A stretch of 64,000 bases of DNA from the NCBI RefSeq assembly GCF_031846245.1, contig NZ_JAVRIC010000016.1:1-64000 (forward strand), given 5' to 3'. Source of the DNA: Banduia mediterranea (GTDB taxonomy: Bacteria; Pseudomonadota; Gammaproteobacteria; Nevskiales; Nevskiaceae). The first letter of the stretch is position 1. Each line of letters begins with the position of its first letter. A program made the translations under genes and the position numbers. Positions 1-64,000 of this stretch are shown here, in pieces. Under the pieces are notes generated by a model. That model was not told the origin of the DNA, did not search any database, and saw only the letters and a list, made by a program, of their open reading frames with translations.

Positions 1-1
1 A

Positions 2-88
2 ATCGCGATGGAAGATGGCCTGCGCTTCGCGATTCGCGAAGGCGGCCGTACCGTTGGCGCCGGCGTCGTCGCCAAGATCCTGCAGTAG
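2..88 (+). CDS. tuf: Elongation factor Tu, C-terminal end (partial)
   Basis: The first 28 codons up to the TAG at 86-88 encode the conserved EF-Tu C-terminus ([16 protein letters not shown], then AKILQ). This belongs to the beta-barrel domain that contacts aminoacyl-tRNA. EF-Tu carries aminoacyl-tRNA to the ribosome. The gene starts outside the window. Its place just before rpsJ fits the usual str-to-S10 junction (rpsL-rpsG-fusA-tuf). Confidence 0.93.
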
Positions 89-144
89 GCGCATTGCGCT
101 TACCTGCAGACCTTCGTTCTTTAAGTAAAATCGAGTAGAGACGC

Positions 145-462
145 ATGGCCGCAACCAGCCAGTCCATACGCATCCGGCTTAAGGCCTTCGACCACCGCCT
201 GATTGACAAATCGGCACGTGAGATCGTTGAGACCGCAAAGCGCACGGGTGCCGTCGTTCGCGGGCCGATCCCGCTGCCGACGCGCAAAGAGCGTTTCACC
301 ATCCTGGTGTCGCCGCATGCCGACAAGGATGCGCGTGATCAGTATGAAATCCGCACGCACAAGCGCCTGATGCAGATCGTCGACCCGACCGAAAAGACGG
401 TCGACGCGCTGTCGAAGCTGGATCTTCCAGCCGGCGTCGAAGTGCAGATTCGCGTCAACTGA
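145..462 (+). CDS. rpsJ: 30S ribosomal protein S10
   Basis: This 105-residue protein matches the usual S10 length (E. coli 103). It has the S10 opening ([15 protein letters not shown]) and the central GPIPLPT loop. S10 sits in the 30S head and also acts with NusB in transcription antitermination. It heads the S10 operon here, 56 bp after tuf. I see no clear L4-type leader hairpin in that short gap, so autoregulation like that in E. coli is not evident. Confidence 0.97.
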
Positions 463-473
463 GGCCCGACGAA

Positions 474-1106
474 ATGACGATTGCAATCATTGGTCGCAAG
501 GTCGGCATGACCCGGATTTTCACCGAAGCCGGTCACTCCATTCCGGTCACGGTGATCGAATGCACGCCGAACCGCGTGACCCAGCTCAAGTCGCTGGAGT
601 CCGACGGTTATCGCGCGGTGCAGGTCGCCGTTGGTGAACAGAAGGCCAGCCGGATCAACAAGGCCGCCACCGGTCATTACGCCAAAGCGGGTGTGCCGGC
701 GGGACGTGGCCTCTGGGAAATCCGTCTGGTCGAGGGCGATCCCGATCTCGAGCCCGGCGCCGAGCTGAGCGTCGAGCAGTTTACCGACATCAAGCGGGTC
801 GACGTGACCGGCACCAGCATCGGCAAGGGTTTTGCCGGCGTGCAGAAGCGCTGGAACTTCGGAGGTGGCCGTGCGAGTCACGGTAACTCGCTGTCGCACC
901 GCGTCCCCGGCTCCATCGGTCAGCGCCAGAGCCCGGGCAAGGTGTGGAAGGGCAAGAAGATGGCGGGCCACATGGGGAACGAGCGTGTCACCACGCTGAA
1001 CCTCGATCTGGTCAAGGTTGACGCCGATCGCAATTTGTTGCTGGTCAAGGGTGCCGTTCCCGGCTCCAAGAACGGTGACGTCATCGTCCGCGCGGCGGTG
1101 AAGTAA
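474..1106 (+). CDS. rplC: 50S ribosomal protein L3
   Basis: This 210-residue protein has the L3 start ([11 protein letters not shown]) and the conserved central loop [20 protein letters not shown], which reaches the peptidyl transferase centre. The glutamine in GSIGQ corresponds to the residue N5-methylated by PrmB in E. coli. It is one of the first proteins to assemble on 23S rRNA. It starts 11 bp after rpsJ. Confidence 0.97.
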
Positions 1107-1119
1107 GGACGTGACAACG

Positions 1120-1725
1120 ATGGATATCCAACTACATAACAGTCAGAACACGCTCGCCGTGTCCGACGCCGTCTTCGGTGTCGACTTCAACGAGGCGCTG
1201 GTTCACCAGGTGGTGACGGCCTACCTCGCGGGCGGCCGTGCCGGCACCAAGAAGCAGAAGACGCGCGCTGAAGTGCGTGGCGGTGGCCGCAAGCCGTGGA
1301 AGCAGAAGGGCACCGGGCGTGCGCGCGCCGGTACCATCCGCAGCCCGTTGTGGCGCACCGGTGGTGTGACCTTCGCGGCGCGCCCGCGCAGCTTCGAGCA
1401 GAAGGTCAACCGCAAGATGTACCGCGGCGCGATCCGCTCGATCGTGGCCGAGCTCAACCGCTCGGGTGTGTTGATGGTCGCCGACGCGTTCACGGTCGAT
1501 GAGCCGAAGACCAAGTCGCTGATCGCCAAGCTCAATGAACTGGGTACGCAGAACCTGCTGATCGTGACCGAGTCGGTCGACGCGAATCTGGTGCTGTCCG
1601 CGCGCAACCTGCCGCACGTCGACGTCAGCGATGTCGAGGCGATCAACCCGGTCGCGCTGCTGTCCTTCGACAAGGTGCTGATGACCGAGGGCGCGATCAA
1701 GAAGCTGGAGAGCTGGCTGTCATGA
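1120..1725 (+). CDS. rplD: 50S ribosomal protein L4
   Basis: This is the L4 family, with the conserved basic loop [16 protein letters not shown] that lines the polypeptide exit tunnel. I chose the ATG at 1120, giving 201 residues, because AAGGAC at 1105-1110 is then 9 nt upstream. A GTG at 1111 in the same frame would sit directly on that ribosome-binding site. The 3' end overlaps the rplW start by 4 nt (ATGA). L4 represses the S10 operon in E. coli. Confidence 0.96.
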
Positions 1726-2018
1726 ACGTCGATCGTCTGCATTCCATCATCCTTGCTCCGGTGATTTCGGAGAAGGCCAACCGCGTCGCGGAAAAGCAGA
1801 ACCAGGCTGTGTTCAAGGTGCTGCCGAATGCCGAAAAGGCGGAGATTCGCGAGGCGGTCGAGAAGCTCTTCAACGTCAAGGTCACTTCGGTGCAAACCTT
1901 GAACGTGAAGGGCAAGACCAAGCGCTTCGGCCAAATGATGGGCCGTCGTTCCGATTGGAAGAAGGCCTACGTGACGCTCGCCGAAGGTGAGCAGATCGAC
2001 TTCCTGGGCCAGAGCTAA
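1722..2018 (+). CDS. rplW: 50S ribosomal protein L23
   Basis: This 98-residue protein has the L23 pattern: an N-terminal [10 protein letters not shown] and a later [12 protein letters not shown] in the long loop. L23 lies at the exit of the peptide tunnel and docks trigger factor and SRP. It overlaps the rplD stop codon, so translation is probably coupled. Confidence 0.97.
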
Positions 2019-2032
2019 CTAGAGCTATCGCC

Positions 2033-2863
2033 ATGCCGTTGCAGAAAGCCAAACCGACATCCGCTGGCCGTCGCCACGTTGTCAAGGTCACACATCCGGA
2101 TCTCTACAAGGGCCGTCCGCACGCGCCCCTGCTTGAGAAGAAGTCCGGCAATGGTGGCCGCAACAACGCCGGTCGCATCACTACCCGTCACCAGGGTGGT
2201 GGTCACAAGCAGCACTATCGTGTCGTCGATTTCAAGCGGACCAAGGACGGGGTGCCGGCCAAGGTCGAGCGGATTGAGCACGATCCGAATCGCAGCGCGC
2301 ATATTGCTCTGCTGTGCTACGCCGACGGTGAGCGTCGCTACATCATCGCGCCCAAGGGCGTGAGCGCCGGCGATCAGCTGCAGTCCGGTCGTGATGCGCC
2401 GATCAAGCCGGGCAATGCCCTGCCGCTGCGCAACATTCCGCTGGGCTCGACGATTCACTGCATCGAGCTGCGCCCGGGCAAGGGCGCGCAGGTTGCGCGA
2501 TCCGCCGGTGCGGCCGTGCAGCTCGTGGCCCGTGATGGTGAGTATGTGACGCTGCGTCTTCGCTCCGGCGAAATGCGCAAGGTGCATGGCGATTGCCGCG
2601 CAACGCTGGGTGAGGCCGCCAATGGCGAGCACAACCTGCGTTCCTACGGCAAGGCCGGCGCGAAGCGCTGGAAGGGCATCCGCCCGACCGTCCGTGGTGT
2701 CGTCATGAACCCGGTTGACCATCCGCACGGCGGTGGTGAGGGCAAGTCCGGTCAGGGCAACCCGCATCCGGTGTCGCCGTGGGGCCAGAAGGCCAAGGGC
2801 CTCAGAACCCGCAACAACAAGCGCACGGAGAAGTTCATCGTGCGTAGCCGCCACAAGCGCTAA
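2033..2863 (+). CDS. rplB: 50S ribosomal protein L2
   Basis: This 276-residue protein is the expected length (E. coli 273). It contains the RTRHQGG-like RNA-binding segment ([15 protein letters not shown]) near the N-terminus. The highly conserved [12 protein letters not shown] near the C-terminus includes the histidine important for peptidyl transfer. L2 binds 23S rRNA near the active site and bridges the subunits. Confidence 0.98.
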
Positions 2864-2885
2864 CAGTACTGCTTGGATTTAAGCC

Positions 2886-3155
2886 ATGCCTCGTTCGATC
2901 AAGAAGGGCCCGTTCATCGACCACCATCTCGCAAAGAAGGTGAGCGATCTTCAGGGCGCCCGCGTCAAGAAGCCGATCAAGACCTGGTCGCGCCGCTCCA
3001 TGGTGTCGCCCGACATGGTCGGCTTGACCATTCAGGTCTATAACGGCCGCCAACACATGCCGGTGTTCGTCACCGAAAACATGGTGGGCCACAAGCTCGG
3101 TGAGTTTTCGCCGACCCGCACCTTCAAAGGCCATGTGGCCGACAAGAAGGGTTGA
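2886..3155 (+). CDS. rpsS: 30S ribosomal protein S19
   Basis: This 89-residue S19 begins with [14 protein letters not shown] and carries the conserved [21 protein letters not shown]19 sits in the head of the 30S subunit near the A-site finger. It lies 22 bp after rplB and 11 bp before rplV. Confidence 0.97.
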
Positions 3156-3166
3156 GGAATAACGCC

Positions 3167-3499
3167 ATGCAGACGCAAGCAGTTCTTCGTTTCGTGCGCC
3201 TCTCCCCGCAGAAGGCGCGGCTGGTCGCTGACCAGGTCCGTGGCCAGAAGGTTGAGCAGGCGCTCAATCTGCTGAAGTTTTCGAACAAGCGCGCCGCCGA
3301 CATCATCCGCAAGGTGCTGGAATCGGCGATCGCCAATGCCGAGAACAACGATGGTGCCGACGTCGACGAATTGAAGGTCAAGGAGATCTTCGTCGATCAG
3401 GGCCCGGTAATGAAGCGCATCCAGCCGCGTGCCAAGGGCCGCGCGGATCGCATTCTCAAGCGGACGTCGCACATCACGATCCGCGTCGCGGACGAGTAA
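3167..3499 (+). CDS. rplV: 50S ribosomal protein L22
   Basis: This 110-residue L22 matches the family length. It shows the early [15 protein letters not shown] segment and the C-terminal beta-hairpin region ([14 protein letters not shown]) that lines the exit tunnel. I prefer the ATG at 3167, which follows a GAGGAA ribosome-binding site at 3154-3159. The reading frame could be extended to a TTG at 3152 inside the rpsS stop region. Confidence 0.97.
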
Positions 3500-3521
3500 G
3501 CGAGAGCAAACGGAAACGATC

Positions 3522-4199
3522 ATGGGTCACAAAGTACATCCCACTGGCATTCGCCTCGGTATCACCACGCGCTGGAAGTCCAACTGGTACGCCGAGCGCG
3601 CGACCTACCGTGAGAACCTCGGTACCGATCTGGAAGTGCGCACTTTCCTGCGCAAGAAGCTGGCGAACGCGTCGGTTTCGCAGATCTATATCGAGCGTCC
3701 GGCGAAGTCGGCACGCATCACCATTCATACCGCGCGTCCGGGCATCGTCATCGGCAAGAAGGGCGAGGACATCGAGAAGCTGAAGCGTCTCGTGGCCGGC
3801 AAGATGGGGCTGAAGCCCGACAGCGTGCACATCTCGGTCGAGGAAATCCGCAAGCCGGAACTCGATTCGCAGCTGATCGCTGAATCGGTGGCTCAGCAGC
3901 TCGAACGGCGCATCATGTTCCGCCGCGCGATGAAGCGCGCCGTGCAGAATGCGATGCGCCTGGGTGCCGGCGGCATCAAGATCCAGGTCAGCGGTCGTTT
4001 GAACGGTGCCGAGATCGCGCGCACCGAGTGGTATCGCGAAGGTCGTGTGCCCCTGCACACGCTGCGCGCCTATATCGATTACGGCTTTGCCGAGGCCAAG
4101 ACGACGTACGGAATCATCGGCGTCAAGGTCTGGGTGTTCCAGGGTGAACAGTTCGAAGCCGACGGCAAGGCGGCTTCGAAAGCCGCAGAAGCCGCCTGA
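3522..4199 (+). CDS. rpsC: 30S ribosomal protein S3
   Basis: This 225-residue S3 (E. coli 233) starts [13 protein letters not shown]. It has the KH-domain loop [15 protein letters not shown] and the C-terminal [12 protein letters not shown] segment near the mRNA entry channel. The frame is open further upstream, but the conserved MGHKVHP fixes the start at 3522. Confidence 0.97.
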
Positions 4200-4213
4200 G
4201 GAGTTTCGACACC

Positions 4214-4627
4214 ATGATGCAGCCCAAGCGCACCAAGTACAGAAAGCAGATGAAAGGCCGCAATCGCGGCCTGGCGACGACCGGCAACAAGGTCTCGTTC
4301 GGTGAGTTCGGTCTCCAGTCCTTGGAGCTGGGCCAGGTCACCGCACGTCAGATCGAAGCCGCGCGTCGAGCGATTTCGCGTCACATCAAGCGTGGCGGCA
4401 AGCTCTGGATCCGTATTTTTCCGGACGTGCCCGTAACCCGCAAACCGCTCGAAGTCCGTATGGGCAAGGGCAAGGGTAACGTGGAGTGGTGGGCCGCCAA
4501 GGTTCAGCCGGGCCGCATGCTTTATGAAATGGAAGGCGTTCCCGAAGAGCTCGCACGCGAGGCATTCCGCCTTGCGGCCGCGAAGTTACCGGTGAAAGTC
4601 CAGTTTGTTACCCGGACGATCATGTAA
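4214..4627 (+). CDS. rplP: 50S ribosomal protein L16
   Basis: This 137-residue L16 begins [19 protein letters not shown], close to the E. coli protein (136 residues). It contains the conserved [13 protein letters not shown]16 organises the A-site region of 23S rRNA. Its TAA shares one base with the rpmC ATG. Confidence 0.97.
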
Positions 4628-4833
4628 TGAAGACCACGGATTACGTTAAGGAGCTGAGCGGCAAGAATGCTGAGCAGCTCAATGAAGAACTCGCGGCGCT
4701 GCGCAAGGAGCAGTTCAACCTGCGCATGCAGTCGGCGACGGGCCAGTTGACGCAGACTTCGCGAATCGGCGAAGTGCGCAAGAAGATCGCGCGCGTCAAA
4801 ACGTTTATGCAGAAGCAGCAGGCGCAGGCCTGA
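4627..4833 (+). CDS. rpmC: 50S ribosomal protein L29
   Basis: This 68-residue L29 has the typical two-helix composition: an N-terminal [14 protein letters not shown] and the conserved [12 protein letters not shown]29 sits next to L23 at the tunnel exit. Its start overlaps the last base of rplP. Confidence 0.96.
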
Positions 4834-4849
4834 ACCGCAGGATATGGCG

Positions 4850-5131
4850 ATGAGCGAGCAGACCGAAAAGACCCAGCGCATTGTTGTCGGACGCGTGGTG
4901 TCGAACAAGATGGACAAGACGATCACCGTGCTGGTCGAACGTCGCGTCAAGCACGCGATCTATGGCAAGTACATGCGTCGGTCGACCAAGATCAAGGCGC
5001 ACGATGAAGCCAATACGTGCAACGAGGGTGATCTGGTGTCGATCACCGAATGCCGTCCCTTGTCCAAGGACAAGAACCACCGCCTGGTTGCAGTGCTTGA
5101 ACCGGTCGCGGGCGTGACCACGGGAGCCTGA
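4850..5131 (+). CDS. rpsQ: 30S ribosomal protein S17
   Basis: S17 is recognised by [19 protein letters not shown] and the C-terminal [14 protein letters not shown]. Two in-frame ATGs exist, at 4844 and 4850. AGGA at 4839-4842 is only about 1 nt from the first but 7 nt from the second, so I chose 4850 (93 residues). S17 binds 16S rRNA early in 30S assembly. Confidence 0.96.
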
Positions 5132-5135
5132 GGCC

Positions 5136-5501
5136 ATGATTCAGCAAGAATCGATGCTGGCAGCCGCTGACAACAGCGGGGCCAAGACCATGCTGGTGAT
5201 CCGTGTGGCGGGCTCGACCCATCGGCGTTACGCCGGTGTGGGCGACATCGTCAAGGTCACGATCAAGGACGCAATTCCTCGTGGCAAGGTCAAGAAGGGT
5301 GAGGTTCACAATGCAGTCGTGGTGCGTACGCGTCACCCGGTGCGTCGTCCGGATGGTTCCGCCATTCGTTTCGACAGCAACGCGGCGGTACTGCTAGACG
5401 GCAAGTTCGAACCGATTGGTACACGTATTTTCGGGCCGGTTACCCGAGAGCTGCGCGAGAAGTTCATGCGCATCATCTCGCTGGCCCCCGAAGTTCTTTG
5501 A
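5136..5501 (+). CDS. rplN: 50S ribosomal protein L14
   Basis: L14 is 121 residues (E. coli 123). It opens [17 protein letters not shown] and has the conserved [12 protein letters not shown] loop. L14 forms part of the intersubunit surface and is the docking site of RsfS, encoded at 17330 in this window. In E. coli it begins the spc operon; here it follows rpsQ by 4 bp, so the S10 and spc genes look continuous. Confidence 0.97.
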
Positions 5502-5532
5502 ACGAATTAGAGCGTTTGGACGGTCTTTACCG

Positions 5533-5859
5533 ATGAACAAGATTCGCAAGGGCGACGAAGTCGTCGTCATTACCGGTCGCGACAAGGATCGCCGCGGCAC
5601 CGTTTCGCAGGTTCTGGCGAATGGCAAGCTGATGGTCGACGGTATCAATGTCGTGAAGAAGCATCAGAAGCCGAACCCGAATTCGGGCGTGCCCGGCGGA
5701 ATCGTCGAGAAGGAAATGCCGCTCGACGTGTCCAACGTGATGCTGTGGAACGCGGCCGCCGACAAGGGTGACCGGGTCGGATTCAGGTTCGAGGGCGAAG
5801 GCAGCGAGCGCCGCAAGGTGCGCGTGTTCAAGTCCAGCGGCGATGTCGTCGGCCGTTAA
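5533..5859 (+). CDS. rplX: 50S ribosomal protein L24
   Basis: This 108-residue L24 contains a KOW-like beginning ([21 protein letters not shown]) and the later [17 protein letters not shown]24 initiates assembly of the large subunit. The frame is open upstream into rplN, but the conserved start [10 protein letters not shown] places initiation at 5533. Confidence 0.96.
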
Positions 5860-5875
5860 GCGAGAGGACTGAGCA

Positions 5876-6412
5876 ATGTCAACGATGCAAAGCTATTACA
5901 ACGATACGGTACGCGCGCAGCTGCAGGAAAAGCTTGCCTGCAACGTGATGTCCGTGCCGCGTCTGAGCAAGGTCACGCTGAACATGGGCCTGGGCGAAGC
6001 GGTGAACGACCGCAAGGTCATCGAACACGCCATGAAAGACCTCACGACCGTCGCCGGCCAGAAGCCGGTGGTGACCAAGTCGCGCAAGGCCATCGCGGGT
6101 TTCAAGATCCGTGAGGACTATCCCGTTGGCATGATGGTCACGCTGCGCTCCGTGCGCATGTATGAGTTCATGGAGCGTCTGATCAACATCTCGCTGCCGC
6201 GAATCCGCGATTTCCGCGGAATTTCGCCGAAGGGCTTTGATGGCCGCGGCAACTTCAATTTCGGCATTACCGAACAGATCATCTTCCCGGAAATCGATTA
6301 CGACAAGATCGATTCTATCCGTGGCATGAACATTTCAATCACGACGACGGCGAAGAACAACGAAGAAGGTCGGGCCCTGCTCGACGCCTTCGGCTTCCCG
6401 TTCCGCAAGTGA
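5876..6412 (+). CDS. rplE: 50S ribosomal protein L5
   Basis: This 178-residue L5 has the family signature [18 protein letters not shown] and the C-terminal [14 protein letters not shown]5 binds 5S rRNA and contacts the P-site tRNA. GAGAGGA ends about 8 nt upstream of the ATG at 5876. Confidence 0.97.
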
Positions 6413-6427
6413 GGCGCGAGTAACCCC

Positions 6428-6733
6428 ATGGCCAAGACCAGCATGATCAACCGCGAGATTAAGCGTCAGAAGCTCGCGAACCGTTACGCCAAGAAGCGCG
6501 CCCAGCTCAAGGAGATCATCTCCAGCCATAACGCGGATTTTGACGACAAGGCAGCCGCCGTCGAAGCGCTGTCGAAGCTGCCGCGTGACTCGTCGCCGGC
6601 GCGTCAGCGCACGCGCTGCGCCATCACCGGCCGTCCGCGTGGTGTCTACAAGAAGTTCGGTCTGGCCCGTAACAAGCTGCGCGAGTCGGCGATGAACGGC
6701 GAAATTCCCGGCCTCAAGAAAGCCAGCTGGTAA
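6428..6733 (+). CDS. rpsN: 30S ribosomal protein S14, zinc-independent type
   Basis: This 101-residue S14 contains [20 protein letters not shown] and lacks the paired CxxC motifs of the short zinc-binding form. It is therefore the longer, zinc-independent version found in E. coli. It acts in the 30S head near the decoding site. Confidence 0.97.
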
Positions 6734-6745
6734 GAGACTGTCGAT

Positions 6746-7141
6746 ATGAGCATGAACGATCCCATCGCCGATTTCCTGACCCGTATCCGCAACGGTCAGG
6801 CGGCGCGCAAGAAGACGGTCACCGGTCCTTCGTCGACGACGAAAGAGTCCATCGCCGCAGTGCTGAAGCAGGAAGGCTACATCAGCGACTATTCGGTGCA
6901 GACCGATGGCGTGAAGAAGACGATCACGGTGAATCTGAAGTATTTCGAAGGCAAGCCCGTCATTGCCCGTCTGGAGCGCTACAGCCGTCTGTCGCTGCGC
7001 GCCTATCGCGGCAAGGACGAACTTCCGCGGGTTCTCGGCGGCCTGGGCGTGGCGATCGTGTCGACGTCCAAGGGTGTCGTGACCGACAAGCAGGCGCGCG
7101 CGGCCGGTGACGGCGGCGAAGTGCTGTGCGTCGTGTCCTGA
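6746..7141 (+). CDS. rpsH: 30S ribosomal protein S8
   Basis: This 131-residue S8 shows the N-terminal [14 protein letters not shown] and the C-terminal [13 protein letters not shown] followed by GGEVLCVV. S8 binds the central domain of 16S rRNA. In E. coli it represses the spc operon at the rplE start. Confidence 0.97.
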
Positions 7142-7152
7142 GGTGAATTGAA

Positions 7153-7683
7153 ATGTCACGAGTTGCCAAATTTCCATTGACGTGGCCCAAGGGTGTCGAA
7201 CTCAAGGTCAACGGTAGCGAGGTCACGGTGAAGGGCGCGAAAGCGCAGCTGTCGCTGAGGCTGCCAAACGGCATCGCGCTGGACCTGAACGAAAGTGGTG
7301 CGACGATCGCGTCTGAATCGGTCGAGAAGCAGCCGGCGATGTCGGGCACCACGCGCGCCAACATCAATAACCTGATCGTGGGCGTTTCGGAAGGTTTCGA
7401 ACGCAAGCTGGCGCTGGTTGGCGTCGGTTACCGCGCCGCGGCGCAGGGCAAGAGCCTGAGCCTGTCGCTGGGCTTCTCTCACCCTGTCGACTATCCGGTG
7501 CCGGAAGGCATTACCGTCGAAACACCGACCCCGACCGAGATCGTGGTCAAGGGTGCCGACAAGCAGAAGGTCGGGCAGGTGGCCGCCGAGATCCGAGCCT
7601 ACCGTCCGCCCGAGCCATACAAGGGCAAGGGCGTGCGCTATGTCGGTGAACGCGTGGTGATGAAGGAAGCGAAGAAGAAGTAA
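7153..7683 (+). CDS. rplF: 50S ribosomal protein L6
   Basis: This 176-residue L6 is the standard length. The second repeat carries [15 protein letters not shown], and the C-terminus has the [13 protein letters not shown] signature. L6 lies near the base of the L7/L12 stalk and the factor-binding region. Confidence 0.97.
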
Positions 7684-7732
7684 GGCCAGTTTAAAGCCTG
7701 CGGCCATCGGGCCGCGGTTGGACACATGAACT

Positions 7733-8089
7733 ATGAACTCGAAGAAAGCAACACGCATCCGCCGCGCGACCAAAACGCGCGCCAAGATTCACGAACTGGG
7801 CGTACATCGCCTGTGCGTGAACCGTACGCCGCGCCACATCTATGCGCAGGTCATCGCGCCGGACGCGGGCAGCACGCTGGCGGCCGCCTCCACGGTGGAG
7901 AAGGTGCTGGTCGAGGGCCTGAGCTCGACGGGCGGCGTTGAAGCGGCCAAGAAGATCGGTGAAGAGATCGCCAAGCGGGCGAAGGCAGCAGGAATCACGA
8001 CCGTGGCGTTCGATCGTTCCGGTTTCAAATACCACGGTCGCGTCAAGGCACTTGCCGACGCGGCGCGCGAAGGCGGTCTGGAGTTTTAA
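7733..8089 (+). CDS. rplR: 50S ribosomal protein L18
   Basis: This 118-residue L18 has the basic opening [16 protein letters not shown] and the conserved [15 protein letters not shown] and [25 protein letters not shown]. It binds 5S rRNA with L5. A nearby ATG at 7726 is in another frame; the family start matches 7733. Confidence 0.97.
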
Positions 8090-8092
8090 GAA

Positions 8093-8623
8093 ATGGCGAA
8101 TCCGAACAGAGCGAACTCGAATCGTAGCTACGACGACAACCAGGGTGGCGATTTCAAGGAAAAGCTGGTCACCGTCAACCGGGTCTCCAAGACCGTCAAG
8201 GGCGGCAAGCAGTTCGCGTTCACCGCGCTGACGGTGGTAGGCGACGGCGCCGGTAAGGTCGGCATGGGTTACGGCAAGGCACGCGAAGTGCCGGTTGCGA
8301 TCCAGAAGGCGATGGAGCGTGCACGCAAGTCCATGGTTTCCGTGGCCCTGCGCGGCCAGACGCTGCAGCACGAAATCGAGGGCAACCACGGCGCCACGCG
8401 AGTCATCATTCGCCCGGCCTCCGACGGTACCGGCGTCATCGCCGGCGGCGCTATGCGCGCAGTGTTCGAAGTCGCCGGTGTGCATAACGTGCTGGCCAAG
8501 TCCTTCGGTTCGCGCAATCCGATCAATCTGGTACGCGCCACGATCGATGGGCTGAGCCGCATGAACCTTCCGGACGAGATTGCCGCCAAGCGTGGCAAGA
8601 CCGTCGAAGAGATCCTGGGGTAA
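8093..8623 (+). CDS. rpsE: 30S ribosomal protein S5
   Basis: This 176-residue S5 has the double-stranded-RNA-binding region ([20 protein letters not shown]) and the later [17 protein letters not shown]5 sits at the mRNA entry site and affects decoding fidelity. It follows rplR by 3 bp. Confidence 0.97.
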
Positions 8624-8626
8624 GCC

Positions 8627-8815
8627 ATGGCTGATAAGAAGATTCGTGTCACCCTGATCCGTTCGCCGTTCGGCCAGCTCAAGCAGCACCGCAACAACGT
8701 CAACGGTCTCGGTTTGCGCAAGATGCATCAGAGCCGTGAACTCGTGGCCACGCCTGCGGTCATGGGTATGGTCAACGCCTCGGTCCATATGCTGAAGGTC
8801 GAAGAATTGTCGTAA
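8627..8815 (+). CDS. rpmD: 50S ribosomal protein L30
   Basis: This 62-residue L30 has IRVTLIRSPFGQLKQHRNNV and GLRKMHQSRELV, matching the family (E. coli 59). It lies between rpsE and rplO as in other gammaproteobacteria. Confidence 0.96.
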   Translation: MADKKIRVTLIRSPFGQLKQHRNNVNGLGLRKMHQSRELVATPAVMGMVNASVHMLKVEELS

Positions 8816-8893
8816 GGCGTGCAGGGTGAGGGGGAAGGCGCAAAAGCTTTTACTCCACTCGCCGCATGTCTCACACCTCACCTGAGTCAACAG

Positions 8894-9391
8894 ATGAAAA
8901 AGCTCAACGAAATCAAACCTGCCGATGGTGCCAAGACGTCGAAGAAGCGCGTCGGTCGCGGCATCGGCTCCGGCCTGGGCAAGACTGCCGGTCGTGGCCA
9001 CAAGGGTCAGCGCGCGCGCTCCGGCGGTTATCACAAGGTCGGTTTTGAAGGCGGTCAGATGCCGATTCAGCGCCGCCTGCCGAAGCGTGGCTTTCGCTCG
9101 ACGACCGTCAAGCAGACCGCCGAGGTTCGTCTGTCCGAGCTGGAGAAGCTGGGCGTGGACGAGATCGATCTGACGGTGCTCAAGGCGGCCAATGTGGTTC
9201 CGGCGACGGCGCTGCAGGCGAAGGTCATCAAGTCCGGTGAGTTGAGCCGCAAGCTGCAGCTCAAGGGTGTTCTGGTCACCAAGGGCGCGCGCGCGGCCGT
9301 CGAAGCCGCTGGAGGCTCGGTTACCGATATCGATACGACGCCGGCGGCAGATGCCAGCAGTCCGGCCTCCGACGCGAGCCCGGCGGAGTAA
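8894..9391 (+). CDS. rplO: 50S ribosomal protein L15
   Basis: L15 is identified by the glycine-rich [17 protein letters not shown] and the following [17 protein letters not shown]. With the ATG at 8894 it is 165 residues, about 20 longer than E. coli L15 (144). The extra part is an acidic Ala/Asp/Ser tail ending SDASPAE. The 78-bp gap after rpmD is the longest in this part of the operon, and no good Shine-Dalgarno precedes 8894. A GTG at 8819 is open in frame and would add 25 residues of unusual composition, which I consider unlikely. Confidence 0.95.
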
Positions 9392-9403
9392 TTCGAGAAC
9401 ATC

Positions 9404-10738
9404 ATGGCGAGAGGCACACCACAAGTCGGCGCTGGCATGGATCTCACCAAGATTGGTGAGATCAAGAACCGTATCTGGTTCCTGCTGGGCGCGATTGTCG
9501 TGTTTCGCATCGGCACGTTCATTCCGGTACCGGGTATCGACCCGGTGCAACTTGAGCAGCTGTTCGATGCCAATCGCGGCACGATCCTGGACATGTTCAA
9601 CATGTTTTCGGGTGGTGCGCTGTCGCGCCTGTCGATCTTCGCGCTCGGCGTGATGCCGTACATCTCGGCGTCCATCATTGTGCAGCTGATGTCCTCGGTG
9701 GTTCCCGCCCTGAAGGAACTGCGCAAGGAAGGCGAGTCCGGCCGGCGCACGATCACCAAGTACACGCGCTACGGAACGCTCGGGCTTGCAACGTTCCAGT
9801 CCATCGGTGCTGCGGTCGCGCTGCAGAACTCCGGCGTGGCGCTGGCCCCGGGTTTCGGCTTCCTGTTCACCGCTGCGGTGAGCCTGGTGACCGGAGCGAT
9901 GTTCCTGATGTGGTTGGGCGAACAGGTGACCGAGCGCGGTATCGGCAACGGTATCTCGATACTGATCTTCGCCGGCATCGTGGCTGGACTTCCGACCTCG
10001 CTGGGCTCGATGGCGCAGCTGGTCAGTCAGGGCGAGATGAGTCCGTTCATGGTCATCGGCGTGGTCCTGTTGGTCGGCGCCGTGGTCTACGGCGTGGTTT
10101 ACGCCGAACGCGCCCAGCGCCGCATTCCGGTGCACCATGCGCGCCGCCAGCAGGGCCGCAAGATGTTCGCCGCGCAGACCCAGCACCTGCCGCTGAAGCT
10201 GAACATGGCGGGCGTGATTCCCCCGATCTTCGCGTCGTCGATCATCCTGTTTCCAGCATCGATGATCCGTTTCTTCGGAGACAGCGGCCCTTCGTGGCTG
10301 CAGCAGGCGGCCAACGCCCTGTCGCCCGGGCAGCCGGTGTACATGCTGTTGTACGCCTCGATGATCATCTTCTTCTGCTTCTTCTATACGGCCCTGGTTT
10401 TCGACTCGCGCGAAACCGCGGACAATCTGAAGAAGTCGGGTGCCTTCATTCCCGGTGTGCGGCCTGGCATTCACACCGCCAAGTACATTGATCTGGTGCT
10501 GACGCGCCTTACCGTTGCCGGTGCGGCCTACATCACCGCGATCTGTCTGCTGCCGGAGATTCTGTACTCGCAGTTTTCCGTGCCGTTCTATTTCGGCGGA
10601 ACCTCGCTGTTGATTACCGTGGTGGTGGTTATGGATTTCATGGCGCAGCTGCAGGCGCACCTGATGTCGCACCAGTATGAAAGCCTTCTGAAGAAGGCCA
10701 ATCTTAAGTCGTTGAACCGGCCCGGCGTGGTCCGCTGA
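9404..10738 (+). CDS. secY: Preprotein translocase subunit SecY
   Basis: SecY is the channel subunit of the SecYEG translocon in the inner membrane. This 444-residue protein has ten hydrophobic segments and hallmark motifs. [10 protein letters not shown] follows TM1, [15 protein letters not shown] (plug/TM2 region) comes next, and a cytoplasmic [10 protein letters not shown]-type loop lies between TM6 and TM7. It ends the spc operon as usual. Confidence 0.98.
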
Positions 10739-10765
10739 CCCACTGGCCATTCAGAGGAACAAGTC

Positions 10766-10879
10766 ATGAAAGTCCGTGCTTCCGTCCGCAAGATGTGCCG
10801 GAACTGCAAAGTCATCCGTCGCAATGGTGCCATCCGTGTGATCTGCACGGATGCCCGTCACAAGCAGCGCCAGGGTTGA
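10766..10879 (+). CDS. rpmJ: 50S ribosomal protein L36
   Basis: A 37-codon gene starts at ATG 10766 with GAGGAAC 8-12 nt upstream. The product [19 protein letters not shown] continues to end KQRQG. Cys11, Cys14, Cys27 and His32 form the CxxC...C...H zinc site of the zinc-binding (C+) form of L36. It sits between secY and rpsM, the normal position. Confidence 0.95.
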
Positions 10880-10896
10880 TCGGGTTTCGAGCAGGC

Positions 10897-10922
10897 TTGA
10901 TTTCTGCTCAGAATCCTATAAA
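10897..10922 (+). promoter_or_regulatory. Possible promoter of the alpha operon (rpsM onward)
   Basis: In the 90-bp gap between rpmJ and rpsM, TTGATT at 10897-10902 is followed by an A/T-rich TATAAACT at 10917-10924. Spacing to TATAAA is 14 nt and to TAAACT is 16 nt, so the match to sigma70 is imperfect. The location fits the start of the rpsM-rpsK-rpsD-rpoA-rplQ unit. This is an inference from sequence alone. Confidence 0.4.
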
Positions 10923-10969
10923 CTTCCGCGCCTTTTTCGCGTCGCCCAGTTTCAGGAGTAGATAAGCGC

Positions 10970-11329
10970 ATGGCCCGTATTGCTGGCGTCAATGTACCGG
11001 CGAATAAACACGCTGTGATCGCGATTCAGTCGATCTACGGCATCGGCTCGACTCGAGCCAGGAAGATTTGCGCCGCCGCGCAGGTCGACCCGGCCCAGCC
11101 GGTCAAGAATCTCACCGAGGCCGAGCTCGAACAGCTTCGCGCTCACATCGGGAAGTACACCGTCGAGGGCGATCTTCGCCGCGAGGTGTCGATGAACATC
11201 AAGCGCCTGGTCGATCTGGGTTGCTATCGCGGTCTGCGTCACCGTCGCGGTCTGCCGGTTCGTGGTCAGCGTACCCGTACCAATGCGCGGACCCGCAAGG
11301 GACCGCGTCGTCCGATCCGCGGCAAGTAA
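10970..11329 (+). CDS. rpsM: 30S ribosomal protein S13
   Basis: This 119-residue S13 has [14 protein letters not shown], the helix-two-turn-helix region ([13 protein letters not shown]) and the basic C-terminal [17 protein letters not shown] that contacts P-site tRNA. A CAGGAGTAGATAAGCGC leader gives a good AGGAG site. Confidence 0.97.
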
Positions 11330-11353
11330 TCGAAATCGAGAAGCAGCAGCTCT

Positions 11354-11746
11354 ATGGCCACAACCCAGACCTCAACGAAGCGTAAGCGCGTCAAGAAGAA
11401 CATTTCCGACGCGGTTGCCCATATTCATGCGACGTTCAACAACACGATCGTGATGATCACCGACCGGCAGGGCAACACCCTGTCCTGGTCCACGGCCGGC
11501 GCCTGCGGGTTCAAGGGCTCGCGCAAGTCGACGCCGTTCGCTGCGCAGGTCGCGGCGGAGCGCGCCGCAACCGTGGCTGCCGAGCACGGTGTGAAGAACC
11601 TCGAAGTTCGCGTGAAGGGTCCTGGCCCCGGCCGTGAGTCCGCCGTGCGTTCGCTCAACTCCGCCGGTTTCAAGGTGACCAATATCACCGACGTGACCCC
11701 GATTCCGCATAACGGCTGTCGCGCGCCCAAGCGTCGTCGCGTCTAA
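11354..11746 (+). CDS. rpsK: 30S ribosomal protein S11
   Basis: This 130-residue S11 contains [32 protein letters not shown] and the C-terminal [20 protein letters not shown]. It forms part of the 30S platform near the E site. Confidence 0.97.
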
Positions 11747-11761
11747 GGTTGAGATACAAAA

Positions 11762-12382
11762 ATGGCTAAATACGTAGGACCCAAGTGCAAGCAGTCGCGC
11801 CGTGCCGGCATGGATCTGATGACCAAGGGGCGTGGCCGTTCGCTTGAGTCCAAGTGCAAGCTCGACTCGCCCCCGGGCCAGCATGGCGCGCGTCGCCAGC
11901 GTCTGTCCGACTATGCGCTGCAGCTGCGCGAGAAGCAGAAGCTCAAGCACATGTACGGTGTTCTGGAGCGTCAGTTCCGTAACTACTACGCCAAGGCATC
12001 ACAGAAGAAGGGCTCAACCGGCTTGTTGCTGTTGCAGCTGCTCGAAGCCCGGCTCGACAACGTTGTGTACCGCATGGGTTTTGGGGCCACGCGTTCGGAA
12101 TCGCGTCAGCTCGTGAACCACAAGGCCATCCTGGTCAACGGCAAGACGGTCAATATTCCGTCCTACCAGGTTCAGAGCGGCGACATCGTCGAAGTCCGTG
12201 AGAAGTCGCGCTCCCAGAACCGCATCGCGCAATCGCTGTCGATTGCCGCTCAGGTGGGATTCCCGGACTGGGTCGAGGTCGATGAGAAGGGCATGAAGGG
12301 AACATTCAAGTCGGTTCCAGATCGCGAGCAGTTCCTGCCCGACATCAATGAAAATCTGGTAGTCGAGCTCTACAGCAAGTAA
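11762..12382 (+). CDS. rpsD: 30S ribosomal protein S4
   Basis: This 206-residue S4 has the RNA-binding S4 domain ([20 protein letters not shown] followed by [20 protein letters not shown]) and the N-terminal [16 protein letters not shown]. It nucleates 30S assembly. In E. coli it also represses the alpha operon by binding upstream of rpsM. Confidence 0.97.
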
Positions 12383-12391
12383 TTGCTGACC

Positions 12392-12498
12392 GTCGGCCGT
12401 CACAAACGGCTGACGAGGTGGCGCCGCGGACTCGGAGCTTGTTGAGCCAGCGAGTCACAAGAAGGTATAGGCCGCCTCGAAACATTCTTCGAGGCGGC
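12392..12498 (+). promoter_or_regulatory. Two hairpins between rpsD and rpoA
   Basis: The 151-bp gap before rpoA holds two inverted repeats. The first pairs GTCGGCCGT (12392-12400) with ACGGCTGAC (12406-12414), with one mismatch and a 5-nt loop. The second is a perfect 11-bp stem, GCCGCCTCGAA (12471-12481) with TTCGAGGCGGC (12488-12498), and a 6-nt loop. Neither is followed by a T-run, so they are not simple terminators. They could be an attenuator, an RNA processing site or a translational control element for rpoA. Confidence 0.55.
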
Positions 12499-12533
12499 AA
12501 CACAAAGTTGAAGAATTGCGAGGTAATTGACCC

Positions 12534-13517
12534 ATGCAAGGGTTCGTCGCTGATTTGTTGAAACCGCGGAATATCGATGTCGAGATGCAGGGCAGCAATC
12601 GTGCGCTGGTCTCCCTGGAGCCCATGGAGCGCGGCTTCGGCCACACGCTGGGCAATGCCCTGCGCCGCATCCTGTTGTCGTCGATTCCGGGTGCCGCCAT
12701 TACCGAAGTTCAGATCGATGGCGTGGTGCACGAGTATTCGGCTGTCGAAGGCGTGCAGGAGGATGTCATCGACATCCTGCTCAATGTCAAGAACATTGCA
12801 CTGCGGATGCATTCGCGGGACGAGGCCACACTGAGCCTGTCGAAGTCCGGTGACGGTCCGATCACGGCTGGCGACATCGAGCTCGATCACGACGTCGAGA
12901 TCGTCAACCCGGACCTGGTCATTGCCAACCTCACGGGTGGCAAGCTCAACATGACGCTCAAGGTCACCCGCGGTCGTGGCTACCAGCCGGTGGTCAATCG
13001 CCTTGCTGCCGACGAGGATTCCATGTCTGTCGGCGTGCTGAAGCTGGATGCCAGCTACAGCCCGGTTCGTCGCGTCAGCTACAGCGTCGAGCGCGCCCGC
13101 GTCGAGCAGCGCACCGACCTCGACAAGCTGATTCTGGACGTTGACACCAACGGCGGTATCGATCCGTCGGAAGCGGTTCGTCTCGCTGCGCGCATTCTGC
13201 GCGATCAGCTGGCGGTGTTCATGGACCTCGAGGCCGAGGAAACCGCGAGCCCCGAGACCCGCAAGAAGGATATCAATCCGATCCTGTTCCGCCCGATCGA
13301 CGATCTTGAGCTGACCGTGCGCTCGGCGAACTGCCTCAAGGCCGAAAACGTCTACTACATCGGTGATCTGGTGCAGCGTTCGGAAACCGAGCTGATGAAG
13401 ACGCCGAATCTCGGCAAGAAGTCGCTGAACGAGATCAAGGAAGCGCTGCGCGCCCACGACCTCGACCTCGGCATGAAGCTGGAAAACTGGTCGCCGCCGA
13501 AAACGGCGACGGTCTGA
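12534..13517 (+). CDS. rpoA: DNA-directed RNA polymerase alpha subunit
   Basis: This 327-residue alpha subunit (E. coli 329) has the N-terminal assembly domain with [18 protein letters not shown]. The C-terminal domain has [20 protein letters not shown], which binds UP elements and activators, and a helix-hairpin-helix ([16 protein letters not shown]). It is the scaffold for beta and beta' assembly. Confidence 0.98.
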
Positions 13518-13550
13518 TCCAGCCAGATCTAGCTATCAAGGAATACCGCG

Positions 13551-13940
13551 ATGCGTCATCGTAACGCCGGCAAGCGAGTTGGGCACACCAGTGCTCATCA
13601 CAAGGCCAATCTGCAGAATCTGGCGAATGCCCTGTTCCGTCATGAGCTGATCCGCACCACGGTGCCGAGAGCCAAGGAACTGCGTCGTTTCGCCGAGCCG
13701 TTCATCACGCGTGCCAAGGAAGACAACCTGGCCAATCGTCGCCTGACGTTCAATCGTCTGCGTGATCGTGAAATGGTGACCAAGCTTTTCAACGAGCTTG
13801 GGCCTCGTTACGCGACCCGTCCGGGTGGTTACCTGCGGATCATGCGTTGCGGCTTCCGGCCCGGTGACAGTGCGCCGATGGCGTACATCGAACTCGTCGA
13901 TCGTCCGGCCGCGGATGCCACGGACGACGCGTCCGAATAA
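13551..13940 (+). CDS. rplQ: 50S ribosomal protein L17
   Basis: This 129-residue L17 starts [19 protein letters not shown], contains [19 protein letters not shown], and has [20 protein letters not shown] near the end. It closes the ribosomal block and is followed by a clear intrinsic terminator at 13966. Confidence 0.97.
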
Positions 13941-13965
13941 GGTCCGCCTGCCAGCCAAGCCTGAA

Positions 13966-13995
13966 AGCCCCCGCGTTGCGGGGGCTATTTCGTTT
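13966..13995 (+). terminator. Rho-independent terminator after rplQ
   Basis: A perfect 9-bp stem, AGCCCCCGC (13966-13974) pairing with GCGGGGGCT (13978-13986), has a GTT loop and is followed by ATTTCGTTT. It lies 26 bp after the rplQ stop and ends the alpha operon. Confidence 0.9.
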
Positions 13996-14075
13996 CGGAT
14001 ACCCGAAACTGCCGGATGGAGCCGGTCAGTCGTGATGACTCGGCGTCTCCGTCGGCTTGCGCTAAAGTAGCGCAC

Positions 14076-15110
14076 ATGCAGATCGCACCCCAGCAACTGG
14101 TCTCCCAACTACAACGCGGATTGCAGGCGCTCTACGTGGTGGCGGGCGAGGAGCCACTGCTGATTCAGGAGTCCTTGGACGCAATCCGTACGACCGCCCG
14201 GGCGCTCGGTTACGATGAGCGCGAAGTCCACGACGTGGACCGCGGTTTTGACTGGTCGCAGCTGTTGGAAGCGGTGTCTTCCGGCTCGCTGTTCTCGAGC
14301 AAGCGGATCGTTGAGTTGCGCCTGCCCGGCGGTTCGCCTGGCGACGAAGGCGGCAAGCTGTTGCGGCGCATCGCCGAATCACCCCCACCGGATGTATTGC
14401 TGTTGCTGAGTGCCGGCCCGCTCGACGCGCGTCAACGCAAGTCCACCTGGTACACGGCGCTCGAAAGCGCTGGCGCCGCCGTGTATTGCTGGGGCGTGCG
14501 GACTGAGCAGTTCGGTGCCTGGATCGAGCAGCGCCTGCGTCAGGCCGGTCTGAGTGCCGATGCGCAGACGCAGCGTCTGCTCGCGGAGCGCACCGAAGGC
14601 AATCTTCTGGCCTGCGCGCAGGATATCGAGAAGCTCAAGTTGCTGTGCCCCGACCGCCGCGTCAGCGTCGAAGCCTTGGGCCTGGCGGTGGCCGACAGCG
14701 CACGTTTCGACGCCTTCGATGTCTTCGACAAGATCCTCGTCGGCGATGCGGAAGGGTCGGTGCGCGGCCTGTCACGACTGCGAGACGAAGGCGTGGCGCT
14801 GCCGGAGATCATCGGTGCCTTTGCATACAACCTGCGCAGCTGGGCGCTGGCGGCCGAATACTACGCTGACAGCGGGAATGTTCAGAGTGCCTGCAACAGC
14901 GCAAAAATCTGGCGTAATCGCCAAGGGCCGATGAGCGCTGCATTGACGCGCGTGCGCCTGGGCGCCGTGCGTGGCTGGTTTGCGCAGCTGTCGCGTATCG
15001 ATCTTGGCTCGAAGACCGGCGCAGCAGAGGCGGCCTGGGACGAATTGCTGAGCTGGGCCCTGCTCGCCAGCGGCGCAGCTCCGGCGCGATTGCTGCCCCG
15101 CCGCTCCTGA
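14076..15110 (+). CDS. holA: DNA polymerase III subunit delta
   Basis: This 344-residue HolA (E. coli 343) has the N-terminal [20 protein letters not shown], the segment by which delta contacts and opens the beta clamp, and [17 protein letters not shown]. Delta is the wrench of the clamp loader. I chose the ATG at 14076 because it matches the family start; the frame is open for 60 bp upstream. It usually follows leuS-lptE, and neither is here. Confidence 0.93.
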
Positions 15111-15249
15111 TTCGGCTCACGACTGCCCGACTCCGGCGGATTTCAATACACTTGACCGCGGTGCCACGACCGGCTCCGCTCATGGCTTCCTACGACAGAG
15201 TTTGCATACCTTGAAATCCGATGCACGCCGCAAGAGCGGCCCTTCACAG

Positions 15250-16488
15250 ATGATGATGGAGCGTGGTCAGTTGGCGCGCCTGGCCGCGCGGCGGCTGGCC
15301 GTGGCCGAGACTGGCCAGAAGAATGCCGCGCTGTTCGCCCTCAGCGACATCCTCATCGAGGACGCCAAGTCGCTGCTGGCCGCCAATGCGCGGGACCTGT
15401 CGAGTGGCCGGGAGCGCGGCCTTGATGCCGCCTTGATGGATCGCCTGGAGCTGACGCCGCAGCGCATCGAGGCCATGGTCAGTGGCGTGCGCGAGATTGC
15501 CGAATTGCCGGACCCGGTGGGCGAGGTCTTCGACATGAAGACCCGGCCGAGCGGCATCCAGGTTGGTCGCATGCGTGTGCCGCTGGGTGTGGTTGGCATC
15601 ATCTATGAATCGCGACCCAATGTGACGGCCGACGCCGCGGCGCTATGCCTGAAGTCCGGAAATGCGTGCATTTTGCGTGGCGGTTCCGAGGCCTTGAATT
15701 CCAATCAGGCGATCGCCCGCTGCATCGATCGCGCCCTGCGCAGCGTCGGTCTGCCGACGGACGCGGTGCAGGTGATCGACATCACCGACCGCGAGGTCGT
15801 CGGCGATCTGCTGAGCATGCCGCAGTACGTCGACGTGGTGATTCCGCGAGGCGGCAAGGGTCTGGTCGCATTCGTGTCGGACAATGCCCGTGTGCCCGTG
15901 ATCAAGCATCTGGACGGCATCTGCCACGTCTATATCGACGCGTCGGCGGATGTGGAAAAGGCGCTCGCGGTCGCGGTCAATGCCAAGACCCAACGTCTGG
16001 GCACCTGCAACACCATGGAAACTTTGCTTGTCGATCGGACACTGGCTGCGGCCATCCTGCCGGAGCTGGAGAGGATCTATATCGAGCACGGGATCGAACT
16101 GCGCGGTTGTGAGCAGACCCGGCGGATCATCGGCTCGGCGCGGCCGGCCACCGCCCAGGACTGGGATACCGAATATCTGGGACCGATACTGTCGATTCGG
16201 GTGGTCGAAGGCCTGGACGAGGCGATTGAGCATATCGACCGGCACAGCTCCAAGCATACCGATGCGATCGTCACCGAGAATCTGTCGCATGCGCGCCGTT
16301 TCGTGCGCGAGGTCGATTCGAGTTCGGTGATGGTCAATGCGTCCACGCGTTTCGCCGATGGTTACGAGTACGGCCTGGGCGCCGAAATCGGAATCAGCAC
16401 CGACAAGTTTCACGCGCGCGGTCCGGTGGGGCTCGACGGCCTGACCTCGGTCAAATGGATTGTGTTCGGCGACGGTCATGTTCGCTGA
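15250..16488 (+). CDS. proA: Glutamate-5-semialdehyde dehydrogenase (gamma-glutamyl phosphate reductase)
   Basis: ProA reduces gamma-glutamyl phosphate to glutamate semialdehyde with NADPH in proline synthesis. The conserved [29 protein letters not shown], and the catalytic-cysteine motif [14 protein letters not shown] are all present. Starting at the first of three consecutive ATGs (15250) gives 412 residues (E. coli 417). A TTG at 15202 would add 16 residues. No proB lies nearby. Confidence 0.93.
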
Positions 16489-16517
16489 ACGGCTTCGAAT
16501 CCGGCCGTTGCCGACGC

Positions 16518-17201
16518 GTGCCGGGGCCTGAACTGAAAGCGCCGATTGGCATTTTCGGCGGTACCTTTGCGCCGATCCACAACGGTCACCTGCGGCTGGC
16601 GATCGAACTTCGCGAACAGCTGGGACTTGAACGTGTCCTCGTGCTGCCGGCCGGATCGCCGCCGCATCGGGCTGCGCCGTCGGTGCCGACGGCGCGCCGT
16701 GTCGAATGGACGCGGCTTGCGGTTTGCAGCGAGCCGGGTCTGGAGATCGATACCCGCGAAACCGCTCGCGGAGGGCCATCGTATTCCTATGACAGCGTTG
16801 CGGCCCTGCGCAGGGAGCTGGGCGCGGACCGTCCCTTGTGTCTGCTGCTCGGCGACGATGCCGCCAACCAGTTCCATACCTGGCATCGCTGGCGCGAGAT
16901 GCTGGATCTGGCGCATCTGATTTTTGTGGAGCGCCCCTACGAGCCGCCGTCACCGTCGCCGGATCTCGTCGCCCTGCTGCGCGGACGCAGGGTCAGTGAC
17001 GCGAAAGCGCTGGCGCAGGCTGCACATGGATGCTGGATGGCCTGTAGCATTCCGCCATTGGCGATTTCCTCGACACGCATCCGACGCTTGCTGGCCGCGG
17101 GCCGTTCGATTCGCGGACTGGTGCCGGACGCCGTGGCGGACTCCCTCAGCGTGGCCGATATCGATGCGCTGAGCCGGGATGAAGACCCGGCCTATGATTG
17201 A
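16518..17201 (+). CDS. nadD: Nicotinate-nucleotide adenylyltransferase
   Basis: NadD makes deamido-NAD from nicotinate mononucleotide and ATP. The nucleotidyltransferase signature GIFGGTFAPIHNGHLRLA lies near the N-terminus and ISSTRIR near the C-terminus. The frame is open back into proA. The GTG at 16518, giving 227 residues, is the best start that does not overlap proA. The proA-nadD-rsfS-rlmH order is conserved in gammaproteobacteria. Confidence 0.92.
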   Translation: MPGPELKAPIGIFGGTFAPIHNGHLRLAIELREQLGLERVLVLPAGSPPHRAAPSVPTARRVEWTRLAVCSEPGLEIDTRETARGGPSYSYDSVAALRRELGADRPLCLLLGDDAANQFHTWHRWREMLDLAHLIFVERPYEPPSPSPDLVALLRGRRVSDAKALAQAAHGCWMACSIPPLAISSTRIRRLLAAGRSIRGLVPDAVADSLSVADIDALSRDEDPAYD

Positions 17202-17329
17202 GTGCCGCCCATGAGTCGCCGGTTGGACATTTTTTTTCGTTGCGCGCAGGCTTGCAATCGTAGTGGCGCATTCCCGTCCGTTCCGGATTTACTGGCCCCG
17301 AGCCGCTGCCCAAGGAGTCCCGCGACCGC

Positions 17330-17683
17330 ATGAACCAAGCCGAACTCGCCGCCGAAGTCGTTTCCGCGCTGGAAGACGTCAAGGGCCAGGACATCCGATT
17401 GCTGGACGTCCATGAGCTGACGACCATTACCGACTCGATGGTGTTTTGTACAGGCACCTCCTCGCGACATGTCAAGTCTCTGGCTGACAGCGTGATCGAC
17501 CGGGTCAAGCAGTTGGGCCGCAGGCCGGCCGGTGTGGAAGGTGCGGAGACTGCCGAATGGGTGCTGGTGGATCTTGGTGATATCGTGGTTCACGTGATGC
17601 AGGCGCAAACGCGCGCGCACTATCAGCTTGAAAAGCTCTGGGACCTTCAGGACGCACCGCGCGAGTCCGCCCGCCCGGGCTGA
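17330..17683 (+). CDS. rsfS: Ribosomal silencing factor RsfS
   Basis: This 117-residue RsfS/Iojap family protein has LEDVKGQDIRLLDVHELTTITD, the GTSSRHVKSLAD segment, and DLGDIVVHVM near the end. RsfS binds L14 and blocks subunit joining under starvation. It lies 128 bp after nadD and 18 bp before rlmH. Confidence 0.95.
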   Translation: MNQAELAAEVVSALEDVKGQDIRLLDVHELTTITDSMVFCTGTSSRHVKSLADSVIDRVKQLGRRPAGVEGAETAEWVLVDLGDIVVHVMQAQTRAHYQLEKLWDLQDAPRESARPG

Positions 17684-17701
17684 GTCGCTGCCGTTCATCG
17701 A

Positions 17702-18172
17702 ATGAAAATCCGTCTGATCGCGGTCGGCACCCGTATGCCGGCCTGGGTCGAGACGGCCTATGCCGACTACGCCAGCCGCCTGCCGCGCGAACTGCGTCTG
17801 GAGCTGACGCAGATTGCGGTCGCCACGCGCCGCAAGAACTCCGATATCGCACGGCTCAAGCAGCAGGAAGGCGAGCGCATGCTCAAGGCCGTTTCCGAGC
17901 GTGATCGCGTGATCGCGCTCGATGAGCGCGGACAGGCCTGGAGCAGCGAAGAACTGGCGCAGCGCCTCGCGCGCTGGCAGCAGGACGGCCTCGACGTCGA
18001 TCTGCTGGTCGGTGGGCCGGACGGACTTGCCGACGGCTGCCTGCAGCGCGCCGAATCGCGTTGGTCGCTATCGCCGCTGACCCTGCCGCATGCCTTGGTC
18101 CGGGTGCTGCTCGCCGAGCAGCTTTATCGCGCCTGGAGCCTGCTCGCGAATCATCCCTACCATCGCGCCTGA
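17702..18172 (+). CDS. rlmH: 23S rRNA pseudouridine-1915 N3-methyltransferase
   Basis: This 156-residue RlmH (SPOUT fold) has an N-terminal MKIRLIAVGTRMPAWV, the cofactor-binding LLVGGPDGLADGC, and a C-terminal LLAEQLYRAWSLLANHPYHR that matches the family (normally ending PYHR plus one or two residues). It methylates pseudouridine 1915 of helix 69. The gene directly follows rsfS. Confidence 0.96.
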   Translation: MKIRLIAVGTRMPAWVETAYADYASRLPRELRLELTQIAVATRRKNSDIARLKQQEGERMLKAVSERDRVIALDERGQAWSSEELAQRLARWQQDGLDVDLLVGGPDGLADGCLQRAESRWSLSPLTLPHALVRVLLAEQLYRAWSLLANHPYHRA

Positions 18173-18196
18173 GCCCGAACCGGGCGCAATCAGGCG
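18166..18196. terminator. Inverted repeat between convergent rlmH and msrC
   Basis: An outer pair CGCCTGA (18166-18172) / TCAGGCG (18190-18196) encloses an inner pair GCCCG (18173-18177) / CGGGC (18181-18185). It spans both stop codons of two convergent genes. There is no T-run, so termination by this hairpin alone is uncertain. Confidence 0.45.
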
Positions 18197-18687
18197 GGCT
18201 TGGCGCAGGCGGCGATCCAGATTGCGGCAATGCGTTCCAGGCCCAGGCGGTCGGCTTCGTCGAAGCGATGGGCCAATGGACTGTCCAAATCCAGCACACC
18301 GAGCAGTCGCTCGCCATCCAGCAAGGGAATCACGATTTCGGAATTCGAGGCCGCATCGCAGGCGATGTGTCCCGGAAAGGCGTGCACGTCTGCCACCACC
18401 TGAGTCTGACAATGGCTCGCCGCCGTACCACAGACTCCACGCCCGAGCTGTATGCGAATGCAGGCCGGTTTGCCCTGGAAGGGTCCGAGCACGAGCTCGC
18501 GGCCATCAAAGAAATAGAATCCCGCCCAGTTGAGATCCGTCATGCCGTTGAACAGCAATGCCGACAGATTGGCGGCATTGGCGATCAGGTTTTGCTCACC
18601 GTCGAACAGGGCCTGCGCCTGTTGCGCAAGCAGCTCATAGCTCTCGGCCTTGTCCGCGCCACGGGCGGGCTTCGATGTTTCAAACAT
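18190..18687 (-). CDS. msrC: Free methionine-(R)-sulfoxide reductase (GAF-fold)
   Basis: This 165-residue GAF-domain enzyme reduces free L-methionine-(R)-sulfoxide using thioredoxin. It shows NWAGFYFFDGRELVLGPFQG and three cysteines in the family positions: ACIRI, GVCGTAA and HIACDAASNSEIVIPL (about residues 76, 86 and 110). The ATG at 18687 has a GGAG site 6 nt upstream. A TTG 30 bp further out is less likely. Confidence 0.9.
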   Translation of the reverse strand: MFETSKPARGADKAESYELLAQQAQALFDGEQNLIANAANLSALLFNGMTDLNWAGFYFFDGRELVLGPFQGKPACIRIQLGRGVCGTAASHCQTQVVADVHAFPGHIACDAASNSEIVIPLLDGERLLGVLDLDSPLAHRFDEADRLGLERIAAIWIAACAKPA

Positions 18688-18730
18688 GGGCGCTCCGGCT
18701 GTTATCGATTGGGGCAATCGGACCCAAAAG

Positions 18731-18762
18731 AAAAGGCGATCGCTGGGGGGCGACCGCCTTTT
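18731..18762. terminator. Bidirectional-looking terminator upstream of msrC
   Basis: AAAAGGCGATCGC (18731-18743) pairs with GCGACCGCCTTTT (18750-18762), a 13-bp stem with one mismatch and a G-rich loop. Read on the minus strand it ends TTTTCTTTT, so it most likely terminates the unknown minus-strand gene at 18929-19882. The 174 bp around it include an 8-G run near 18775 and hold no gene that I can support. Confidence 0.65.
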
Positions 18763-18928
18763 ACATGCCGCTCAGGGGGGGGAGGGGAAGAGCGGCGTGC
18801 CTGAATCCGCAGGGGAGAGGATCCGGCGAACAGAAGTATGAGCTGTCATGAAAGCGAAAAATAGCGGAAAGATTTGAGATCGAACATCAAATCACTTGAA
18901 GGTATTTTCGTGGCGCTTGCGTCCGGAT

Positions 18929-19882
18929 TCAATGCGGCGCATGGCCACGTGGTAGCAGCAGGCTGTGGTTATAGCGGGCCACCTGAGCCAGTGCGGGCAG
19001 ATGGAAACCGGCAGTTCCGGATGCCAGCGGTGTGGTCGCGGCCGCGGTAATGAGGCCGGCATAGCGCATTGCGTCGTCGGCGAAATCCCCAAGCGCATGG
19101 GCATTTTCGCGCCGCAGCCGATCGATTGCATCGACCAGCGCCAACATACGAGTCACGGCGTCGTCGCGCTGGCGATCGTCGCCGCTCAGCTCGTGGCGGA
19201 TCGAGGTGGCTGCGGCGTCGATCGGATGACGATCGTCCGTGATGATCGCGGTCAGGCGGCCGTCGCGGCTCAGCGCGGCAACCGGCATGTCATCCGCCTG
19301 ACGCTTGGAGACGTCCTCGACCATGCGCAGGAAATGATCATGAAATTTGTCCGGACGGATCACACAAGCCGGTGGCCGGGAGGCGGCGTCGGTGGTGCTC
19401 AGCAGCTGGGCGGCGGCATCGATGTGATTGATCAGGGCGCGCAGCGTCACCAGGCCACGCGCGCTGGCGGTCTCGTCCCCGTTGCCGAGCCCGGCGTAGA
19501 GTTCGTGGATCGAATCGGCCAGGCGGATTTCGGGGCGCTCGCCATCGTGTTCGGCCTCGGCCACGTAGGTTGACAGCCGGTCGGCGTGGCGAAACAGTGC
19601 CGCCGTGGTCTCGATCAACTCGGGATAGACCGTGATCAATACGTCGATCGCCTCGATCGGACTCGGCTCGTCGAGCAGACGTCGATAGGCATTGCAGGCC
19701 GCCCGTGTCAACAGCACCAGGATCGCACCGCGCAGGCCGCCGTCGCGAGCCGCTTTGACAATCAGGCCGCGTGCGTCTGCGCTCGGCATCTCGCCGTCGC
19801 TGAGTACGCCGTCGAGATCGGCCAGAAGCTGTGAAATCAACTGGCCGGAAAATTCGGCTGGGCTCGGAGTATCGTCCACCAT
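18929..19882 (-). CDS. Protein of unknown function, 317 residues
   Basis: The minus-strand frame is open for 317 codons with composition like its neighbours, and it is bounded by a terminator downstream. I do not recognise a family. The protein is soluble and mostly helical in look, rich in Ala, Asp and Arg. It has no signal peptide, membrane segment or metal motif. A segment around residues 170-225 (CVIRPDKFHDHFLRMVEDVS, then AALSRDGRLTAIITDDRHPI) looks globular. It might be co-transcribed with the small gene at 19929-20117. Confidence 0.6.
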   Translation of the reverse strand: MVDDTPSPAEFSGQLISQLLADLDGVLSDGEMPSADARGLIVKAARDGGLRGAILVLLTRAACNAYRRLLDEPSPIEAIDVLITVYPELIETTAALFRHADRLSTYVAEAEHDGERPEIRLADSIHELYAGLGNGDETASARGLVTLRALINHIDAAAQLLSTTDAASRPPACVIRPDKFHDHFLRMVEDVSKRQADDMPVAALSRDGRLTAIITDDRHPIDAAATSIRHELSGDDRQRDDAVTRMLALVDAIDRLRRENAHALGDFADDAMRYAGLITAAATTPLASGTAGFHLPALAQVARYNHSLLLPRGHAPH

Positions 19883-19928
19883 GCGGCTCAGGCTGGGAAT
19901 CGGAGCGCGAGTTTACGCCAACAGCTGG

Positions 19929-20117
19929 CTAAGGCCTGTCCGGAATGAATTGAGCAAGGAATTCCTGGGCATCGATGCGCAGCAGGGTTTCGGCGCTCAG
20001 CGAGCAGGCGTCCGCATCGTAGCTGATGGCCTGGACCACCCAAAGTCCAAGCGCCCCGTCCCAGTGCAGATCACAACTGTGTTCCGCGGCCAGGCTCATG
20101 GCGTCTGCGACTTGCAT
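19929..20117 (-). CDS. Small hypothetical protein, 62 residues
   Basis: This 62-codon frame starts ATG at 20117 and lies 46 bp upstream of the 317-residue gene on the same strand, divergent from dusB. The product contains SCDLHWDGALGLWVVQAISY and an acidic C-terminal half. I do not recognise it. Its short length leaves real doubt that it is a gene. Confidence 0.35.
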   Translation of the reverse strand: MQVADAMSLAAEHSCDLHWDGALGLWVVQAISYDADACSLSAETLLRIDAQEFLAQFIPDRP

Positions 20118-20176
20118 GGACCTAGCTTACGACGAGGCTGGCGTCCTTGCCACACAGTCCGCAAAATGCGCGTCCC

Positions 20177-21172
20177 ATGCTCAAGCCTCTGAAAATCGGG
20201 CCGTATGTTATCGATCCGGCCCTGGTGCTGGCGCCGATGGCCGGGGTCACCGACCGACCGTTCCGTATCCTGTGCCGCGAGATGGGTGCGGGCATGGCCG
20301 TGTCCGAAATGACGATCGCCGATCCAAGCTTGTGGCATACCGACAAATCGCGCCTGCGCCTGGACCATCGCGGCGAGTCTGTGCCGGTCAGCGTGCAGAT
20401 CGCCGGCTACGATGCGGCGATGCTGGCGCATGCGGCGCGTCATTGCGTGGAACACGGCGCGCAGATCGTCGATATCAACATGGGTTGTCCGGCGAAGAAG
20501 GTGTGCTCGCGCGATGCGGGCTCGGCCTTGATGCGCGACGAATCCCTGGTCGCCGAAATATGTCGCGCCGTGGTCTCGGCCGTCGAGGTTCCGGTGACGC
20601 TCAAGATTCGCACCGGTTGGGCGCGTGCGCATCGTAATGCCGTGGCTGTGGCGCGATTGGCCGAAGATGCCGGTATCGCCGCGCTGTCGGTGCACGGGCG
20701 TACCCGGGAAGACCTTTATCGCGGTGAGGCGGAGTACGCCACGATCGCCGCCGTGAAGCGGGCGGTATCGATTCCGGTGCTGGCCAATGGCGATGTCGAT
20801 TCGCCGGACAAGGCGCTTGCGGTGCTGCGCGCCACCGGCGCGGACGGTCTGATGATCGGCCGTGCGGCGCAGGGGCGGCCGTGGATCTTCGGCGAGATCG
20901 CAGAGTTTCTGCGTAGCGGGCGAGGTCTCCCGTCGCCCTCGGCCGATCAGGTTCGTGCGGTGTTGCTGCGTCACGTGTCGCAGTTGCACGAGTTCTACGG
21001 CGAAGGCCGCGGCGTACGCGTGGCGCGCAAGCACATCCGCTGGTATTGCCAGGATCATTCCGGACGTGAGTGTTTCTGGAAGCGGGTGTCGCGCCTGGAG
21101 TCTGCATCGGCGCAGCTCGATGCGATCGAAGCGGAATTTGCGGCGCCCGAGCCCTTGGCGCTGGCCGGCTGA
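20177..21172 (+). CDS. dusB: tRNA-dihydrouridine synthase B
   Basis: This FMN-dependent TIM-barrel enzyme reduces uridines in the tRNA D-loop. It has LAPMAGVTDRPFRILCRE, DINMGCPAKKVCS with the catalytic cysteine, TLKIRTGW, LSVHGRTREDLYRG and IGRAAQGRPWIF. I took the ATG at 20177 (331 residues); the TTG at 20147 would add ten residues not typical of the family. It often precedes fis, but here it stands alone and ends at a terminator shared with pckA. Confidence 0.94.
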   Translation: MLKPLKIGPYVIDPALVLAPMAGVTDRPFRILCREMGAGMAVSEMTIADPSLWHTDKSRLRLDHRGESVPVSVQIAGYDAAMLAHAARHCVEHGAQIVDINMGCPAKKVCSRDAGSALMRDESLVAEICRAVVSAVEVPVTLKIRTGWARAHRNAVAVARLAEDAGIAALSVHGRTREDLYRGEAEYATIAAVKRAVSIPVLANGDVDSPDKALAVLRATGADGLMIGRAAQGRPWIFGEIAEFLRSGRGLPSPSADQVRAVLLRHVSQLHEFYGEGRGVRVARKHIRWYCQDHSGRECFWKRVSRLESASAQLDAIEAEFAAPEPLALAG

Positions 21173-21174
21173 AA

Positions 21175-21204
21175 CGAAAAGGCGGCCCGCAGGCCGCCTT
21201 TTCG
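21175..21204. terminator. Bidirectional terminator between dusB and pckA
   Basis: A 13-bp perfect stem (CGAAAAGGCGGCC at 21175-21187 with GGCCGCCTTTTCG at 21192-21204) has a CGCA loop. A-runs and T-runs on the two sides let it work for both convergent genes, dusB (plus) and pckA (minus). Confidence 0.88.
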
Positions 21205-21225
21205 TCATACCGTCGCCGGCCGCGC

Positions 21226-22878
21226 TCAGATGCGCGCTTCGATGCCGAACTCGGAGAAGCCCTTCTTCTCGAAGTTGGCGCGGAACATGTCGCGCAACTT
21301 CATCGCCGCCTGATCATAGGCATCTCGGTCGCCCCAGGTGTTGCGCGGATTGAGCATCTCGCTCGGTACGTCCGGGCAGGTCTTGGGCATCTTCAGGTTG
21401 AGGATCGGATGCACCTCGCAGTCCACCGCGTCGAGCTGCCCGTTCAGCGCGGCATTGAGCAGCGCGCGCGTCAGCTTGATCGAAATGCGCTTGCCGATAC
21501 CGTAGGGGCCGCCGGTCCAGCCGGTGTTGAGCAGAATGCAGCGCGCCTGATGCTTCTGCATTTTGGTGGCCAGCAGCTTGGCGTACACGTTCGGCTTGTG
21601 CGACATGAACGGGCCGCCGAAGCAGGCCGAGAACGTTGGCTGCGGTTCGGTGACGCCGACTTCGGTGCCGGCCACGCGTGAGGTGAAGCCCGAGACGAAG
21701 TGGTACATCACGTCCTTGGGCTCCAGGATCGAGATCGGCGGCAGCACGCCGAAGGCATCCGCCGTCAGCAGCACGATGGTCTGCGGGTGCGGCCCCTGGC
21801 CGTTCGGCATCACATTCGGATTGGCCTCCAGCGGGTACGAGAAGCGCGTGTTTTCGGCGATGGAATTGTCGGTCAGGTCCAGCTCGTCGGGATGGCATTC
21901 GGCCATCGTCCTGCCGGGCAGCGGCGGCACGTTTTCAATGATGGTGCCGGGCTTGGACAGCGCCGCCGCGATCACGGGTTCGGCTTCCTTGTCGAGGTCG
22001 ATCAGCTTGGCATAGCAGCCGTCTTCGAGGTTGCACAGGCCGTTGTCGGACCAGATTGTTTCATCGTCGCCGATCAGACGACGCTCGGGATCGGCCGACA
22101 GCGTGGTCTTGCCGGTGCCGGACAAGCCGAACAGAATCGCTGCATCGTCCTTGGCGCCGACGTTGGCGGAGCAGTGCATCGACAGACGGCCTTCGTTCGG
22201 CATCAGGAAATTGCCAACCGTGAAAATGGTCTTCTTGACCACGCCACAGTAGTCGGCGCGCCCGGCGACCAGACAGATACGGTTCTTGATGTCGATGATC
22301 ACGGCGGCTTCGGAACGGCTGCCGTCGCGTTCTGGTTCGCAGAAGAAACTCGGCACGTTGAGCATGGTCCAGCGCCGCGCCTCGACGTCCTTCACGCCGT
22401 CGAGGTTTTTCGGGAACATGTTGTGCGCGAACATCGCATGGGTGGCGTACTCGCCGACGAAGCGGTACGGCACGGCGAAGTCCGGGTCGGAGCCCATGAA
22501 CACGTCTTTGACATACAGCGTGGACTGCTTGGCGTTGACGTGCTCGACGACGCGCTTCAGCAGCCCTTCGTATTTGTCCGGATCGTAGGTATTGAGGTCG
22601 GGCTTGAACCAGACCTCGTCGGCGAGGCCGGGCCATTGCACGGCGTAGGTGTCCTTGGTGCGGCGGCCGGTGCAGTCCGGGTCGGTGTAGTAGACCAGCG
22701 GGCCTTTGTCGCCAAGGCTTGTGGCATAGGCCTTCTGCTCATCGGAAGGGCCATCGGAGCGCACGCGACCGCGGTCGTTGGCGATGGCTTCGGCAAAGAG
22801 TTCCTCCTTGCTCAGATTGTCCTTATAGTGGACGGTCGTCAGCCCGAACAGCGTTTCGAGATCGGCCTTTAAGCTCAT
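21226..22878 (-). CDS. pckA: Phosphoenolpyruvate carboxykinase (ATP)
   Basis: This 550-residue enzyme converts oxaloacetate plus ATP to phosphoenolpyruvate, the first step of gluconeogenesis. The P-loop FGLSGTGKTTLS, the metal-binding LIGDDETIWSDNG, and the SYPLEANPNV region identify the ATP-dependent family (E. coli 540 residues). I chose the ATG at 22878, preceded by GAGGA about 8 nt upstream; the frame runs open far upstream but without family similarity. The 185 bp between this start and the small secreted gene at 23064 hold no clear gene. Confidence 0.96.
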   Translation of the reverse strand: MSLKADLETLFGLTTVHYKDNLSKEELFAEAIANDRGRVRSDGPSDEQKAYATSLGDKGPLVYYTDPDCTGRRTKDTYAVQWPGLADEVWFKPDLNTYDPDKYEGLLKRVVEHVNAKQSTLYVKDVFMGSDPDFAVPYRFVGEYATHAMFAHNMFPKNLDGVKDVEARRWTMLNVPSFFCEPERDGSRSEAAVIIDIKNRICLVAGRADYCGVVKKTIFTVGNFLMPNEGRLSMHCSANVGAKDDAAILFGLSGTGKTTLSADPERRLIGDDETIWSDNGLCNLEDGCYAKLIDLDKEAEPVIAAALSKPGTIIENVPPLPGRTMAECHPDELDLTDNSIAENTRFSYPLEANPNVMPNGQGPHPQTIVLLTADAFGVLPPISILEPKDVMYHFVSGFTSRVAGTEVGVTEPQPTFSACFGGPFMSHKPNVYAKLLATKMQKHQARCILLNTGWTGGPYGIGKRISIKLTRALLNAALNGQLDAVDCEVHPILNLKMPKTCPDVPSEMLNPRNTWGDRDAYDQAAMKLRDMFRANFEKKGFSEFGIEARI

Positions 22879-23063
22879 GCGGAGGTCCTCGGGAATCAAA
22901 AAGAAGCGGGGGCCGCGCAAAAAATCGGCGGCAAATAGTCGGCTAGGATAGTTCGTGGCGAAATGGCACAGCAAGTCCGTCCGCCGGCAATTCTCGCCGA
23001 TTGTGGCTAGGGCTGAATGACGCTGCGCTGTACGCGGAAGGCCCGTTGGGCGAGAATCAGGCC

Positions 23064-23393
23064 GTGAACAGACGCCATCAGCTTTGGGTTTTCGTCGCCA
23101 GTGCCGCGCTCTCCAGCGCGGCCACCGCGCAGATTGCGCCGGGCTCCACGGAGCAATACGGCGATCGTACACGCGGCCAATTCGGCGATCCCGCCGACGG
23201 CAATTTCGGCGACCCATCCAAGGGGTTCTTCGGTGGCCGTTTCCCGGCCGAACCACCGTGGGAACCGCGCCCGCCCTCCGATACCAGTGCCGTGGACAGT
23301 GCGCCTTATGTGGTGCTGCCGGGGCCTTCGGACCCGCGTACCGACCGTATCGACCGGCCGCCGGAGCGTGACCCGCGCGCGGACGGACCGTAG
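23064..23393 (+). CDS. Small secreted protein with repeated FGDP motif
   Basis: The GTG at 23064 gives 109 residues. The N-terminus (VNRRHQ then WVFVASAALSSAATA) is a typical Sec signal peptide, with a likely cut after ATA. The mature part has a short repeat: DRTRGQFGDP, ADGNFGDP, SKGFFGG. It then becomes proline- and arginine-rich. I do not recognise a family. It is convergent with pilJ. Confidence 0.55.
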   Translation: MNRRHQLWVFVASAALSSAATAQIAPGSTEQYGDRTRGQFGDPADGNFGDPSKGFFGGRFPAEPPWEPRPPSDTSAVDSAPYVVLPGPSDPRTDRIDRPPERDPRADGP

Positions 23394-23411
23394 CGCCTCC
23401 GACGGCAGCGG

Positions 23412-25415
23412 CTATTCGATCTCCTTGGGCAATTTGAAGCCGCTGACCGACTGACGCAGCTTTTCCGACAGCACATTGAGTTCACCGACCGCTTCGGCGG
23501 TCCTCGCGGCGGAGCCGGAGGTTTCCGTCGCGATCTCGCGGACCACCTGCATGGTTCCTGAAACCACCTGAGCTTCGGCCGACTGTGCGCGCGCCGCCCG
23601 CGCGATTTCGCTCATCAGACGCGACAGTTCCTGCGAGGTCGATTCCATCTGGGTCAGCGCCTGACCGGCCTCCTCGGCGGCGCGGGCGCTGCCGACCACG
23701 TTGCCGGTGGAGCGCTCCATCGAGATGATGGCCTCATTGGTATCGGCCTGAATCGTCTTGACCAGGGTTTCGATCTGACGCGTTGCACTGGCGGCACGTT
23801 CGGCGAGCCGCTGGACCTCGTCGGCGACCACGGCGAAGCCGCGCCCGGCCTCACCGGCCATCGCCGCCTGAATCGAGGCGTTCAGTGCCAGCGTGTTGGT
23901 CTGTTCGGCGATGTCGTTGATCAGCTCGGTAATGTTGCCGATTTCCTGCGAGGACTCGCCGAGGCGTTTGATGCGCTTGGAGGTGTCCTGAATCTGTTCG
24001 CGCAGCGCGGCCATGCCCTGGATCGTGCGGCCGACCGTGGTGGCCCCGTTGTGCGCGACCTCGACCGAAGTCTGCGCCTGCGCCGAGACCTGTTCGGCGC
24101 GGCCGGCCACCTGCGACAGCGAGTCGCTCATTCGCGCGACGACGCTGCTGGCACTGGCGATCTCCCGGGTCTGGCGCTCGGAGGCGGCGTTCATGCGCCG
24201 CGCGGTTTCCTGGGTGCTGCTGGCGGCGGCCGCGATCTCCACCGAGGTATTGGTGATCGTGCCGACCAGCGATCGCATGTTGACCACGGTGTAGTTGATC
24301 GAGTCGGCGATGGCGCCGGTGAAGTCCTCGGTCACCGTCACGTCGACCGTGAGGTCGCCGTCGGCGAGGTTGGTGATTTCGTCGAGCAGTTCGAGAATCG
24401 CCTGCTGCTGCCTGGCGTCGCGGACGTCGGCGCGAGATGAGCGTCGGCGCACTGCCTCGAGGAACAGATAGACAAAAAGCGCCAGCAGCGCCAGCGCCGC
24501 GGCACCGGCTGCGTACGACAGAGTGGGCGGCCCGCTGTTGCGCTCGACTTCCTGGAGCACGCCCTGCTGCACGACGTTGGCGGCGCGTACCATGGGTTCC
24601 ACCTGCCCAAGGAAGCTGGCGGCGGCGGCATTGAAGGCCGACAGTGCCGGCGCGTTGTCGACGATCAGATCGACCTGCGAGATCAGTGTGTCGAACTGTG
24701 TTGCCGCGGCGCTGGCCTGGGCGGCGGCATCGCCGCTGAGCCCGGCCTCGGCCAGCGCACGATGGCTGCGCAGGAACTCGTCGGAAAGGCTTTGCAGCGT
24801 CTGCACCAGCGGCGTGGTATCGACCGCGATGTCGGTGATGCCGCGCGCGGCCACGGCCATGCGCTCCAGACGCACCAGCTGGATCGTCGCGACCACGCTG
24901 CTGTTGGCGCTGCGTTGGCGCAGTTCGCCGACCAGCTGCTCGTAACTCGGCTTGAGCTGATCGAGCGTGGAGATCAACGAATTGGCGGCGTCAGCGGTGA
25001 TGCGATAGGTGCCAAGGGTGCTTGCCAGGGTCGAGATCGTGGGGCTGATTTCGCTCCAGCTGGCGACGAGGCGGTCCACATCCGCTTGGAATTCATCGGA
25101 GATCGGTGCGATCCCGATCGAGGCGTCGCCCTCGCGCAGCGTCTGACTGAAATACTCGAAATCATTGCCAAGCGCCGTCAGCACGCGGCCATTCGGCTCA
25201 AAGCCTTGAGTGGTCTCGCGGGAAACCTGCGTCAGCGAGTCCGAAAAGCGTTCGATGCCGGCCGCCAGTCCGCGCCAGCCGTCGATGCGCGCGACCCGCT
25301 GCTGATAAACGAACAGACCAGCCACGGCGGTCGCGAGCGCGACCAGGGCCAGGACTAGAACCAGGGTCTCGCGTCCCGAAACGGCGGACACCAGTCCGCG
25401 GGCTTGCTTCGCCAT
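23412..25415 (-). CDS. pilJ: Methyl-accepting chemotaxis protein PilJ of the Pil-Chp twitching system
   Basis: This 667-residue inner-membrane chemoreceptor has TM1 near residues 17-38, a long periplasmic region, TM2 near 300-322 ([17 protein letters not shown]), a HAMP-like linker, and a long cytoplasmic coiled coil. The coil's hairpin tip reads [19 protein letters not shown] then [16 protein letters not shown]. The late tip and neighbouring pilH support PilJ rather than a flagellar receptor. PilJ senses surface or pilus state and signals through PilI to ChpA. No CheR homologue (PilK) follows it. Confidence 0.9.
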
Positions 25416-25482
25416 GATGATCTCTAGATTTTTATCCGGGCGGTGTGTCTCGCCGTGATTGCGCTGCGATACGGTGTGAGCC

Positions 25483-25848
25483 TCAGTGACCCAGCACGTC
25501 GCCGACCTTGGACAGCAGCTCGGAATCGCGCAAGGGTTTGACGATGTAGTCCCTGGCGCCCTGGCGCATCGCCCAAAGCCGGTCCGTTTCCTGACTTTTG
25601 CTGCTGACCACGATGATCGGAATGTGCGCGGTGTCCGGGCTCTTGGACAGCGTACGTGTGGCCTGGAAGCCGTTGACGCCCGGCATCACCACATCCATCA
25701 CGATGCAATCCGGATGCCGCTCACGGACCTGCGTGATCGCATCCTGGCCGCCGCTGGCCTCGATCACTTCGTGTCCGGCCTTGGACAACACAGTCTTCAG
25801 GTAAGCGACATCTGTAGGCGAATCGTCGACGACAAGTATCCGTGCCAT
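25483..25848 (-). CDS. pilH: Twitching response regulator PilH
   Basis: This 121-residue single-domain receiver has acidic pocket Asp8/Asp9, phospho-acceptor Asp52 in [10 protein letters not shown], and a lysine in DYIVKPL. The ATGs at 25848 and 25881 are both possible; [10 protein letters not shown] matches PilH. The QETDRLW and RQGARDY stretches resemble P. aeruginosa PilH. In that species PilH tunes pilus retraction, with ChpA as kinase. It lies 67 bp before pilJ and 110 bp after the pyrC-like gene. Confidence 0.88.
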
Positions 25849-25958
25849 ATCCCCAATCTCCCCAATCACTTGGCGACGCAAGTTGGTCGAAACTATACAC
25901 GCTAAACGGCAACGATAGTCTGCACCGAACGGTGCTGCGAATCGGGAGCTGCCGAAGT

Positions 25959-27242
25959 CTACCTTTCGAAAACGCGACGTCCCGAGAACCAGGTTCCGAG
26001 CACCCGGCCGCGCAGGCTGCGTCCCAGAAACGGCGTATTGCGGCCGCGGCTGAGCAGGGTCTGCGGACCGACGTCCCAGCGGGCCTGCGGGTCGAGCAGA
26101 ACGAAGTCGGCGCGTGCGCCGGGCGTGAGCGAACCGCTGGCGCGGCGCAGAATTCGCGCGGGCCCCGATGTCAGCCGCGCCACCAGATCGATCGGCTCGA
26201 TCACGCCCTGGTCGATCAGCCCCAGTCCCAGCGACAGCAGCGTGTCGAGGCCCGAGATTCCGGGTTCGGTCAAGGGGAACGGATTGGTCTTGGCGTCGCC
26301 TTCATGCGGCTGATGGTCCGAGCAGATCGCGCCGATGGCACCCGAGGCGACCGCGTGGCGCAGCGCTTCGCGATCGTCCGCTTCGCGCAGTGGCGGAATC
26401 ACGTGACAGTGCGGGTCGAAACCTTCGAGATCGGCATCGCTCAACCACAGCGCGTGCATCGCCACGTCGGCGGTGACCGGCAATCCTGCGGACTGCGCCT
26501 GGATCAGCATGGTCGCGGCGCGGGCCGATGACAGACGCCCGAAATGCAGGCGTGCCCCCGTGGTTTCGGCCAGCGCCAGCCATTGCGCCATCGCGGTGGT
26601 TTCGGCCGCGACAGGAATTGCCGGCAGGCCCAGGCGCGTGGCCACCGCGCCTTCATGCGCGCAACCATTGCCGGCAAGCGCGCCCGACATCGGCACGATA
26701 TGCACGCTCAGGTCCAGGGTCGCGGCGTATTCGAGCGCGCGGCGCATCAGCAGGCTGTCGTCGAGCGGCGCCGTCGCCTGACTCACGCCGACGCAACCGG
26801 CCGCCGACAGCGCCGCCATCTCGGCCAATACCCGGCCTTCGAGACCGCGCGTCAGCGCGCCCAGGGGCAGCAGCTCGAAATCGCCGAGCTCCGCAACCCG
26901 TGAGCGCAGCCAGTCGAGCACGGCCGGGGAATCGATCGCCGGGCGGGTATCCGGTGGCAGCACCAGTGTGGTGATGCCACCGGCCAGCGCGGCGCGCGAT
27001 TCCGAACGCAGCGTGCCCTTGCCGGACTGCCCCGGTTCGCGCAGGCGCCCAGCCAGGTCGATCAGGCCCGGCATCAGCCATCGGCCTTCGGCGCCCAGCG
27101 TCTGATCGAAGTCGCCACCAGGACGCAGCCGTCCGCAGCTTTCGATGCGTCCCTCACGCACCGAGACGAAGCCTTCGCCGTCGAAGCCATTGGCCGGGTC
27201 GATGATGCGTGCGCCGCAGATCAGCAGGCTGGAGCCGTTCAT
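25959..27242 (-). CDS. pyrC': Dihydroorotase-like protein, probably catalytically inactive (PyrC')
   Basis: This is a 427-residue amidohydrolase of the dihydroorotase family. The metal motif DxHxH that normally begins the barrel is changed: after PGLID the residues are LAGRLREPG, so the two histidines are replaced by Ala64 and Arg66. In Pseudomonas such a pseudo-dihydroorotase (PyrC') is needed only to hold aspartate transcarbamoylase together. The 4-nt overlap with pyrB supports that role. A catalytic-type dihydroorotase is encoded separately at 50560-51894. Confidence 0.88.
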
Positions 27243-28234
27243 GCGTCAGCACCCTGCGCGCTGTCGCGCAGACCGGCGGCGGTACTTCCTCGCGCGCCCA
27301 GAATCATCGCCATCACCGCCATGCGCACCGCAATGCCATGCTCGACCTGCTGGAGGATCAGCGAGCGCGGGCCGTAAGCCACATCACCTTCGATCTCGAC
27401 GCCACGATTGATCGGGCCGGGGTGCATCACCAGCGCCTCGGGTTTGAGGCGGTCGAGACGCGCCTGGGTGAGCCCGTACAAACGATGGAATTCTCCGGGC
27501 GAAGCCAGGAAGTAGCCGGACATGCGTTCGCGCTGCAGGCGCAGCAGCATCACCACATCCACATCGTCCAGGCCGGCATCGAGATCGTGGTACGGCGCGG
27601 CGCCCATGGCTTCGATGCCGGTCGGGATCAGAGTGCGCGGACCGATTACGCGGATTTCCCTGGCACCGAGGATGCGCAGCGCGTGGATGTCCGAGCGCGC
27701 GACACGCGAATGCAGGATGTCGCCGATGATCGCAACCTTGAGCTGACCGAAATCCGGGCGATGGCGACGGATCGTGAACATGTCCAGCAGTGCCTGTGTC
27801 GGATGCGCATGGCGTCCGTCTCCGGCATTGAGGATCGCCACGCCCGGCGTGGCGTGCTGTGCGAAGAAATGCGCTGCGCCGCTGGCGTCGTGGCGCACCA
27901 CGAACATGTCCACCTGCATCGCCTGCAGCGTGGCCAGGGTGTCGAGCAGGGTTTCACCCTTGGTGGTGCTGCTGCTTGAAGCCTGGATGTTGAGCACGTC
28001 GGCGGACAGTCGCTTGGCCGCCAGTTCGAAGGTGGTGCGCGTACGCGTACTGGCCTCGAAGAACAGGTTCATCACGGTGCGGCCACGCAGCAGCGGCACC
28101 TTCTTGATCGTGGATTCACCGACCGAGGACAGCGACTCCGCGGTATCCAGAATCTCGCTCAGCAGAGCCTGGGGCAGGCCCTCGATCGTCAGCAGGTGGC
28201 GCAGCCGGCCGTGTTCGTCGACTTGCAGGCTCAT
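27239..28234 (-). CDS. pyrB: Aspartate carbamoyltransferase catalytic subunit
   Basis: PyrB (331 residues) joins carbamoyl phosphate and aspartate. The carbamoyl-phosphate site [15 protein letters not shown] and the aspartate-binding [13 protein letters not shown] are intact, along with [12 protein letters not shown]. It overlaps pyrR upstream and pyrC' downstream by 4 nt each (ATGA), indicating translational coupling. No regulatory pyrI gene is present, as expected for the PyrB-PyrC' type. Confidence 0.95.
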
Positions 28235-28797
28235 GCCGGCACCTCGATCACGCGCAGTGCATCGGGTGCCAGTGTCAGCTTGTGCCCGGCGGAGGCTTCC
28301 AGCGTGCGACCGGTGAGGTCCGCCGTGATCGGCAGTTCGCGGCCGGCTCGTTCCAGCAGCGTGACCAGCAGCACGCGCCGAGGGCGCCCCAGGTCGAACA
28401 GGGCATTCATCGCCGCGCGCGCCGTGCGCCCGGTGTGCAGCACATCGTCCACCAGCACCACGCAATGACCGTCCAGACTGAGCGGCATGCGCGAGGGCCG
28501 CGAGGCATGCAGGCCGCGTTCGCCGAAATCGTCACGGTAGAAATTGGCATCCAGTTCACCGCGTTCGATGGACTTCGCCAGGGACCCGGGCAGGCGTTGA
28601 TACAAGGCTTCGGCGACCCGCACGCCGCCGGTTTCGAGTCCGACCCAGGTGATCGGCGCCTTTTCCCCGGTCAGGTGAATCACCAGCGCCTGCGCCATCT
28701 CATCGAGACAAGCGCTCAGCTCGGCGGTATCGATCAGGACGGTGGCGGACGCGGTGTTCAGGCCGGCGTTGAAGGAATCGGAGTCTGGTTCAACCAT
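28231..28797 (-). CDS. pyrR: PyrR bifunctional protein / uracil phosphoribosyltransferase family
   Basis: This 188-residue phosphoribosyltransferase carries the PRPP-binding motif [19 protein letters not shown] and the RDDF segment typical of PyrR. In Gram-positives PyrR attenuates pyr mRNA; in Pseudomonas it controls pyr transcription differently. The ATG at 28797 lies inside ruvX (40-nt overlap), which is unusual, and no better start codon appears before the conserved region. I see no PyrR-type attenuator here. Confidence 0.87.
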
Positions 28798-29186
28798 TGT
28801 TCGAGAATCAGGCAGGCGGCAACCGCGTCGATTTCGCTGGGGGCGCCTGCACGCCGACGCCCCTCGGCTTTGCGTAGTCTGATCGTTGTTTCGGCGGCAA
28901 GCGAGCTGTGTCGTTCATCACAGGTGTGAACCGGCAGACCGCTGCGCTTGCGCAGCGTCGCGGCGAACTGCAGGGCGCGTGTGGTCACGGGCTGGGTCTC
29001 GCCGTCGGCGGTCAGCGGCAGGCCGACGACACAGGCGCTCGGACGCCATTGCTCGATCAGGCCGATGATGCGCGGCCAGTCCTGAGCCAGGGTGGCCAGC
29101 GGGCGGGCACTGCGTGTGAACGTTTCACCGACGGCGACGCCGATGCGTTTGTCGCCGTAGTCGAAGCCCAGCACGGTTCCGCTCAC
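28758..29186 (-). CDS. ruvX: Holliday junction resolvase-like / pre-16S rRNA nuclease RuvX (YqgF)
   Basis: This 142-residue RNase H-like fold protein has LGFDYGDKRIGVAVGE near the start and CDERHSSLAA later, both typical of YqgF. E. coli YqgF is essential and matures 16S rRNA. The GTG at 29186 overlaps the algH stop (GTGA), which fixes the start. Confidence 0.92.
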   Translation of the reverse strand: MSGTVLGFDYGDKRIGVAVGETFTRSARPLATLAQDWPRIIGLIEQWRPSACVVGLPLTADGETQPVTTRALQFAATLRKRSGLPVHTCDERHSSLAAETTIRLRKAEGRRRAGAPSEIDAVAACLILEQWLNQTPIPSTPA

Positions 29187-29743
29187 GCGTGTCCGGCCTG
29201 GTCGCTGAGCTGGGTCACGTCCACGCCGAGCAGACGCGTCGCCGCCAGCCAACGGTCGACCGCCGGAGTGTGAAACAGGATGGCCTTGTCCACCGGCGTG
29301 TTGAGCCAGGCGTTGCCGAGAATCTCCTCCTCAAGCTGTCCGGCGTCCCAGCCGGCATAGCCGAGCGCGACGATGAACTCGGAGGGTCCATTGCCCTCGG
29401 TCATCGCCTTGAGAATGTCGCGTGAGGTGGTGATGTAGAGATCCTCTGCGATGCGCATCGAGGACTCCCAGGCGCCAGGCTGGCGATGCACCACGAAGCC
29501 GCGTTCCGGCTGGACCGGGCCACCCCAGAACACTTGGGTGTCCACGCCGGACAAGGCGCCGGCTTCCAGGCCCATGTGAGAGATCATGTCCCTGAGCTTG
29601 AGCTCGGTCGGTCGATTGACGATCAGCCCCAGCGCGCCCTCGTCGTTGTGCTCGCACAACAGCGTGACGGAATGATTGAAGTTCTCGTCATCGAGGCCCG
29701 GCATGGCAACGAGGAACTGGTTGCTGAAGTAGGGCGCTTCCAT
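29183..29743 (-). CDS. algH: YqgE/AlgH family protein
   Basis: This 186-residue DUF179 protein contains NQFLVAMPGLDDENF, ALGLIVNRPTE, VFWGGPVQPERGFVVH and ALGYAGWDAGQLEEE. The biochemical role is unknown; in Pseudomonas it affects alginate and other regulons. It precedes ruvX as in most gammaproteobacteria. Confidence 0.94.
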   Translation of the reverse strand: MEAPYFSNQFLVAMPGLDDENFNHSVTLLCEHNDEGALGLIVNRPTELKLRDMISHMGLEAGALSGVDTQVFWGGPVQPERGFVVHRQPGAWESSMRIAEDLYITTSRDILKAMTEGNGPSEFIVALGYAGWDAGQLEEEILGNAWLNTPVDKAILFHTPAVDRWLAATRLLGVDVTQLSDQAGHA

Positions 29744-29797
29744 GTGCCAAGTATCCGCGTCGCGGCGACGGGGAACAAGCCGGACACGCCGCGCGGC

Positions 29798-30349
29798 CTA
29801 TCGCGGAGCTTCGTCGCCGGCAGCCGACGGTGCAAGCGGCGGCAGGCGTGCCAGTATCCGCGAGGCGATCCAGCCGGTCACGGTGCCGAACAGCAGCGCC
29901 GCGCCCAGCAGAAGAGGCAGCAGCCGCAGCAGGCCGGGGTGCGGAATGAACAGGCGATAGGCGACGAAGAACTGCCCGCTCATGTGGGCCAGTGCGGCCA
30001 GCACCGACAGGCCTATGGCCGACAGTCGCGCAGCCGGCATCACACGGTTCCAGCCAGCGCCCAGGCACAGCGCCAGTATCGACAGCGTGGCGCCGCTGGC
30101 GGACAGCCAGAAGCTGGGCGTCATCAGGCTGCCGACCAGCAGGCTGCCGACCAGCACGCGCAGTGCGCCGACCCAGATCGCTGCGCGCAGGCCGTGGCGC
30201 AGCAGCACGATCAGCGTGACCGCGTTGGCCAGGCCGGGTTTGATGCCGGGCACCGGACTCGGGAAGCTCGCTTCGAGAATATGAATGGCGATCGCCAGTG
30301 CCGCGAACCAGGCAATCAGTCGGTCCTGCTGGTCCGGGACGGCATTCAT
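29798..30349 (-). CDS. Gx transporter / heptaprenyl diphosphate synthase component I-like membrane protein
   Basis: This 183-residue integral membrane protein has five to six hydrophobic helices. FPSPVPGIKPGLANAVTLIV, the glycine/proline-containing region typical of the Gx transporter (Hpre_diP_synt_I) family, lies near the start. I chose the ATG at 30349 because the upstream extension overlaps the NusG-II gene. The substrate is unknown; relatives resemble ECF transporter S-components and may move a flavin or quinone precursor. It lies 14 bp after the NusG-II gene. Confidence 0.75.
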   Translation of the reverse strand: MNAVPDQQDRLIAWFAALAIAIHILEASFPSPVPGIKPGLANAVTLIVLLRHGLRAAIWVGALRVLVGSLLVGSLMTPSFWLSASGATLSILALCLGAGWNRVMPAARLSAIGLSVLAALAHMSGQFFVAYRLFIPHPGLLRLLPLLLGAALLFGTVTGWIASRILARLPPLAPSAAGDEAPR

Positions 30350-30363
30350 GCTGGCCGCCGACT

Positions 30364-30726
30364 TCACTGGCTCACCGCATCGATCTCGGGCGCGCCGTGG
30401 CCGAGCAGGGCGATCGTCACACGGTTCGGCAGACAGGCCGTGGCATCGCCAGACATTGACAGCCAGCCGCTGTGGATGCACACCTTGTTGCGGCAGGGGC
30501 TGCTGACGAAGCGGATGCGTCCGTCCTCGATTTCCAGTATCGAGGTGCCGAGCGCGCCGTGCACCTCGATGTGTCGCTGCGCGTCCAGCGAATACACCTG
30601 CGGCGCCCCGTCGCCGACCTGCACTTCGACACGGTCGGCCACGGTCCTGGGTTGCCAGTAGGCGCCGGCGGCCACACCCACCAGCAGCGCGGCCAGCACG
30701 ATCACGACCCGGTCCGCGCCGGTCAC
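30364..30726 (-). CDS. NusG domain II-containing membrane-anchored protein
   Basis: This 120-residue protein has one N-terminal membrane anchor (VVIVLAALLVGVAAGAY) and a small beta-rich periplasmic domain. Its conserved SSPCRNKVCIHSGWLS and later ACLPNRV match the NusG_II family with paired cysteines. Despite its name it is not a transcription factor. It overlaps apbE by 4 nt upstream, so the flavinyltransferase and this protein are probably made together. Confidence 0.75.
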   Translation of the reverse strand: MTGADRVVIVLAALLVGVAAGAYWQPRTVADRVEVQVGDGAPQVYSLDAQRHIEVHGALGTSILEIEDGRIRFVSSPCRNKVCIHSGWLSMSGDATACLPNRVTIALLGHGAPEIDAVSQ

Positions 30727-31808
30727 GGCACCACTTCGAGTGGCGGCTTTGCGGGCAGGGTGATCCGTGCGGCGAGTGTCTGCGTGGCTTGCAGCGCGCC
30801 GTCCGCTTTCACGATCAGGCTCTGTCCGACGCCGAGCTTGCGCGCGGTATCGCGCCAGTGCCCGGGGCCAGCCACGAACAGGGCGGTCGAGGCGGCATCC
30901 GCCAGTGTGCCGTCGGCGGACAGCACCGACACCGCCTGCAGGCCCTGAGCCGGTCGACCATCGCGCGGATCGAGAATGTGGTGATAGCGCCTGCCCTGGT
31001 ATTCGAAATAGCGCTCGTAGTCGCCGCTGGTCACCAGGTTTTCGTTGTCCGGTTCCACGATCGCGAGCAGACGACCGATTTCGGGTCTAGGATGTCGCAC
31101 GGCGATGCGCCAGGCGCGGTCGCCGCGCCGGCCCTGGGTGCGGACATTGCCGCCGGCATTGATCATGAAATTTTCAATGCCGGCCGCCAGCAGGCGTTCC
31201 CCCACCTGATCCACCGCATAGCCCTTGGCGATCGCGCCGAAGTCCAGCACGACGCCCGGCGCCGGGCCGTAGCAGTCCTGCTCCGCTTCGCCGGAACCGG
31301 GGCAGGCCTGCAGCGATTCGGGTGCTTCGCGCAGCGCTGCCAACGCGGTGTCGATCTCGGCCTGAGGCGGTGGTGATTCGCGGTAATGCGCCTCGTCGTC
31401 GAAGCCCCAGACACGCACCAGCGCACCGATTCTGGGATCGAACAGACCGCCGCTGATTCGGTGGATCTCGAACGCACGCCGGAACAGCGGCAGCATGTCC
31501 TGCGGCACGCGAATGCTGTCACCAGCGACGAGTTCGGCGTTGAGCCGGCCCAGCGTGCCGTCGCCAAAGGCACGCCATCGCGTATCGAAGTCGGCGAGTT
31601 GCTGAGCCACCTGGTCGAACGCCCGTTGCACGCGCGTCTGCAGGGCCGGATCCTCGGCGTAGGCGCTGAGCGTGACCCAGGTGCCGAGCACCGGCAGATT
31701 GCGTTCGACCAGTTCGGTCTCACGGGCGTCCTGCGGCGGCGGTCGCAGCGCCAGCCAGCTCAGCAGCGCCAGCAGCGCGGCACCGACCAGGATCCGTCTC
31801 AGCAGCAT
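30723..31808 (-). CDS. apbE: FAD:protein FMN transferase (ApbE family)
   Basis: This 361-residue enzyme covalently attaches FMN to threonine or serine of target proteins in the periplasm. An N-terminal anchor (LVGAALLALLSWLAL) is followed by GGLFDPRIGALVRVWGF, VVLDFGAIAKGYAVDQ, NAGGNVRTQG and a late ADAASTALF, all typical of ApbE. The start overlaps gshB by 10 nt. I see no obvious FMN-acceptor protein (no rnf or nqr genes) in this window. Confidence 0.9.
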   Translation of the reverse strand: MLLRRILVGAALLALLSWLALRPPPQDARETELVERNLPVLGTWVTLSAYAEDPALQTRVQRAFDQVAQQLADFDTRWRAFGDGTLGRLNAELVAGDSIRVPQDMLPLFRRAFEIHRISGGLFDPRIGALVRVWGFDDEAHYRESPPPQAEIDTALAALREAPESLQACPGSGEAEQDCYGPAPGVVLDFGAIAKGYAVDQVGERLLAAGIENFMINAGGNVRTQGRRGDRAWRIAVRHPRPEIGRLLAIVEPDNENLVTSGDYERYFEYQGRRYHHILDPRDGRPAQGLQAVSVLSADGTLADAASTALFVAGPGHWRDTARKLGVGQSLIVKADGALQATQTLAARITLPAKPPLEVVP

Positions 31809-32758
31809 GCGGCCATGGCGTCTTCGAATGCCCGGATCGCGCGTCCGCCCAGATCCTCGCCGGTTTCGCGCTCGATCTCGCGCAGGCAGGTCGGACTGGT
31901 CACGTTGATCTCGGTGAGGTAGTCGCCGATCACGTCCAGGCCCACGAACAGCAGGCCGCGCTTCTTCAGTTCCGGGCCGACCTGCGCCGCCAGCCAGCGG
32001 TCGCGTTCGCTCAGCGGCTGCACCACGCCGCGTCCACCGGCGGCGAGGTTGCCGCGCACCTCGCCGACACTCGGAATGCGTGCCAGCGCGTAGTCCACCG
32101 GCTCGCCGCCGATCATCAGGATGCGCTTGTCGCCGGCGAGAATCTCGGGGAGATAGCGCTGCGCCATCAGCGAGCGCCGGCCCATCTCGCTGAGCGTTTC
32201 GACAACGGCGCCGATGTTGAGGCCGTCCTTGCCGATGCGGAACACGCCGGCGCCGCCCATGCCATCCAGCGGCTTGATCACGATGTCGCCCTGCTCCGCA
32301 TGGAACGCACGAATCCGGGCCGGATCGCGCGTCACCAGGGTTGGCGCCGTGCACTGCGGAAACCAGGCGAGAAATCCCTTTTCGTTGCAGTCGCGCAGCG
32401 AGTCCGGCCGGTTGACGATAAATGCGCCCTCGGTCGACGCGCGCTCCAGCCAGTAGGTGGCGTAGATGTATTCCAGGTCGAACGGCGGATCCTTGCGCAT
32501 CAGCACCATGTCGAAGTCGCCGAGCGCCGTGTCGGCCGCTTCGCCGGTGTAGTCGTACCAATCGTCCTTGCCGTCCTGAACCGTCAGCGGCCGAGTGCTT
32601 GCCGCGACGCGACCGTCGCGCAGATACAGGTCCGGCAGCTCCAGGTAGTGCAGCGACCAGCCGCGTCGCTGGGCGGCCAGCATCAGCGCCAGAGTGGTGT
32701 CCTTGTACGGCTTGATCGACCCGATCGGGTCCATGATCACAGCCAGTCGTTTGCTCAT
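31799..32758 (-). CDS. gshB: Glutathione synthetase
   Basis: This 319-residue ATP-grasp enzyme joins gamma-glutamylcysteine and glycine. Motifs include VIMDPIGSIKPYKDTT, VLMRKDPPFDLEYIYATY, VIKPLDGMGGAGVFR and GLDVIGDYLTEINVTSPT. MSKRLAV at 32758 matches the family start; a further ATG lies five codons upstream. gshA lies 59 bp upstream on the same strand. Confidence 0.95.
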   Translation of the reverse strand: MSKRLAVIMDPIGSIKPYKDTTLALMLAAQRRGWSLHYLELPDLYLRDGRVAASTRPLTVQDGKDDWYDYTGEAADTALGDFDMVLMRKDPPFDLEYIYATYWLERASTEGAFIVNRPDSLRDCNEKGFLAWFPQCTAPTLVTRDPARIRAFHAEQGDIVIKPLDGMGGAGVFRIGKDGLNIGAVVETLSEMGRRSLMAQRYLPEILAGDKRILMIGGEPVDYALARIPSVGEVRGNLAAGGRGVVQPLSERDRWLAAQVGPELKKRGLLFVGLDVIGDYLTEINVTSPTCLREIERETGEDLGGRAIRAFEDAMAACC

Positions 32759-32817
32759 CGAGTGAAGTTCCAATCGGGCGCGGCGGTGACGGATGCCGCC
32801 GCGCGCTGCGTGCGGGT

Positions 32818-34134
32818 TCAGTCGCCCTGATGGGCCCGAGCGATCTCGCGCGCGGCCGCCAGCAGCGCCAGCCGTGCGACCACGCCATAGGCGTAGAACT
32901 TGTTGGGTTGGGCATCCGGGTCGCGCGAGGGGTCTGGCCGGGTGCAGGATTCCGAAAAGGCCAGCATCTGAAAGCGCGCGCCGGGTGCGTTGAGGTTCTC
33001 GTTGCGGCCACGACCATCATGCACCCGGTAGAAGCCGCCGACCACGTAGTGATCGATCATGTAGATCACCGGTTCGGCGCTGTCGGCCGGGTCGTTCCAG
33101 GTCTCGAAGGTGTAGACGCCTTCCTGGATGATCGCGCCGCTGACTTCGCGGCCATCCTTGGCGGAGGCCATTTTCTTGCGCGCATTGCGGTTGAGGCTGA
33201 GCACGTCGTCGGTGCTCTTGACCGTCATCACACCCATGCCGTAGGTGCCGGCTTCGGCCTTGACGATGACAAAGGGCTCTTCCTCGATGCCGTATACGCT
33301 GTACTTGGCGGTGATGTCCTCGAGCAGCATTTCCACGTTGCTGACCAGGCATTCCTCGCCTTCGCGCTTCATGAAGTTGATCTTGCCGCAGTTGCGGAAC
33401 AGCGGATCGACCAGCCAGGAGTCGATGCCGATCAGTTCGGCGAACTCGGCGGCCACCTGCTGGTAGAGGCCGAAATGGTCCGACTTGAGGCGATTGCTCC
33501 AGCCCAGAATCGCCGGGGGCGTGACCGGCTGCCGGATCGCTTCGAGGATCGCAGGGCGGCCACCCGAGAGGTCGTTGTTGAGCACTACGGCGCACGGCGA
33601 GAAGCGATCCTCGCCTTCGCCGACATAGACCTCGTCGCCGCTGCGGCGCAGCGGTTCCAGGCGCAGCGTCCGGCCCGATTCCAGATCGTCGATGATCTGG
33701 TCCTGCTCCAGGTCCGGCATCGTCGAACCGATGCGCACATGGAAGCCGGCCTTGGCGATCAGATCGACCAGCGCCGCCAGACTTTCCAGATAGAAGCGAT
33801 TGCGCGTGTGGTTCTCGGGCACCACCAGGATGCCGGCGGCGGTCGGGCAGATGCGTTCGATCGCGGACTGCAGCGCGTGTATGCACAGCGGATCGAAATC
33901 CGGATTGAGGTTGTTGAAGCCGGCCGGGAACAGGTTGGTATCGACCGGCGCCAGCTTGAAGCCGGCATTGCGCAGGTCGACCGAGGCGTAGAACGGTGCG
34001 GGCGTCTCCAGCCACTGACGGCGAAACCAGGTTTCGATATCGGCCTGACGCTCCAGCAGCTTGGCTTCGAGCTTCAATACGGGCCCGACGGGCGCGGTAC
34101 ATAGATTGGGAACGGTGCTGGTCATCGGCGGCAT
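32818..34134 (-). CDS. gshA: Glutamate-cysteine ligase, Acidithiobacillus-like type
   Basis: This 438-residue protein is of the non-E. coli GshA class (TIGR02049): VDTNLFPAGFNNLNPDF, GCIHALQ-type N-terminal motifs (here CIHALQSAIERI), VVPENHTRNRFYLES, and KAEAGTYGMGVMTVKS. It makes gamma-glutamylcysteine, the first step to glutathione, and sits directly upstream of gshB. ATGs at 34134 and 34125 are both possible. The 228 bp between this start and pilG are a divergent promoter region. Confidence 0.9.
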   Translation of the reverse strand: MPPMTSTVPNLCTAPVGPVLKLEAKLLERQADIETWFRRQWLETPAPFYASVDLRNAGFKLAPVDTNLFPAGFNNLNPDFDPLCIHALQSAIERICPTAAGILVVPENHTRNRFYLESLAALVDLIAKAGFHVRIGSTMPDLEQDQIIDDLESGRTLRLEPLRRSGDEVYVGEGEDRFSPCAVVLNNDLSGGRPAILEAIRQPVTPPAILGWSNRLKSDHFGLYQQVAAEFAELIGIDSWLVDPLFRNCGKINFMKREGEECLVSNVEMLLEDITAKYSVYGIEEEPFVIVKAEAGTYGMGVMTVKSTDDVLSLNRNARKKMASAKDGREVSGAIIQEGVYTFETWNDPADSAEPVIYMIDHYVVGGFYRVHDGRGRNENLNAPGARFQMLAFSESCTRPDPSRDPDAQPNKFYAYGVVARLALLAAAREIARAHQGD

Positions 34135-34362
34135 CCGTGGAGGGATGCCAATGTTAGCGCAGGCGCCGATGCGGCGATGTATGTGAAGCGTTCGGGGAGT
34201 GTGCTACAAAGTGCCGAAAGGCGCTTGCAGGCGTGGAGTACTTGAAATCACAAAGGGGACGGTGATCCGGCGCATTGGAACGCACGCTCACCGGCTCGAC
34301 AACGGCCGCCGTCCTCGACCGCGCGGTCGGCGGGTCAATCGGGGAATCCGGGAGTTTGATGC

Positions 34363-34737
34363 GTGTCCGCCAAAGTCATGGTGATTGATGACAGTCAGAC
34401 CATTCGGCGCACGGCCGAAACCTTGCTGTCCAGGGAGGGATATACCGTTGTCACAGCTCAGGACGGGTTCGAGGCGCTGGCGATGATCGCCGCCCATCGG
34501 CCGGACATCGTGTTCATCGACATCATGATGCCGCGTCTGGATGGTTATCAGGCCTGTGCCCTGATCAAAGGCAATCCGAAGTTCCGGTCCACGCCGGTGA
34601 TCATGCTGTCGTCCAAGGATGGCCTGTTCGACCGTGCGCGCGGCCGCATCGTCGGTTCCGACGAATATCTCACCAAGCCGTTCACGCGCGACGACCTGCT
34701 CGGGGCCGTTCGTGCGCATGTGCGCGCCAGCGGATAA
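34363..34737 (+). CDS. pilG: Twitching response regulator PilG
   Basis: This 124-residue receiver domain has VIDDSQTIRRTAE, Asp53 in FIDIMMPRLDGYQ, and LTKPF near the end, closely matching PilG. In P. aeruginosa, ChpA phosphorylates PilG, which promotes pilus extension and cAMP production. The start is a GTG at 34363 with GGGAG about 8 nt upstream. It is separated from pilH by the pyr-algH-gsh block. Confidence 0.9.
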   Translation: MSAKVMVIDDSQTIRRTAETLLSREGYTVVTAQDGFEALAMIAAHRPDIVFIDIMMPRLDGYQACALIKGNPKFRSTPVIMLSSKDGLFDRARGRIVGSDEYLTKPFTRDDLLGAVRAHVRASG

Positions 34738-34745
34738 AGCCGGAC

Positions 34746-35297
34746 GTGTCGGGGGACCTCAGGGAACTGCGTGGCGATCCGTTCGGCCTGTTGGCCGAAC
34801 TGGACCGGCGTTTGCGCGCCATACGCCAGGAGGGCGCCTCGGGCGAGGCCGAATGGGAGGGGCTCGGTGTACGTGTCGGCTCCCTGTGGTGCGCCCTGCC
34901 GCGCGCCGATGTCCGCGAGGTGGTCACACCGCCGCCGCTGACGCGGGTGCCGGGCGCACGGCCCTGGCTGATCGGGCTGGCCAACGTGCGCGGCAAGCTG
35001 TTGCCGGTGTTCGACCTTGCGGTGCTCGCTGGCCTGCCGGCAGAGGAAGACACGCGCCGCGCGCGGGTGCTGGTGTTCAACTCCGATCAATTGCCGGCGG
35101 GATTCCTGGTCGGTGAAGTCGTCGGACACCGCCAGTTCGCGGTCGAGGACCAGGCGCCGCATCGCCTGCAGATTTTGAGCGGATCCGACTTCTCCAACTG
35201 GCTGCTCGGTGCCTTCGAGCGTGATGCTAAGGTCTGGCAGGTGCTGAGTCTGCATCGCCTGGTGGCGTCCGAGCAGTTCGTGAGAACGGCGGAATAA
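34746..35297 (+). CDS. pilI: CheW-like adaptor PilI
   Basis: This 183-residue CheW-domain protein has ALPRADVREVVTPPPLTRVPGA and IGLANVRGKLLPVFDL, the residues that couple receptors to the CheA-type kinase. It begins with a GTG 8 bp after pilG. It presumably links PilJ to ChpA. Confidence 0.88.
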   Translation: MSGDLRELRGDPFGLLAELDRRLRAIRQEGASGEAEWEGLGVRVGSLWCALPRADVREVVTPPPLTRVPGARPWLIGLANVRGKLLPVFDLAVLAGLPAEEDTRRARVLVFNSDQLPAGFLVGEVVGHRQFAVEDQAPHRLQILSGSDFSNWLLGAFERDAKVWQVLSLHRLVASEQFVRTAE

Positions 35298-35299
35298 GC

Positions 35300-38200
35300 A
35301 TGATCGCAAGCCGTCCAAGCCTGGCATCCGGCCTGCATTGGGTACGCCCGGAGATCGAGGCCTGCCTTCAGCGGGTACGAACCCAGCTCGAAAACGCGAT
35401 GGAGAGCGCCGATGAGCGCGCCGGCCTATTGGCGGCTGTCGCCGAGTTGCGCCAGGTGCTGGGCACCACCTCGCTGATCCAGTGCGCGGGCGCATCGATT
35501 CTCGCCGAGGAGATGCTGGCGACCACGCAGCGCTTGAGTGAAGACGCGATTTCCGATCGCGAAACGGCCTGTGGCGCCGTGCTCGGTGCAACCCTGCAGC
35601 TTGCGGACTATCTGGATGCCTTGTCCGGTGGCGCCGAGGATTGCGTGCTGGTCCTGCAAGCGCTGATCAACGAATTGCGGCTGACGCGTGGCGTCGCCGT
35701 GCTGACCGAAGCCGAGCTGTTCGCGGCACAGATGAGGCTGATCGGTGTCGAGCTGCCCTTGCCGGGTGGCCGCGACGTGCAAACCGCCGGTATGACCGCC
35801 GCCAAGCTGCTGCCGGCCGCGCAGCAGTCGATGCTGCAGTGGCTCAAGGACGACGATATCCGCACCGCCGTGGCGCGTCTCGGCAAGGTCGCCGAGCACC
35901 TGAGGCAGGGCGCCACCGTGCCGGCGGCCGCGCAACTGTGGCGCATCGTCGCCGGCGTGGCCGAAGCGGTGCTCGGCCAGGGTCTCGAAGATTCGCTGGA
36001 GGTGAAGCGTCTCTGCGGCCGGGCCGTGCAGCAGATCAAGCGCACCGTCGAAATCGGCGAGGACGCGGCCGCCGCGCAGTTCGACGAACTGGCCTATCAA
36101 CTGTTGTTTCATGTCGGCCGTTCGCGTGCGCGCGGGGCGCGCGTGACCTTCCTGCGTCGCGCCTTTGCGCTGGACCAGCGGCTGCCGTCGAGTTCCGCGC
36201 TGGAGGCGATGGCGCGCAAGCTGCGCGGGCCCAACACCCGCTTGCTGCAGAAACTGTCCGACGAAATTCGCGCCGACCTGGCCAAGGTCAAGGACACCAT
36301 CGACCTGGTGGTGCGCGCTGGCGAGCGTGCCAGCGTCGATCTGTCGCAGACCGCAGCGCAGTTGCGCGGCATTGCCAACACCCTGGGCATGCTTGGTCTG
36401 GTGACGCTGCAGCGCGTTGCGCAGAACCAGTCCGACGCGGTGGTGCGTCTGCGTTCGGCCGATGGCGCGGGCGCCGGTTTGTGGATGGATGTCGCTACGG
36501 CGCTGTTGCGTATCGAAAATTCCTTGGACGCCGCCTTGTTCCGTCAACTGCGGCGCAGCGATCCGGAGCTGGCATCGGCGTCGCAGTACGACGAAGGCAC
36601 GCCACCATCCGCGGATTTCGACGAAGGTTTCGGTGCGCTGCTGCGGGAATCGCTGGTCAATCTTTCGAAGTTCAAGAATGCCGCCGACCTCGCGCTGCGG
36701 CAGGGCTCGCGTGATGGTCTGCCCTCGGCGCAGACCCTGCTCGGGGAGATTCGGGCAGGATTGAGAATTCTCGACGATGAGCGTGCCGCCGGCCTGATCG
36801 GCGAACTGTTGCGCTATGTCGAGCAGGACGGATTCCCCGCCGGGATTCTGGTGCAGGCCCAGGCCGAACGCTTTGCCGACGCGGTGGCGTGCACGGAGTT
36901 CTACCTGGAGGCTTTGCAGTCGCGCTCGCCGGACAGCGCGCGTCTGCGGGACGATCTGGCCGCCTACATCGAGCGCCTGGAATTCGCCGATGGCGCCGCC
37001 GACACCGACCAGGCGGAGCTTGAGTCATCACCGTTAGTTGCGTCGCAGGTGCTCGATGAGGTCGACCCCGAGATTCGCGAGGTTTTCGTCCAGGAAGCGG
37101 GCGAAGTGCTCGAAACCCTGCGCAGCCAGCTTGCGCCGTGGCAGCGCGAACCGGGTGACGTGGCCCACTTGTTGGAAGTGCGGCGAGCCTTTCACACACT
37201 CAAGGGCAGCGGCCGCATGGTCGGCGCCGATCTCATCGGCGACTATGGATGGGCCTGCGAGAACCTGCTGAATCGATGTCGTGACGGCGAAATGAAGGTC
37301 GACAGTGAAGTGCTGGACCTGATCGCTCGCGCTGTCACGCTGTTGCCCGAGTTGATCCACAGTTTCCGTGAACAGCGCGAGCCGCCTGCTACGGCGGCGG
37401 AGCTGATCGCCGCTGCGCAGGAGCTGACCGAGCGTGCGGTCAATGATGCTGCTGCGATGCGCTCGGTGTTTCACGACGACGCGCGCAGGCACCTGCAGCG
37501 AGTGCAGAACTGGATGGATCAGCAGGACGCCGATGCCGGCGCCCACACGGTGGATCCCGAAGTCGTCCGGGCGCTGCATACCTTGCGCGGCAGCGCGGCG
37601 GTGGTCGGTTACGGCGCGATCAGCCAGCTCGCCGGCTTACTCGAACGAGGCCTTGATTTCACTGGTCTTGGTGCCAGCGAACAGCCGGTGGAGCGCCTCA
37701 AGCTGATCGCCGATGCGGTGCTTCAGCTCGGACAATGGCTGGATCAGCAGCCCCCTGCGCCGGCCGAAGCCGCGTTGCCATGGCAGTCTCGCGTCATCGA
37801 CATACTCGGCATGCCGAGCGAAGTCGCTGACGGTGAGCCTGACGATCAGCAGTTGGCCGAGCTGTTCACGCACGAAGTGTTCGATTGCCTGCAACAGATC
37901 GAGGCATGCATCGAAGCCTGGCGCCAGCAGCCCGATGCCGCACACCACGCGGCTCAGGCAGCCGCCCTGTTTCGCACCGTGCGCGACGCCGCGCAGGCGG
38001 CGCACAGCTCCGCGCTGGAATCGGCGGCGACGGCATTCGAGGCCCGACTCGGACACGCGGAGTTTCGCGAGGCCCGCAAATCGCGACGCGATGCGCCGTT
38101 CTTCAGTGCCGTCAGCGAAGCGATCGAAGGGATCTATCAGTTGCTCGATGCAATTCGCGACGGTCGAGCGCCGGATCGTGACGACGCTCTGATCGGGCGG

Positions 38201-41200
38201 ATCCAGGCACTGGGCGGCAGCGCGATCGAGATCGAAGAAGCCACGTCCGTCGCCGATGAGGCCGGGGCCGATGCCCCGTTCGAAGCGGTGCCGGTCGGTG
38301 ATCGCGATCCGGCGCTGACGGACATCTTTCTGTCAGAAGCCGAGGAGTTGCTGGCGCTTGTCGAAGGCGGATTCGACGAATGGCAGGCCACGCCGCTGCG
38401 AGACGCGCCGGATGCCGAGGTGATGCGTGCCCTGCACACGCTCAAGGGCAGCGCGCGAATGGCGGGTTTCGAATCGCTGGGCGAAGTCGGACACCGACTC
38501 GAAAGCTTCGTCGAGGCCGCTGCGCAGTCCCCCCGGGTGGCGCGCGATGCCAGCTATTTCGGGCGGCTCGCCAATGTCGTGGACGGCTTGCACCGAGCGG
38601 TCGACCAGATTCGCCGCGGCTACGAGCCCGAAGTCGAGCCTTTGTTTGTGGAACTGGAAATCCAGCAAGCGGAGCCGGCCTCCGCCGCCGACTGGACGGT
38701 TCCGGAGAGCGACGCCGGGTTTGTCGAGGCTGCATCTCGGGAATACGAGGTTCGAGACGAGCTGATCGTCGAGATTCCCCGGTTTGCCGAACAGCGTGAC
38801 GACGCGGCTGACATCGGGCTGCCCGCTGCGCCGGCGGCGCAGCCCTTTGTCCCGCTGCCGGCGCACCCGGCGCCCAGCGCCGAGGATGACGACGCAGAGC
38901 TGCTGGCCATCTTCAGCGCCGAGGCGGCCGAGCTGCTTGAACAGATGGAGGCTGCACTCGTCACCTGGCGCACGCAGCCGACCGATGCCGCGCCGCTACA
39001 GGACCTGCAGCGGATTCTGCACACGCTCAAGGGCGGCGCGCGCATGGCGGGCCGCTATGCGATGGGCGCGGCCGTGCACGAAATGGAGTCGCTGGTCGAT
39101 GACATGGCCAGCACCTATCTGCCGACCGACGATCTGGCCTTCGATCAGTTGCATACGCGTTTCGAGCAGTTGCAGCACATGCACGACCGCCTGGTGCGCG
39201 GCGACGAGTCGTTCGACGACGAAGAGGATCAACCGATCGAGGCGCCGTACGATTGGTCCCCTCCACCGGCGCCAGAAGCACCCGAAGCGGGGTCGGCCGC
39301 CGCCGAATTGCCGGAGCCGGTACCACCGATCGAGTGGAATGACGCGCCGCCAGAGTCGCCGACCGAGACCGGTCCGGAACCCGTCTTGGCCACTGGTCTG
39401 CCGGACGAGCGGCCGCCGCCGATGCGGGTCTGGGACCCGCAGCTGTTCTGGCGGCCAGAGGACGACAGCGGGCTCTGGCCGCAGCAGCGTCGGGAACTGG
39501 CACGCGTGCCCGTGGAGCGGCTGGACAGCCTGCTCAACGCCGCCAGCGAAATGTCGATCTATCGCTCGCGCCTTGAGCAGCGCAACCTCGAGACCGGCAG
39601 CCAGCTCGCGGAAATGGAGTCCACGGTCAATCGCATCCGCGAGCAGCTTCGGCAGATGGATATCGAAACCGAGGCGCAGATTGCCGCGCGCGGCCTGATA
39701 CAGACTCCGTCGGAGTCTGGGGACGACCGCTACAGCGCCGAGTTCGATCCGCTGGAGCTGGATCGCTATTCGCGCATGCAGGAGCTGTCGCGCGCGCTGT
39801 CCGAATCCGTCGGCGACCTCGGTTCGCTGCATGATTCGCTGTATCAGGTCACGCAGGATGCCGGCAGTCTGCTGCAGCAGCAGGGTCGCATCAATACCGA
39901 GGTTCAGCAGGGCCTGATGGGCACCTTGATGGTGCCGTTCTCGCGTCAGGTGGCGCGCCTGCAGCGCGTGGTCCGGCAAACTGCTGTGGAAGCGGGCCGG
40001 CTTGCCGAGGTCAGCTTCCTCGGCGTCGAGGCGGAACTCGATCGCAATGTGCTGGAACGCATGACCGCGCCGCTGGAGCACTTGTTGCGCAACGCCATCG
40101 TCCACGGCATCGAGCCGGCGACGGTGCGAACCGGTCTTGGCAAGCGCGAAGTCGGCGAGATCGTGATCAGCCTGCAGCGCGACGGCACGCAGCTGGTGAT
40201 CGAGATTCGTGACGACGGACAGGGTCTGGACATCGATGCGATTCGTGATCAGGCCATCGCCCGCGGACTGATGCCGCCGAACCTGGAGCTGAGCGAGCTT
40301 CAGGTGGCCCAGTTCATTTTCGAACCCGGATTTTCGACTGCGCATGAGCTGACGCAGAACGCTGGCCGTGGCGTCGGCATGGATGTCGTGGCCTCGGAGG
40401 TGAAGCAACTCGGCGGCACGCTCGATCTCGAAACCGAACGCGGCGGCGGCACCTGCTTCGCGATCCGGTTGCCGCTGACACTGGCGGTTTCGCAGGCGCT
40501 GTTGGTCACGGTGGGCACCGAGCTGTACGCGATTCCGCTGTCGAGCATAGAAGGCATCGCCCGCGTTCCACGCGCCCAGCTTGACCAGTATTTCGGCGAC
40601 AGCGACGCCACGCTGTCCTACGGCGGTGCGGATTATCCGCTGCGTTACCTCGGTGACTATCTCGGCGTCAGCCGCCTCGAAACGGATGAAAGCCGCACCG
40701 TACCGACGATTCTGGTGCGGATCCCGGAGGGCATCGGCGGCGGCGAGCGCCGTATGGGCCTGGTGGTGGACTCGATGCAGGGCAACCGCGAAGTGGTGTC
40801 GAAGGCGGTCGGCCCGCAGGTCAGCTCGATTGTCGGCGTGACCGGCGCCACGATCCTCGCCGATGGCGCGGTGGTGCTGATTCTGGACGCACCGGCGCTG
40901 GTGCAGGATCGCACGCGCCGCGCGCTGCTGGCGGAGGCACAGAGCGCCGCCGCGCCGCGCGCTGACGATCGCGCGATGATCATGGTGGTGGACGATTCCA
41001 TCACCATGCGCCGCGTTGCCGAACGTCTGCTGACGCGTCACGGCTACCGCGTGCTGACGGCGCGTGACGGACTCGATGCGATTGCCCAGCTCGCCACCGA
41101 ATCGCCGACCGCGATTCTGCTGGACATCGAAATGCCGCGTGCCGACGGATTCGAGGTGGCCGCCCACGTGCGCAACAGCGAACGGATCAGCGATGTGCCG

Positions 41201-41335
41201 ATCATCATGATCACCTCGCGCTCCGGCGACAAACATCGTCAGCGTGCGCGCGAGCTGGGAGTGAATCGCTATCTGATCAAGCCCTATCAGGAAGACCAGT
41301 TGTTGTCCGAGATTCGCGGGGTATTGGTGTCGTGA
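35300..41335 (+). CDS. chpA: Giant chemosensory histidine kinase ChpA
   Basis: This 2011-residue CheA-type hybrid kinase starts directly after pilI. Four Hpt domains show the phospho-acceptor motif HTLK/RGS or GG: His632, His760, His1046 and His1241. The first 600 residues contain degenerate Hpt/FimL-like repeats without this histidine. After an acidic, proline-rich linker (about 1310-1395) come a dimerisation segment, the ATPase (N-box HLLRNAIVHG at about 1594, DDGQGLD, GRGVGMDVV), a CheW-like domain, and a C-terminal receiver with Asp1942. P. aeruginosa ChpA is longer (about 2470) with more Hpt domains. Confidence 0.93.
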   Translation: MIASRPSLASGLHWVRPEIEACLQRVRTQLENAMESADERAGLLAAVAELRQVLGTTSLIQCAGASILAEEMLATTQRLSEDAISDRETACGAVLGATLQLADYLDALSGGAEDCVLVLQALINELRLTRGVAVLTEAELFAAQMRLIGVELPLPGGRDVQTAGMTAAKLLPAAQQSMLQWLKDDDIRTAVARLGKVAEHLRQGATVPAAAQLWRIVAGVAEAVLGQGLEDSLEVKRLCGRAVQQIKRTVEIGEDAAAAQFDELAYQLLFHVGRSRARGARVTFLRRAFALDQRLPSSSALEAMARKLRGPNTRLLQKLSDEIRADLAKVKDTIDLVVRAGERASVDLSQTAAQLRGIANTLGMLGLVTLQRVAQNQSDAVVRLRSADGAGAGLWMDVATALLRIENSLDAALFRQLRRSDPELASASQYDEGTPPSADFDEGFGALLRESLVNLSKFKNAADLALRQGSRDGLPSAQTLLGEIRAGLRILDDERAAGLIGELLRYVEQDGFPAGILVQAQAERFADAVACTEFYLEALQSRSPDSARLRDDLAAYIERLEFADGAADTDQAELESSPLVASQVLDEVDPEIREVFVQEAGEVLETLRSQLAPWQREPGDVAHLLEVRRAFHTLKGSGRMVGADLIGDYGWACENLLNRCRDGEMKVDSEVLDLIARAVTLLPELIHSFREQREPPATAAELIAAAQELTERAVNDAAAMRSVFHDDARRHLQRVQNWMDQQDADAGAHTVDPEVVRALHTLRGSAAVVGYGAISQLAGLLERGLDFTGLGASEQPVERLKLIADAVLQLGQWLDQQPPAPAEAALPWQSRVIDILGMPSEVADGEPDDQQLAELFTHEVFDCLQQIEACIEAWRQQPDAAHHAAQAAALFRTVRDAAQAAHSSALESAATAFEARLGHAEFREARKSRRDAPFFSAVSEAIEGIYQLLDAIRDGRAPDRDDALIGRIQALGGSAIEIEEATSVADEAGADAPFEAVPVGDRDPALTDIFLSEAEELLALVEGGFDEWQATPLRDAPDAEVMRALHTLKGSARMAGFESLGEVGHRLESFVEAAAQSPRVARDASYFGRLANVVDGLHRAVDQIRRGYEPEVEPLFVELEIQQAEPASAADWTVPESDAGFVEAASREYEVRDELIVEIPRFAEQRDDAADIGLPAAPAAQPFVPLPAHPAPSAEDDDAELLAIFSAEAAELLEQMEAALVTWRTQPTDAAPLQDLQRILHTLKGGARMAGRYAMGAAVHEMESLVDDMASTYLPTDDLAFDQLHTRFEQLQHMHDRLVRGDESFDDEEDQPIEAPYDWSPPPAPEAPEAGSAAAELPEPVPPIEWNDAPPESPTETGPEPVLATGLPDERPPPMRVWDPQLFWRPEDDSGLWPQQRRELARVPVERLDSLLNAASEMSIYRSRLEQRNLETGSQLAEMESTVNRIREQLRQMDIETEAQIAARGLIQTPSESGDDRYSAEFDPLELDRYSRMQELSRALSESVGDLGSLHDSLYQVTQDAGSLLQQQGRINTEVQQGLMGTLMVPFSRQVARLQRVVRQTAVEAGRLAEVSFLGVEAELDRNVLERMTAPLEHLLRNAIVHGIEPATVRTGLGKREVGEIVISLQRDGTQLVIEIRDDGQGLDIDAIRDQAIARGLMPPNLELSELQVAQFIFEPGFSTAHELTQNAGRGVGMDVVASEVKQLGGTLDLETERGGGTCFAIRLPLTLAVSQALLVTVGTELYAIPLSSIEGIARVPRAQLDQYFGDSDATLSYGGADYPLRYLGDYLGVSRLETDESRTVPTILVRIPEGIGGGERRMGLVVDSMQGNREVVSKAVGPQVSSIVGVTGATILADGAVVLILDAPALVQDRTRRALLAEAQSAAAPRADDRAMIMVVDDSITMRRVAERLLTRHGYRVLTARDGLDAIAQLATESPTAILLDIEMPRADGFEVAAHVRNSERISDVPIIMITSRSGDKHRQRARELGVNRYLIKPYQEDQLLSEIRGVLVS

Positions 41336-41799
41336 GCGAGCCCGCCGAAATTCACGCGGTGCTGATCGCGCTGGCGCGCGACAGCCTGTTGCTGCCGAAC
41401 GTGGCGGTGGTGGAGACCATGCCACTGGAAGGCCTGCAGGCTGCGGTCGACGCCCCGGCCTGGCTTGCCGGGCATGTGCAGCGCGAGGCTCAGCGTCTAC
41501 CGGTGTTGCGGCTGGAGCGGCTCAATGGCGACATGGGCGAGCCCGACCTGCGGCGCGCGCGCGTGATCGTGGTCAATCTGCCGGATCCGGTTGACGGGCT
41601 GACTGCAATCGGCGTGCTGGCCCAGGCCTATCCGCATCTGGTGACGCTCAATCGGGCCGCGATGCGGGCCGAGGCGCTGCGTGATTCAGACCGTTCCGAT
41701 CTGGTGCTGGCACGGGTTCGTCTGGGCAACCAAGTAGGCTGGATCCCGGACTTCGGCATCGTGATGGCCGAAATCCGGACATTGTCCCGAGCGGCCTAG
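41332..41799 (+). CDS. chpC: CheW-like protein ChpC
   Basis: This 155-residue CheW-like protein overlaps the chpA stop by 4 nt (GTGA). It has LLPNVAVVETMP, then APAWLAGHVQREAQRLPVL, and DLVLARVRLGNQVGWIPDFG at the end. Position and size match ChpC of P. aeruginosa, an additional adaptor to the Chp kinase. No CheB-type methylesterase (ChpB) lies between it and chpA. Confidence 0.78.
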   Translation: MSEPAEIHAVLIALARDSLLLPNVAVVETMPLEGLQAAVDAPAWLAGHVQREAQRLPVLRLERLNGDMGEPDLRRARVIVVNLPDPVDGLTAIGVLAQAYPHLVTLNRAAMRAEALRDSDRSDLVLARVRLGNQVGWIPDFGIVMAEIRTLSRAA

Positions 41800-41889
41800 C
41801 TCGATCGGTTCGCAGTGCCACGTCGTGGTGTCGCCCGAATCAGACGCCGGGCTCCAACATCACTCAATTCACGTCACAAGGAGTGCGAG

Positions 41890-42780
41890 ATGGTCGAATC
41901 CGATGACGCCCTGATTCGCACGCTTTATTCGCTCGCAACACTGCACGAAAGCACCGAAGTCCGTGAGCTGCTGCTACGGGCGTTCAGGACACACCATGGC
42001 GCTCCTGTGGCCGCCTGGCTGACGCAGGGGCAGACCGGTGTGTCAGGCGAATTCACGGTGGAGCCCGACGAAGGTTCATTGACACCGCTGCATCTGATCG
42101 GCGGCGCCAGCGAAGCGGCCAGCCTGCCGCGCGTATCCGGCCTGATGCACCCCCTGATCGTGACCTATCGTCATCCTGTCGGACATCTGACCAGCATCAT
42201 CGCGCTCTGGTTCGCCGGCCCCCCGTCGCCGCACGACATCGGCCGGGTCGAACGCGGCGTGAGCCACTTGGTCGCTGCCGATTCGCTGGGGCAGCAACTC
42301 CATGTGCAGCGCGACGAATGGCTGATGTCGCTGGGCCGCGCCAATCGCGGCTCCACCGCGCTGATCGACGCCAGCGGCGTCGTGCATACGGCGAGCCCGC
42401 AATTTCGTTCGCTGGTGGCCGAGGTCTACGGCGACCCGGATTTCGATCGCCTGCCGATTCCCCTGCCCGGCGACATCGAGCGCAACACCCGCTTCGGTGA
42501 CCGTGAGCTGCGCTTTCGGCTTGAGCCGCATGGTCAGTTGTTCACGCTGTACGCGCGCCGCGCGCTGCCGCTGGACGATCTGTCCCCGCGCGAGCAGGAG
42601 ATCGCCCGCGCCCTGGGCGAGGGCAAGACCTTCAAATCGGTTGCACGCGACAAGGGTATTGCCGTCAGTACGGTGGCCAATCATGCGTCGCGGATTTATC
42701 GCAAGCTCGGCATCTACCGGCGCGAGGATCTGGTCGAGATCGTGCGCGCGCCGCGGGGCGCCACGCCCTCGTCCCGGTAG
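41890..42780 (+). CDS. LuxR-type helix-turn-helix transcriptional regulator
   Basis: This 296-residue protein has a C-terminal LuxR DNA-binding domain: LSPREQEIARALGEGKTFKSV then AVSTVANHASRIYRKLGIYRRED. The first 225 residues are probably a GAF- or PAS-like sensory region but match no family I can name; there is no N-terminal receiver motif. AAGGAG 6 nt upstream supports the ATG at 41890. It could act on the Chp genes or the metallo-hydrolase downstream, but nothing shows which. Confidence 0.82.
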   Translation: MVESDDALIRTLYSLATLHESTEVRELLLRAFRTHHGAPVAAWLTQGQTGVSGEFTVEPDEGSLTPLHLIGGASEAASLPRVSGLMHPLIVTYRHPVGHLTSIIALWFAGPPSPHDIGRVERGVSHLVAADSLGQQLHVQRDEWLMSLGRANRGSTALIDASGVVHTASPQFRSLVAEVYGDPDFDRLPIPLPGDIERNTRFGDRELRFRLEPHGQLFTLYARRALPLDDLSPREQEIARALGEGKTFKSVARDKGIAVSTVANHASRIYRKLGIYRREDLVEIVRAPRGATPSSR

Positions 42781-42889
42781 TGCCGCAACCCCGGAGTCCG
42801 TTCGACTCGTTACGGTCGACAGCGCATCGCCGCCTTGTCGTCGGTGCTAATCTCCTGTGCGGAAATCGACGATGGAGAGAGCCCCGAGG

Positions 42890-43855
42890 ATGGACACGCA
42901 GCCGACGCCGACAGTCGCGCCAGTCGAAGTACTGGACCATGGAATTCTGTGCATCGACACCCTCCAGGAGCGGCGCCGGCTGGCCTGCTGCTATCTGATC
43001 GAGCGCGACGGTGAATACGCCTTCGTCGAAGCGGGTACCTCGCATGGTGTGCCGCGCCTGCTGGCGCTGCTGGAGGCGCGCGGCATCGCCCCGGAGCGGG
43101 TGCGTTACGTACTGCCCACCCATGTGCACCTGGACCACGCCGGCGGTGCCGGCGTGCTGATGCGCGCCCTGCCCGAAGCGAAGATGGTGGTGCACCCGCG
43201 GGGTGCGCGGCACATGATCGATCCTTCGAAACTGATCGCCGGCGCCGAAGCCGTCTACGGCGCCGAAGCGCTGATGCGCATGTACGGAGAGATCGCGCCG
43301 GTCGACGAAACGCGCGTGATCCAGGCGCGGGATGGCCTGCGCTTGAGCCTTGGAGGTGGCGAGCTCGAATTCATCGACACGCCGGGGCACGCCCGGCACC
43401 ACTACAGCATTTGGGACACCGTCAGCGAGGGCTTCTTCACCGGCGATACCTTCGGCCTGTCGTATCGAGACTTCGACGGACCCGGCGGGCCGTTTCTGAT
43501 GCCGACCACCACGCCGGTGCAGTTCGATGCACAGGCCTGGCTACAGACCATCGACCGCTATTTGAGCTACCGACCGAAGCGCATGTATCTCACGCACTAC
43601 AGCGCGATTGAAGACGTGGCGACGCGCGCTGCGGAACTGCGCGCCGGCATCGGGCGCTACGTGCAGATCGCGCGGTCGCTGGCCGACGCGCCGGAGCGGC
43701 ATTCCAGATTGCGCGAAGCGCTGCTCGACGATGCCTTGTCCGCGCTGCATCGTCTCGATGCCCCGGTCAGCGACGCACGGGCGCGCGAGCTGCTTGAGTT
43801 CGATATCGAACTCAATGCCCAGGGGCTTGGCGTCTGGCTCGATCAGGCTGCATGA
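42890..43855 (+). CDS. MBL-fold metallo-hydrolase
   Basis: This is a 321-residue beta-lactamase-fold hydrolase with the metal motif THVHLDHAGG (HxHxDH), then DTPGHARHHYSIW, FFTGDTFG and LTHYSAIEDV. The closest functional classes are hydroxyacylglutathione hydrolase-like or lactonase-like enzymes; the substrate is unknown. ATGs at 42872 and 42890 are both possible. Its stop overlaps the next gene by 4 nt. Confidence 0.85.
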   Translation: MDTQPTPTVAPVEVLDHGILCIDTLQERRRLACCYLIERDGEYAFVEAGTSHGVPRLLALLEARGIAPERVRYVLPTHVHLDHAGGAGVLMRALPEAKMVVHPRGARHMIDPSKLIAGAEAVYGAEALMRMYGEIAPVDETRVIQARDGLRLSLGGGELEFIDTPGHARHHYSIWDTVSEGFFTGDTFGLSYRDFDGPGGPFLMPTTTPVQFDAQAWLQTIDRYLSYRPKRMYLTHYSAIEDVATRAAELRAGIGRYVQIARSLADAPERHSRLREALLDDALSALHRLDAPVSDARARELLEFDIELNAQGLGVWLDQAA

Positions 43856-44901
43856 GACTGGCTGTATCGAGCCTGCTCACGCTGTCGCTGAGCGCCTGCA
43901 GCAGCCTCGGCTACTACGCCCAGCTGTTGGACGGGCAGATGGCAGTGTTGCGCGCGCGCGCGCCGATCGATGCGCTGATTTCCGATGTCGACACCGATCC
44001 TGCCCTGCGCGCGCGCCTGGAGACCGTGAAGGCCGCGGTTTCCTTCGCCGAGGAGACACTGGCCTTGCCGAATCACGGCAGCTATCAGCAGTACGCCGAT
44101 CTCGGGCGGCCTTATGTGCTGTGGAACGTCTTCGCCACACCGGAGTTCGATCTGGCGCCGATCGAATGGTGCTATCCGCTGGCCGGTTGCTTCTCCTATC
44201 GCGGGCACTACGACCTGGAGGACGCCCGGGCAGAAGCGCAGCACCAGCGCGAACTCGGACATGACGTCTACATCGGCGCAGTGCCGGCCTATTCGACCTT
44301 GGGCTGGTTCAAAGACCCGGTGCTCAACACGATGCTGCGCTGGAACGATCAGGAGCTGGTCGGCACCCTGTTTCACGAACTCGCGCACCAGCGTGTCTTC
44401 GTCAAGAGCGACACCGCGTTCAACGAATCCTTCGCCAGCTTCGTACAGGAGGAGGGTTTGCGGCGCTGGCTCAAAGCACGCGGAGAGACGCCGCTGGATG
44501 TGACCGAGCCGCGTCGTCGCAACCAGGACTTCGTGGCGCTGGTACAGGCGACACGCGAACGTTTGCAGGCGCTCTACCAGTCCAGCCAGACGCCGACCGC
44601 AATGCGCGCCGCCAAGCGACAGGTATTCGAGCAGATGCGCGAGTCCTACCAAGCGCTGCGGGACGGGCCGTGGCGTGGCTATGCCGGCTACGATCAATGG
44701 TTCGAGCAGGATCTCGACAACGCGGCCTTGCTGCCGGTCGGGCTCTACAACACCTGGACGCCGGCGTTCGGACAGCTCTTCGCGCAGGCGCGGGGCAAGT
44801 GGCCACAGTTCTATGACACTGTGGAACGGCTCGGCGAAAGCAGCGCGGATGAGCGCAAGCGCATGCTCGATGCCTTGCTCGAACAGGCGCAGGGCGATTG
44901 A
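43852..44901 (+). CDS. Lipoprotein zinc aminopeptidase (PF10023 family)
   Basis: This 349-residue protein begins with a short lipoprotein signal, LLTLSLSAC, with the lipobox cysteine at about residue 16. It has the zinc-protease motif LFHELAHQRVFV and the downstream glutamate in FNESFASFVQEEG. These features match the predicted-aminopeptidase family PF10023. It is presumably anchored to the outer or inner membrane facing the periplasm. It is translationally coupled to the MBL-fold gene. Confidence 0.85.
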   Translation: MRLAVSSLLTLSLSACSSLGYYAQLLDGQMAVLRARAPIDALISDVDTDPALRARLETVKAAVSFAEETLALPNHGSYQQYADLGRPYVLWNVFATPEFDLAPIEWCYPLAGCFSYRGHYDLEDARAEAQHQRELGHDVYIGAVPAYSTLGWFKDPVLNTMLRWNDQELVGTLFHELAHQRVFVKSDTAFNESFASFVQEEGLRRWLKARGETPLDVTEPRRRNQDFVALVQATRERLQALYQSSQTPTAMRAAKRQVFEQMRESYQALRDGPWRGYAGYDQWFEQDLDNAALLPVGLYNTWTPAFGQLFAQARGKWPQFYDTVERLGESSADERKRMLDALLEQAQGD

Positions 44902-44902
44902 G

Positions 44903-45382
44903 ATGCGCGCTGCTCGAACGCGTGTAGCGCTACTGCCACTGATCCTGCTGTGTTGTGCGTGGACCGCGAATCGCGCCGGGGACAGCCGCAGTGATGCGAT
45001 GCGTTTCATCCTTGAAAAGCTCGACGTCCGCGCGGGCGAGTCCTGGGTTCGCAGCGGCCGTTTCTTTCTGTGGCACTTCGCGTTTTCGCCGGACGGTTGC
45101 GCGCTAACCGTCGAGCGCAGCGCGACCAATGAAGAAGCCGTCTATACCCAGACCGTGCCGCTGGCCGAGGTCAACGTGCAGTGGGACGGTCGTTCCTCAT
45201 TGCGCTTCAGCTGCCTGCGCGGCGATGCCTGCATTCGCTACGAGGATCTGCGCGACCGCAAGCTGCGTCGCGGAGATCGCACCCAGGGCGAGTTGTTGGT
45301 GATGCAGCCGGACGACCTGCCGAAACTGTTCGACGCCTTCGGCGAGCTGCATCGCCTGTGTGACGACCCCTATCAGCGATAA
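44903..45382 (+). CDS. Small exported hypothetical protein
   Basis: A 159-residue product starts 1 bp after the aminopeptidase stop. The N-terminus (RVALLPLILLCCAWT) is a signal peptide or anchor. The rest is a mixed, charged domain with cysteines at GCALTVE, FSCLRGDACI and HRLCDD that could form disulfides. I do not recognise a family. The tight spacing suggests an operon with the two genes before it. Confidence 0.6.
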   Translation: MRAARTRVALLPLILLCCAWTANRAGDSRSDAMRFILEKLDVRAGESWVRSGRFFLWHFAFSPDGCALTVERSATNEEAVYTQTVPLAEVNVQWDGRSSLRFSCLRGDACIRYEDLRDRKLRRGDRTQGELLVMQPDDLPKLFDAFGELHRLCDDPYQR

Positions 45383-45679
45383 ACACCTCGCTCCCTCGCC
45401 CGCTTGCTCGCCCGCCGTTCAGCATCACCTCCATCAACTCCCCAGTAAACTCCCCACTGCCGGCTGGAGTCGCAGTCGTGGAATGTTCATCGGTACGTCT
45501 CAGCGATTGACGCGCGGTTCCGGCGCCACGCATAGTGGCAGCGGCGCGGTACAGGTTCCGGCGGCTTCCCCTGGCACTCCTCGCGGCGGCCGGCCGGTCC
45601 TGGATGGTGCGGGTATGGAGAAAGGATGCAGTCCTGCGAGTGATCGCCGGCACTCATTTTTTGTGGCAGGGGTCTGGGC
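45383..45679. other. Intergenic region without a supported gene
   Basis: This 297-bp gap follows the exported protein. A frame of 115 codons crosses it on the plus strand, but its composition (runs of Ser, Pro, Gly) looks like chance. I see no terminator, tRNA or repeat. Confidence 0.5.
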
Positions 45680-45805
45680 ATGGCGTGGATATACATTGAT
45701 CCGTTGACCGGGCGTTCCCGTATCAAGCGGCGCTATCTTTGGGCGACCTATGGCGTGGTTGCAGGAATGCTGGCCGGCTTTTCGATCCACGCCCTGTTCA
45801 GCTGA
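45680..45805 (+). CDS. Possible 41-residue single-pass membrane protein
   Basis: ATG at 45680 follows GCAGGGG about 9 nt upstream. The product begins MAWIYIDPLTGRSRIKRRYL and then has one hydrophobic helix (GVVAGMLAGFSIHALF) before the stop at 45805. The basic segment before the helix fits an inner-membrane anchor with the N-terminus inside. No known family; the short length keeps confidence low. Confidence 0.35.
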   Translation: MAWIYIDPLTGRSRIKRRYLWATYGVVAGMLAGFSIHALFS

Positions 45806-45889
45806 AGCCTGTCCATTCAGCTGATCGATTCGGGACTTTGCGGCGCGCTGTCGGTATCCTGCGCGGGATTTTGATCCCGCCCGAATTCG

Positions 45890-47257
45890 ATGCAACTGCA
45901 CAATACGCTGACCGGCCGCAAGCAAGAGTTCGTCCCGCAGGATTCGTCGCGGGTCACGATGTATGTCTGTGGCCCCACGGTCTATTCCTATGCGCACATC
46001 GGCAACATGCGACCGCCGGTGGTGTTCGATGTGCTGGCGCGGCTGTTGCGGCATCGGTACGAGCGCGTGGTCTACGTCCGCAACATCACCGACATCGACG
46101 ACAAGATCAATGCCGCCGCCGAGCGCGAAGGTGTCTCGATCGCTGTGATCAGCGACCGCTATGCCGCCGCCTACCACGAGGATCTTGAGGCCCTGGGCGT
46201 GGCGCCGACCGATCACGAGCCGCGAGTCACCGAGCATCTGCCGCAGATCATTGCGATGATCCAGCGCCTGATCGACAGCGGGCATGCCTACGCAGCCGAA
46301 GGACATGTTCTGTTCAACGTCGGTGCCTATGACGATTACGGAATGCTGTCCAAGCGCGATCGGCGCGAGATGCTGGCGGGGGCGCGTGTGGAAGTGGCGC
46401 CGTACAAGAAGGATGCTGGCGATTTCGTGCTGTGGAAGCCCTCCCGCGACGAGCAGCCCGGCTGGGACTCGCCCTGGGGCCGTGGCCGACCCGGCTGGCA
46501 CATCGAATGCTCGGCGATGGCGGAAACCCTGCTCGGAGACACCATCGATATTCATGGCGGCGGGCACGATCTGGTGTTCCCGCATCACGAAAACGAGATT
46601 GCACAGTCGCGCTGCGCCCACGGCGGTGCGCCGTTCGCGAACTACTGGGTGCACAACGGATTCGTCACCGTCAATCGCGAGAAGATGGCCAAGTCGGTCG
46701 GCAATGTACTGCGCGCGCGTGAGTTGCTGGAGCAGGCGCCGGGCGAGGCGATCCGTCTGGCGCTGTTGGGCGGCCACTATCGTCAGCCACTGGACTGGAC
46801 AGACGAAACCCTGGTGCAGGCAAAGCGCCAGCTCGATCGTCTTTACGGCGCCCTGCGTGAGGTTGCAGATATCGAGCCGGCAGCTTGCGTGGAGGCGCCC
46901 GACGGATTCTTTGCCGCACTCGACGACGATCTGAACACCCCGGCCGCACTGGCGGAAATGTTCGAACTGGTGCGCGCGCTGAACAAGGCAGAGTCGAACG
47001 AAGACAAGGCCAGGGTCAAGGGGCAGCTGCTGGCCGCCGCGAAACTGATGGGCCTGCTGAGTCAGACGCCGCAGGACTGGTTCGGAGCCGGTAACGATGA
47101 TCCGGAATCGGCGGAGATCGAAGCCCTGCTGGAGCAGCGTGCCGCCGCACGCAAGGCCCGGGACTTCACCAGCGCCGACCGTATCCGTGATGAACTCACC
47201 GCGCGCGGTATCGTGATTGAGGACTCGGCGCAGGGAATACGCTGGCGGCGCGCCTGA
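45890..47257 (+). CDS. cysS: Cysteine-tRNA ligase
   Basis: This 455-residue class I synthetase has a zinc-site cysteine in [18 protein letters not shown] (which also contains the HIGN motif). It also has [18 protein letters not shown] and the KMSKS-equivalent KMAKS. It loads cysteine onto tRNA-Cys. It is close to the E. coli length (461). Confidence 0.97.
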
Positions 47258-47360
47258 GTGGTTTTCCGAGCGTCGGAAACGCGGATTTTCGCGCCAAGGC
47301 GCAAAGAAAGGCCATGCAGCAGGCGATTCATTCTGTCTGATGCTGCTTGCGGCATGGCCG

Positions 47361-47933
47361 TTAGACGCTCAGCTCCGCATGTCTCGGGCAGCTCAGCAAA
47401 TGGTCGTTGACCATGCCGGTGGCCTGCATGAAGGAATAGACGATCGTGCTGCCGACGAAGCGAAACCCCGCCTTTTTCAGGTCCCTGCTGATGCGGTCGG
47501 ACAATTCCGTCGTCGCCGGAACGTCCCCCATCGTGCGGAACCGGTTCACGATCGGCTTTCCGTCCACGTAACGCCACAGAAACTCGTCAAGACTGGTGCC
47601 TGAATCGCGCAGCCGCAGACAGGCGCGCGCATTGCTGATCGCGGCGTCGATCTTGAGTCGGTTACGCACAATGCCGGCATCCGCCAGCAGGCGAGCGCGG
47701 TCCTTGTCATCGTAGGCGGCGATGCGTTCGGCATCGAACTGATCGAAGGCGCGTCGGTAGTTGTCGCGCTTCTTCAGGATCGTGATCCAAGACAGCCCGG
47801 CCTGCGCGCCTTCCAGAATCAGAAATTCGAACTGTCCTCGGTCTTCGCGCAAGGGCACGCCCCATTCGCTGTCGTGATACTGCTGATACAGCTCCGAGCC
47901 GTGGCTCCAGGGGCAACGTGGGTTCTCGTTCAT
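47361..47933 (-). CDS. tag: DNA-3-methyladenine glycosylase I
   Basis: This 190-residue Tag enzyme removes 3-methyladenine from DNA. It has RCPW near the start, YHDSEWGVPL, FEFLILEGAQAGLSW and GFRFVGSTIVYSFMQATG, then HLLSCPRH. The Cys/His residues at both ends match the zinc snap. The ATG at 47933 starts MNENPRCPW; an earlier in-frame ATG is six codons upstream. It converges on cysS. Confidence 0.94.
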   Translation of the reverse strand: MNENPRCPWSHGSELYQQYHDSEWGVPLREDRGQFEFLILEGAQAGLSWITILKKRDNYRRAFDQFDAERIAAYDDKDRARLLADAGIVRNRLKIDAAISNARACLRLRDSGTSLDEFLWRYVDGKPIVNRFRTMGDVPATTELSDRISRDLKKAGFRFVGSTIVYSFMQATGMVNDHLLSCPRHAELSV

Positions 47934-48049
47934 GGCCGCTCCGTGCTGCATCGGCGCCCGGCGGGACTGCCGAATTGCGCGGGTGGCTATGGTAGCCTCG
48001 AACCTGCGGTCCAGCCGCAGTCCTATCGTTGACCTGAGGAGGCAAACCC

Positions 48050-48490
48050 ATGCGCTTCGTATCCCCTGTGTTGCTTGCCGGACTGGTCGTCGTCGCCTGT
48101 TCCGCGTCGGCGGCTTCCGATGACGATCTCGTTGAATATCGCGAAGACGCCATGCATGTGCTCGGTGGGCACATGGGCTCCATCGGCGCGATCGTCAAGG
48201 GCAAAGTGCCCTTTACCGATGACCTCGCAACGCACGCCCGAGGTCTCGCCGCACAGTCCAAGCTCGTCAAGGGCGCATTCAAGGACAAGGCGATGAACGG
48301 CGACTCCGAGGCCAAGTCCGATATCTGGGAGAACTGGGACGACTTTGCCGCCAAGGCCGATGATCTGGAATCTGCCGCCGCCGAGTTCGCGGACGCCGCT
48401 GGTTCCGGCGACATGTCGGCGATCCGCGCCAAGGTCGGCGCCGTCGGCAAGGCCTGCAAGGGCTGCCACGACGATTACAAGGAAGACTAG
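48050..48490 (+). CDS. Cytochrome c'
   Basis: This 146-residue exported protein has a signal peptide (LLAGLVVVACSASAA). The C-terminal haem motif CKGCH is followed by DDYKED, the arrangement of the four-helix class II cytochromes c'. These periplasmic proteins bind NO and sometimes CO and can protect against nitrosative stress. A GAGGAGGC site lies upstream. The gene precedes a cytochrome b561, a frequent neighbour of cytochrome c'. Confidence 0.88.
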   Translation: MRFVSPVLLAGLVVVACSASAASDDDLVEYREDAMHVLGGHMGSIGAIVKGKVPFTDDLATHARGLAAQSKLVKGAFKDKAMNGDSEAKSDIWENWDDFAAKADDLESAAAEFADAAGSGDMSAIRAKVGAVGKACKGCHDDYKED

Positions 48491-48670
48491 TGTCGCGCCA
48501 CAGTCGTACTGCGGCATTCGAGCGCGACTGCATCACCGCTGAGGCACTCGGCCTGACTCGCCATGGTGCCCGCGGTGTCACGCTCGACGGCGCACCTCAG
48601 CGGGGCGCCGCCACGCTCCCGGTGCGTCGCCAAACTTCCGTGCCACGACGCTAGCGTTCTGAGGGCACCG

Positions 48671-49384
48671 ATGTCTAGCTCGTCAAGTGTCCGCATCTGG
48701 GATCTGCCAGTGCGTCTTTGCCACTGGCTGCTGGTGATCCTGGTTGCGGGTCTTTATCTCACCGGCGAGATCGGTGGCTTCGATCTTGAACTGCCCTGGC
48801 CGGGTGGCAATACGATCTATCTCGGCAACATGGACGTTCACGCGCTGCTGGGCCAGGCGGTATTGGGGGTTCTGGTATTTCGGGTGCTTTGGGGATTCTT
48901 CGGTTCGACCACCGCGCGATTCTCCGATTTCGTGCGCGGACCGGCGTCCGTCATCCGCTATCTGCGCGAGCTCCTGTCTGGCCGAATTCCCGAGGCGCGC
49001 GGGCACAATCCGGCGGGCGCCGTGATGGTCCTGTTGCTGTTGCTGCTGTTGGCGGCGCAGACCGGGACCGGCCTGTTCGCCAGCGACGACTTCTTTTTCG
49101 AGGGGCCGCTTGCCCATCGCGTCGATAGCGATACGTCGCAGACACTCACGCGTCTGCACAAGCTGAATTTCAATGGCCTGCTTTTCGCGATCGGCTTGCA
49201 TGTGCTTGCGTCCGTCTACTATCTGATTCGCGGCAAGAACCTCATCGGGGCGATGGTTCATGGTCGAAAATCCGAAGACCAGCTCGCGGGCACGGAGGCT
49301 CGTCCGCAGTTTGCAGGCGCCTGGAAGGCCTGGCTCGTTGCGGTACTGGCAGTCGCCGCGGTCTGGGGCTTGCAGGAACTCTGA
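48671..49384 (+). CDS. Cytochrome b561 family membrane protein
   Basis: This 237-residue protein has four main hydrophobic helices with histidines at LPVRLCHWLLVILVAG, MDVHALLGQAVLG, LHKLNFNGLLFAIGLHVLA: the bis-haem ligands of the b561/Ni-Fe hydrogenase cytochrome b-type family. It probably passes quinol electrons to the preceding cytochrome c' or another acceptor. The ATG at 48671 is preceded by GAGGGCACCG. Confidence 0.85.
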   Translation: MSSSSSVRIWDLPVRLCHWLLVILVAGLYLTGEIGGFDLELPWPGGNTIYLGNMDVHALLGQAVLGVLVFRVLWGFFGSTTARFSDFVRGPASVIRYLRELLSGRIPEARGHNPAGAVMVLLLLLLLAAQTGTGLFASDDFFFEGPLAHRVDSDTSQTLTRLHKLNFNGLLFAIGLHVLASVYYLIRGKNLIGAMVHGRKSEDQLAGTEARPQFAGAWKAWLVAVLAVAAVWGLQEL

Positions 49385-49389
49385 TTTTT

Positions 49390-49406
49390 AGCGTGGGCGC
49401 TTTTTT
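49390..49406 (+). terminator. Short hairpin and T-run after the cytochrome b561 gene
   Basis: AGCG pairs with CGCT around a TGGG loop and is followed by six T, 5 bp after the stop. The stem is only 4 bp, so it is a weak intrinsic terminator at best. The next 180 bp up to 49588 hold no gene that I can support. Confidence 0.4.
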
Positions 49407-49588
49407 GTCACCTCCAGGCCCACGAAAATCATGGATTCATGGCATGTTCGGTCGCTTCCAGGCCGAATTGATGGCACTTGACCGCTTCATGATGGCCTTA
49501 TGGGGTCGGATCGAAGCAGGTCGACGACGTGGTCGTGACGCGCGAGCACTACCATGGCGATCACGTCCATGCTAAGTCCGACAGGCTG

Positions 49589-50563
49589 CTAGTTCGGCCT
49601 TTGTTGCGTCAGCCAGGGCAGTTGATCCAGATCGACGTTGCCGCCGCTGAGAATCACACCGACGCGGCGGCCGGCGAAGTGCTCGCGGTGCCGCAGAATC
49701 GCGGCCAGCGCGACCGCGGACGAAGGTTCGATCACCAGCTTCAGGCGTGACCAGGCGAGCTTCATTGCCGCGATGATCTCGTGTTCGTCCACGCACAGCA
49801 CGGCTGCGAGCCCGCCGCGCAGGATCTCGAAGTTGCGTACGCCGACCGTGGTACGCAGCCCGTCGGCGATCGTGGCGGGCAGCTGCTCGGTGACGCGCAC
49901 ACCGCTGCTGAGCGAACGCCAGGTGTCGTCGGCGCCCCTGGGCTCGGCCGCGTAGACCAGCGGTGTCGGTGAGCCGATGCCGGCGGCAAGTACGGTTCCG
50001 GCCGCCAGGCCGCCGCCGCCGACGGGCGCGACCAGGCATTCGAGCCCTGGAACGTCCTGCATCAATTCAAGTGCAGCCGTGCCTTGGCCGGCGATGACCC
50101 GCGCATCATCGAACGGTGGAATTGGAACGGCGCCGGTCTGCGCCAGTACCAGCGCCAGGCCTGCTTCGCGCGCGTGCTGGTTGGCCGCGCAGCGATGAAT
50201 CGTGGCGCCGTTCGCGGCGATGTTGTCGAGCTTGCTGCGCACCGCGCCTTCCGGCACCACCGCATGACAGGCGATGCCACGGGAGCGCGCGGCCAGCGCC
50301 AGGGCGGCGCCATGATTGCCCGAAGAATGGGTCGCCACGCCGGCGGATGCCTCGGTCTCGCTCAGGGACCACACCGCATTCATCGCGCCGCGCAACTTGA
50401 ACGCGCCACCGTACTGCAGGTTCTCGCACTTGAAGTGCAGGCGCGCGCCGCTCCGTTCGTCGAGATGGACATCGTCGAGCACCGGTGTGCGTCGCACGCG
50501 ATTCTCGATGCGCCGCGCCGCGTCGAGCACATCTTTTGCGGCAGGAATGTCCAGTGGGTTCAC
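49589..50563 (-). CDS. Threonine/serine dehydratase family PLP enzyme
   Basis: This 324-residue fold-type II PLP enzyme has GAFKLRGAMNAVW with the Schiff-base lysine, THSSGNHGAALALAA, and the glycine-rich loop VAPVGGGGLAAG. It lacks the C-terminal ACT domain of biosynthetic IlvA, so it is more like catabolic threonine dehydratase, serine racemase or threo-3-hydroxyaspartate ammonia-lyase. The GTG at 50563 overlaps the pyrC stop (GTGA). Confidence 0.86.
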   Translation of the reverse strand: MNPLDIPAAKDVLDAARRIENRVRRTPVLDDVHLDERSGARLHFKCENLQYGGAFKLRGAMNAVWSLSETEASAGVATHSSGNHGAALALAARSRGIACHAVVPEGAVRSKLDNIAANGATIHRCAANQHAREAGLALVLAQTGAVPIPPFDDARVIAGQGTAALELMQDVPGLECLVAPVGGGGLAAGTVLAAGIGSPTPLVYAAEPRGADDTWRSLSSGVRVTEQLPATIADGLRTTVGVRNFEILRGGLAAVLCVDEHEIIAAMKLAWSRLKLVIEPSSAVALAAILRHREHFAGRRVGVILSGGNVDLDQLPWLTQQRPN

Positions 50564-51894
50564 TGCCTGAAATGCAGACGTTGTCCGCGAGCCTGCGTTG
50601 CGAGCTGATTCAGATGATAAGCGGCCTCGCCGTTGACCCAGGTGGTGACGACGCGATGCGAGAACGCCTGGCCTTCCAGCGGCGACCAGCCACACTTGTA
50701 ATAGAGCTTGTCGACCTCGACGTGCGTCTGCACCTCAGGATCGACCAAGACCAGGTCGGCGTACTGGCCTTCGGCGATATGACCGCGATCGATCACGCCG
50801 TAACGTGCCGCCGGCGCATGGCTCATGCGTTCGACCGCTGTGGGCAGATCGAGCACCCCCTGCTTGACGAGTTCCAGCACGATCAGCACCGCATGCTGAA
50901 CCAGCGGCAAGCCGGCCGGCGCCGCGAAATACTTGCGCGCTTTTTCGTCGGCAGTATGCGGCGCGTGATCGGTGGCAATGATGTTGAGCCGGCCGTCGGC
51001 CACAGCTTCACGCAACGCCGCGCGGTCCGCGGCGGTCTTGACGGCCGGATTGCACTTGAGCTGCGCGCCGAGCGCATCGTAGGCCTCATCCGAAAACCAC
51101 AGATGGTGCACACAGGCCTCGCCGGTGATCTGCTTGCCGGCGACCGGGCCCGGTTCGAAGAATTCCAGCTCGCGCGCCGTGGTCATGTGCAGCACATGCA
51201 GCTTGCTGCCGTATTGGCGCGCCAGACCGACCGCGAGTTCGGTGGACTTGTAGCAGGCCTCGGCCGAGCGGATCAGGGGGTGCGCGGAAAACGGCACATC
51301 ATCGCCATAACGTTCGCGATACACCTGCTCCTGCGCCAGGATCATCGGCGTGTCCTCGCAATGGGTGGCGATCAGATAGGGGCACTGCGAGAAAATCGAG
51401 GCGAGGATCCTGGGATTGTCGACCAGCATGTTGCCGGTGGAGGCGCCCATGAACACCTTGACGCCGCAGGCCTCACCCGGCTGCAGGCGCAGCAGCTCTT
51501 CGAGGTTGTCGTTGGCGGCGCCGAAATAGAATGCGTAGTTGGCATGCGCGCGTCCGGCCGCCAGGTCGTACTTGGCGGCGAGCGCTTCGCGCGTGGTCGC
51601 GGGCGGCTTGGTGTTCGGCATCTCCATGAAGCTGGTGATACCCCCGGCGACCGCGGCGCTCGATTCGGTGGCGAGGTCGCCCTTGTGCGTCAGTCCCGGT
51701 TCGCGGAAATGGACCTGATCATCGATCATCCCCGGCAGCAGCCATTTTCCGCGCGCATCCACCACCTTGGCGCCGTCCGGCGCCGACAGGCCGCTGCCGA
51801 CCTTCTCGATGCGTTCACCGGAAATCAGTACATCGCCGTGGCTGGCGCGGCCGTCGCTGACGACGAGGGCGTTGCTGATCAGAATCTGGGACAT
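50560..51894 (-). CDS. pyrC: Dihydroorotase, catalytic type
   Basis: This 444-residue dihydroorotase closes carbamoyl aspartate to dihydroorotate. The metal motif reads MIDDQVHFREPGLTHKG: the first of the usual two histidines is Gln60 while His62 is present, as in the DQVHFREPG subgroup. KVFMGASTGNML, ATHCED and ATDHAPHT are intact. It contrasts with the inactive paralogue at 25959-27242 and is probably the working enzyme. It is co-transcribed with the dehydratase. Confidence 0.9.
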   Translation of the reverse strand: MSQILISNALVVSDGRASHGDVLISGERIEKVGSGLSAPDGAKVVDARGKWLLPGMIDDQVHFREPGLTHKGDLATESSAAVAGGITSFMEMPNTKPPATTREALAAKYDLAAGRAHANYAFYFGAANDNLEELLRLQPGEACGVKVFMGASTGNMLVDNPRILASIFSQCPYLIATHCEDTPMILAQEQVYRERYGDDVPFSAHPLIRSAEACYKSTELAVGLARQYGSKLHVLHMTTARELEFFEPGPVAGKQITGEACVHHLWFSDEAYDALGAQLKCNPAVKTAADRAALREAVADGRLNIIATDHAPHTADEKARKYFAAPAGLPLVQHAVLIVLELVKQGVLDLPTAVERMSHAPAARYGVIDRGHIAEGQYADLVLVDPEVQTHVEVDKLYYKCGWSPLEGQAFSHRVVTTWVNGEAAYHLNQLATQARGQRLHFRQ

Positions 51895-51987
51895 GGACTC
51901 GAGCTCGGAGGGCGGGCTGGTGAGGCAGTTTAGTACGGACTGGGTGAATCATGGCCGCACGGTGGCGCGCAAAAGCCGGCCCTGCGC

Positions 51988-52710
51988 TCAGAGATCACCG
52001 AATCGGGCCTGCAATACGGCGATGGCAGTCAGCGCGGCGGTTTCGGTTCGCAGCACGCGTGGACCGAGTTTCAGCCGGTCGAATCCAGCCTGGGCGGCGA
52101 GCGCCACTTCCTTGTCGGACAAGCCGCCTTCCGGACCGATCAGCAACTCCGCCGATGGCGGCTCGCCGACGAATGAGTCCAGTGTCCGTTCGGCCGTGGG
52201 GTCCAGCACCAGAGCCAAAGGCCGCCGGGGCCGGCTCAGCCAGTCGCGCAGCGGCATGACGCCGTCCAGCTCGGGCAGCCGTGCCCGCCCGGACTGTTCG
52301 CAGGCCGAAATGACGACGCCGCGCCAGTGATCCAGCTTCCTGTCCCAGCGCTCGGCATCGAGCTTGACGTTGCAGCGCTCCGTGATCACCGGCGCGATGC
52401 GCGCGACCCCCAGTTCCACGGCTTTCTGGATCGCCCAGTCCATGCGTTCGCCCTTGGACACGCCCTGCACCAGCGTGAGACTGAGCCTGGATTCGTTGCT
52501 GCGCGGAATCGATTCCAGGATTTCGGCCTGCGCCGCGCGTTTGGTAACCTTGCCGAGTCGCGCCAGATAGTCTTGACCGTCTCCGTTGAACAGGGTCAGC
52601 GGATCCGCTTCGCGCAGGCGCAGTACCTGCACTGCGTGGCGGAAGGCGGGCGCGGGCAGGTCCACGCGCACGCCGGAGGCTAGCGGTATGTCGGCGAAGA
52701 ATCGGGTCAT
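51988..52710 (-). CDS. rsmE: 16S rRNA (uracil-1498-N3)-methyltransferase
   Basis: This 240-residue SPOUT methyltransferase shows FRHAVQVLRLREADPLTLF, then GVSKGERMDWAIQKAVELGV, ERCNVK, ISACEQSGRARLPE, and the SAM-binding LIGPEGGLSDKE with LGPRVLRTETAALTAI. It methylates U1498 of 16S rRNA. It is the last chromosomal-type gene before the defence island; the 188 bp between it and jetD hold no supported gene. Confidence 0.95.
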   Translation of the reverse strand: MTRFFADIPLASGVRVDLPAPAFRHAVQVLRLREADPLTLFNGDGQDYLARLGKVTKRAAQAEILESIPRSNESRLSLTLVQGVSKGERMDWAIQKAVELGVARIAPVITERCNVKLDAERWDRKLDHWRGVVISACEQSGRARLPELDGVMPLRDWLSRPRRPLALVLDPTAERTLDSFVGEPPSAELLIGPEGGLSDKEVALAAQAGFDRLKLGPRVLRTETAALTAIAVLQARFGDL

Positions 52711-52898
52711 ACACGTATTGTGCCGATTGGCCGGTCGCGCCGTCAGTCTGGCTCAGCGGCTTACCTGAAGTCACCACGCAAGCGCAGGACCGGATGGCGA
52801 AACCGCAAACGCGGGAGGCGCAGCGCGTTAAGGATTGGCACTATTGGTTGGCACAGGGATACGAGTTCGGATGAAATCAAGTCCGATGCGGTCCAGCG

Positions 52899-54134
52899 TC
52901 AAGCCAAGGCCAGATCGTCGATCAGCGTCTCGACCACCGTCTCCTCGTCGAGCGCGTAGCCGCAGTCCAGCATCGCTAGACTCAGTCGGACATCCCAGTC
53001 GGCGGTGACCGCGGGCCCTTCCAGCGTTCGGCCCTGTCGCGGTGCGTATTGCCGGTAGTCCGGCGCGCCGAATCGCCACGGCACGGCGCCGAAGCGGCGC
53101 ATCACGAAGTTGCCGATGCGCAGGCCGGCCCAATCGAAATCGCCGTGGTAGCGCAGGCGCGCGCCGGTGCGGGCAAGCTGGTCGAGCAGCGTGCGCTGGG
53201 CGGCGGCTGGCATGCCGTCGGTGCAGACCATGGGCGGACAGCGTTCGCCCAGGCGTTCGGCGGCGAGCGCGACGATGGTCGGGTTTTCACAGACGTGGAT
53301 GGACACATTGTCGACGCACCAGTTCGGTGGTTGACGCAGCAGCGTGCGCAGCGTCAGGTGCAGCGGTTCGCCGGATTCGCCGGCCAGGGCTGCGAGGCGG
53401 CCGCCGGGAGTGTCCGTATGCGCCGGCAGGTTGAGCGCCAGGGCCGGCGCGGACAGTTCGCCGAGGCTGACGCCGAGTTGCGCCCAGCGGTTGCGCAGCC
53501 GCGTTTCTTCGGAATCCACGGGCGTGTCGCTGTCGTTGGCGCAGGCGGCCAGCACCAGGCTGCCGAGCGCTCGCCCGGCGTCCAGGCCGTGGGCGTCGCC
53601 ACAGGTATCGGCCGCAAGCCGGGGTAGCGGGATGCCGCCGCCCGGCAGCCGCTGCAGCACGCAGGCCGCTTGCGACAGCAGTTGTGCCGCCTGTTGCGGA
53701 TCCGAACCCGACAGCCGTTTGAGCAGTCCCTGGCCGGCGCCGTTCGTCAGCAGGGTCTGCAGGCGGACATCGGTTGCCGTCGCAAAACACGCGGTCCATT
53801 CGCGGTCACGCGCCAGCCGCTCCCGCTTGCGGCGCGGGATCGGCCCATCCAGCGCTTCGAGCGCACTTTCCAGGTTGGGTGCGACCTCGGCGCGCGCCAG
53901 CGCGGCATCGAGTTCGGTCTGCGAGACGCGCATGGAATCGCCACGCGCGGCGCGGCGGCCGAGCAGGCCTTCGAGCGCTGCGCGTTCGGCGGGCGTCAGG
54001 CGCGCGAGCGTGAACGCATCCGCGTCGGCTTCGCGCGCATAGCGTTCGCGCAGCCGTTGCCGCAAGGCGGCGAGGGCTTTGCCGCCGAGCAGCCGTTGCA
54101 GGCGCTGCGCGTCGATGGCGCCGCCGGCGTTCAT
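52899..54134 (-). CDS. jetD: Wadjet subunit JetD (DUF2399, Toprim nuclease)
   Basis: This 411-residue protein belongs to the TIGR02679/DUF2399 family found in the four-gene Wadjet variant. The Toprim acidic residues are visible: Glu283 in HVCENPTIVALAAE, and Asp332/Asp334 in RYHGDFDWAGLRIGNF. In Wadjet, JetD cleaves plasmid DNA after the JetABC motor has extruded it. An N-terminal arm (DUF3323-like) precedes the Toprim. It overlaps jetC by 4 nt. Confidence 0.9.
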   Translation of the reverse strand: MNAGGAIDAQRLQRLLGGKALAALRQRLRERYAREADADAFTLARLTPAERAALEGLLGRRAARGDSMRVSQTELDAALARAEVAPNLESALEALDGPIPRRKRERLARDREWTACFATATDVRLQTLLTNGAGQGLLKRLSGSDPQQAAQLLSQAACVLQRLPGGGIPLPRLAADTCGDAHGLDAGRALGSLVLAACANDSDTPVDSEETRLRNRWAQLGVSLGELSAPALALNLPAHTDTPGGRLAALAGESGEPLHLTLRTLLRQPPNWCVDNVSIHVCENPTIVALAAERLGERCPPMVCTDGMPAAAQRTLLDQLARTGARLRYHGDFDWAGLRIGNFVMRRFGAVPWRFGAPDYRQYAPRQGRTLEGPAVTADWDVRLSLAMLDCGYALDEETVVETLIDDLALA

Positions 54135-57100
54135 GATTCCGCGAGGCCGGCGTCGGCCGGAAAGCGCCGCCCCGGATCATCCTGCGCGCGGCGCACGCGG
54201 CCGTCCCAGCTCCAGCGCGAGACGAAGATCGCGTCGATGCCTTCGCGGCGCACGATCTGGCAGATCGACAGGCCGGGAAGTTCGGCGTAGCAGCCCCATT
54301 CGCGTTCGCTGGTCATGACGAAGTCGAGGTCGAATTCGCGGATCAGCGCCATGCAGTTGGCGCGCGCCTCGTCGTCGATGCCGGCGAAGGCCTCGTCGAG
54401 CAGCACCAGACGCGGCGCCAGCGGATCGGCGCTTTCGTAGTGGCTGCTGGCGGCCGCGAACAAGGGCACGGTCAAACCCAGCGCGCGCTCGCCGCTGGAA
54501 GCCGGGCCGGACAACGGTTTCCAGCTGCCGTCCTGCTGGCGCTGCACGCGGAAGCGGTGCCAGCGGCGGTAGTCCAGCGCGCGCGACAGCGATTCGAACA
54601 GGCTGGCGCGTTCGTCGCGCTGGCGTTCCTCGCGGATGCGCGTTTGCAGGAAGTCGCCGACGGTGCGGCGGTCGTCCTGCGACCAGGCGTCGGCGTGGGT
54701 CTTGAGCAGGCGCTTGCGCGCTTCGGCCAGGCCGGAGGGTGCGTCCGGGGTGTCGTCCGGCAGGTTCTGCCAGTCCAGGCGGTAGCGCACGCCGGTGGAG
54801 GTCGGGCGTTTGTGCAGTTCGGCATTGATGCTGGCGACGCGGCGTTCGGTGTCCTGGATCAGGCGTTGCAGGTTGACCGCGATGTCCTGCTGCAGGTGGT
54901 TTTCGAGCACTTCGCGTTCACGCGCCGACAGCAGCATGCGGCGCTCGCCGATTTCGGCTTCCAGCCGCGCGCCGAGCAGGTCCGGCCGCTCCGGCCGCGA
55001 CTGGTAGACGATGCGCACGATCAGGCCGTGGTCGCTGGATTCCAGCGTGGCGCTGTGGCCTTGTGCCGACAGCGCGCGCTGCAGTTCGGTGAAGTCCTCG
55101 CCGATGCGCCGCGAGATCGCGTGCCAGTGCTCGTCCTCGGCGGCGACCTGGCTGAGCGCCTGTTCGGTGCGCCGCGCCGCCGTCAGGCCGGCTTCGACGC
55201 CCCAGCTTTGCGCGGCGTCCGGCAGTTCGAGTTCGGGCACGGCGATCGCGAGCAGGCCGGTGGCGGCGAATCGGCGCAGGCCGTCGATGGCGGCGAGGCG
55301 TTCGTCGCCGCGCTCGTCGAGCGTGCGCTGCGCGTCGCTGCGTTTCTGCTCGGCCGCGGCGGCCTGCGCGTTGGCCGTGAGCTGGGCCTTGTGGGCGGCG
55401 CCGAGCCCCTCGTTTTCGCGGGTTTCGGCGGATTCGGCATCGGCGATGCGCCGCTGTAGTTCGTGGACCTTGACGCCGACGCTGTCGCGCAGGGTCTGTA
55501 ATTCGGTCGCGGTTTCGAGCTGGCGCCGCGTCTGTTCGCCGCTTTCGCGTTCGGCGGTGGCGAGGTCGCTGCGACTGCGCGCCTCGCGGCTCTGCTGTTC
55601 CTGCCATTCCAGCAGCGCGCCGCGGTGGGCGCGCAGCGCCGCGGCGAATTCGGTGACGGCCAGGCGGTAGTCCGACAGGGTTTGCGCCAGTGATTCCAGC
55701 GCGGCGCTGTCGGCCGGCAGGCGCAGGTCCTCGGCGTCCAGGCGCAATGCGTCGAGGCTGCGCTGGCTGGCGTGCTCGGCCTGGGCGAGACGGCCGTCGG
55801 CTTCGCCGAGGCGGCGCTGGGCGTCACGGCGCTGGCGCTCGGCCTGTGAGGCCGTGGCGTGTGCCGTGCGCAGGGCGTCGTCGCCCGGTGCGGCGGCCAG
55901 TTCCTGACGCAGGCGCTGCCGTGTGTCGGCGAGCGCCGCGCTCTGGGCGTCGAGCGTCTGAGCCTGCGCGCCGAGTTCGGTCAGGCGCGCGCCGATTTCG
56001 TCCAGGCGCTGACGGCGTGCGGCTTCGCGCGCGGCGTAGCCGATGTGGCGCGCCGCCGGTTTGGACCAATGGCCGGCGAGCGGGCCGAGGCGGTAGCTGC
56101 CGGCGGTCGAGACCCAGGCTTCGGCGTCGCCGGGGTCCTGCGCATCGCAGGCGATGGCCGCCAGGATCGATTCGATGATCGCGGGCGCGATCGGCGTGTC
56201 CGCGGCCGGCCGCAGGCGGCTCGCCAGCGAATCCGCCTGCGTGCCGCGCGGCAGCAGGCGTGCGTCCAGGCTGCCCGGATCCAGCACCTCGCCGCCCGGC
56301 GTGACCCAGGCGTCGAGCAGGCCGGCCGCTTCGAGCGCGGCTTCCAGGCCGGCGCGCTGTGCCGGTTCCAGGCCGGGATCGAAGTCCACGAGCTGCCACA
56401 GCGGCGCGCCGCTGAGCCGGTCGCGTGTCGCGGCGTCGCGGTAGTACAGCGCGGGCGGTGGCGCGTCGGTGCCGGCTTCCAGCGCTTCACGTTCCTGATG
56501 CAGGACTGCGCGCTCCTCGGCAAGCGCCTGCCGGTGCTGTTCGAGCGCGGCTTCGCTGGCGGCGAGCTGCCGTTGCTGTGCGTCGCGGGCCTGGTCGAGC
56601 AGGGCGCGCATCGGCTGCTCGCCGGCCAGGGTTTCGGCCCAGGTTTCGAGCGCGGCCAGCGCGTCCTCGCTGTCCGGCAGGCGCAGCGTGTGCAGACCGC
56701 CGAGGTAATGGCGCCAGGCAGCCAGCAGCGCGTCGATATCGGTCTGCAGCTGCCGCGCCGCCGCTTCGTGCTGGGCTTCGGCGGCGGCGAAGTCGTCGGC
56801 GCGGGCATTGCGTTCGCTGTGCGCCAGCTCGCGTTTGCGCAGGGCGTCCTGGTGCTCGCGCAGACGCTTGCGGACCAGCTCGATCTGTTCGAGTCGGGCC
56901 TTCGCGGCGGCGTGCAGGCGGCCGCGCAGCGTGTCGGCGAAGCGTTCGTCGGTGCCCACGACGCCATCGGGCAGTTCGACGGATTCGAGCGCGCGATCCT
57001 GTTCGGTTTCGAGCGCCAGTGGGGTGGCCAGGGCGGTGGCGGTGTGCAGGGTCTCGATCTGCACGCGCCGCGTCGCCTCGGCGACCGCGTGGCGTCGCGC

Positions 57101-58246
57101 GCTGGTGGCCTGTTCCTCCTGCAGGCGGCGCTGCGCAGTGTGCAGGCGCTGCTGCGCCCGATCGAGGCTTTGCCGGGCCTGCGCGGCTTCGGTTTCGGCG
57201 CTTTGCAGGCGCTGCGCGTCACGCATCACCGGGTCGGCGCGCAAGACCTTGAGCCGCGCCCGCGCTTCGTTGAGCACGCGTTCGTGCCGGGTGATCGCCT
57301 CGCGCGCCGCGCTCTCGGCCTGTTGCGCGGCGCTGCGTTCGCTGTCGGCGGCGTTGAGTTCGCGGCTGGCCTGGTCGTAGCGCGTTTGCGAGGCGCGCAG
57401 TTCGGCGGCGCGGCGGCGCGCGGCGATCTGCGCGTAGCGGCCGTAACGCTCGGCGAAGCCGCTGACGGCTTTGCGCATGGCGTCGAGTTCGTCGAGTTCG
57501 CGGCGGTAGTCGTCGAGCTGGTTCATCGCCTCGGCCACGTCTTCGAGCGCGCCGCGCTCCAGCGGCGGCAGGGCGTCACTGAGCGCGTCGGACAAACGCT
57601 GCTCGTTGGGCTGCTTCGACAGCTGCGGCTGGCGCAACTGGATCAAGGTGTCGATCAGCGCGTCGTAGCGTTCGCTGCCCAGGCGGAACAAGGCCTCGTC
57701 GACCGCGCGCCGGTAGTGCATGGCGGTGTCGAAGACCTGGCCGTGCGTGCCGATGGCCTCGGCCAGACGGTCCTTGGCGATGGCGGTGCGGTTGGGTGTA
57801 GTCAGCCACAGATCCTCGCCGACGCGTTGCGAGGAGGTGAAGTACCAGGCGTCGACCGAGGCCCGGCCACCGACCGCGCGCAGGCCGGCGCCCAGGGTCA
57901 GGAAGCGTGGCTGGCCGTCCTCGCCGACGCGGCCGAATTCGATCCAGGTATAGCCGATGCGGCGCTCGTGACGGCCGCCCATCAGCAGGTTCCAGTCCAT
58001 GCGCTTGCCGCGGTCGCCGTCCGGCTCGACGCGTGAGGCCGAGAGGTTGGCGTCGAACAGGAACGGCAGCGTCAGCGACAGCACCTTGGATTTGCCGGTG
58101 CCGTTGTTGCCGCGCAGCATGATGTGGCCGTCGCGGAAATGGAATTCCTCGGCGTCGTAGTGGTAGAGCTCGATCAGGCCCAGGCGCAGCGGTTGCCAGC
58201 GGCGCAGCGCCGGTTCGGGCAGGGGTGGACGTTCGGGGGCGTTCAT
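54131..58246 (-). CDS. jetC: Wadjet subunit JetC (SMC-like ATPase, TIGR02680)
   Basis: This 1371-residue SMC-type ATPase has the Walker A GNNGTGKS at residues 46-53, long Ala/Arg/Glu-rich coiled coils (about 290-1130) around a hinge region near 570-680, the signature SSGERALGL at about 1250, and Walker B RLVLLDEAFAGIDD with Asp1284/Glu1285. It is the loop-extruding motor of Wadjet. The ATG at 58246 lies 4 bp after the PIN-toxin stop, so its expression must now follow the toxin-antitoxin genes. Confidence 0.93.
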   Translation of the reverse strand: MNAPERPPLPEPALRRWQPLRLGLIELYHYDAEEFHFRDGHIMLRGNNGTGKSKVLSLTLPFLFDANLSASRVEPDGDRGKRMDWNLLMGGRHERRIGYTWIEFGRVGEDGQPRFLTLGAGLRAVGGRASVDAWYFTSSQRVGEDLWLTTPNRTAIAKDRLAEAIGTHGQVFDTAMHYRRAVDEALFRLGSERYDALIDTLIQLRQPQLSKQPNEQRLSDALSDALPPLERGALEDVAEAMNQLDDYRRELDELDAMRKAVSGFAERYGRYAQIAARRRAAELRASQTRYDQASRELNAADSERSAAQQAESAAREAITRHERVLNEARARLKVLRADPVMRDAQRLQSAETEAAQARQSLDRAQQRLHTAQRRLQEEQATSARRHAVAEATRRVQIETLHTATALATPLALETEQDRALESVELPDGVVGTDERFADTLRGRLHAAAKARLEQIELVRKRLREHQDALRKRELAHSERNARADDFAAAEAQHEAAARQLQTDIDALLAAWRHYLGGLHTLRLPDSEDALAALETWAETLAGEQPMRALLDQARDAQQRQLAASEAALEQHRQALAEERAVLHQEREALEAGTDAPPPALYYRDAATRDRLSGAPLWQLVDFDPGLEPAQRAGLEAALEAAGLLDAWVTPGGEVLDPGSLDARLLPRGTQADSLASRLRPAADTPIAPAIIESILAAIACDAQDPGDAEAWVSTAGSYRLGPLAGHWSKPAARHIGYAAREAARRQRLDEIGARLTELGAQAQTLDAQSAALADTRQRLRQELAAAPGDDALRTAHATASQAERQRRDAQRRLGEADGRLAQAEHASQRSLDALRLDAEDLRLPADSAALESLAQTLSDYRLAVTEFAAALRAHRGALLEWQEQQSREARSRSDLATAERESGEQTRRQLETATELQTLRDSVGVKVHELQRRIADAESAETRENEGLGAAHKAQLTANAQAAAAEQKRSDAQRTLDERGDERLAAIDGLRRFAATGLLAIAVPELELPDAAQSWGVEAGLTAARRTEQALSQVAAEDEHWHAISRRIGEDFTELQRALSAQGHSATLESSDHGLIVRIVYQSRPERPDLLGARLEAEIGERRMLLSAREREVLENHLQQDIAVNLQRLIQDTERRVASINAELHKRPTSTGVRYRLDWQNLPDDTPDAPSGLAEARKRLLKTHADAWSQDDRRTVGDFLQTRIREERQRDERASLFESLSRALDYRRWHRFRVQRQQDGSWKPLSGPASSGERALGLTVPLFAAASSHYESADPLAPRLVLLDEAFAGIDDEARANCMALIREFDLDFVMTSEREWGCYAELPGLSICQIVRREGIDAIFVSRWSWDGRVRRAQDDPGRRFPADAGLAES

Positions 58247-58250
58247 CGGT

Positions 58251-58664
58251 TCAGACTTGGACGACTGCAAGCCCCAGCCCTCTGGCGGCCACGCATTGCC
58301 GCAGGTCCGAAGAGACGAAGGTATCCGCCCGGCTGCGCAGTGCGGCCGCCACGTGCAAGGCATCCATGGCGCGCAGCGGATGCGCCTCGAGTGTGCGAAT
58401 GCTGTCCCCCAGAACTTCCGGAGCCAGCTCGCAGATCTGTGCGTCGGCGATGTCCAGCAGCAGGTCCTGTTTCAAGCGCCGATATTGCCCTGTGTCGAGG
58501 CGGCCCTCCCGCTGCAGCCGGCAGAACGCCGAGATCAGCTCCGGCAAAGCGATCGCGCAAAGCAGCAGCACGTCGGCGCGCTCGCACCAGTCGAGGACGG
58601 CATCGCTGCCGTCCTCGCGCACGTAACGCTTGACGAAGGCGGAGCTGTCGAAAAAAACGCGCAT
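58251..58664 (-). CDS. vapC: PIN-domain toxin, VapC-like
   Basis: This 137-residue PIN ribonuclease has the four acidic residues of the fold: Asp6 (MRVFFDSSAFVKRY), Glu42 (LPELISAF), Asp101 (AMDALHVAAAL) and Asp120 (FVSSDLRQC). VapC toxins cleave tRNA or rRNA. Its ATG shares one base with the antitoxin stop (TGATG). It sits between jetB and jetC. Confidence 0.9.
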   Translation of the reverse strand: MRVFFDSSAFVKRYVREDGSDAVLDWCERADVLLLCAIALPELISAFCRLQREGRLDTGQYRRLKQDLLLDIADAQICELAPEVLGDSIRTLEAHPLRAMDALHVAAALRSRADTFVSSDLRQCVAARGLGLAVVQV

Positions 58665-58894
58665 CAGGGACCGCGGTCTTGCAGGATCAGTCGCCCGGCC
58701 TCGATGCCGGGGATCAACAGAGGATCGGCGCGCCGACGCTTCCAGGACGGGATTTCCGCCGCCGGCTCGGCGATCGGCTGAATCTCCGCGACCGCACGGC
58801 CATTGCGCAGCACGCGCACGGTTTCTCCGGCCTCCACCAGATCGAAATAGCGTTTTGCATGACTGCGCAATTCGGTGAATGTGGTTTCCAGCAT
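58664..58894 (-). CDS. Phd/YefM-family antitoxin
   Basis: This 76-residue protein has the Phd/YefM N-terminal DNA-binding region: TTFTELRSHAKRYFDLVEAGETVRVLRNGRAVAEIQP. The short, basic C-terminal tail should bind the toxin. It is coupled to the PIN toxin by TGATG. Pairing of a Phd-type antitoxin with a PIN toxin is common. The operator at 58909-58928 lies 15 bp upstream of its ATG. Confidence 0.88.
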   Translation of the reverse strand: MLETTFTELRSHAKRYFDLVEAGETVRVLRNGRAVAEIQPIAEPAAEIPSWKRRRADPLLIPGIEAGRLILQDRGP

Positions 58895-58908
58895 GAGGAT
58901 CTCTCGAT

Positions 58909-58928
58909 ATGTACATCGATCTGTACAT
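58909..58928 (-). promoter_or_regulatory. Probable YefM/Phd operator: twin TGTACA sites
   Basis: A perfect inverted repeat ATGTACA, 6 nt, TGTACAT lies 15 bp upstream of the antitoxin start. Each arm contains TGTACA, itself a palindrome and the known core of the E. coli yefM-yoeB operator. The 12-nt centre-to-centre spacing suits two dimers. This is most likely the autoregulatory site of the Phd-PIN module, and by read-through of jetC-jetD. Confidence 0.7.
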
Positions 58929-59022
58929 TCTAGCAGCCTGAAAGCGAAAGGATGTCGGCCGACCCGGCTCTGAAGCGGTACATGTGCAAGGCGGAGCCTG
59001 CGGGTCTGTTCGTGATCAGCGT

Positions 59023-59280
59023 TCACCGAAAGACCTCCCGACGATGGCCGACCTTGATGAGCTCCACGACAATTGCTGCATCGTCGATGGAGTAGAGAAT
59101 TCGATAGTCGCCCTGGCGGGTACGGTATTTTTCGGCCCCCGACAGCTTCTGACTGCCGGCAGGGCAGGGATCATCGCGCAGGGATTCGATCCGGTTCAGG
59201 ATGCGGTGCAGGTCGGCCTTCGGCAGGCCGTGAAAATCCTTGGGGACGGCCTGCCTGAATCTCAGTTCATAGATCGCCAC
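59023..59280 (-). CDS. relE: RelE/ParE-family toxin
   Basis: This 85-residue RelE-superfamily toxin is preceded by an overlapping antitoxin. It shows LRFRQAVPKDFHGLPKADLH, DPCPAGSQKLSGAEKYRTRQGDYRILYSI and a terminal VGHRREVFR with basic catalytic-type residues. The start is a GTG at 59280, inside the antitoxin's 3' end. The gene is intact even though its antitoxin is frameshifted. Confidence 0.87.
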   Translation of the reverse strand: MAIYELRFRQAVPKDFHGLPKADLHRILNRIESLRDDPCPAGSQKLSGAEKYRTRQGDYRILYSIDDAAIVVELIKVGHRREVFR

Positions 59281-59523
59281 TGGCCTTGAGCTTGTTCAGC
59301 AGTTCTTCGTAGCTGATGGTGGGCTCTGTGGCGCGTTCGTCGAACGCGGCAAGATCCTGCTGGTCTTCGCTCAGGGACTGCGCACGGCATCCGACACCAG
59401 TTCGGAGATCGAGAGCCGCGTTTCAGCCGCTTTCAGGCGTAGCGCGCGGTGCAATGCGGGGTCGAGGTAGATCGTGGCGCGGGTATTGGCAGCAGCGCTG
59501 GCGCGTTCGAGTTTCGCGGTCAT
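59267..59523 (-). pseudogene. Ribbon-helix-helix antitoxin with a single-base frameshift
   Basis: From the ATG at 59523 the frame encodes MTAKLERASAAANTRAT, then IYLDPALHRALRLKAAE and LSISELVSDAVRSP before TGA at 59371. This is an intact RHH DNA-binding domain. Adding one base near 59383 would join a second frame: QSLSEDQQDLAAFDERA, then EPTISYEELLNKLKASGDL, ending at 59267 inside relE. That second part is the expected toxin-binding tail. As written, the antitoxin lacks it. The apparent loss is one C of a CC pair. Confidence 0.8.
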
Positions 59524-59532
59524 TCGGCACCA

Positions 59533-59548
59533 TGACGTTTTGACGTTT
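59533..59548 (-). repeat. Tandem octamer, possible RHH operator
   Basis: TGACGTTT occurs twice in immediate tandem (59533-59540, 59541-59548), 9 bp upstream of the RHH antitoxin start and inside the 61-bp gap after jetB. RHH repressors of the CopG/ParD type often bind such direct or inverted repeats. The surrounding stretch is more A/T-rich than the neighbouring genes. Confidence 0.5.
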
Positions 59549-59584
59549 TTTTCACTTTAATCAGGTATCGCCTGAATCGTTTGA

Positions 59585-60814
59585 TCACAACAGCGTTTGT
59601 TGCTTGCCCCGAACCTCCGCCTCGCCCAGCGCGAAGCGCAGCAGTGCCGGCCGCGCGCGTACGCCGCCGCTGCGGAATTCCACCAGCTTGAGCCGGGCGA
59701 GGCGCTGCAGGGCCTGATCCGCGAGCGCATTTTCGGCGCCGGGTTCGCGTGCGGCCTTGCGCCAGTAGCGACCGAATTCGCCGGCGGCGTCGGCCACGTG
59801 GTCGGCGACCTCGCGCGCGCCGAACAGGCGCTGCGGATGTTTGCGCGCGGCATCGCCGAGGAACTCGGCGACCAGCAGGGTGACGTGGGATTCGGTGCCC
59901 TGCGCCGGCAGGCGCTCGTCGGAGAGTTCGCCGTCCTCGTCCACCAGGGCGAAGCCCTCGGCGCGCAATTCCGCCGTGAGGCCGCTGGCGGCGGCGAGGC
60001 GCGCGCTCATCGTGCCGCGCTGGGTCGCTAGATATTCGCGTTCGCTGTCGTCGAGTTCGTCGTGATAGACCACCGGGTCGTCGAGCAGGCGTCTGGACAG
60101 GCGATGACGCGTGGCGGTGCGGCGGCCTTCGGGGCTGTCGGGCACGTAGTCCTCGACCAGGGCGGCAAGGCGTGATTCGAAGTCGGCCTGCGGCAGCAGG
60201 GCTTCGATCAGGCTGGCGCCGCGGCTGCTGCCCGGCATCGCGGCGAGCGCGCGGCGCTGCACGTCATAGAGCACGTCGCCGGCCTGGTTGACATAGGCCT
60301 CCTCGTCGCCGGCGACGCGGGCGAGTACGCCGAGGTCGAGCAGGAAACGGCAGACCAGCACCAGATCGCGGCGCTCGCGCAGATTTTCCAGCGTGTACTG
60401 GTAGCCGAGCGCCGCGAGCTCGGGATCGCGTGCAGCGTCGAGCAGGCGCTCGCCCAGTGCGCGCAGGGTGATCTGCGGCTCGGCGCGTTCGAGCACGGCG
60501 CAGACCAGGCACAGCAGCACGTAGCGGTCGCGATCGAACTCGCGCTTGTCGCGGTCGTGCGCGCCGCGGGTGCTGTCGCCGAGCTCGGCCGGGCGTTTGT
60601 AGAGCCGTGCGCAGTCGCGTTCGATCAGCAGCGGCCAGCCGCATTCGCGGCCGAACCAGTCGCGCAGCCAGTCGGCGTGCGCGCGCACATCGACGAATTC
60701 CGGTGCGTCGGCCGGCAGCAGCGGGCGCATCAGCAGCGCGCGCAAGGCACGTTCGCGCGATTCGTCCTGTTGGCGGTCGAGAACGTCGGAGAGTCTGGAG
60801 CGCGCTTCGGGCAT
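59585..60814 (-). CDS. jetB: Wadjet subunit JetB (DUF2398, TIGR02678)
   Basis: This 409-residue protein is of the DUF2398 family, the MukE-like winged-helix kleisin partner in this Wadjet type. Conserved features include ALRALLMRPLLPAD, WLRDWFGRECGWPLLIERDCARLYKRP and DRERDRYVLLCLV-like central segments (here KREFDRDRYVLLCLVCAVLE). Its start shares one base with the jetA stop. Normally jetC would follow directly; here two toxin-antitoxin modules intervene. Confidence 0.88.
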   Translation of the reverse strand: MPEARSRLSDVLDRQQDESRERALRALLMRPLLPADAPEFVDVRAHADWLRDWFGRECGWPLLIERDCARLYKRPAELGDSTRGAHDRDKREFDRDRYVLLCLVCAVLERAEPQITLRALGERLLDAARDPELAALGYQYTLENLRERRDLVLVCRFLLDLGVLARVAGDEEAYVNQAGDVLYDVQRRALAAMPGSSRGASLIEALLPQADFESRLAALVEDYVPDSPEGRRTATRHRLSRRLLDDPVVYHDELDDSEREYLATQRGTMSARLAAASGLTAELRAEGFALVDEDGELSDERLPAQGTESHVTLLVAEFLGDAARKHPQRLFGAREVADHVADAAGEFGRYWRKAAREPGAENALADQALQRLARLKLVEFRSGGVRARPALLRFALGEAEVRGKQQTLL

Positions 60815-62316
60815 CAGACGATCGGGCGGATCAGCAGGCGGTGGTCGCGGCCGCGGAAGTGGCCGAGTTCGGTGTCGATTTCGGCGCGGCTGTTGGCCTC
60901 CAGCGGCTCCAGGCGAATCGTCAGCGAGCCGTCGCTGGTGCTGCGTTCGACTGCCTGGTCGGGGTGGCGCTGCGCCGCCAATGCGTCGCCGAGCAGCGAC
61001 AGGAACAGGCGGAAGGCGTGGCGGTCCAGCGTGCCGAGTTCGGACAGGCGCGTTTCCCGGCCGGTGGCAAGGCGTTGCCGCGCGGCTTCGGTCTGCGCCG
61101 ATTCCTCGGCCAGACGATGCGCAAGCTGCGCGCGTTCGGCGCTGCGTTCGCGGATTTTGGGTGGGCCGCCACGCGTGGCGAGCTGGCCGGTCTCGCGCAG
61201 GCGCGGGTGGATTCTGACCGGCGGCGCCTCGCCCCAGGGACTCGTCGCCGCAGCGGTTTCGGCGGGGCTCAGTGCGAGATGCCGTGCCGGCGACAGCGCG
61301 AAGGCGGCGCGCCACAGACGGTGTGTCTGTGCCGGCTCCGGGCAGGCGGCGAACCACAGTGCCAGCCGCCGGAAATCGGCCGCGCGATCACTGCGGCCGG
61401 CGCGGCGTTCGTTGAGCGTGGTCACCGCCTGCAACAGGCGCGGGATCGCGGCACGCGCGCTGGCGCGCAGCAGCTCGGCCTGCGGTTTGTCGCGGCCGTC
61501 GGCGACAAACCAGCGACTCAGTCCGCGCCAGCGTTCGCGCCAGACCGCGAGGCGTGGCGCGTAGGCCTCGGATTCGGCCAGGGCGTCACCCGGCGCGGCG
61601 TCGCCGGCCTCGCGTTCGGCGGCGAGCGCCAGCAGGGCTTCGGCCCGCGGTTGCAGTTCGCGCAGGCGCTGGGCGATGCGTCCGGACTTGGTCACCAGTT
61701 CACCGATGAAGCGTTCGAGGTAGTCGATCAGCCGTTTCTTGAAGGCCATCACCGCGTCCTGCTCGGCACGCTGCAATTCGATGGTGCGCGCCAGCCCGGT
61801 CATGAAGGCTTCGGCATTGTCGGCGAGGCTGCCGAACACATGCACCAGGTCGCGCAGGATTTCGTGGACCTTGGCGGCGTCCGGCGCATCCGCCTGCGCC
61901 AGTACCGCAAGACTGTTGAGCCGCGCGAGGATGTCGTCCAGTGCCACCGACTGCAGTTCGCCATGGCGCGACAGGGTTTCGGCGAAGGTGGCGAGCCCGG
62001 CCTCCACCGCCTCGCCGCCACGCGTCAGCCGGTACAGCAGGCGCTTGCGGTAGAAGTCCTCGATGGTGGCGACGCGCGCGGTGTCCGGCTGCGCTTCGAG
62101 GTTGCCCCAGTCCACGAGCTGCGCGAGCAGGCCGTCGAGCTCCTCGGCCGCCGGCATGCGCTCGCGCCAGCGCGTTTCATGCAGGATTTCGTCGCTGCGC
62201 AAATGCAGCCGGAACTGCCGGCGCGCGGCGGCGAAGCAGTCCATGATCGCGCGGTAGGCGTCGGCGCGTTCGGCGCTGACGTGGCGGAACAGGCGGGCGG
62301 ATTCGGTCTGGCTCAT
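60814..62316 (-). CDS. jetA: Wadjet subunit JetA (DUF2397, TIGR02677)
   Basis: This 500-residue DUF2397 protein is the kleisin-like subunit, mostly helical. Recognisable parts are FRHVSAERADAYRAIMDCF near the start, LDGLLAQLVDWGNLEA, and VATIEDFYRKRLLYRLTRGGEAVE. The ATG at 62316 overlaps the stop of a small upstream frame (ATGA). It is the first Wadjet gene in transcription order. Confidence 0.88.
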   Translation of the reverse strand: MSQTESARLFRHVSAERADAYRAIMDCFAAARRQFRLHLRSDEILHETRWRERMPAAEELDGLLAQLVDWGNLEAQPDTARVATIEDFYRKRLLYRLTRGGEAVEAGLATFAETLSRHGELQSVALDDILARLNSLAVLAQADAPDAAKVHEILRDLVHVFGSLADNAEAFMTGLARTIELQRAEQDAVMAFKKRLIDYLERFIGELVTKSGRIAQRLRELQPRAEALLALAAEREAGDAAPGDALAESEAYAPRLAVWRERWRGLSRWFVADGRDKPQAELLRASARAAIPRLLQAVTTLNERRAGRSDRAADFRRLALWFAACPEPAQTHRLWRAAFALSPARHLALSPAETAAATSPWGEAPPVRIHPRLRETGQLATRGGPPKIRERSAERAQLAHRLAEESAQTEAARQRLATGRETRLSELGTLDRHAFRLFLSLLGDALAAQRHPDQAVERSTSDGSLTIRLEPLEANSRAEIDTELGHFRGRDHRLLIRPIV

Positions 62317-62420
62317 GCGCTGGGGATGCGGTCGCGATAAATTTCATCGCGAAACCGTTCCCAGTCGGCATTGGTGAATTCCGGCGCGAAGCCGGTGTCG
62401 CGGAATGTCGGAAATACCAT
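62313..62420 (-). CDS. Possible small protein, coupled to jetA
   Basis: A 35-residue frame starting ATG at 62420 (MVFPTFRDTGFAPEFTNADW, then RDEIYRDRIPSA) ends with a TGA that overlaps the jetA ATG by 4 nt. The frame is open further upstream to 62624, but that part is Arg/Pro-rich and unconvincing. It could be a leader gene coupled to jetA or the tail of a decayed gene. I do not recognise it. The 230 bp from 62421 to 62651 hold nothing else that I can support. Confidence 0.35.
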   Translation of the reverse strand: MVFPTFRDTGFAPEFTNADWERFRDEIYRDRIPSA

Positions 62421-62651
62421 TCGTGCCGCAACCCGCGCCGCCCCCGCGCGTCCGGCCGGGCGAATCCGTTGCTTGATGCGTGCGAGCCACGCTTTTGGCG
62501 ATCGTGTCGAAGTCATTCCCGTATTCGTCGGCCGGCTTGCAGAGGGCGGCCTGGTTGCGGGGCTTACCTTATTCGCCGACGTTGGGTCGTTCAAGCGCTC
62601 AGTCCGCCGTCGCCAGTCGAGCACGCCAGTGCCGGAGTCTCGAGCATGGCG

Positions 62652-62948
62652 TCAGCCGTGCGCGACTTCGCGCGCGAGCGAGCGGATAAAGTCCTTGTCC
62701 TTGAGCAGTTCGGATTTCAGCGCCTGCGTCGCCGGCTGATCGATGGACCGACGCAGTGCCTGATTGATCTGCGTCTGATACGGCAGTGCGCCGCGCTTGG
62801 CAGCCGCCTGCTTGTAGTGCTCGACGACATCGCGGTCCAGTGCGATGGTGACGCGCACTTTGGCTTGGTCCGCGGTCTGCCCCTTGAGTGCCGGCAGCAC
62901 GCCGCGACGCTTTACTTTCAGGGCCTTGAGGTCATATTCCTTGCGCAT
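62652..62948 (-). CDS. brnA: BrnA-family antitoxin
   Basis: This 98-residue protein has the RHH C-terminal domain of BrnA: KVRVTIALDRDVVEHYKQAA then LPYQTQINQALRRSID. BrnA represses the brnTA operon and neutralises the BrnT ribonuclease. Its start overlaps the 3' end of the brnT remnant. It appears intact. Confidence 0.85.
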   Translation of the reverse strand: MRKEYDLKALKVKRRGVLPALKGQTADQAKVRVTIALDRDVVEHYKQAAAKRGALPYQTQINQALRRSIDQPATQALKSELLKDKDFIRSLAREVAHG

Positions 62949-63200
62949 AAATCTTCGCCTCCCGGCGGGTGGCTCTGCGAGCAGAGATCAGACGGAGGAT
63001 CGGTCCCCGCAGGGTATGGCTGACGATCAGCAGACGCCCTTGGTCGGGTGTCCGATCAACAGATCCTCGTCCTCGCTGTGCTCAGGGTCGTAAAACGCGA
63101 CCTGCTCCGGATCGTGGAAGCAGGTCAGCGCCTCGACGAAAGAGACGCCGTACTTGGAGAGGTTGGCCTGCGCCTTCTCGTCGTTCCATTCAAACTGCAT
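62932..63200 (-). pseudogene. brnT: BrnT-family toxin with a single-base frameshift
   Basis: ATG at 63200 begins MQFEWNDEKAQANLSKYGVS, then FVEALTCFHDPEQVAFYDPE and LLIGHPTKGVC before a TGA at 63027. One extra base near 63034 would restore LLIVSHTLRGPILRLISARRA, then TRREAKIYAQGI, ending at 62932 inside brnA. The family ends with just such an ISARxATRRE tail. As written, the toxin is truncated at 57 residues and should be inactive. The apparent loss is one C of a CC pair, as in the RHH antitoxin. Confidence 0.8.
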
Positions 63201-63254
63201 GGAATATGTATATCGTGCACAGGAATTCCGGGAAAGGCCAGCCTCAGTCGCCGG

Positions 63255-63297
63255 GGTTACAGTGTCATGGGTTACAGTGGGTTACGGGGCTACAGTG
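63255..63297. repeat. Short direct repeats of GGTTACAGTG
   Basis: GGTTACAGTG occurs at 63255-63264 and 63270-63279, GGCTACAGTG at 63288-63297, and a partial GGTTAC at 63280. They lie between the brnT start and the IS remnant. They could be a regulatory array or slippage product next to the insertion. Confidence 0.55.
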
Positions 63298-63312
63298 ACA
63301 TGATGCTCTAAG

Positions 63313-63940
63313 CCACTGCTGTCCGGTTAAATCGTGAATAGATTCAGTTGGTTGCACGGAACACCCTCGGGAGCAATGGACTCGCCGGTCGGAAAGGCTT
63401 GCTGCAAGGGCATCTTCTCGAAAAGGGTGATCGACAAAATCTGTAGCAAAGTGTAGAGCGAGGCATCCAGTTGCAGCTTTTTCTTGATGATGGCGACGAG
63501 CACATAGACCGACACGGCGATCCAGTCTCGCGACTCGTTGGCATCCGCGAGGGTCGATCAGGCCACCGGTTCGCGAAAGCCCCTGTGGTACGGCTTCGCC
63601 GCGTGGGCCAGCAGGCAGGCCTCGATGTCGCGCAGACTCTCCCGGTAAGTGAGTTGCGCCAAGGCCATGGCCCTGAATTGCTCGGCGCAGGCCAGCGACC
63701 GCAAGCCCTTGTCGCCACCGTGGAGCGCCACGCTCCGATGGAAGGCCTTCCACGGCAGAAAGTCCATGATCCGGGCGAACAGCGTCTTGCCAGTATTCAT
63801 GGCAGTCTCCGGACAAAAGCCCGGAATTCTGCGGGAAACCCCATTTCCGAATTCAAATCGGAGACACCCATCGTCGCCTGCGATCCCGCGTCAATCATGG
63901 CTTTCAGTGATTCACCCTTCAATTAACCGGACAGCAGTGG
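63313..63940. mobile_element. Internally deleted IS4-family insertion sequence
   Basis: The element is bounded by perfect 18-bp inverted repeats: CCACTGCTGTCCGGTTAA at 63313-63330 and its complement at 63923-63940, 628 bp in all. It holds only the two ends of an IS4-type transposase gene. I see no matching target-site duplication in the flanks. With both ends intact it could still move if a full-length relative supplies transposase. Confidence 0.82.
63327..63800 (-). pseudogene. IS4-family transposase remnant
   Basis: One frame runs from ATG 63800 to 63327. The first 80 codons (MNTGKTLFARIMDFLPWKAF onward, to FREPVA) are a typical N-terminus. An in-frame TGA at 63558 replaces a probable arginine codon (CGA). 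Next comes STLADANESRDW, which is joined directly to IAVSVYVLVAIIKKKLQLDA and the normal C-terminus. About 200 central residues with the catalytic acids are missing, in frame. Confidence 0.8.
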
Positions 63941-63950
63941 AGGAAGTCTT

Positions 63951-64000
63951 ATGTCAAGATTCGGTGAGACTCAGGAATTGAGCGGCTTGGGAAGGATGAC
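63951..64000 (+). CDS. Start of an unidentified gene (partial)
   Basis: An ATG at 63951 follows AGGAAG at 63941-63946 and opens a frame (MSRFGETQELSGLGRM) that reaches the window end. GGAGG spans the edge of the IS inverted repeat. Sixteen codons are too few to identify it. Confidence 0.3.
   Translation, partial: MSRFGETQELSGLGRM

Follow-up and report, generated by a model that had tools for sequence, protein, structure and literature searches.

A relBE-type cassette with a frameshifted antitoxin gene in a type II Wadjet operon of Banduia mediterranea

A type II Wadjet operon in Banduia mediterranea carries a relBE-type toxin-antitoxin cassette between its jetB and jetC genes; the operon lies within a window of 64,000 nucleotides (the whole stretch of DNA analysed; positions 1 to 64,000 of contig NZ_JAVRIC010000016.1). 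As the initial annotation had claimed, the antitoxin is one base out of frame relative to its relatives and loses its toxin-binding tail, and both points were confirmed in the assembled sequence; the range given for this event, 59267-59523, is exactly the entire antitoxin gene. The toxin gene, said to read through cleanly, was indeed open for 85 codons. The reading that we favour, with modest confidence, is that the module was recently acquired and is in early decay, the same frameshift probably lowering the synthesis of the toxin. Nothing points to a new mechanism, and none is required.

The split antitoxin gene and its relatives

The features of the cassette are as follows.

59023..59280, minus strand: relE-type toxin, 85 aa, with a GTG start inside the antitoxin gene (Pfam ParE_toxin, E 2.2e-8, above cut-off)
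59267..59383, minus strand: C-terminal toxin-binding half of the antitoxin, in the -1 frame (A1 profile 41-77, E 6.2e-13)
59371..59523, minus strand: N-terminal ORF of the antitoxin, 50 aa, most of the ribbon-helix-helix (RHH) domain (ATG 59523, stop TGA 59373-59371; A1 profile 4-41, E 1.2e-14)
59534..59547, minus strand: putative operator, two AACGTC half-sites, spaced by a step of 8 nt and lying 11 to 24 nt ahead of the antitoxin ATG

The antitoxin was analysed with a profile of 15 intact antitoxin relatives (A1, 77 positions). At E <= 10, only two matches were obtained in the organism's own genome, which were the two antitoxin halves themselves, and they join at model position 41 of 77, indicating that the split gene is not a chance product. 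Read in the -1 frame, the C half has no stop codon at the junction, and around 59383 it continues as a family-typical antitoxin tail. Its stop (TGA 59269-59267) falls within relE, and the relE start (GTG 59280) lies within the antitoxin gene, giving an overlap of 14 nt. Of the overlapping antitoxin gene expected directly upstream of the toxin in a type II RelBE-like module, the DNA-binding and toxin-binding parts are both there and conserved, though the assembly puts them in two frames.

All the invariant antitoxin residues are kept, 9/9 in the N half (start Met excluded) and 10/10 in the C half, and no sign of decay other than the frameshift was observed in this gene. Such conservation on both sides implies that the break is either very recent or not real, and it suits a very recent mutation and a sequencing error equally.

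It had been proposed in the initial annotation that the DNA-binding half (50 residues) was kept. This is true for most of the RHH domain, but not for the end of its second helix. The alignments of three solved RHH-type proteins to the A1 profile extend to positions 44, 46 and 50, whereas the 50-aa product tracks the family only as far as position 40-41, so that the second-helix end is missing from the DNA-binding half. When searched against Pfam, the N part alone matched six RHH-type families, every one below its cut-off, and the C part alone matched no family.

For comparison, the region upstream of the toxin was read in 22 of the 30 toxin-match rows, 21 of them besides the window; the rows omitted were duplicates (L039 and L040, of L010 and L012) or weak matches (L030, L031, L032, L033, L037 and L038). 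A whole antitoxin frame overlapping the toxin start was found in 20 of the 21 other loci, comprising the 15 RHH rows of A1, L024 (RHH-like by eye), L025, L026, L028 and L029. In L021, the toxin match is partial and no antitoxin frame was found upstream. None of the 20 loci with an antitoxin frame has a one-base split. Antitoxin and toxin overlap by 14 nt in 14 of these 15 RHH rows, and in the last, L041, the overlap depends on the chosen start. The window antitoxin shares with its A1 relatives the RHH N-part, the conserved C-tail, the 14-nt toxin overlap and the tandem operator-like half-sites, and differs from them in the one-base frameshift of the assembly.

Two further observations were made among the relatives. 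In L025, L026, L028 and L029, the antitoxin beside the toxin relative differs in its N-terminal part but has, by eye, a similar-looking C-tail, which suggests that the DNA-binding half may have been exchanged. At L022:1501-1734, a decay of the reverse kind was observed, in which the RHH antitoxin is whole and the toxin stops after 20 codons.

The toxin: fold and conserved residues

The toxin has the RelE/ParE fold, as indicated by the ParE_toxin match above cut-off and by RelE structures as the top Foldseek matches. The structure was predicted with a mean pLDDT of 78.6 (below 50 at residues 83-85), and the predicted fold was closest to the solved RelE toxins of E. coli, M. tuberculosis, P. horikoshii and T. 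thermophilus, with TM-scores by query of 0.64-0.80 for 2khe, 3g5o, 1wmi and 4fxe. In the NCBIfam search the toxin scored 21.5 bits against RelE_StbE, compared with a cut-off of 27.9, so it is not filed under TIGR02385. In an alignment of 22 toxins (A2, which omits the broken toxin of L022 and takes in L031), L34, R53, R55, G57, R60 and R80 were invariant. The four arginines among them are shared with the solved RelE toxins; the differences from those toxins are Phe84, the RelE_StbE score below cut-off, and the fact that the Pfam family matched above cut-off is ParE_toxin.

Column 84 of this alignment is Tyr in 20 of the 22 toxins, Phe in the window toxin and His in L021. By profile alignment, Phe84 corresponds to Y87 of E. 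coli RelE, so that of the equivalents of R61, R81 and Y87 both arginines are kept and the tyrosine is replaced by phenylalanine. According to the passages of PMC2807027 drawn on here, Y87F of E. coli RelE caused no significant reduction of cleavage in vitro, Y87A, R61A and R81A reduced it, and combining R81A with Y87F left almost no activity. Inactivating changes in relE had been named in the initial annotation as something to look for: the conserved arginines give no such change, and reading Phe84 as a clear inactivating change is unsupported by the E. coli Y87F data in those passages. Phe84 is thus a deviation and no proof of inactivity.

Relaxed constraint on the toxin was also considered. 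At 34 conserved columns (set of 15), the window toxin deviates at 6, more than its nearest relatives L010-L012 (1, 2 and 5), but this is inside the range of 0 to 14 over the set, so the comparison does not demonstrate it. The start codon is GTG, compared with ATG in 13 of the 15 RHH-type rows; L018 also has GTG, and the start of L041 is unclear. A toxin search of plasmids gave 21 matching records, every one below 60% identity. Three named records encode a relative of the toxin; all three are MAGs, from Nevskia (two) and Myxococcota (one).

Wadjet operon context and expression of the cassette

The cassette adjoins a phd-vapC pair, and both lie within the Wadjet operon.

52899..54134, minus strand: jetD (DUF2399; PADLOC JetD2, E 4.1e-131)
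54131..58246, minus strand: jetC (TIGR02680; PADLOC JetC2, E 0)
58251..58903, minus strand: phd-vapC (PIN) pair (PhdYeFM_antitox and PIN above cut-off; the proteins are 88% and 98% identical to those of L057)
58929..59584, minus strand: window-specific stretch with the relBE cassette (blastn against L057; 656 window bases against 50 other bases in G001)
59585..60760, minus strand: jetB of type II Wadjet (DUF2398; PADLOC JetB2, E 5.8e-133)
60814..62316, minus strand: jetA (DUF2397; PADLOC JetA2, E 3.7e-189)

A genome of the same genus (G001) carries jetA, jetB, jetC, jetD and phd-vapC at 88-98% protein identity. The blastn alignments to G001 stop at window position 58928 and restart at 59585, with flanks about 95% identical, and no match to relE was found in the G001 genome at E <= 0.001. 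DUF2397 (jetA) was present in 12 of the 100 genomes searched, the organism's own included. By tblastn with the window's own proteins (E <= 1e-3), relBE was found between jetB and jetC in none of the stretches drawn from the 11 other operon genomes, and phd-vapC was found there only in G001. Three of the operon genomes (G015, G026 and G045) also encode a relE relative, which lies elsewhere than the operon. The simplest reading of these comparisons would be that the cassette was gained recently in the lineage of the window, although it may instead have been lost in G001. It was also observed that 58251-59584 holds two toxin-antitoxin pairs between jetB and jetC, and that the other 10 relatives have neither there. 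Separately, jetC and jetD of G001 are set apart by about 1.6 kb of additional DNA (L057:662-2296).

Upstream of the antitoxin, pairs of RYGYY half-sites at exactly 8 nt were found in 14 of 16 loci, window included, with a motif that was picked after inspection of the sequences. At each of the other spacings from 5 to 12, such pairs were found in 0 or 1 of the 16 loci, and about 3% of random 70-mers from the same sequences have an 8-nt half-site pair. L022 and L041 have no pair at 8 nt. The half-sites with the 8-nt step are probably the operator of this antitoxin family. Because the window has a good copy of them, the promoter side of the cassette looks intact.

The position of the relE start inside the antitoxin gene, which was missed in the initial annotation, has a bearing on expression. 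Ribosomes translating the intact gene terminate shortly after the relE start; in the window, the N-terminal ORF stops at 59371, which is 90 nt before that start. Coupled translation of antitoxin and toxin is reported for kis-kid in the portion of PMC3920265 used here, and translational regulation of E. coli RelBE in that of PMC5535158. In the latter portion the term 'translational coupling' occurs only in the references, so the argument for coupling rests on PMC3920265 and on the gene overlap.

Taken in sequence, the events of the favoured reading would be the following. A type II relBE-like module, with an RHH antitoxin and a RelE-fold toxin, would have been acquired horizontally, probably recently, into the Wadjet operon between jetB and jetC. 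In its intact state, ribosomes would reach the relE start and terminate there, since that start sits within the last antitoxin codons. The one-base frameshift, which is seen in the assembly, removes the toxin-binding tail of the antitoxin, and with ribosomes stopping 90 nt earlier the translation of relE would probably drop. The truncated RHH protein may still weakly repress the promoter via the operator-like sites that are kept, and the GTG start and Phe84 may further weaken the toxin. The cell would then tolerate the module because little active toxin is made. The paradox raised in the initial annotation, that a cell should not tolerate free RelE, becomes weaker, since the frameshift probably cuts toxin synthesis too.

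Alternative explanations of the frameshift

The main rival to early decay is a sequencing or assembly error, in which case the organism itself would have an unbroken antitoxin, and the module would be a normal, functioning relBE-type pair. We regard this as a serious possibility, if a less probable one than early decay. All 19 of the 19 non-Met invariant residues are kept across the two frames, and an antitoxin free of decay apart from the frameshift is the expected look of a sequencing error; the operator-like sites are kept, the toxin is open, and a whole antitoxin frame is the rule elsewhere (20 of the 21 other loci). The assembly is moreover a 3.83-Mb draft of 97 contigs.

Several observations speak against an error. 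The completeness of the assembly is 99.66% and its contamination 0.12%, and the longest single-base run around the break is only three. In the comparison with G001, which covers window positions 49589-62426 and 12,185 aligned columns, no gene was thrown out of frame in its interior. The indels observed were an intergenic cluster at 52880-52894, 12 bases within jetC (56240), a compensating pair of one-base indels in the first jetD codons (54106 and 54110) and a 2-base gap in the last jetC codons (54155); the gaps at the jetD start and the jetC end are both at alignment ends, where G001 carries extra DNA. The genome has 12 other ParE/RelE-type loci, 8 of which were inspected, and an open antitoxin-like frame was seen by eye alongside the toxin in 6 of these 8 (L005 and L007 were unclear). 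The alignment to G001 and these other loci argue against a generally error-prone assembly, as far as such comparisons can indicate, and leave room for a single error.

Three further alternatives were considered. In one of them the antitoxin would work in two pieces, a 50-aa RHH repressor and a separate 35-aa neutralising peptide from the C half. The C frame contains no ATG, GTG or TTG start, which speaks against the ordinary re-initiation suggested in the initial annotation. A near-cognate CTG (59374-59372) overlaps the stop TGA (59373-59371), so that ribosomes ending translation at the TGA could resume at the CTG and produce the C-half peptide, and the entry for 2kc8, in the part consulted, describes E. 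coli RelE solved with a C-terminal RelB peptide alone bound. We consider such a two-piece antitoxin very unlikely.

Programmed -1 frameshifting, which would rejoin the two halves, is less likely still. In its favour, both halves are conserved and the -1 frame of the C half runs uninterrupted through the junction, but neither an XXXYYYZ heptamer nor a relaxed one (at least 4 of 6 re-pairing positions) was found in the N frame ahead of the stop, and the 20 other loci with an antitoxin carry it in a single frame. Of the options offered in the initial annotation, programmed frameshifting was therefore rejected, as was re-initiation from an ordinary start codon, since neither signal (heptamer or start codon) was found.

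Equally little weight can be given to a live toxin neutralised by a different antitoxin in the cell: the 12 further ParE/RelE-type toxin loci, with antitoxin-like frames beside the toxin in most of those inspected, could supply one, but the A1 profile had no further match at E <= 10, which indicates that the other antitoxins of the genome are unlike the window antitoxin by sequence, and a second homologous antitoxin, one form of the other antitoxin that the initial annotation had listed as an option, was thus rejected within the sensitivity of the search.

Returning to early decay, the cassette resembles other decayed toxin-antitoxin loci in that one partner is broken and the other open, L022 being the opposite case. 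It differs from them in that the antitoxin is the broken partner and the invariant columns are fully conserved on both sides of the break. Should the frameshift be a sequencing error, there is nothing unusual about the module, and in either case toxin-antitoxin cassettes are placed within a Wadjet operon. If the frameshift is real, this would be a natural case in which the antitoxin broke ahead of its toxin and the break is tolerated because toxin synthesis depends, through the overlap of the genes, on translation of the antitoxin. Loss of the antitoxin frame would then turn the toxin down too, and the locus would allow a simple test of what makes the loss of overlapping toxin-antitoxin genes safe.
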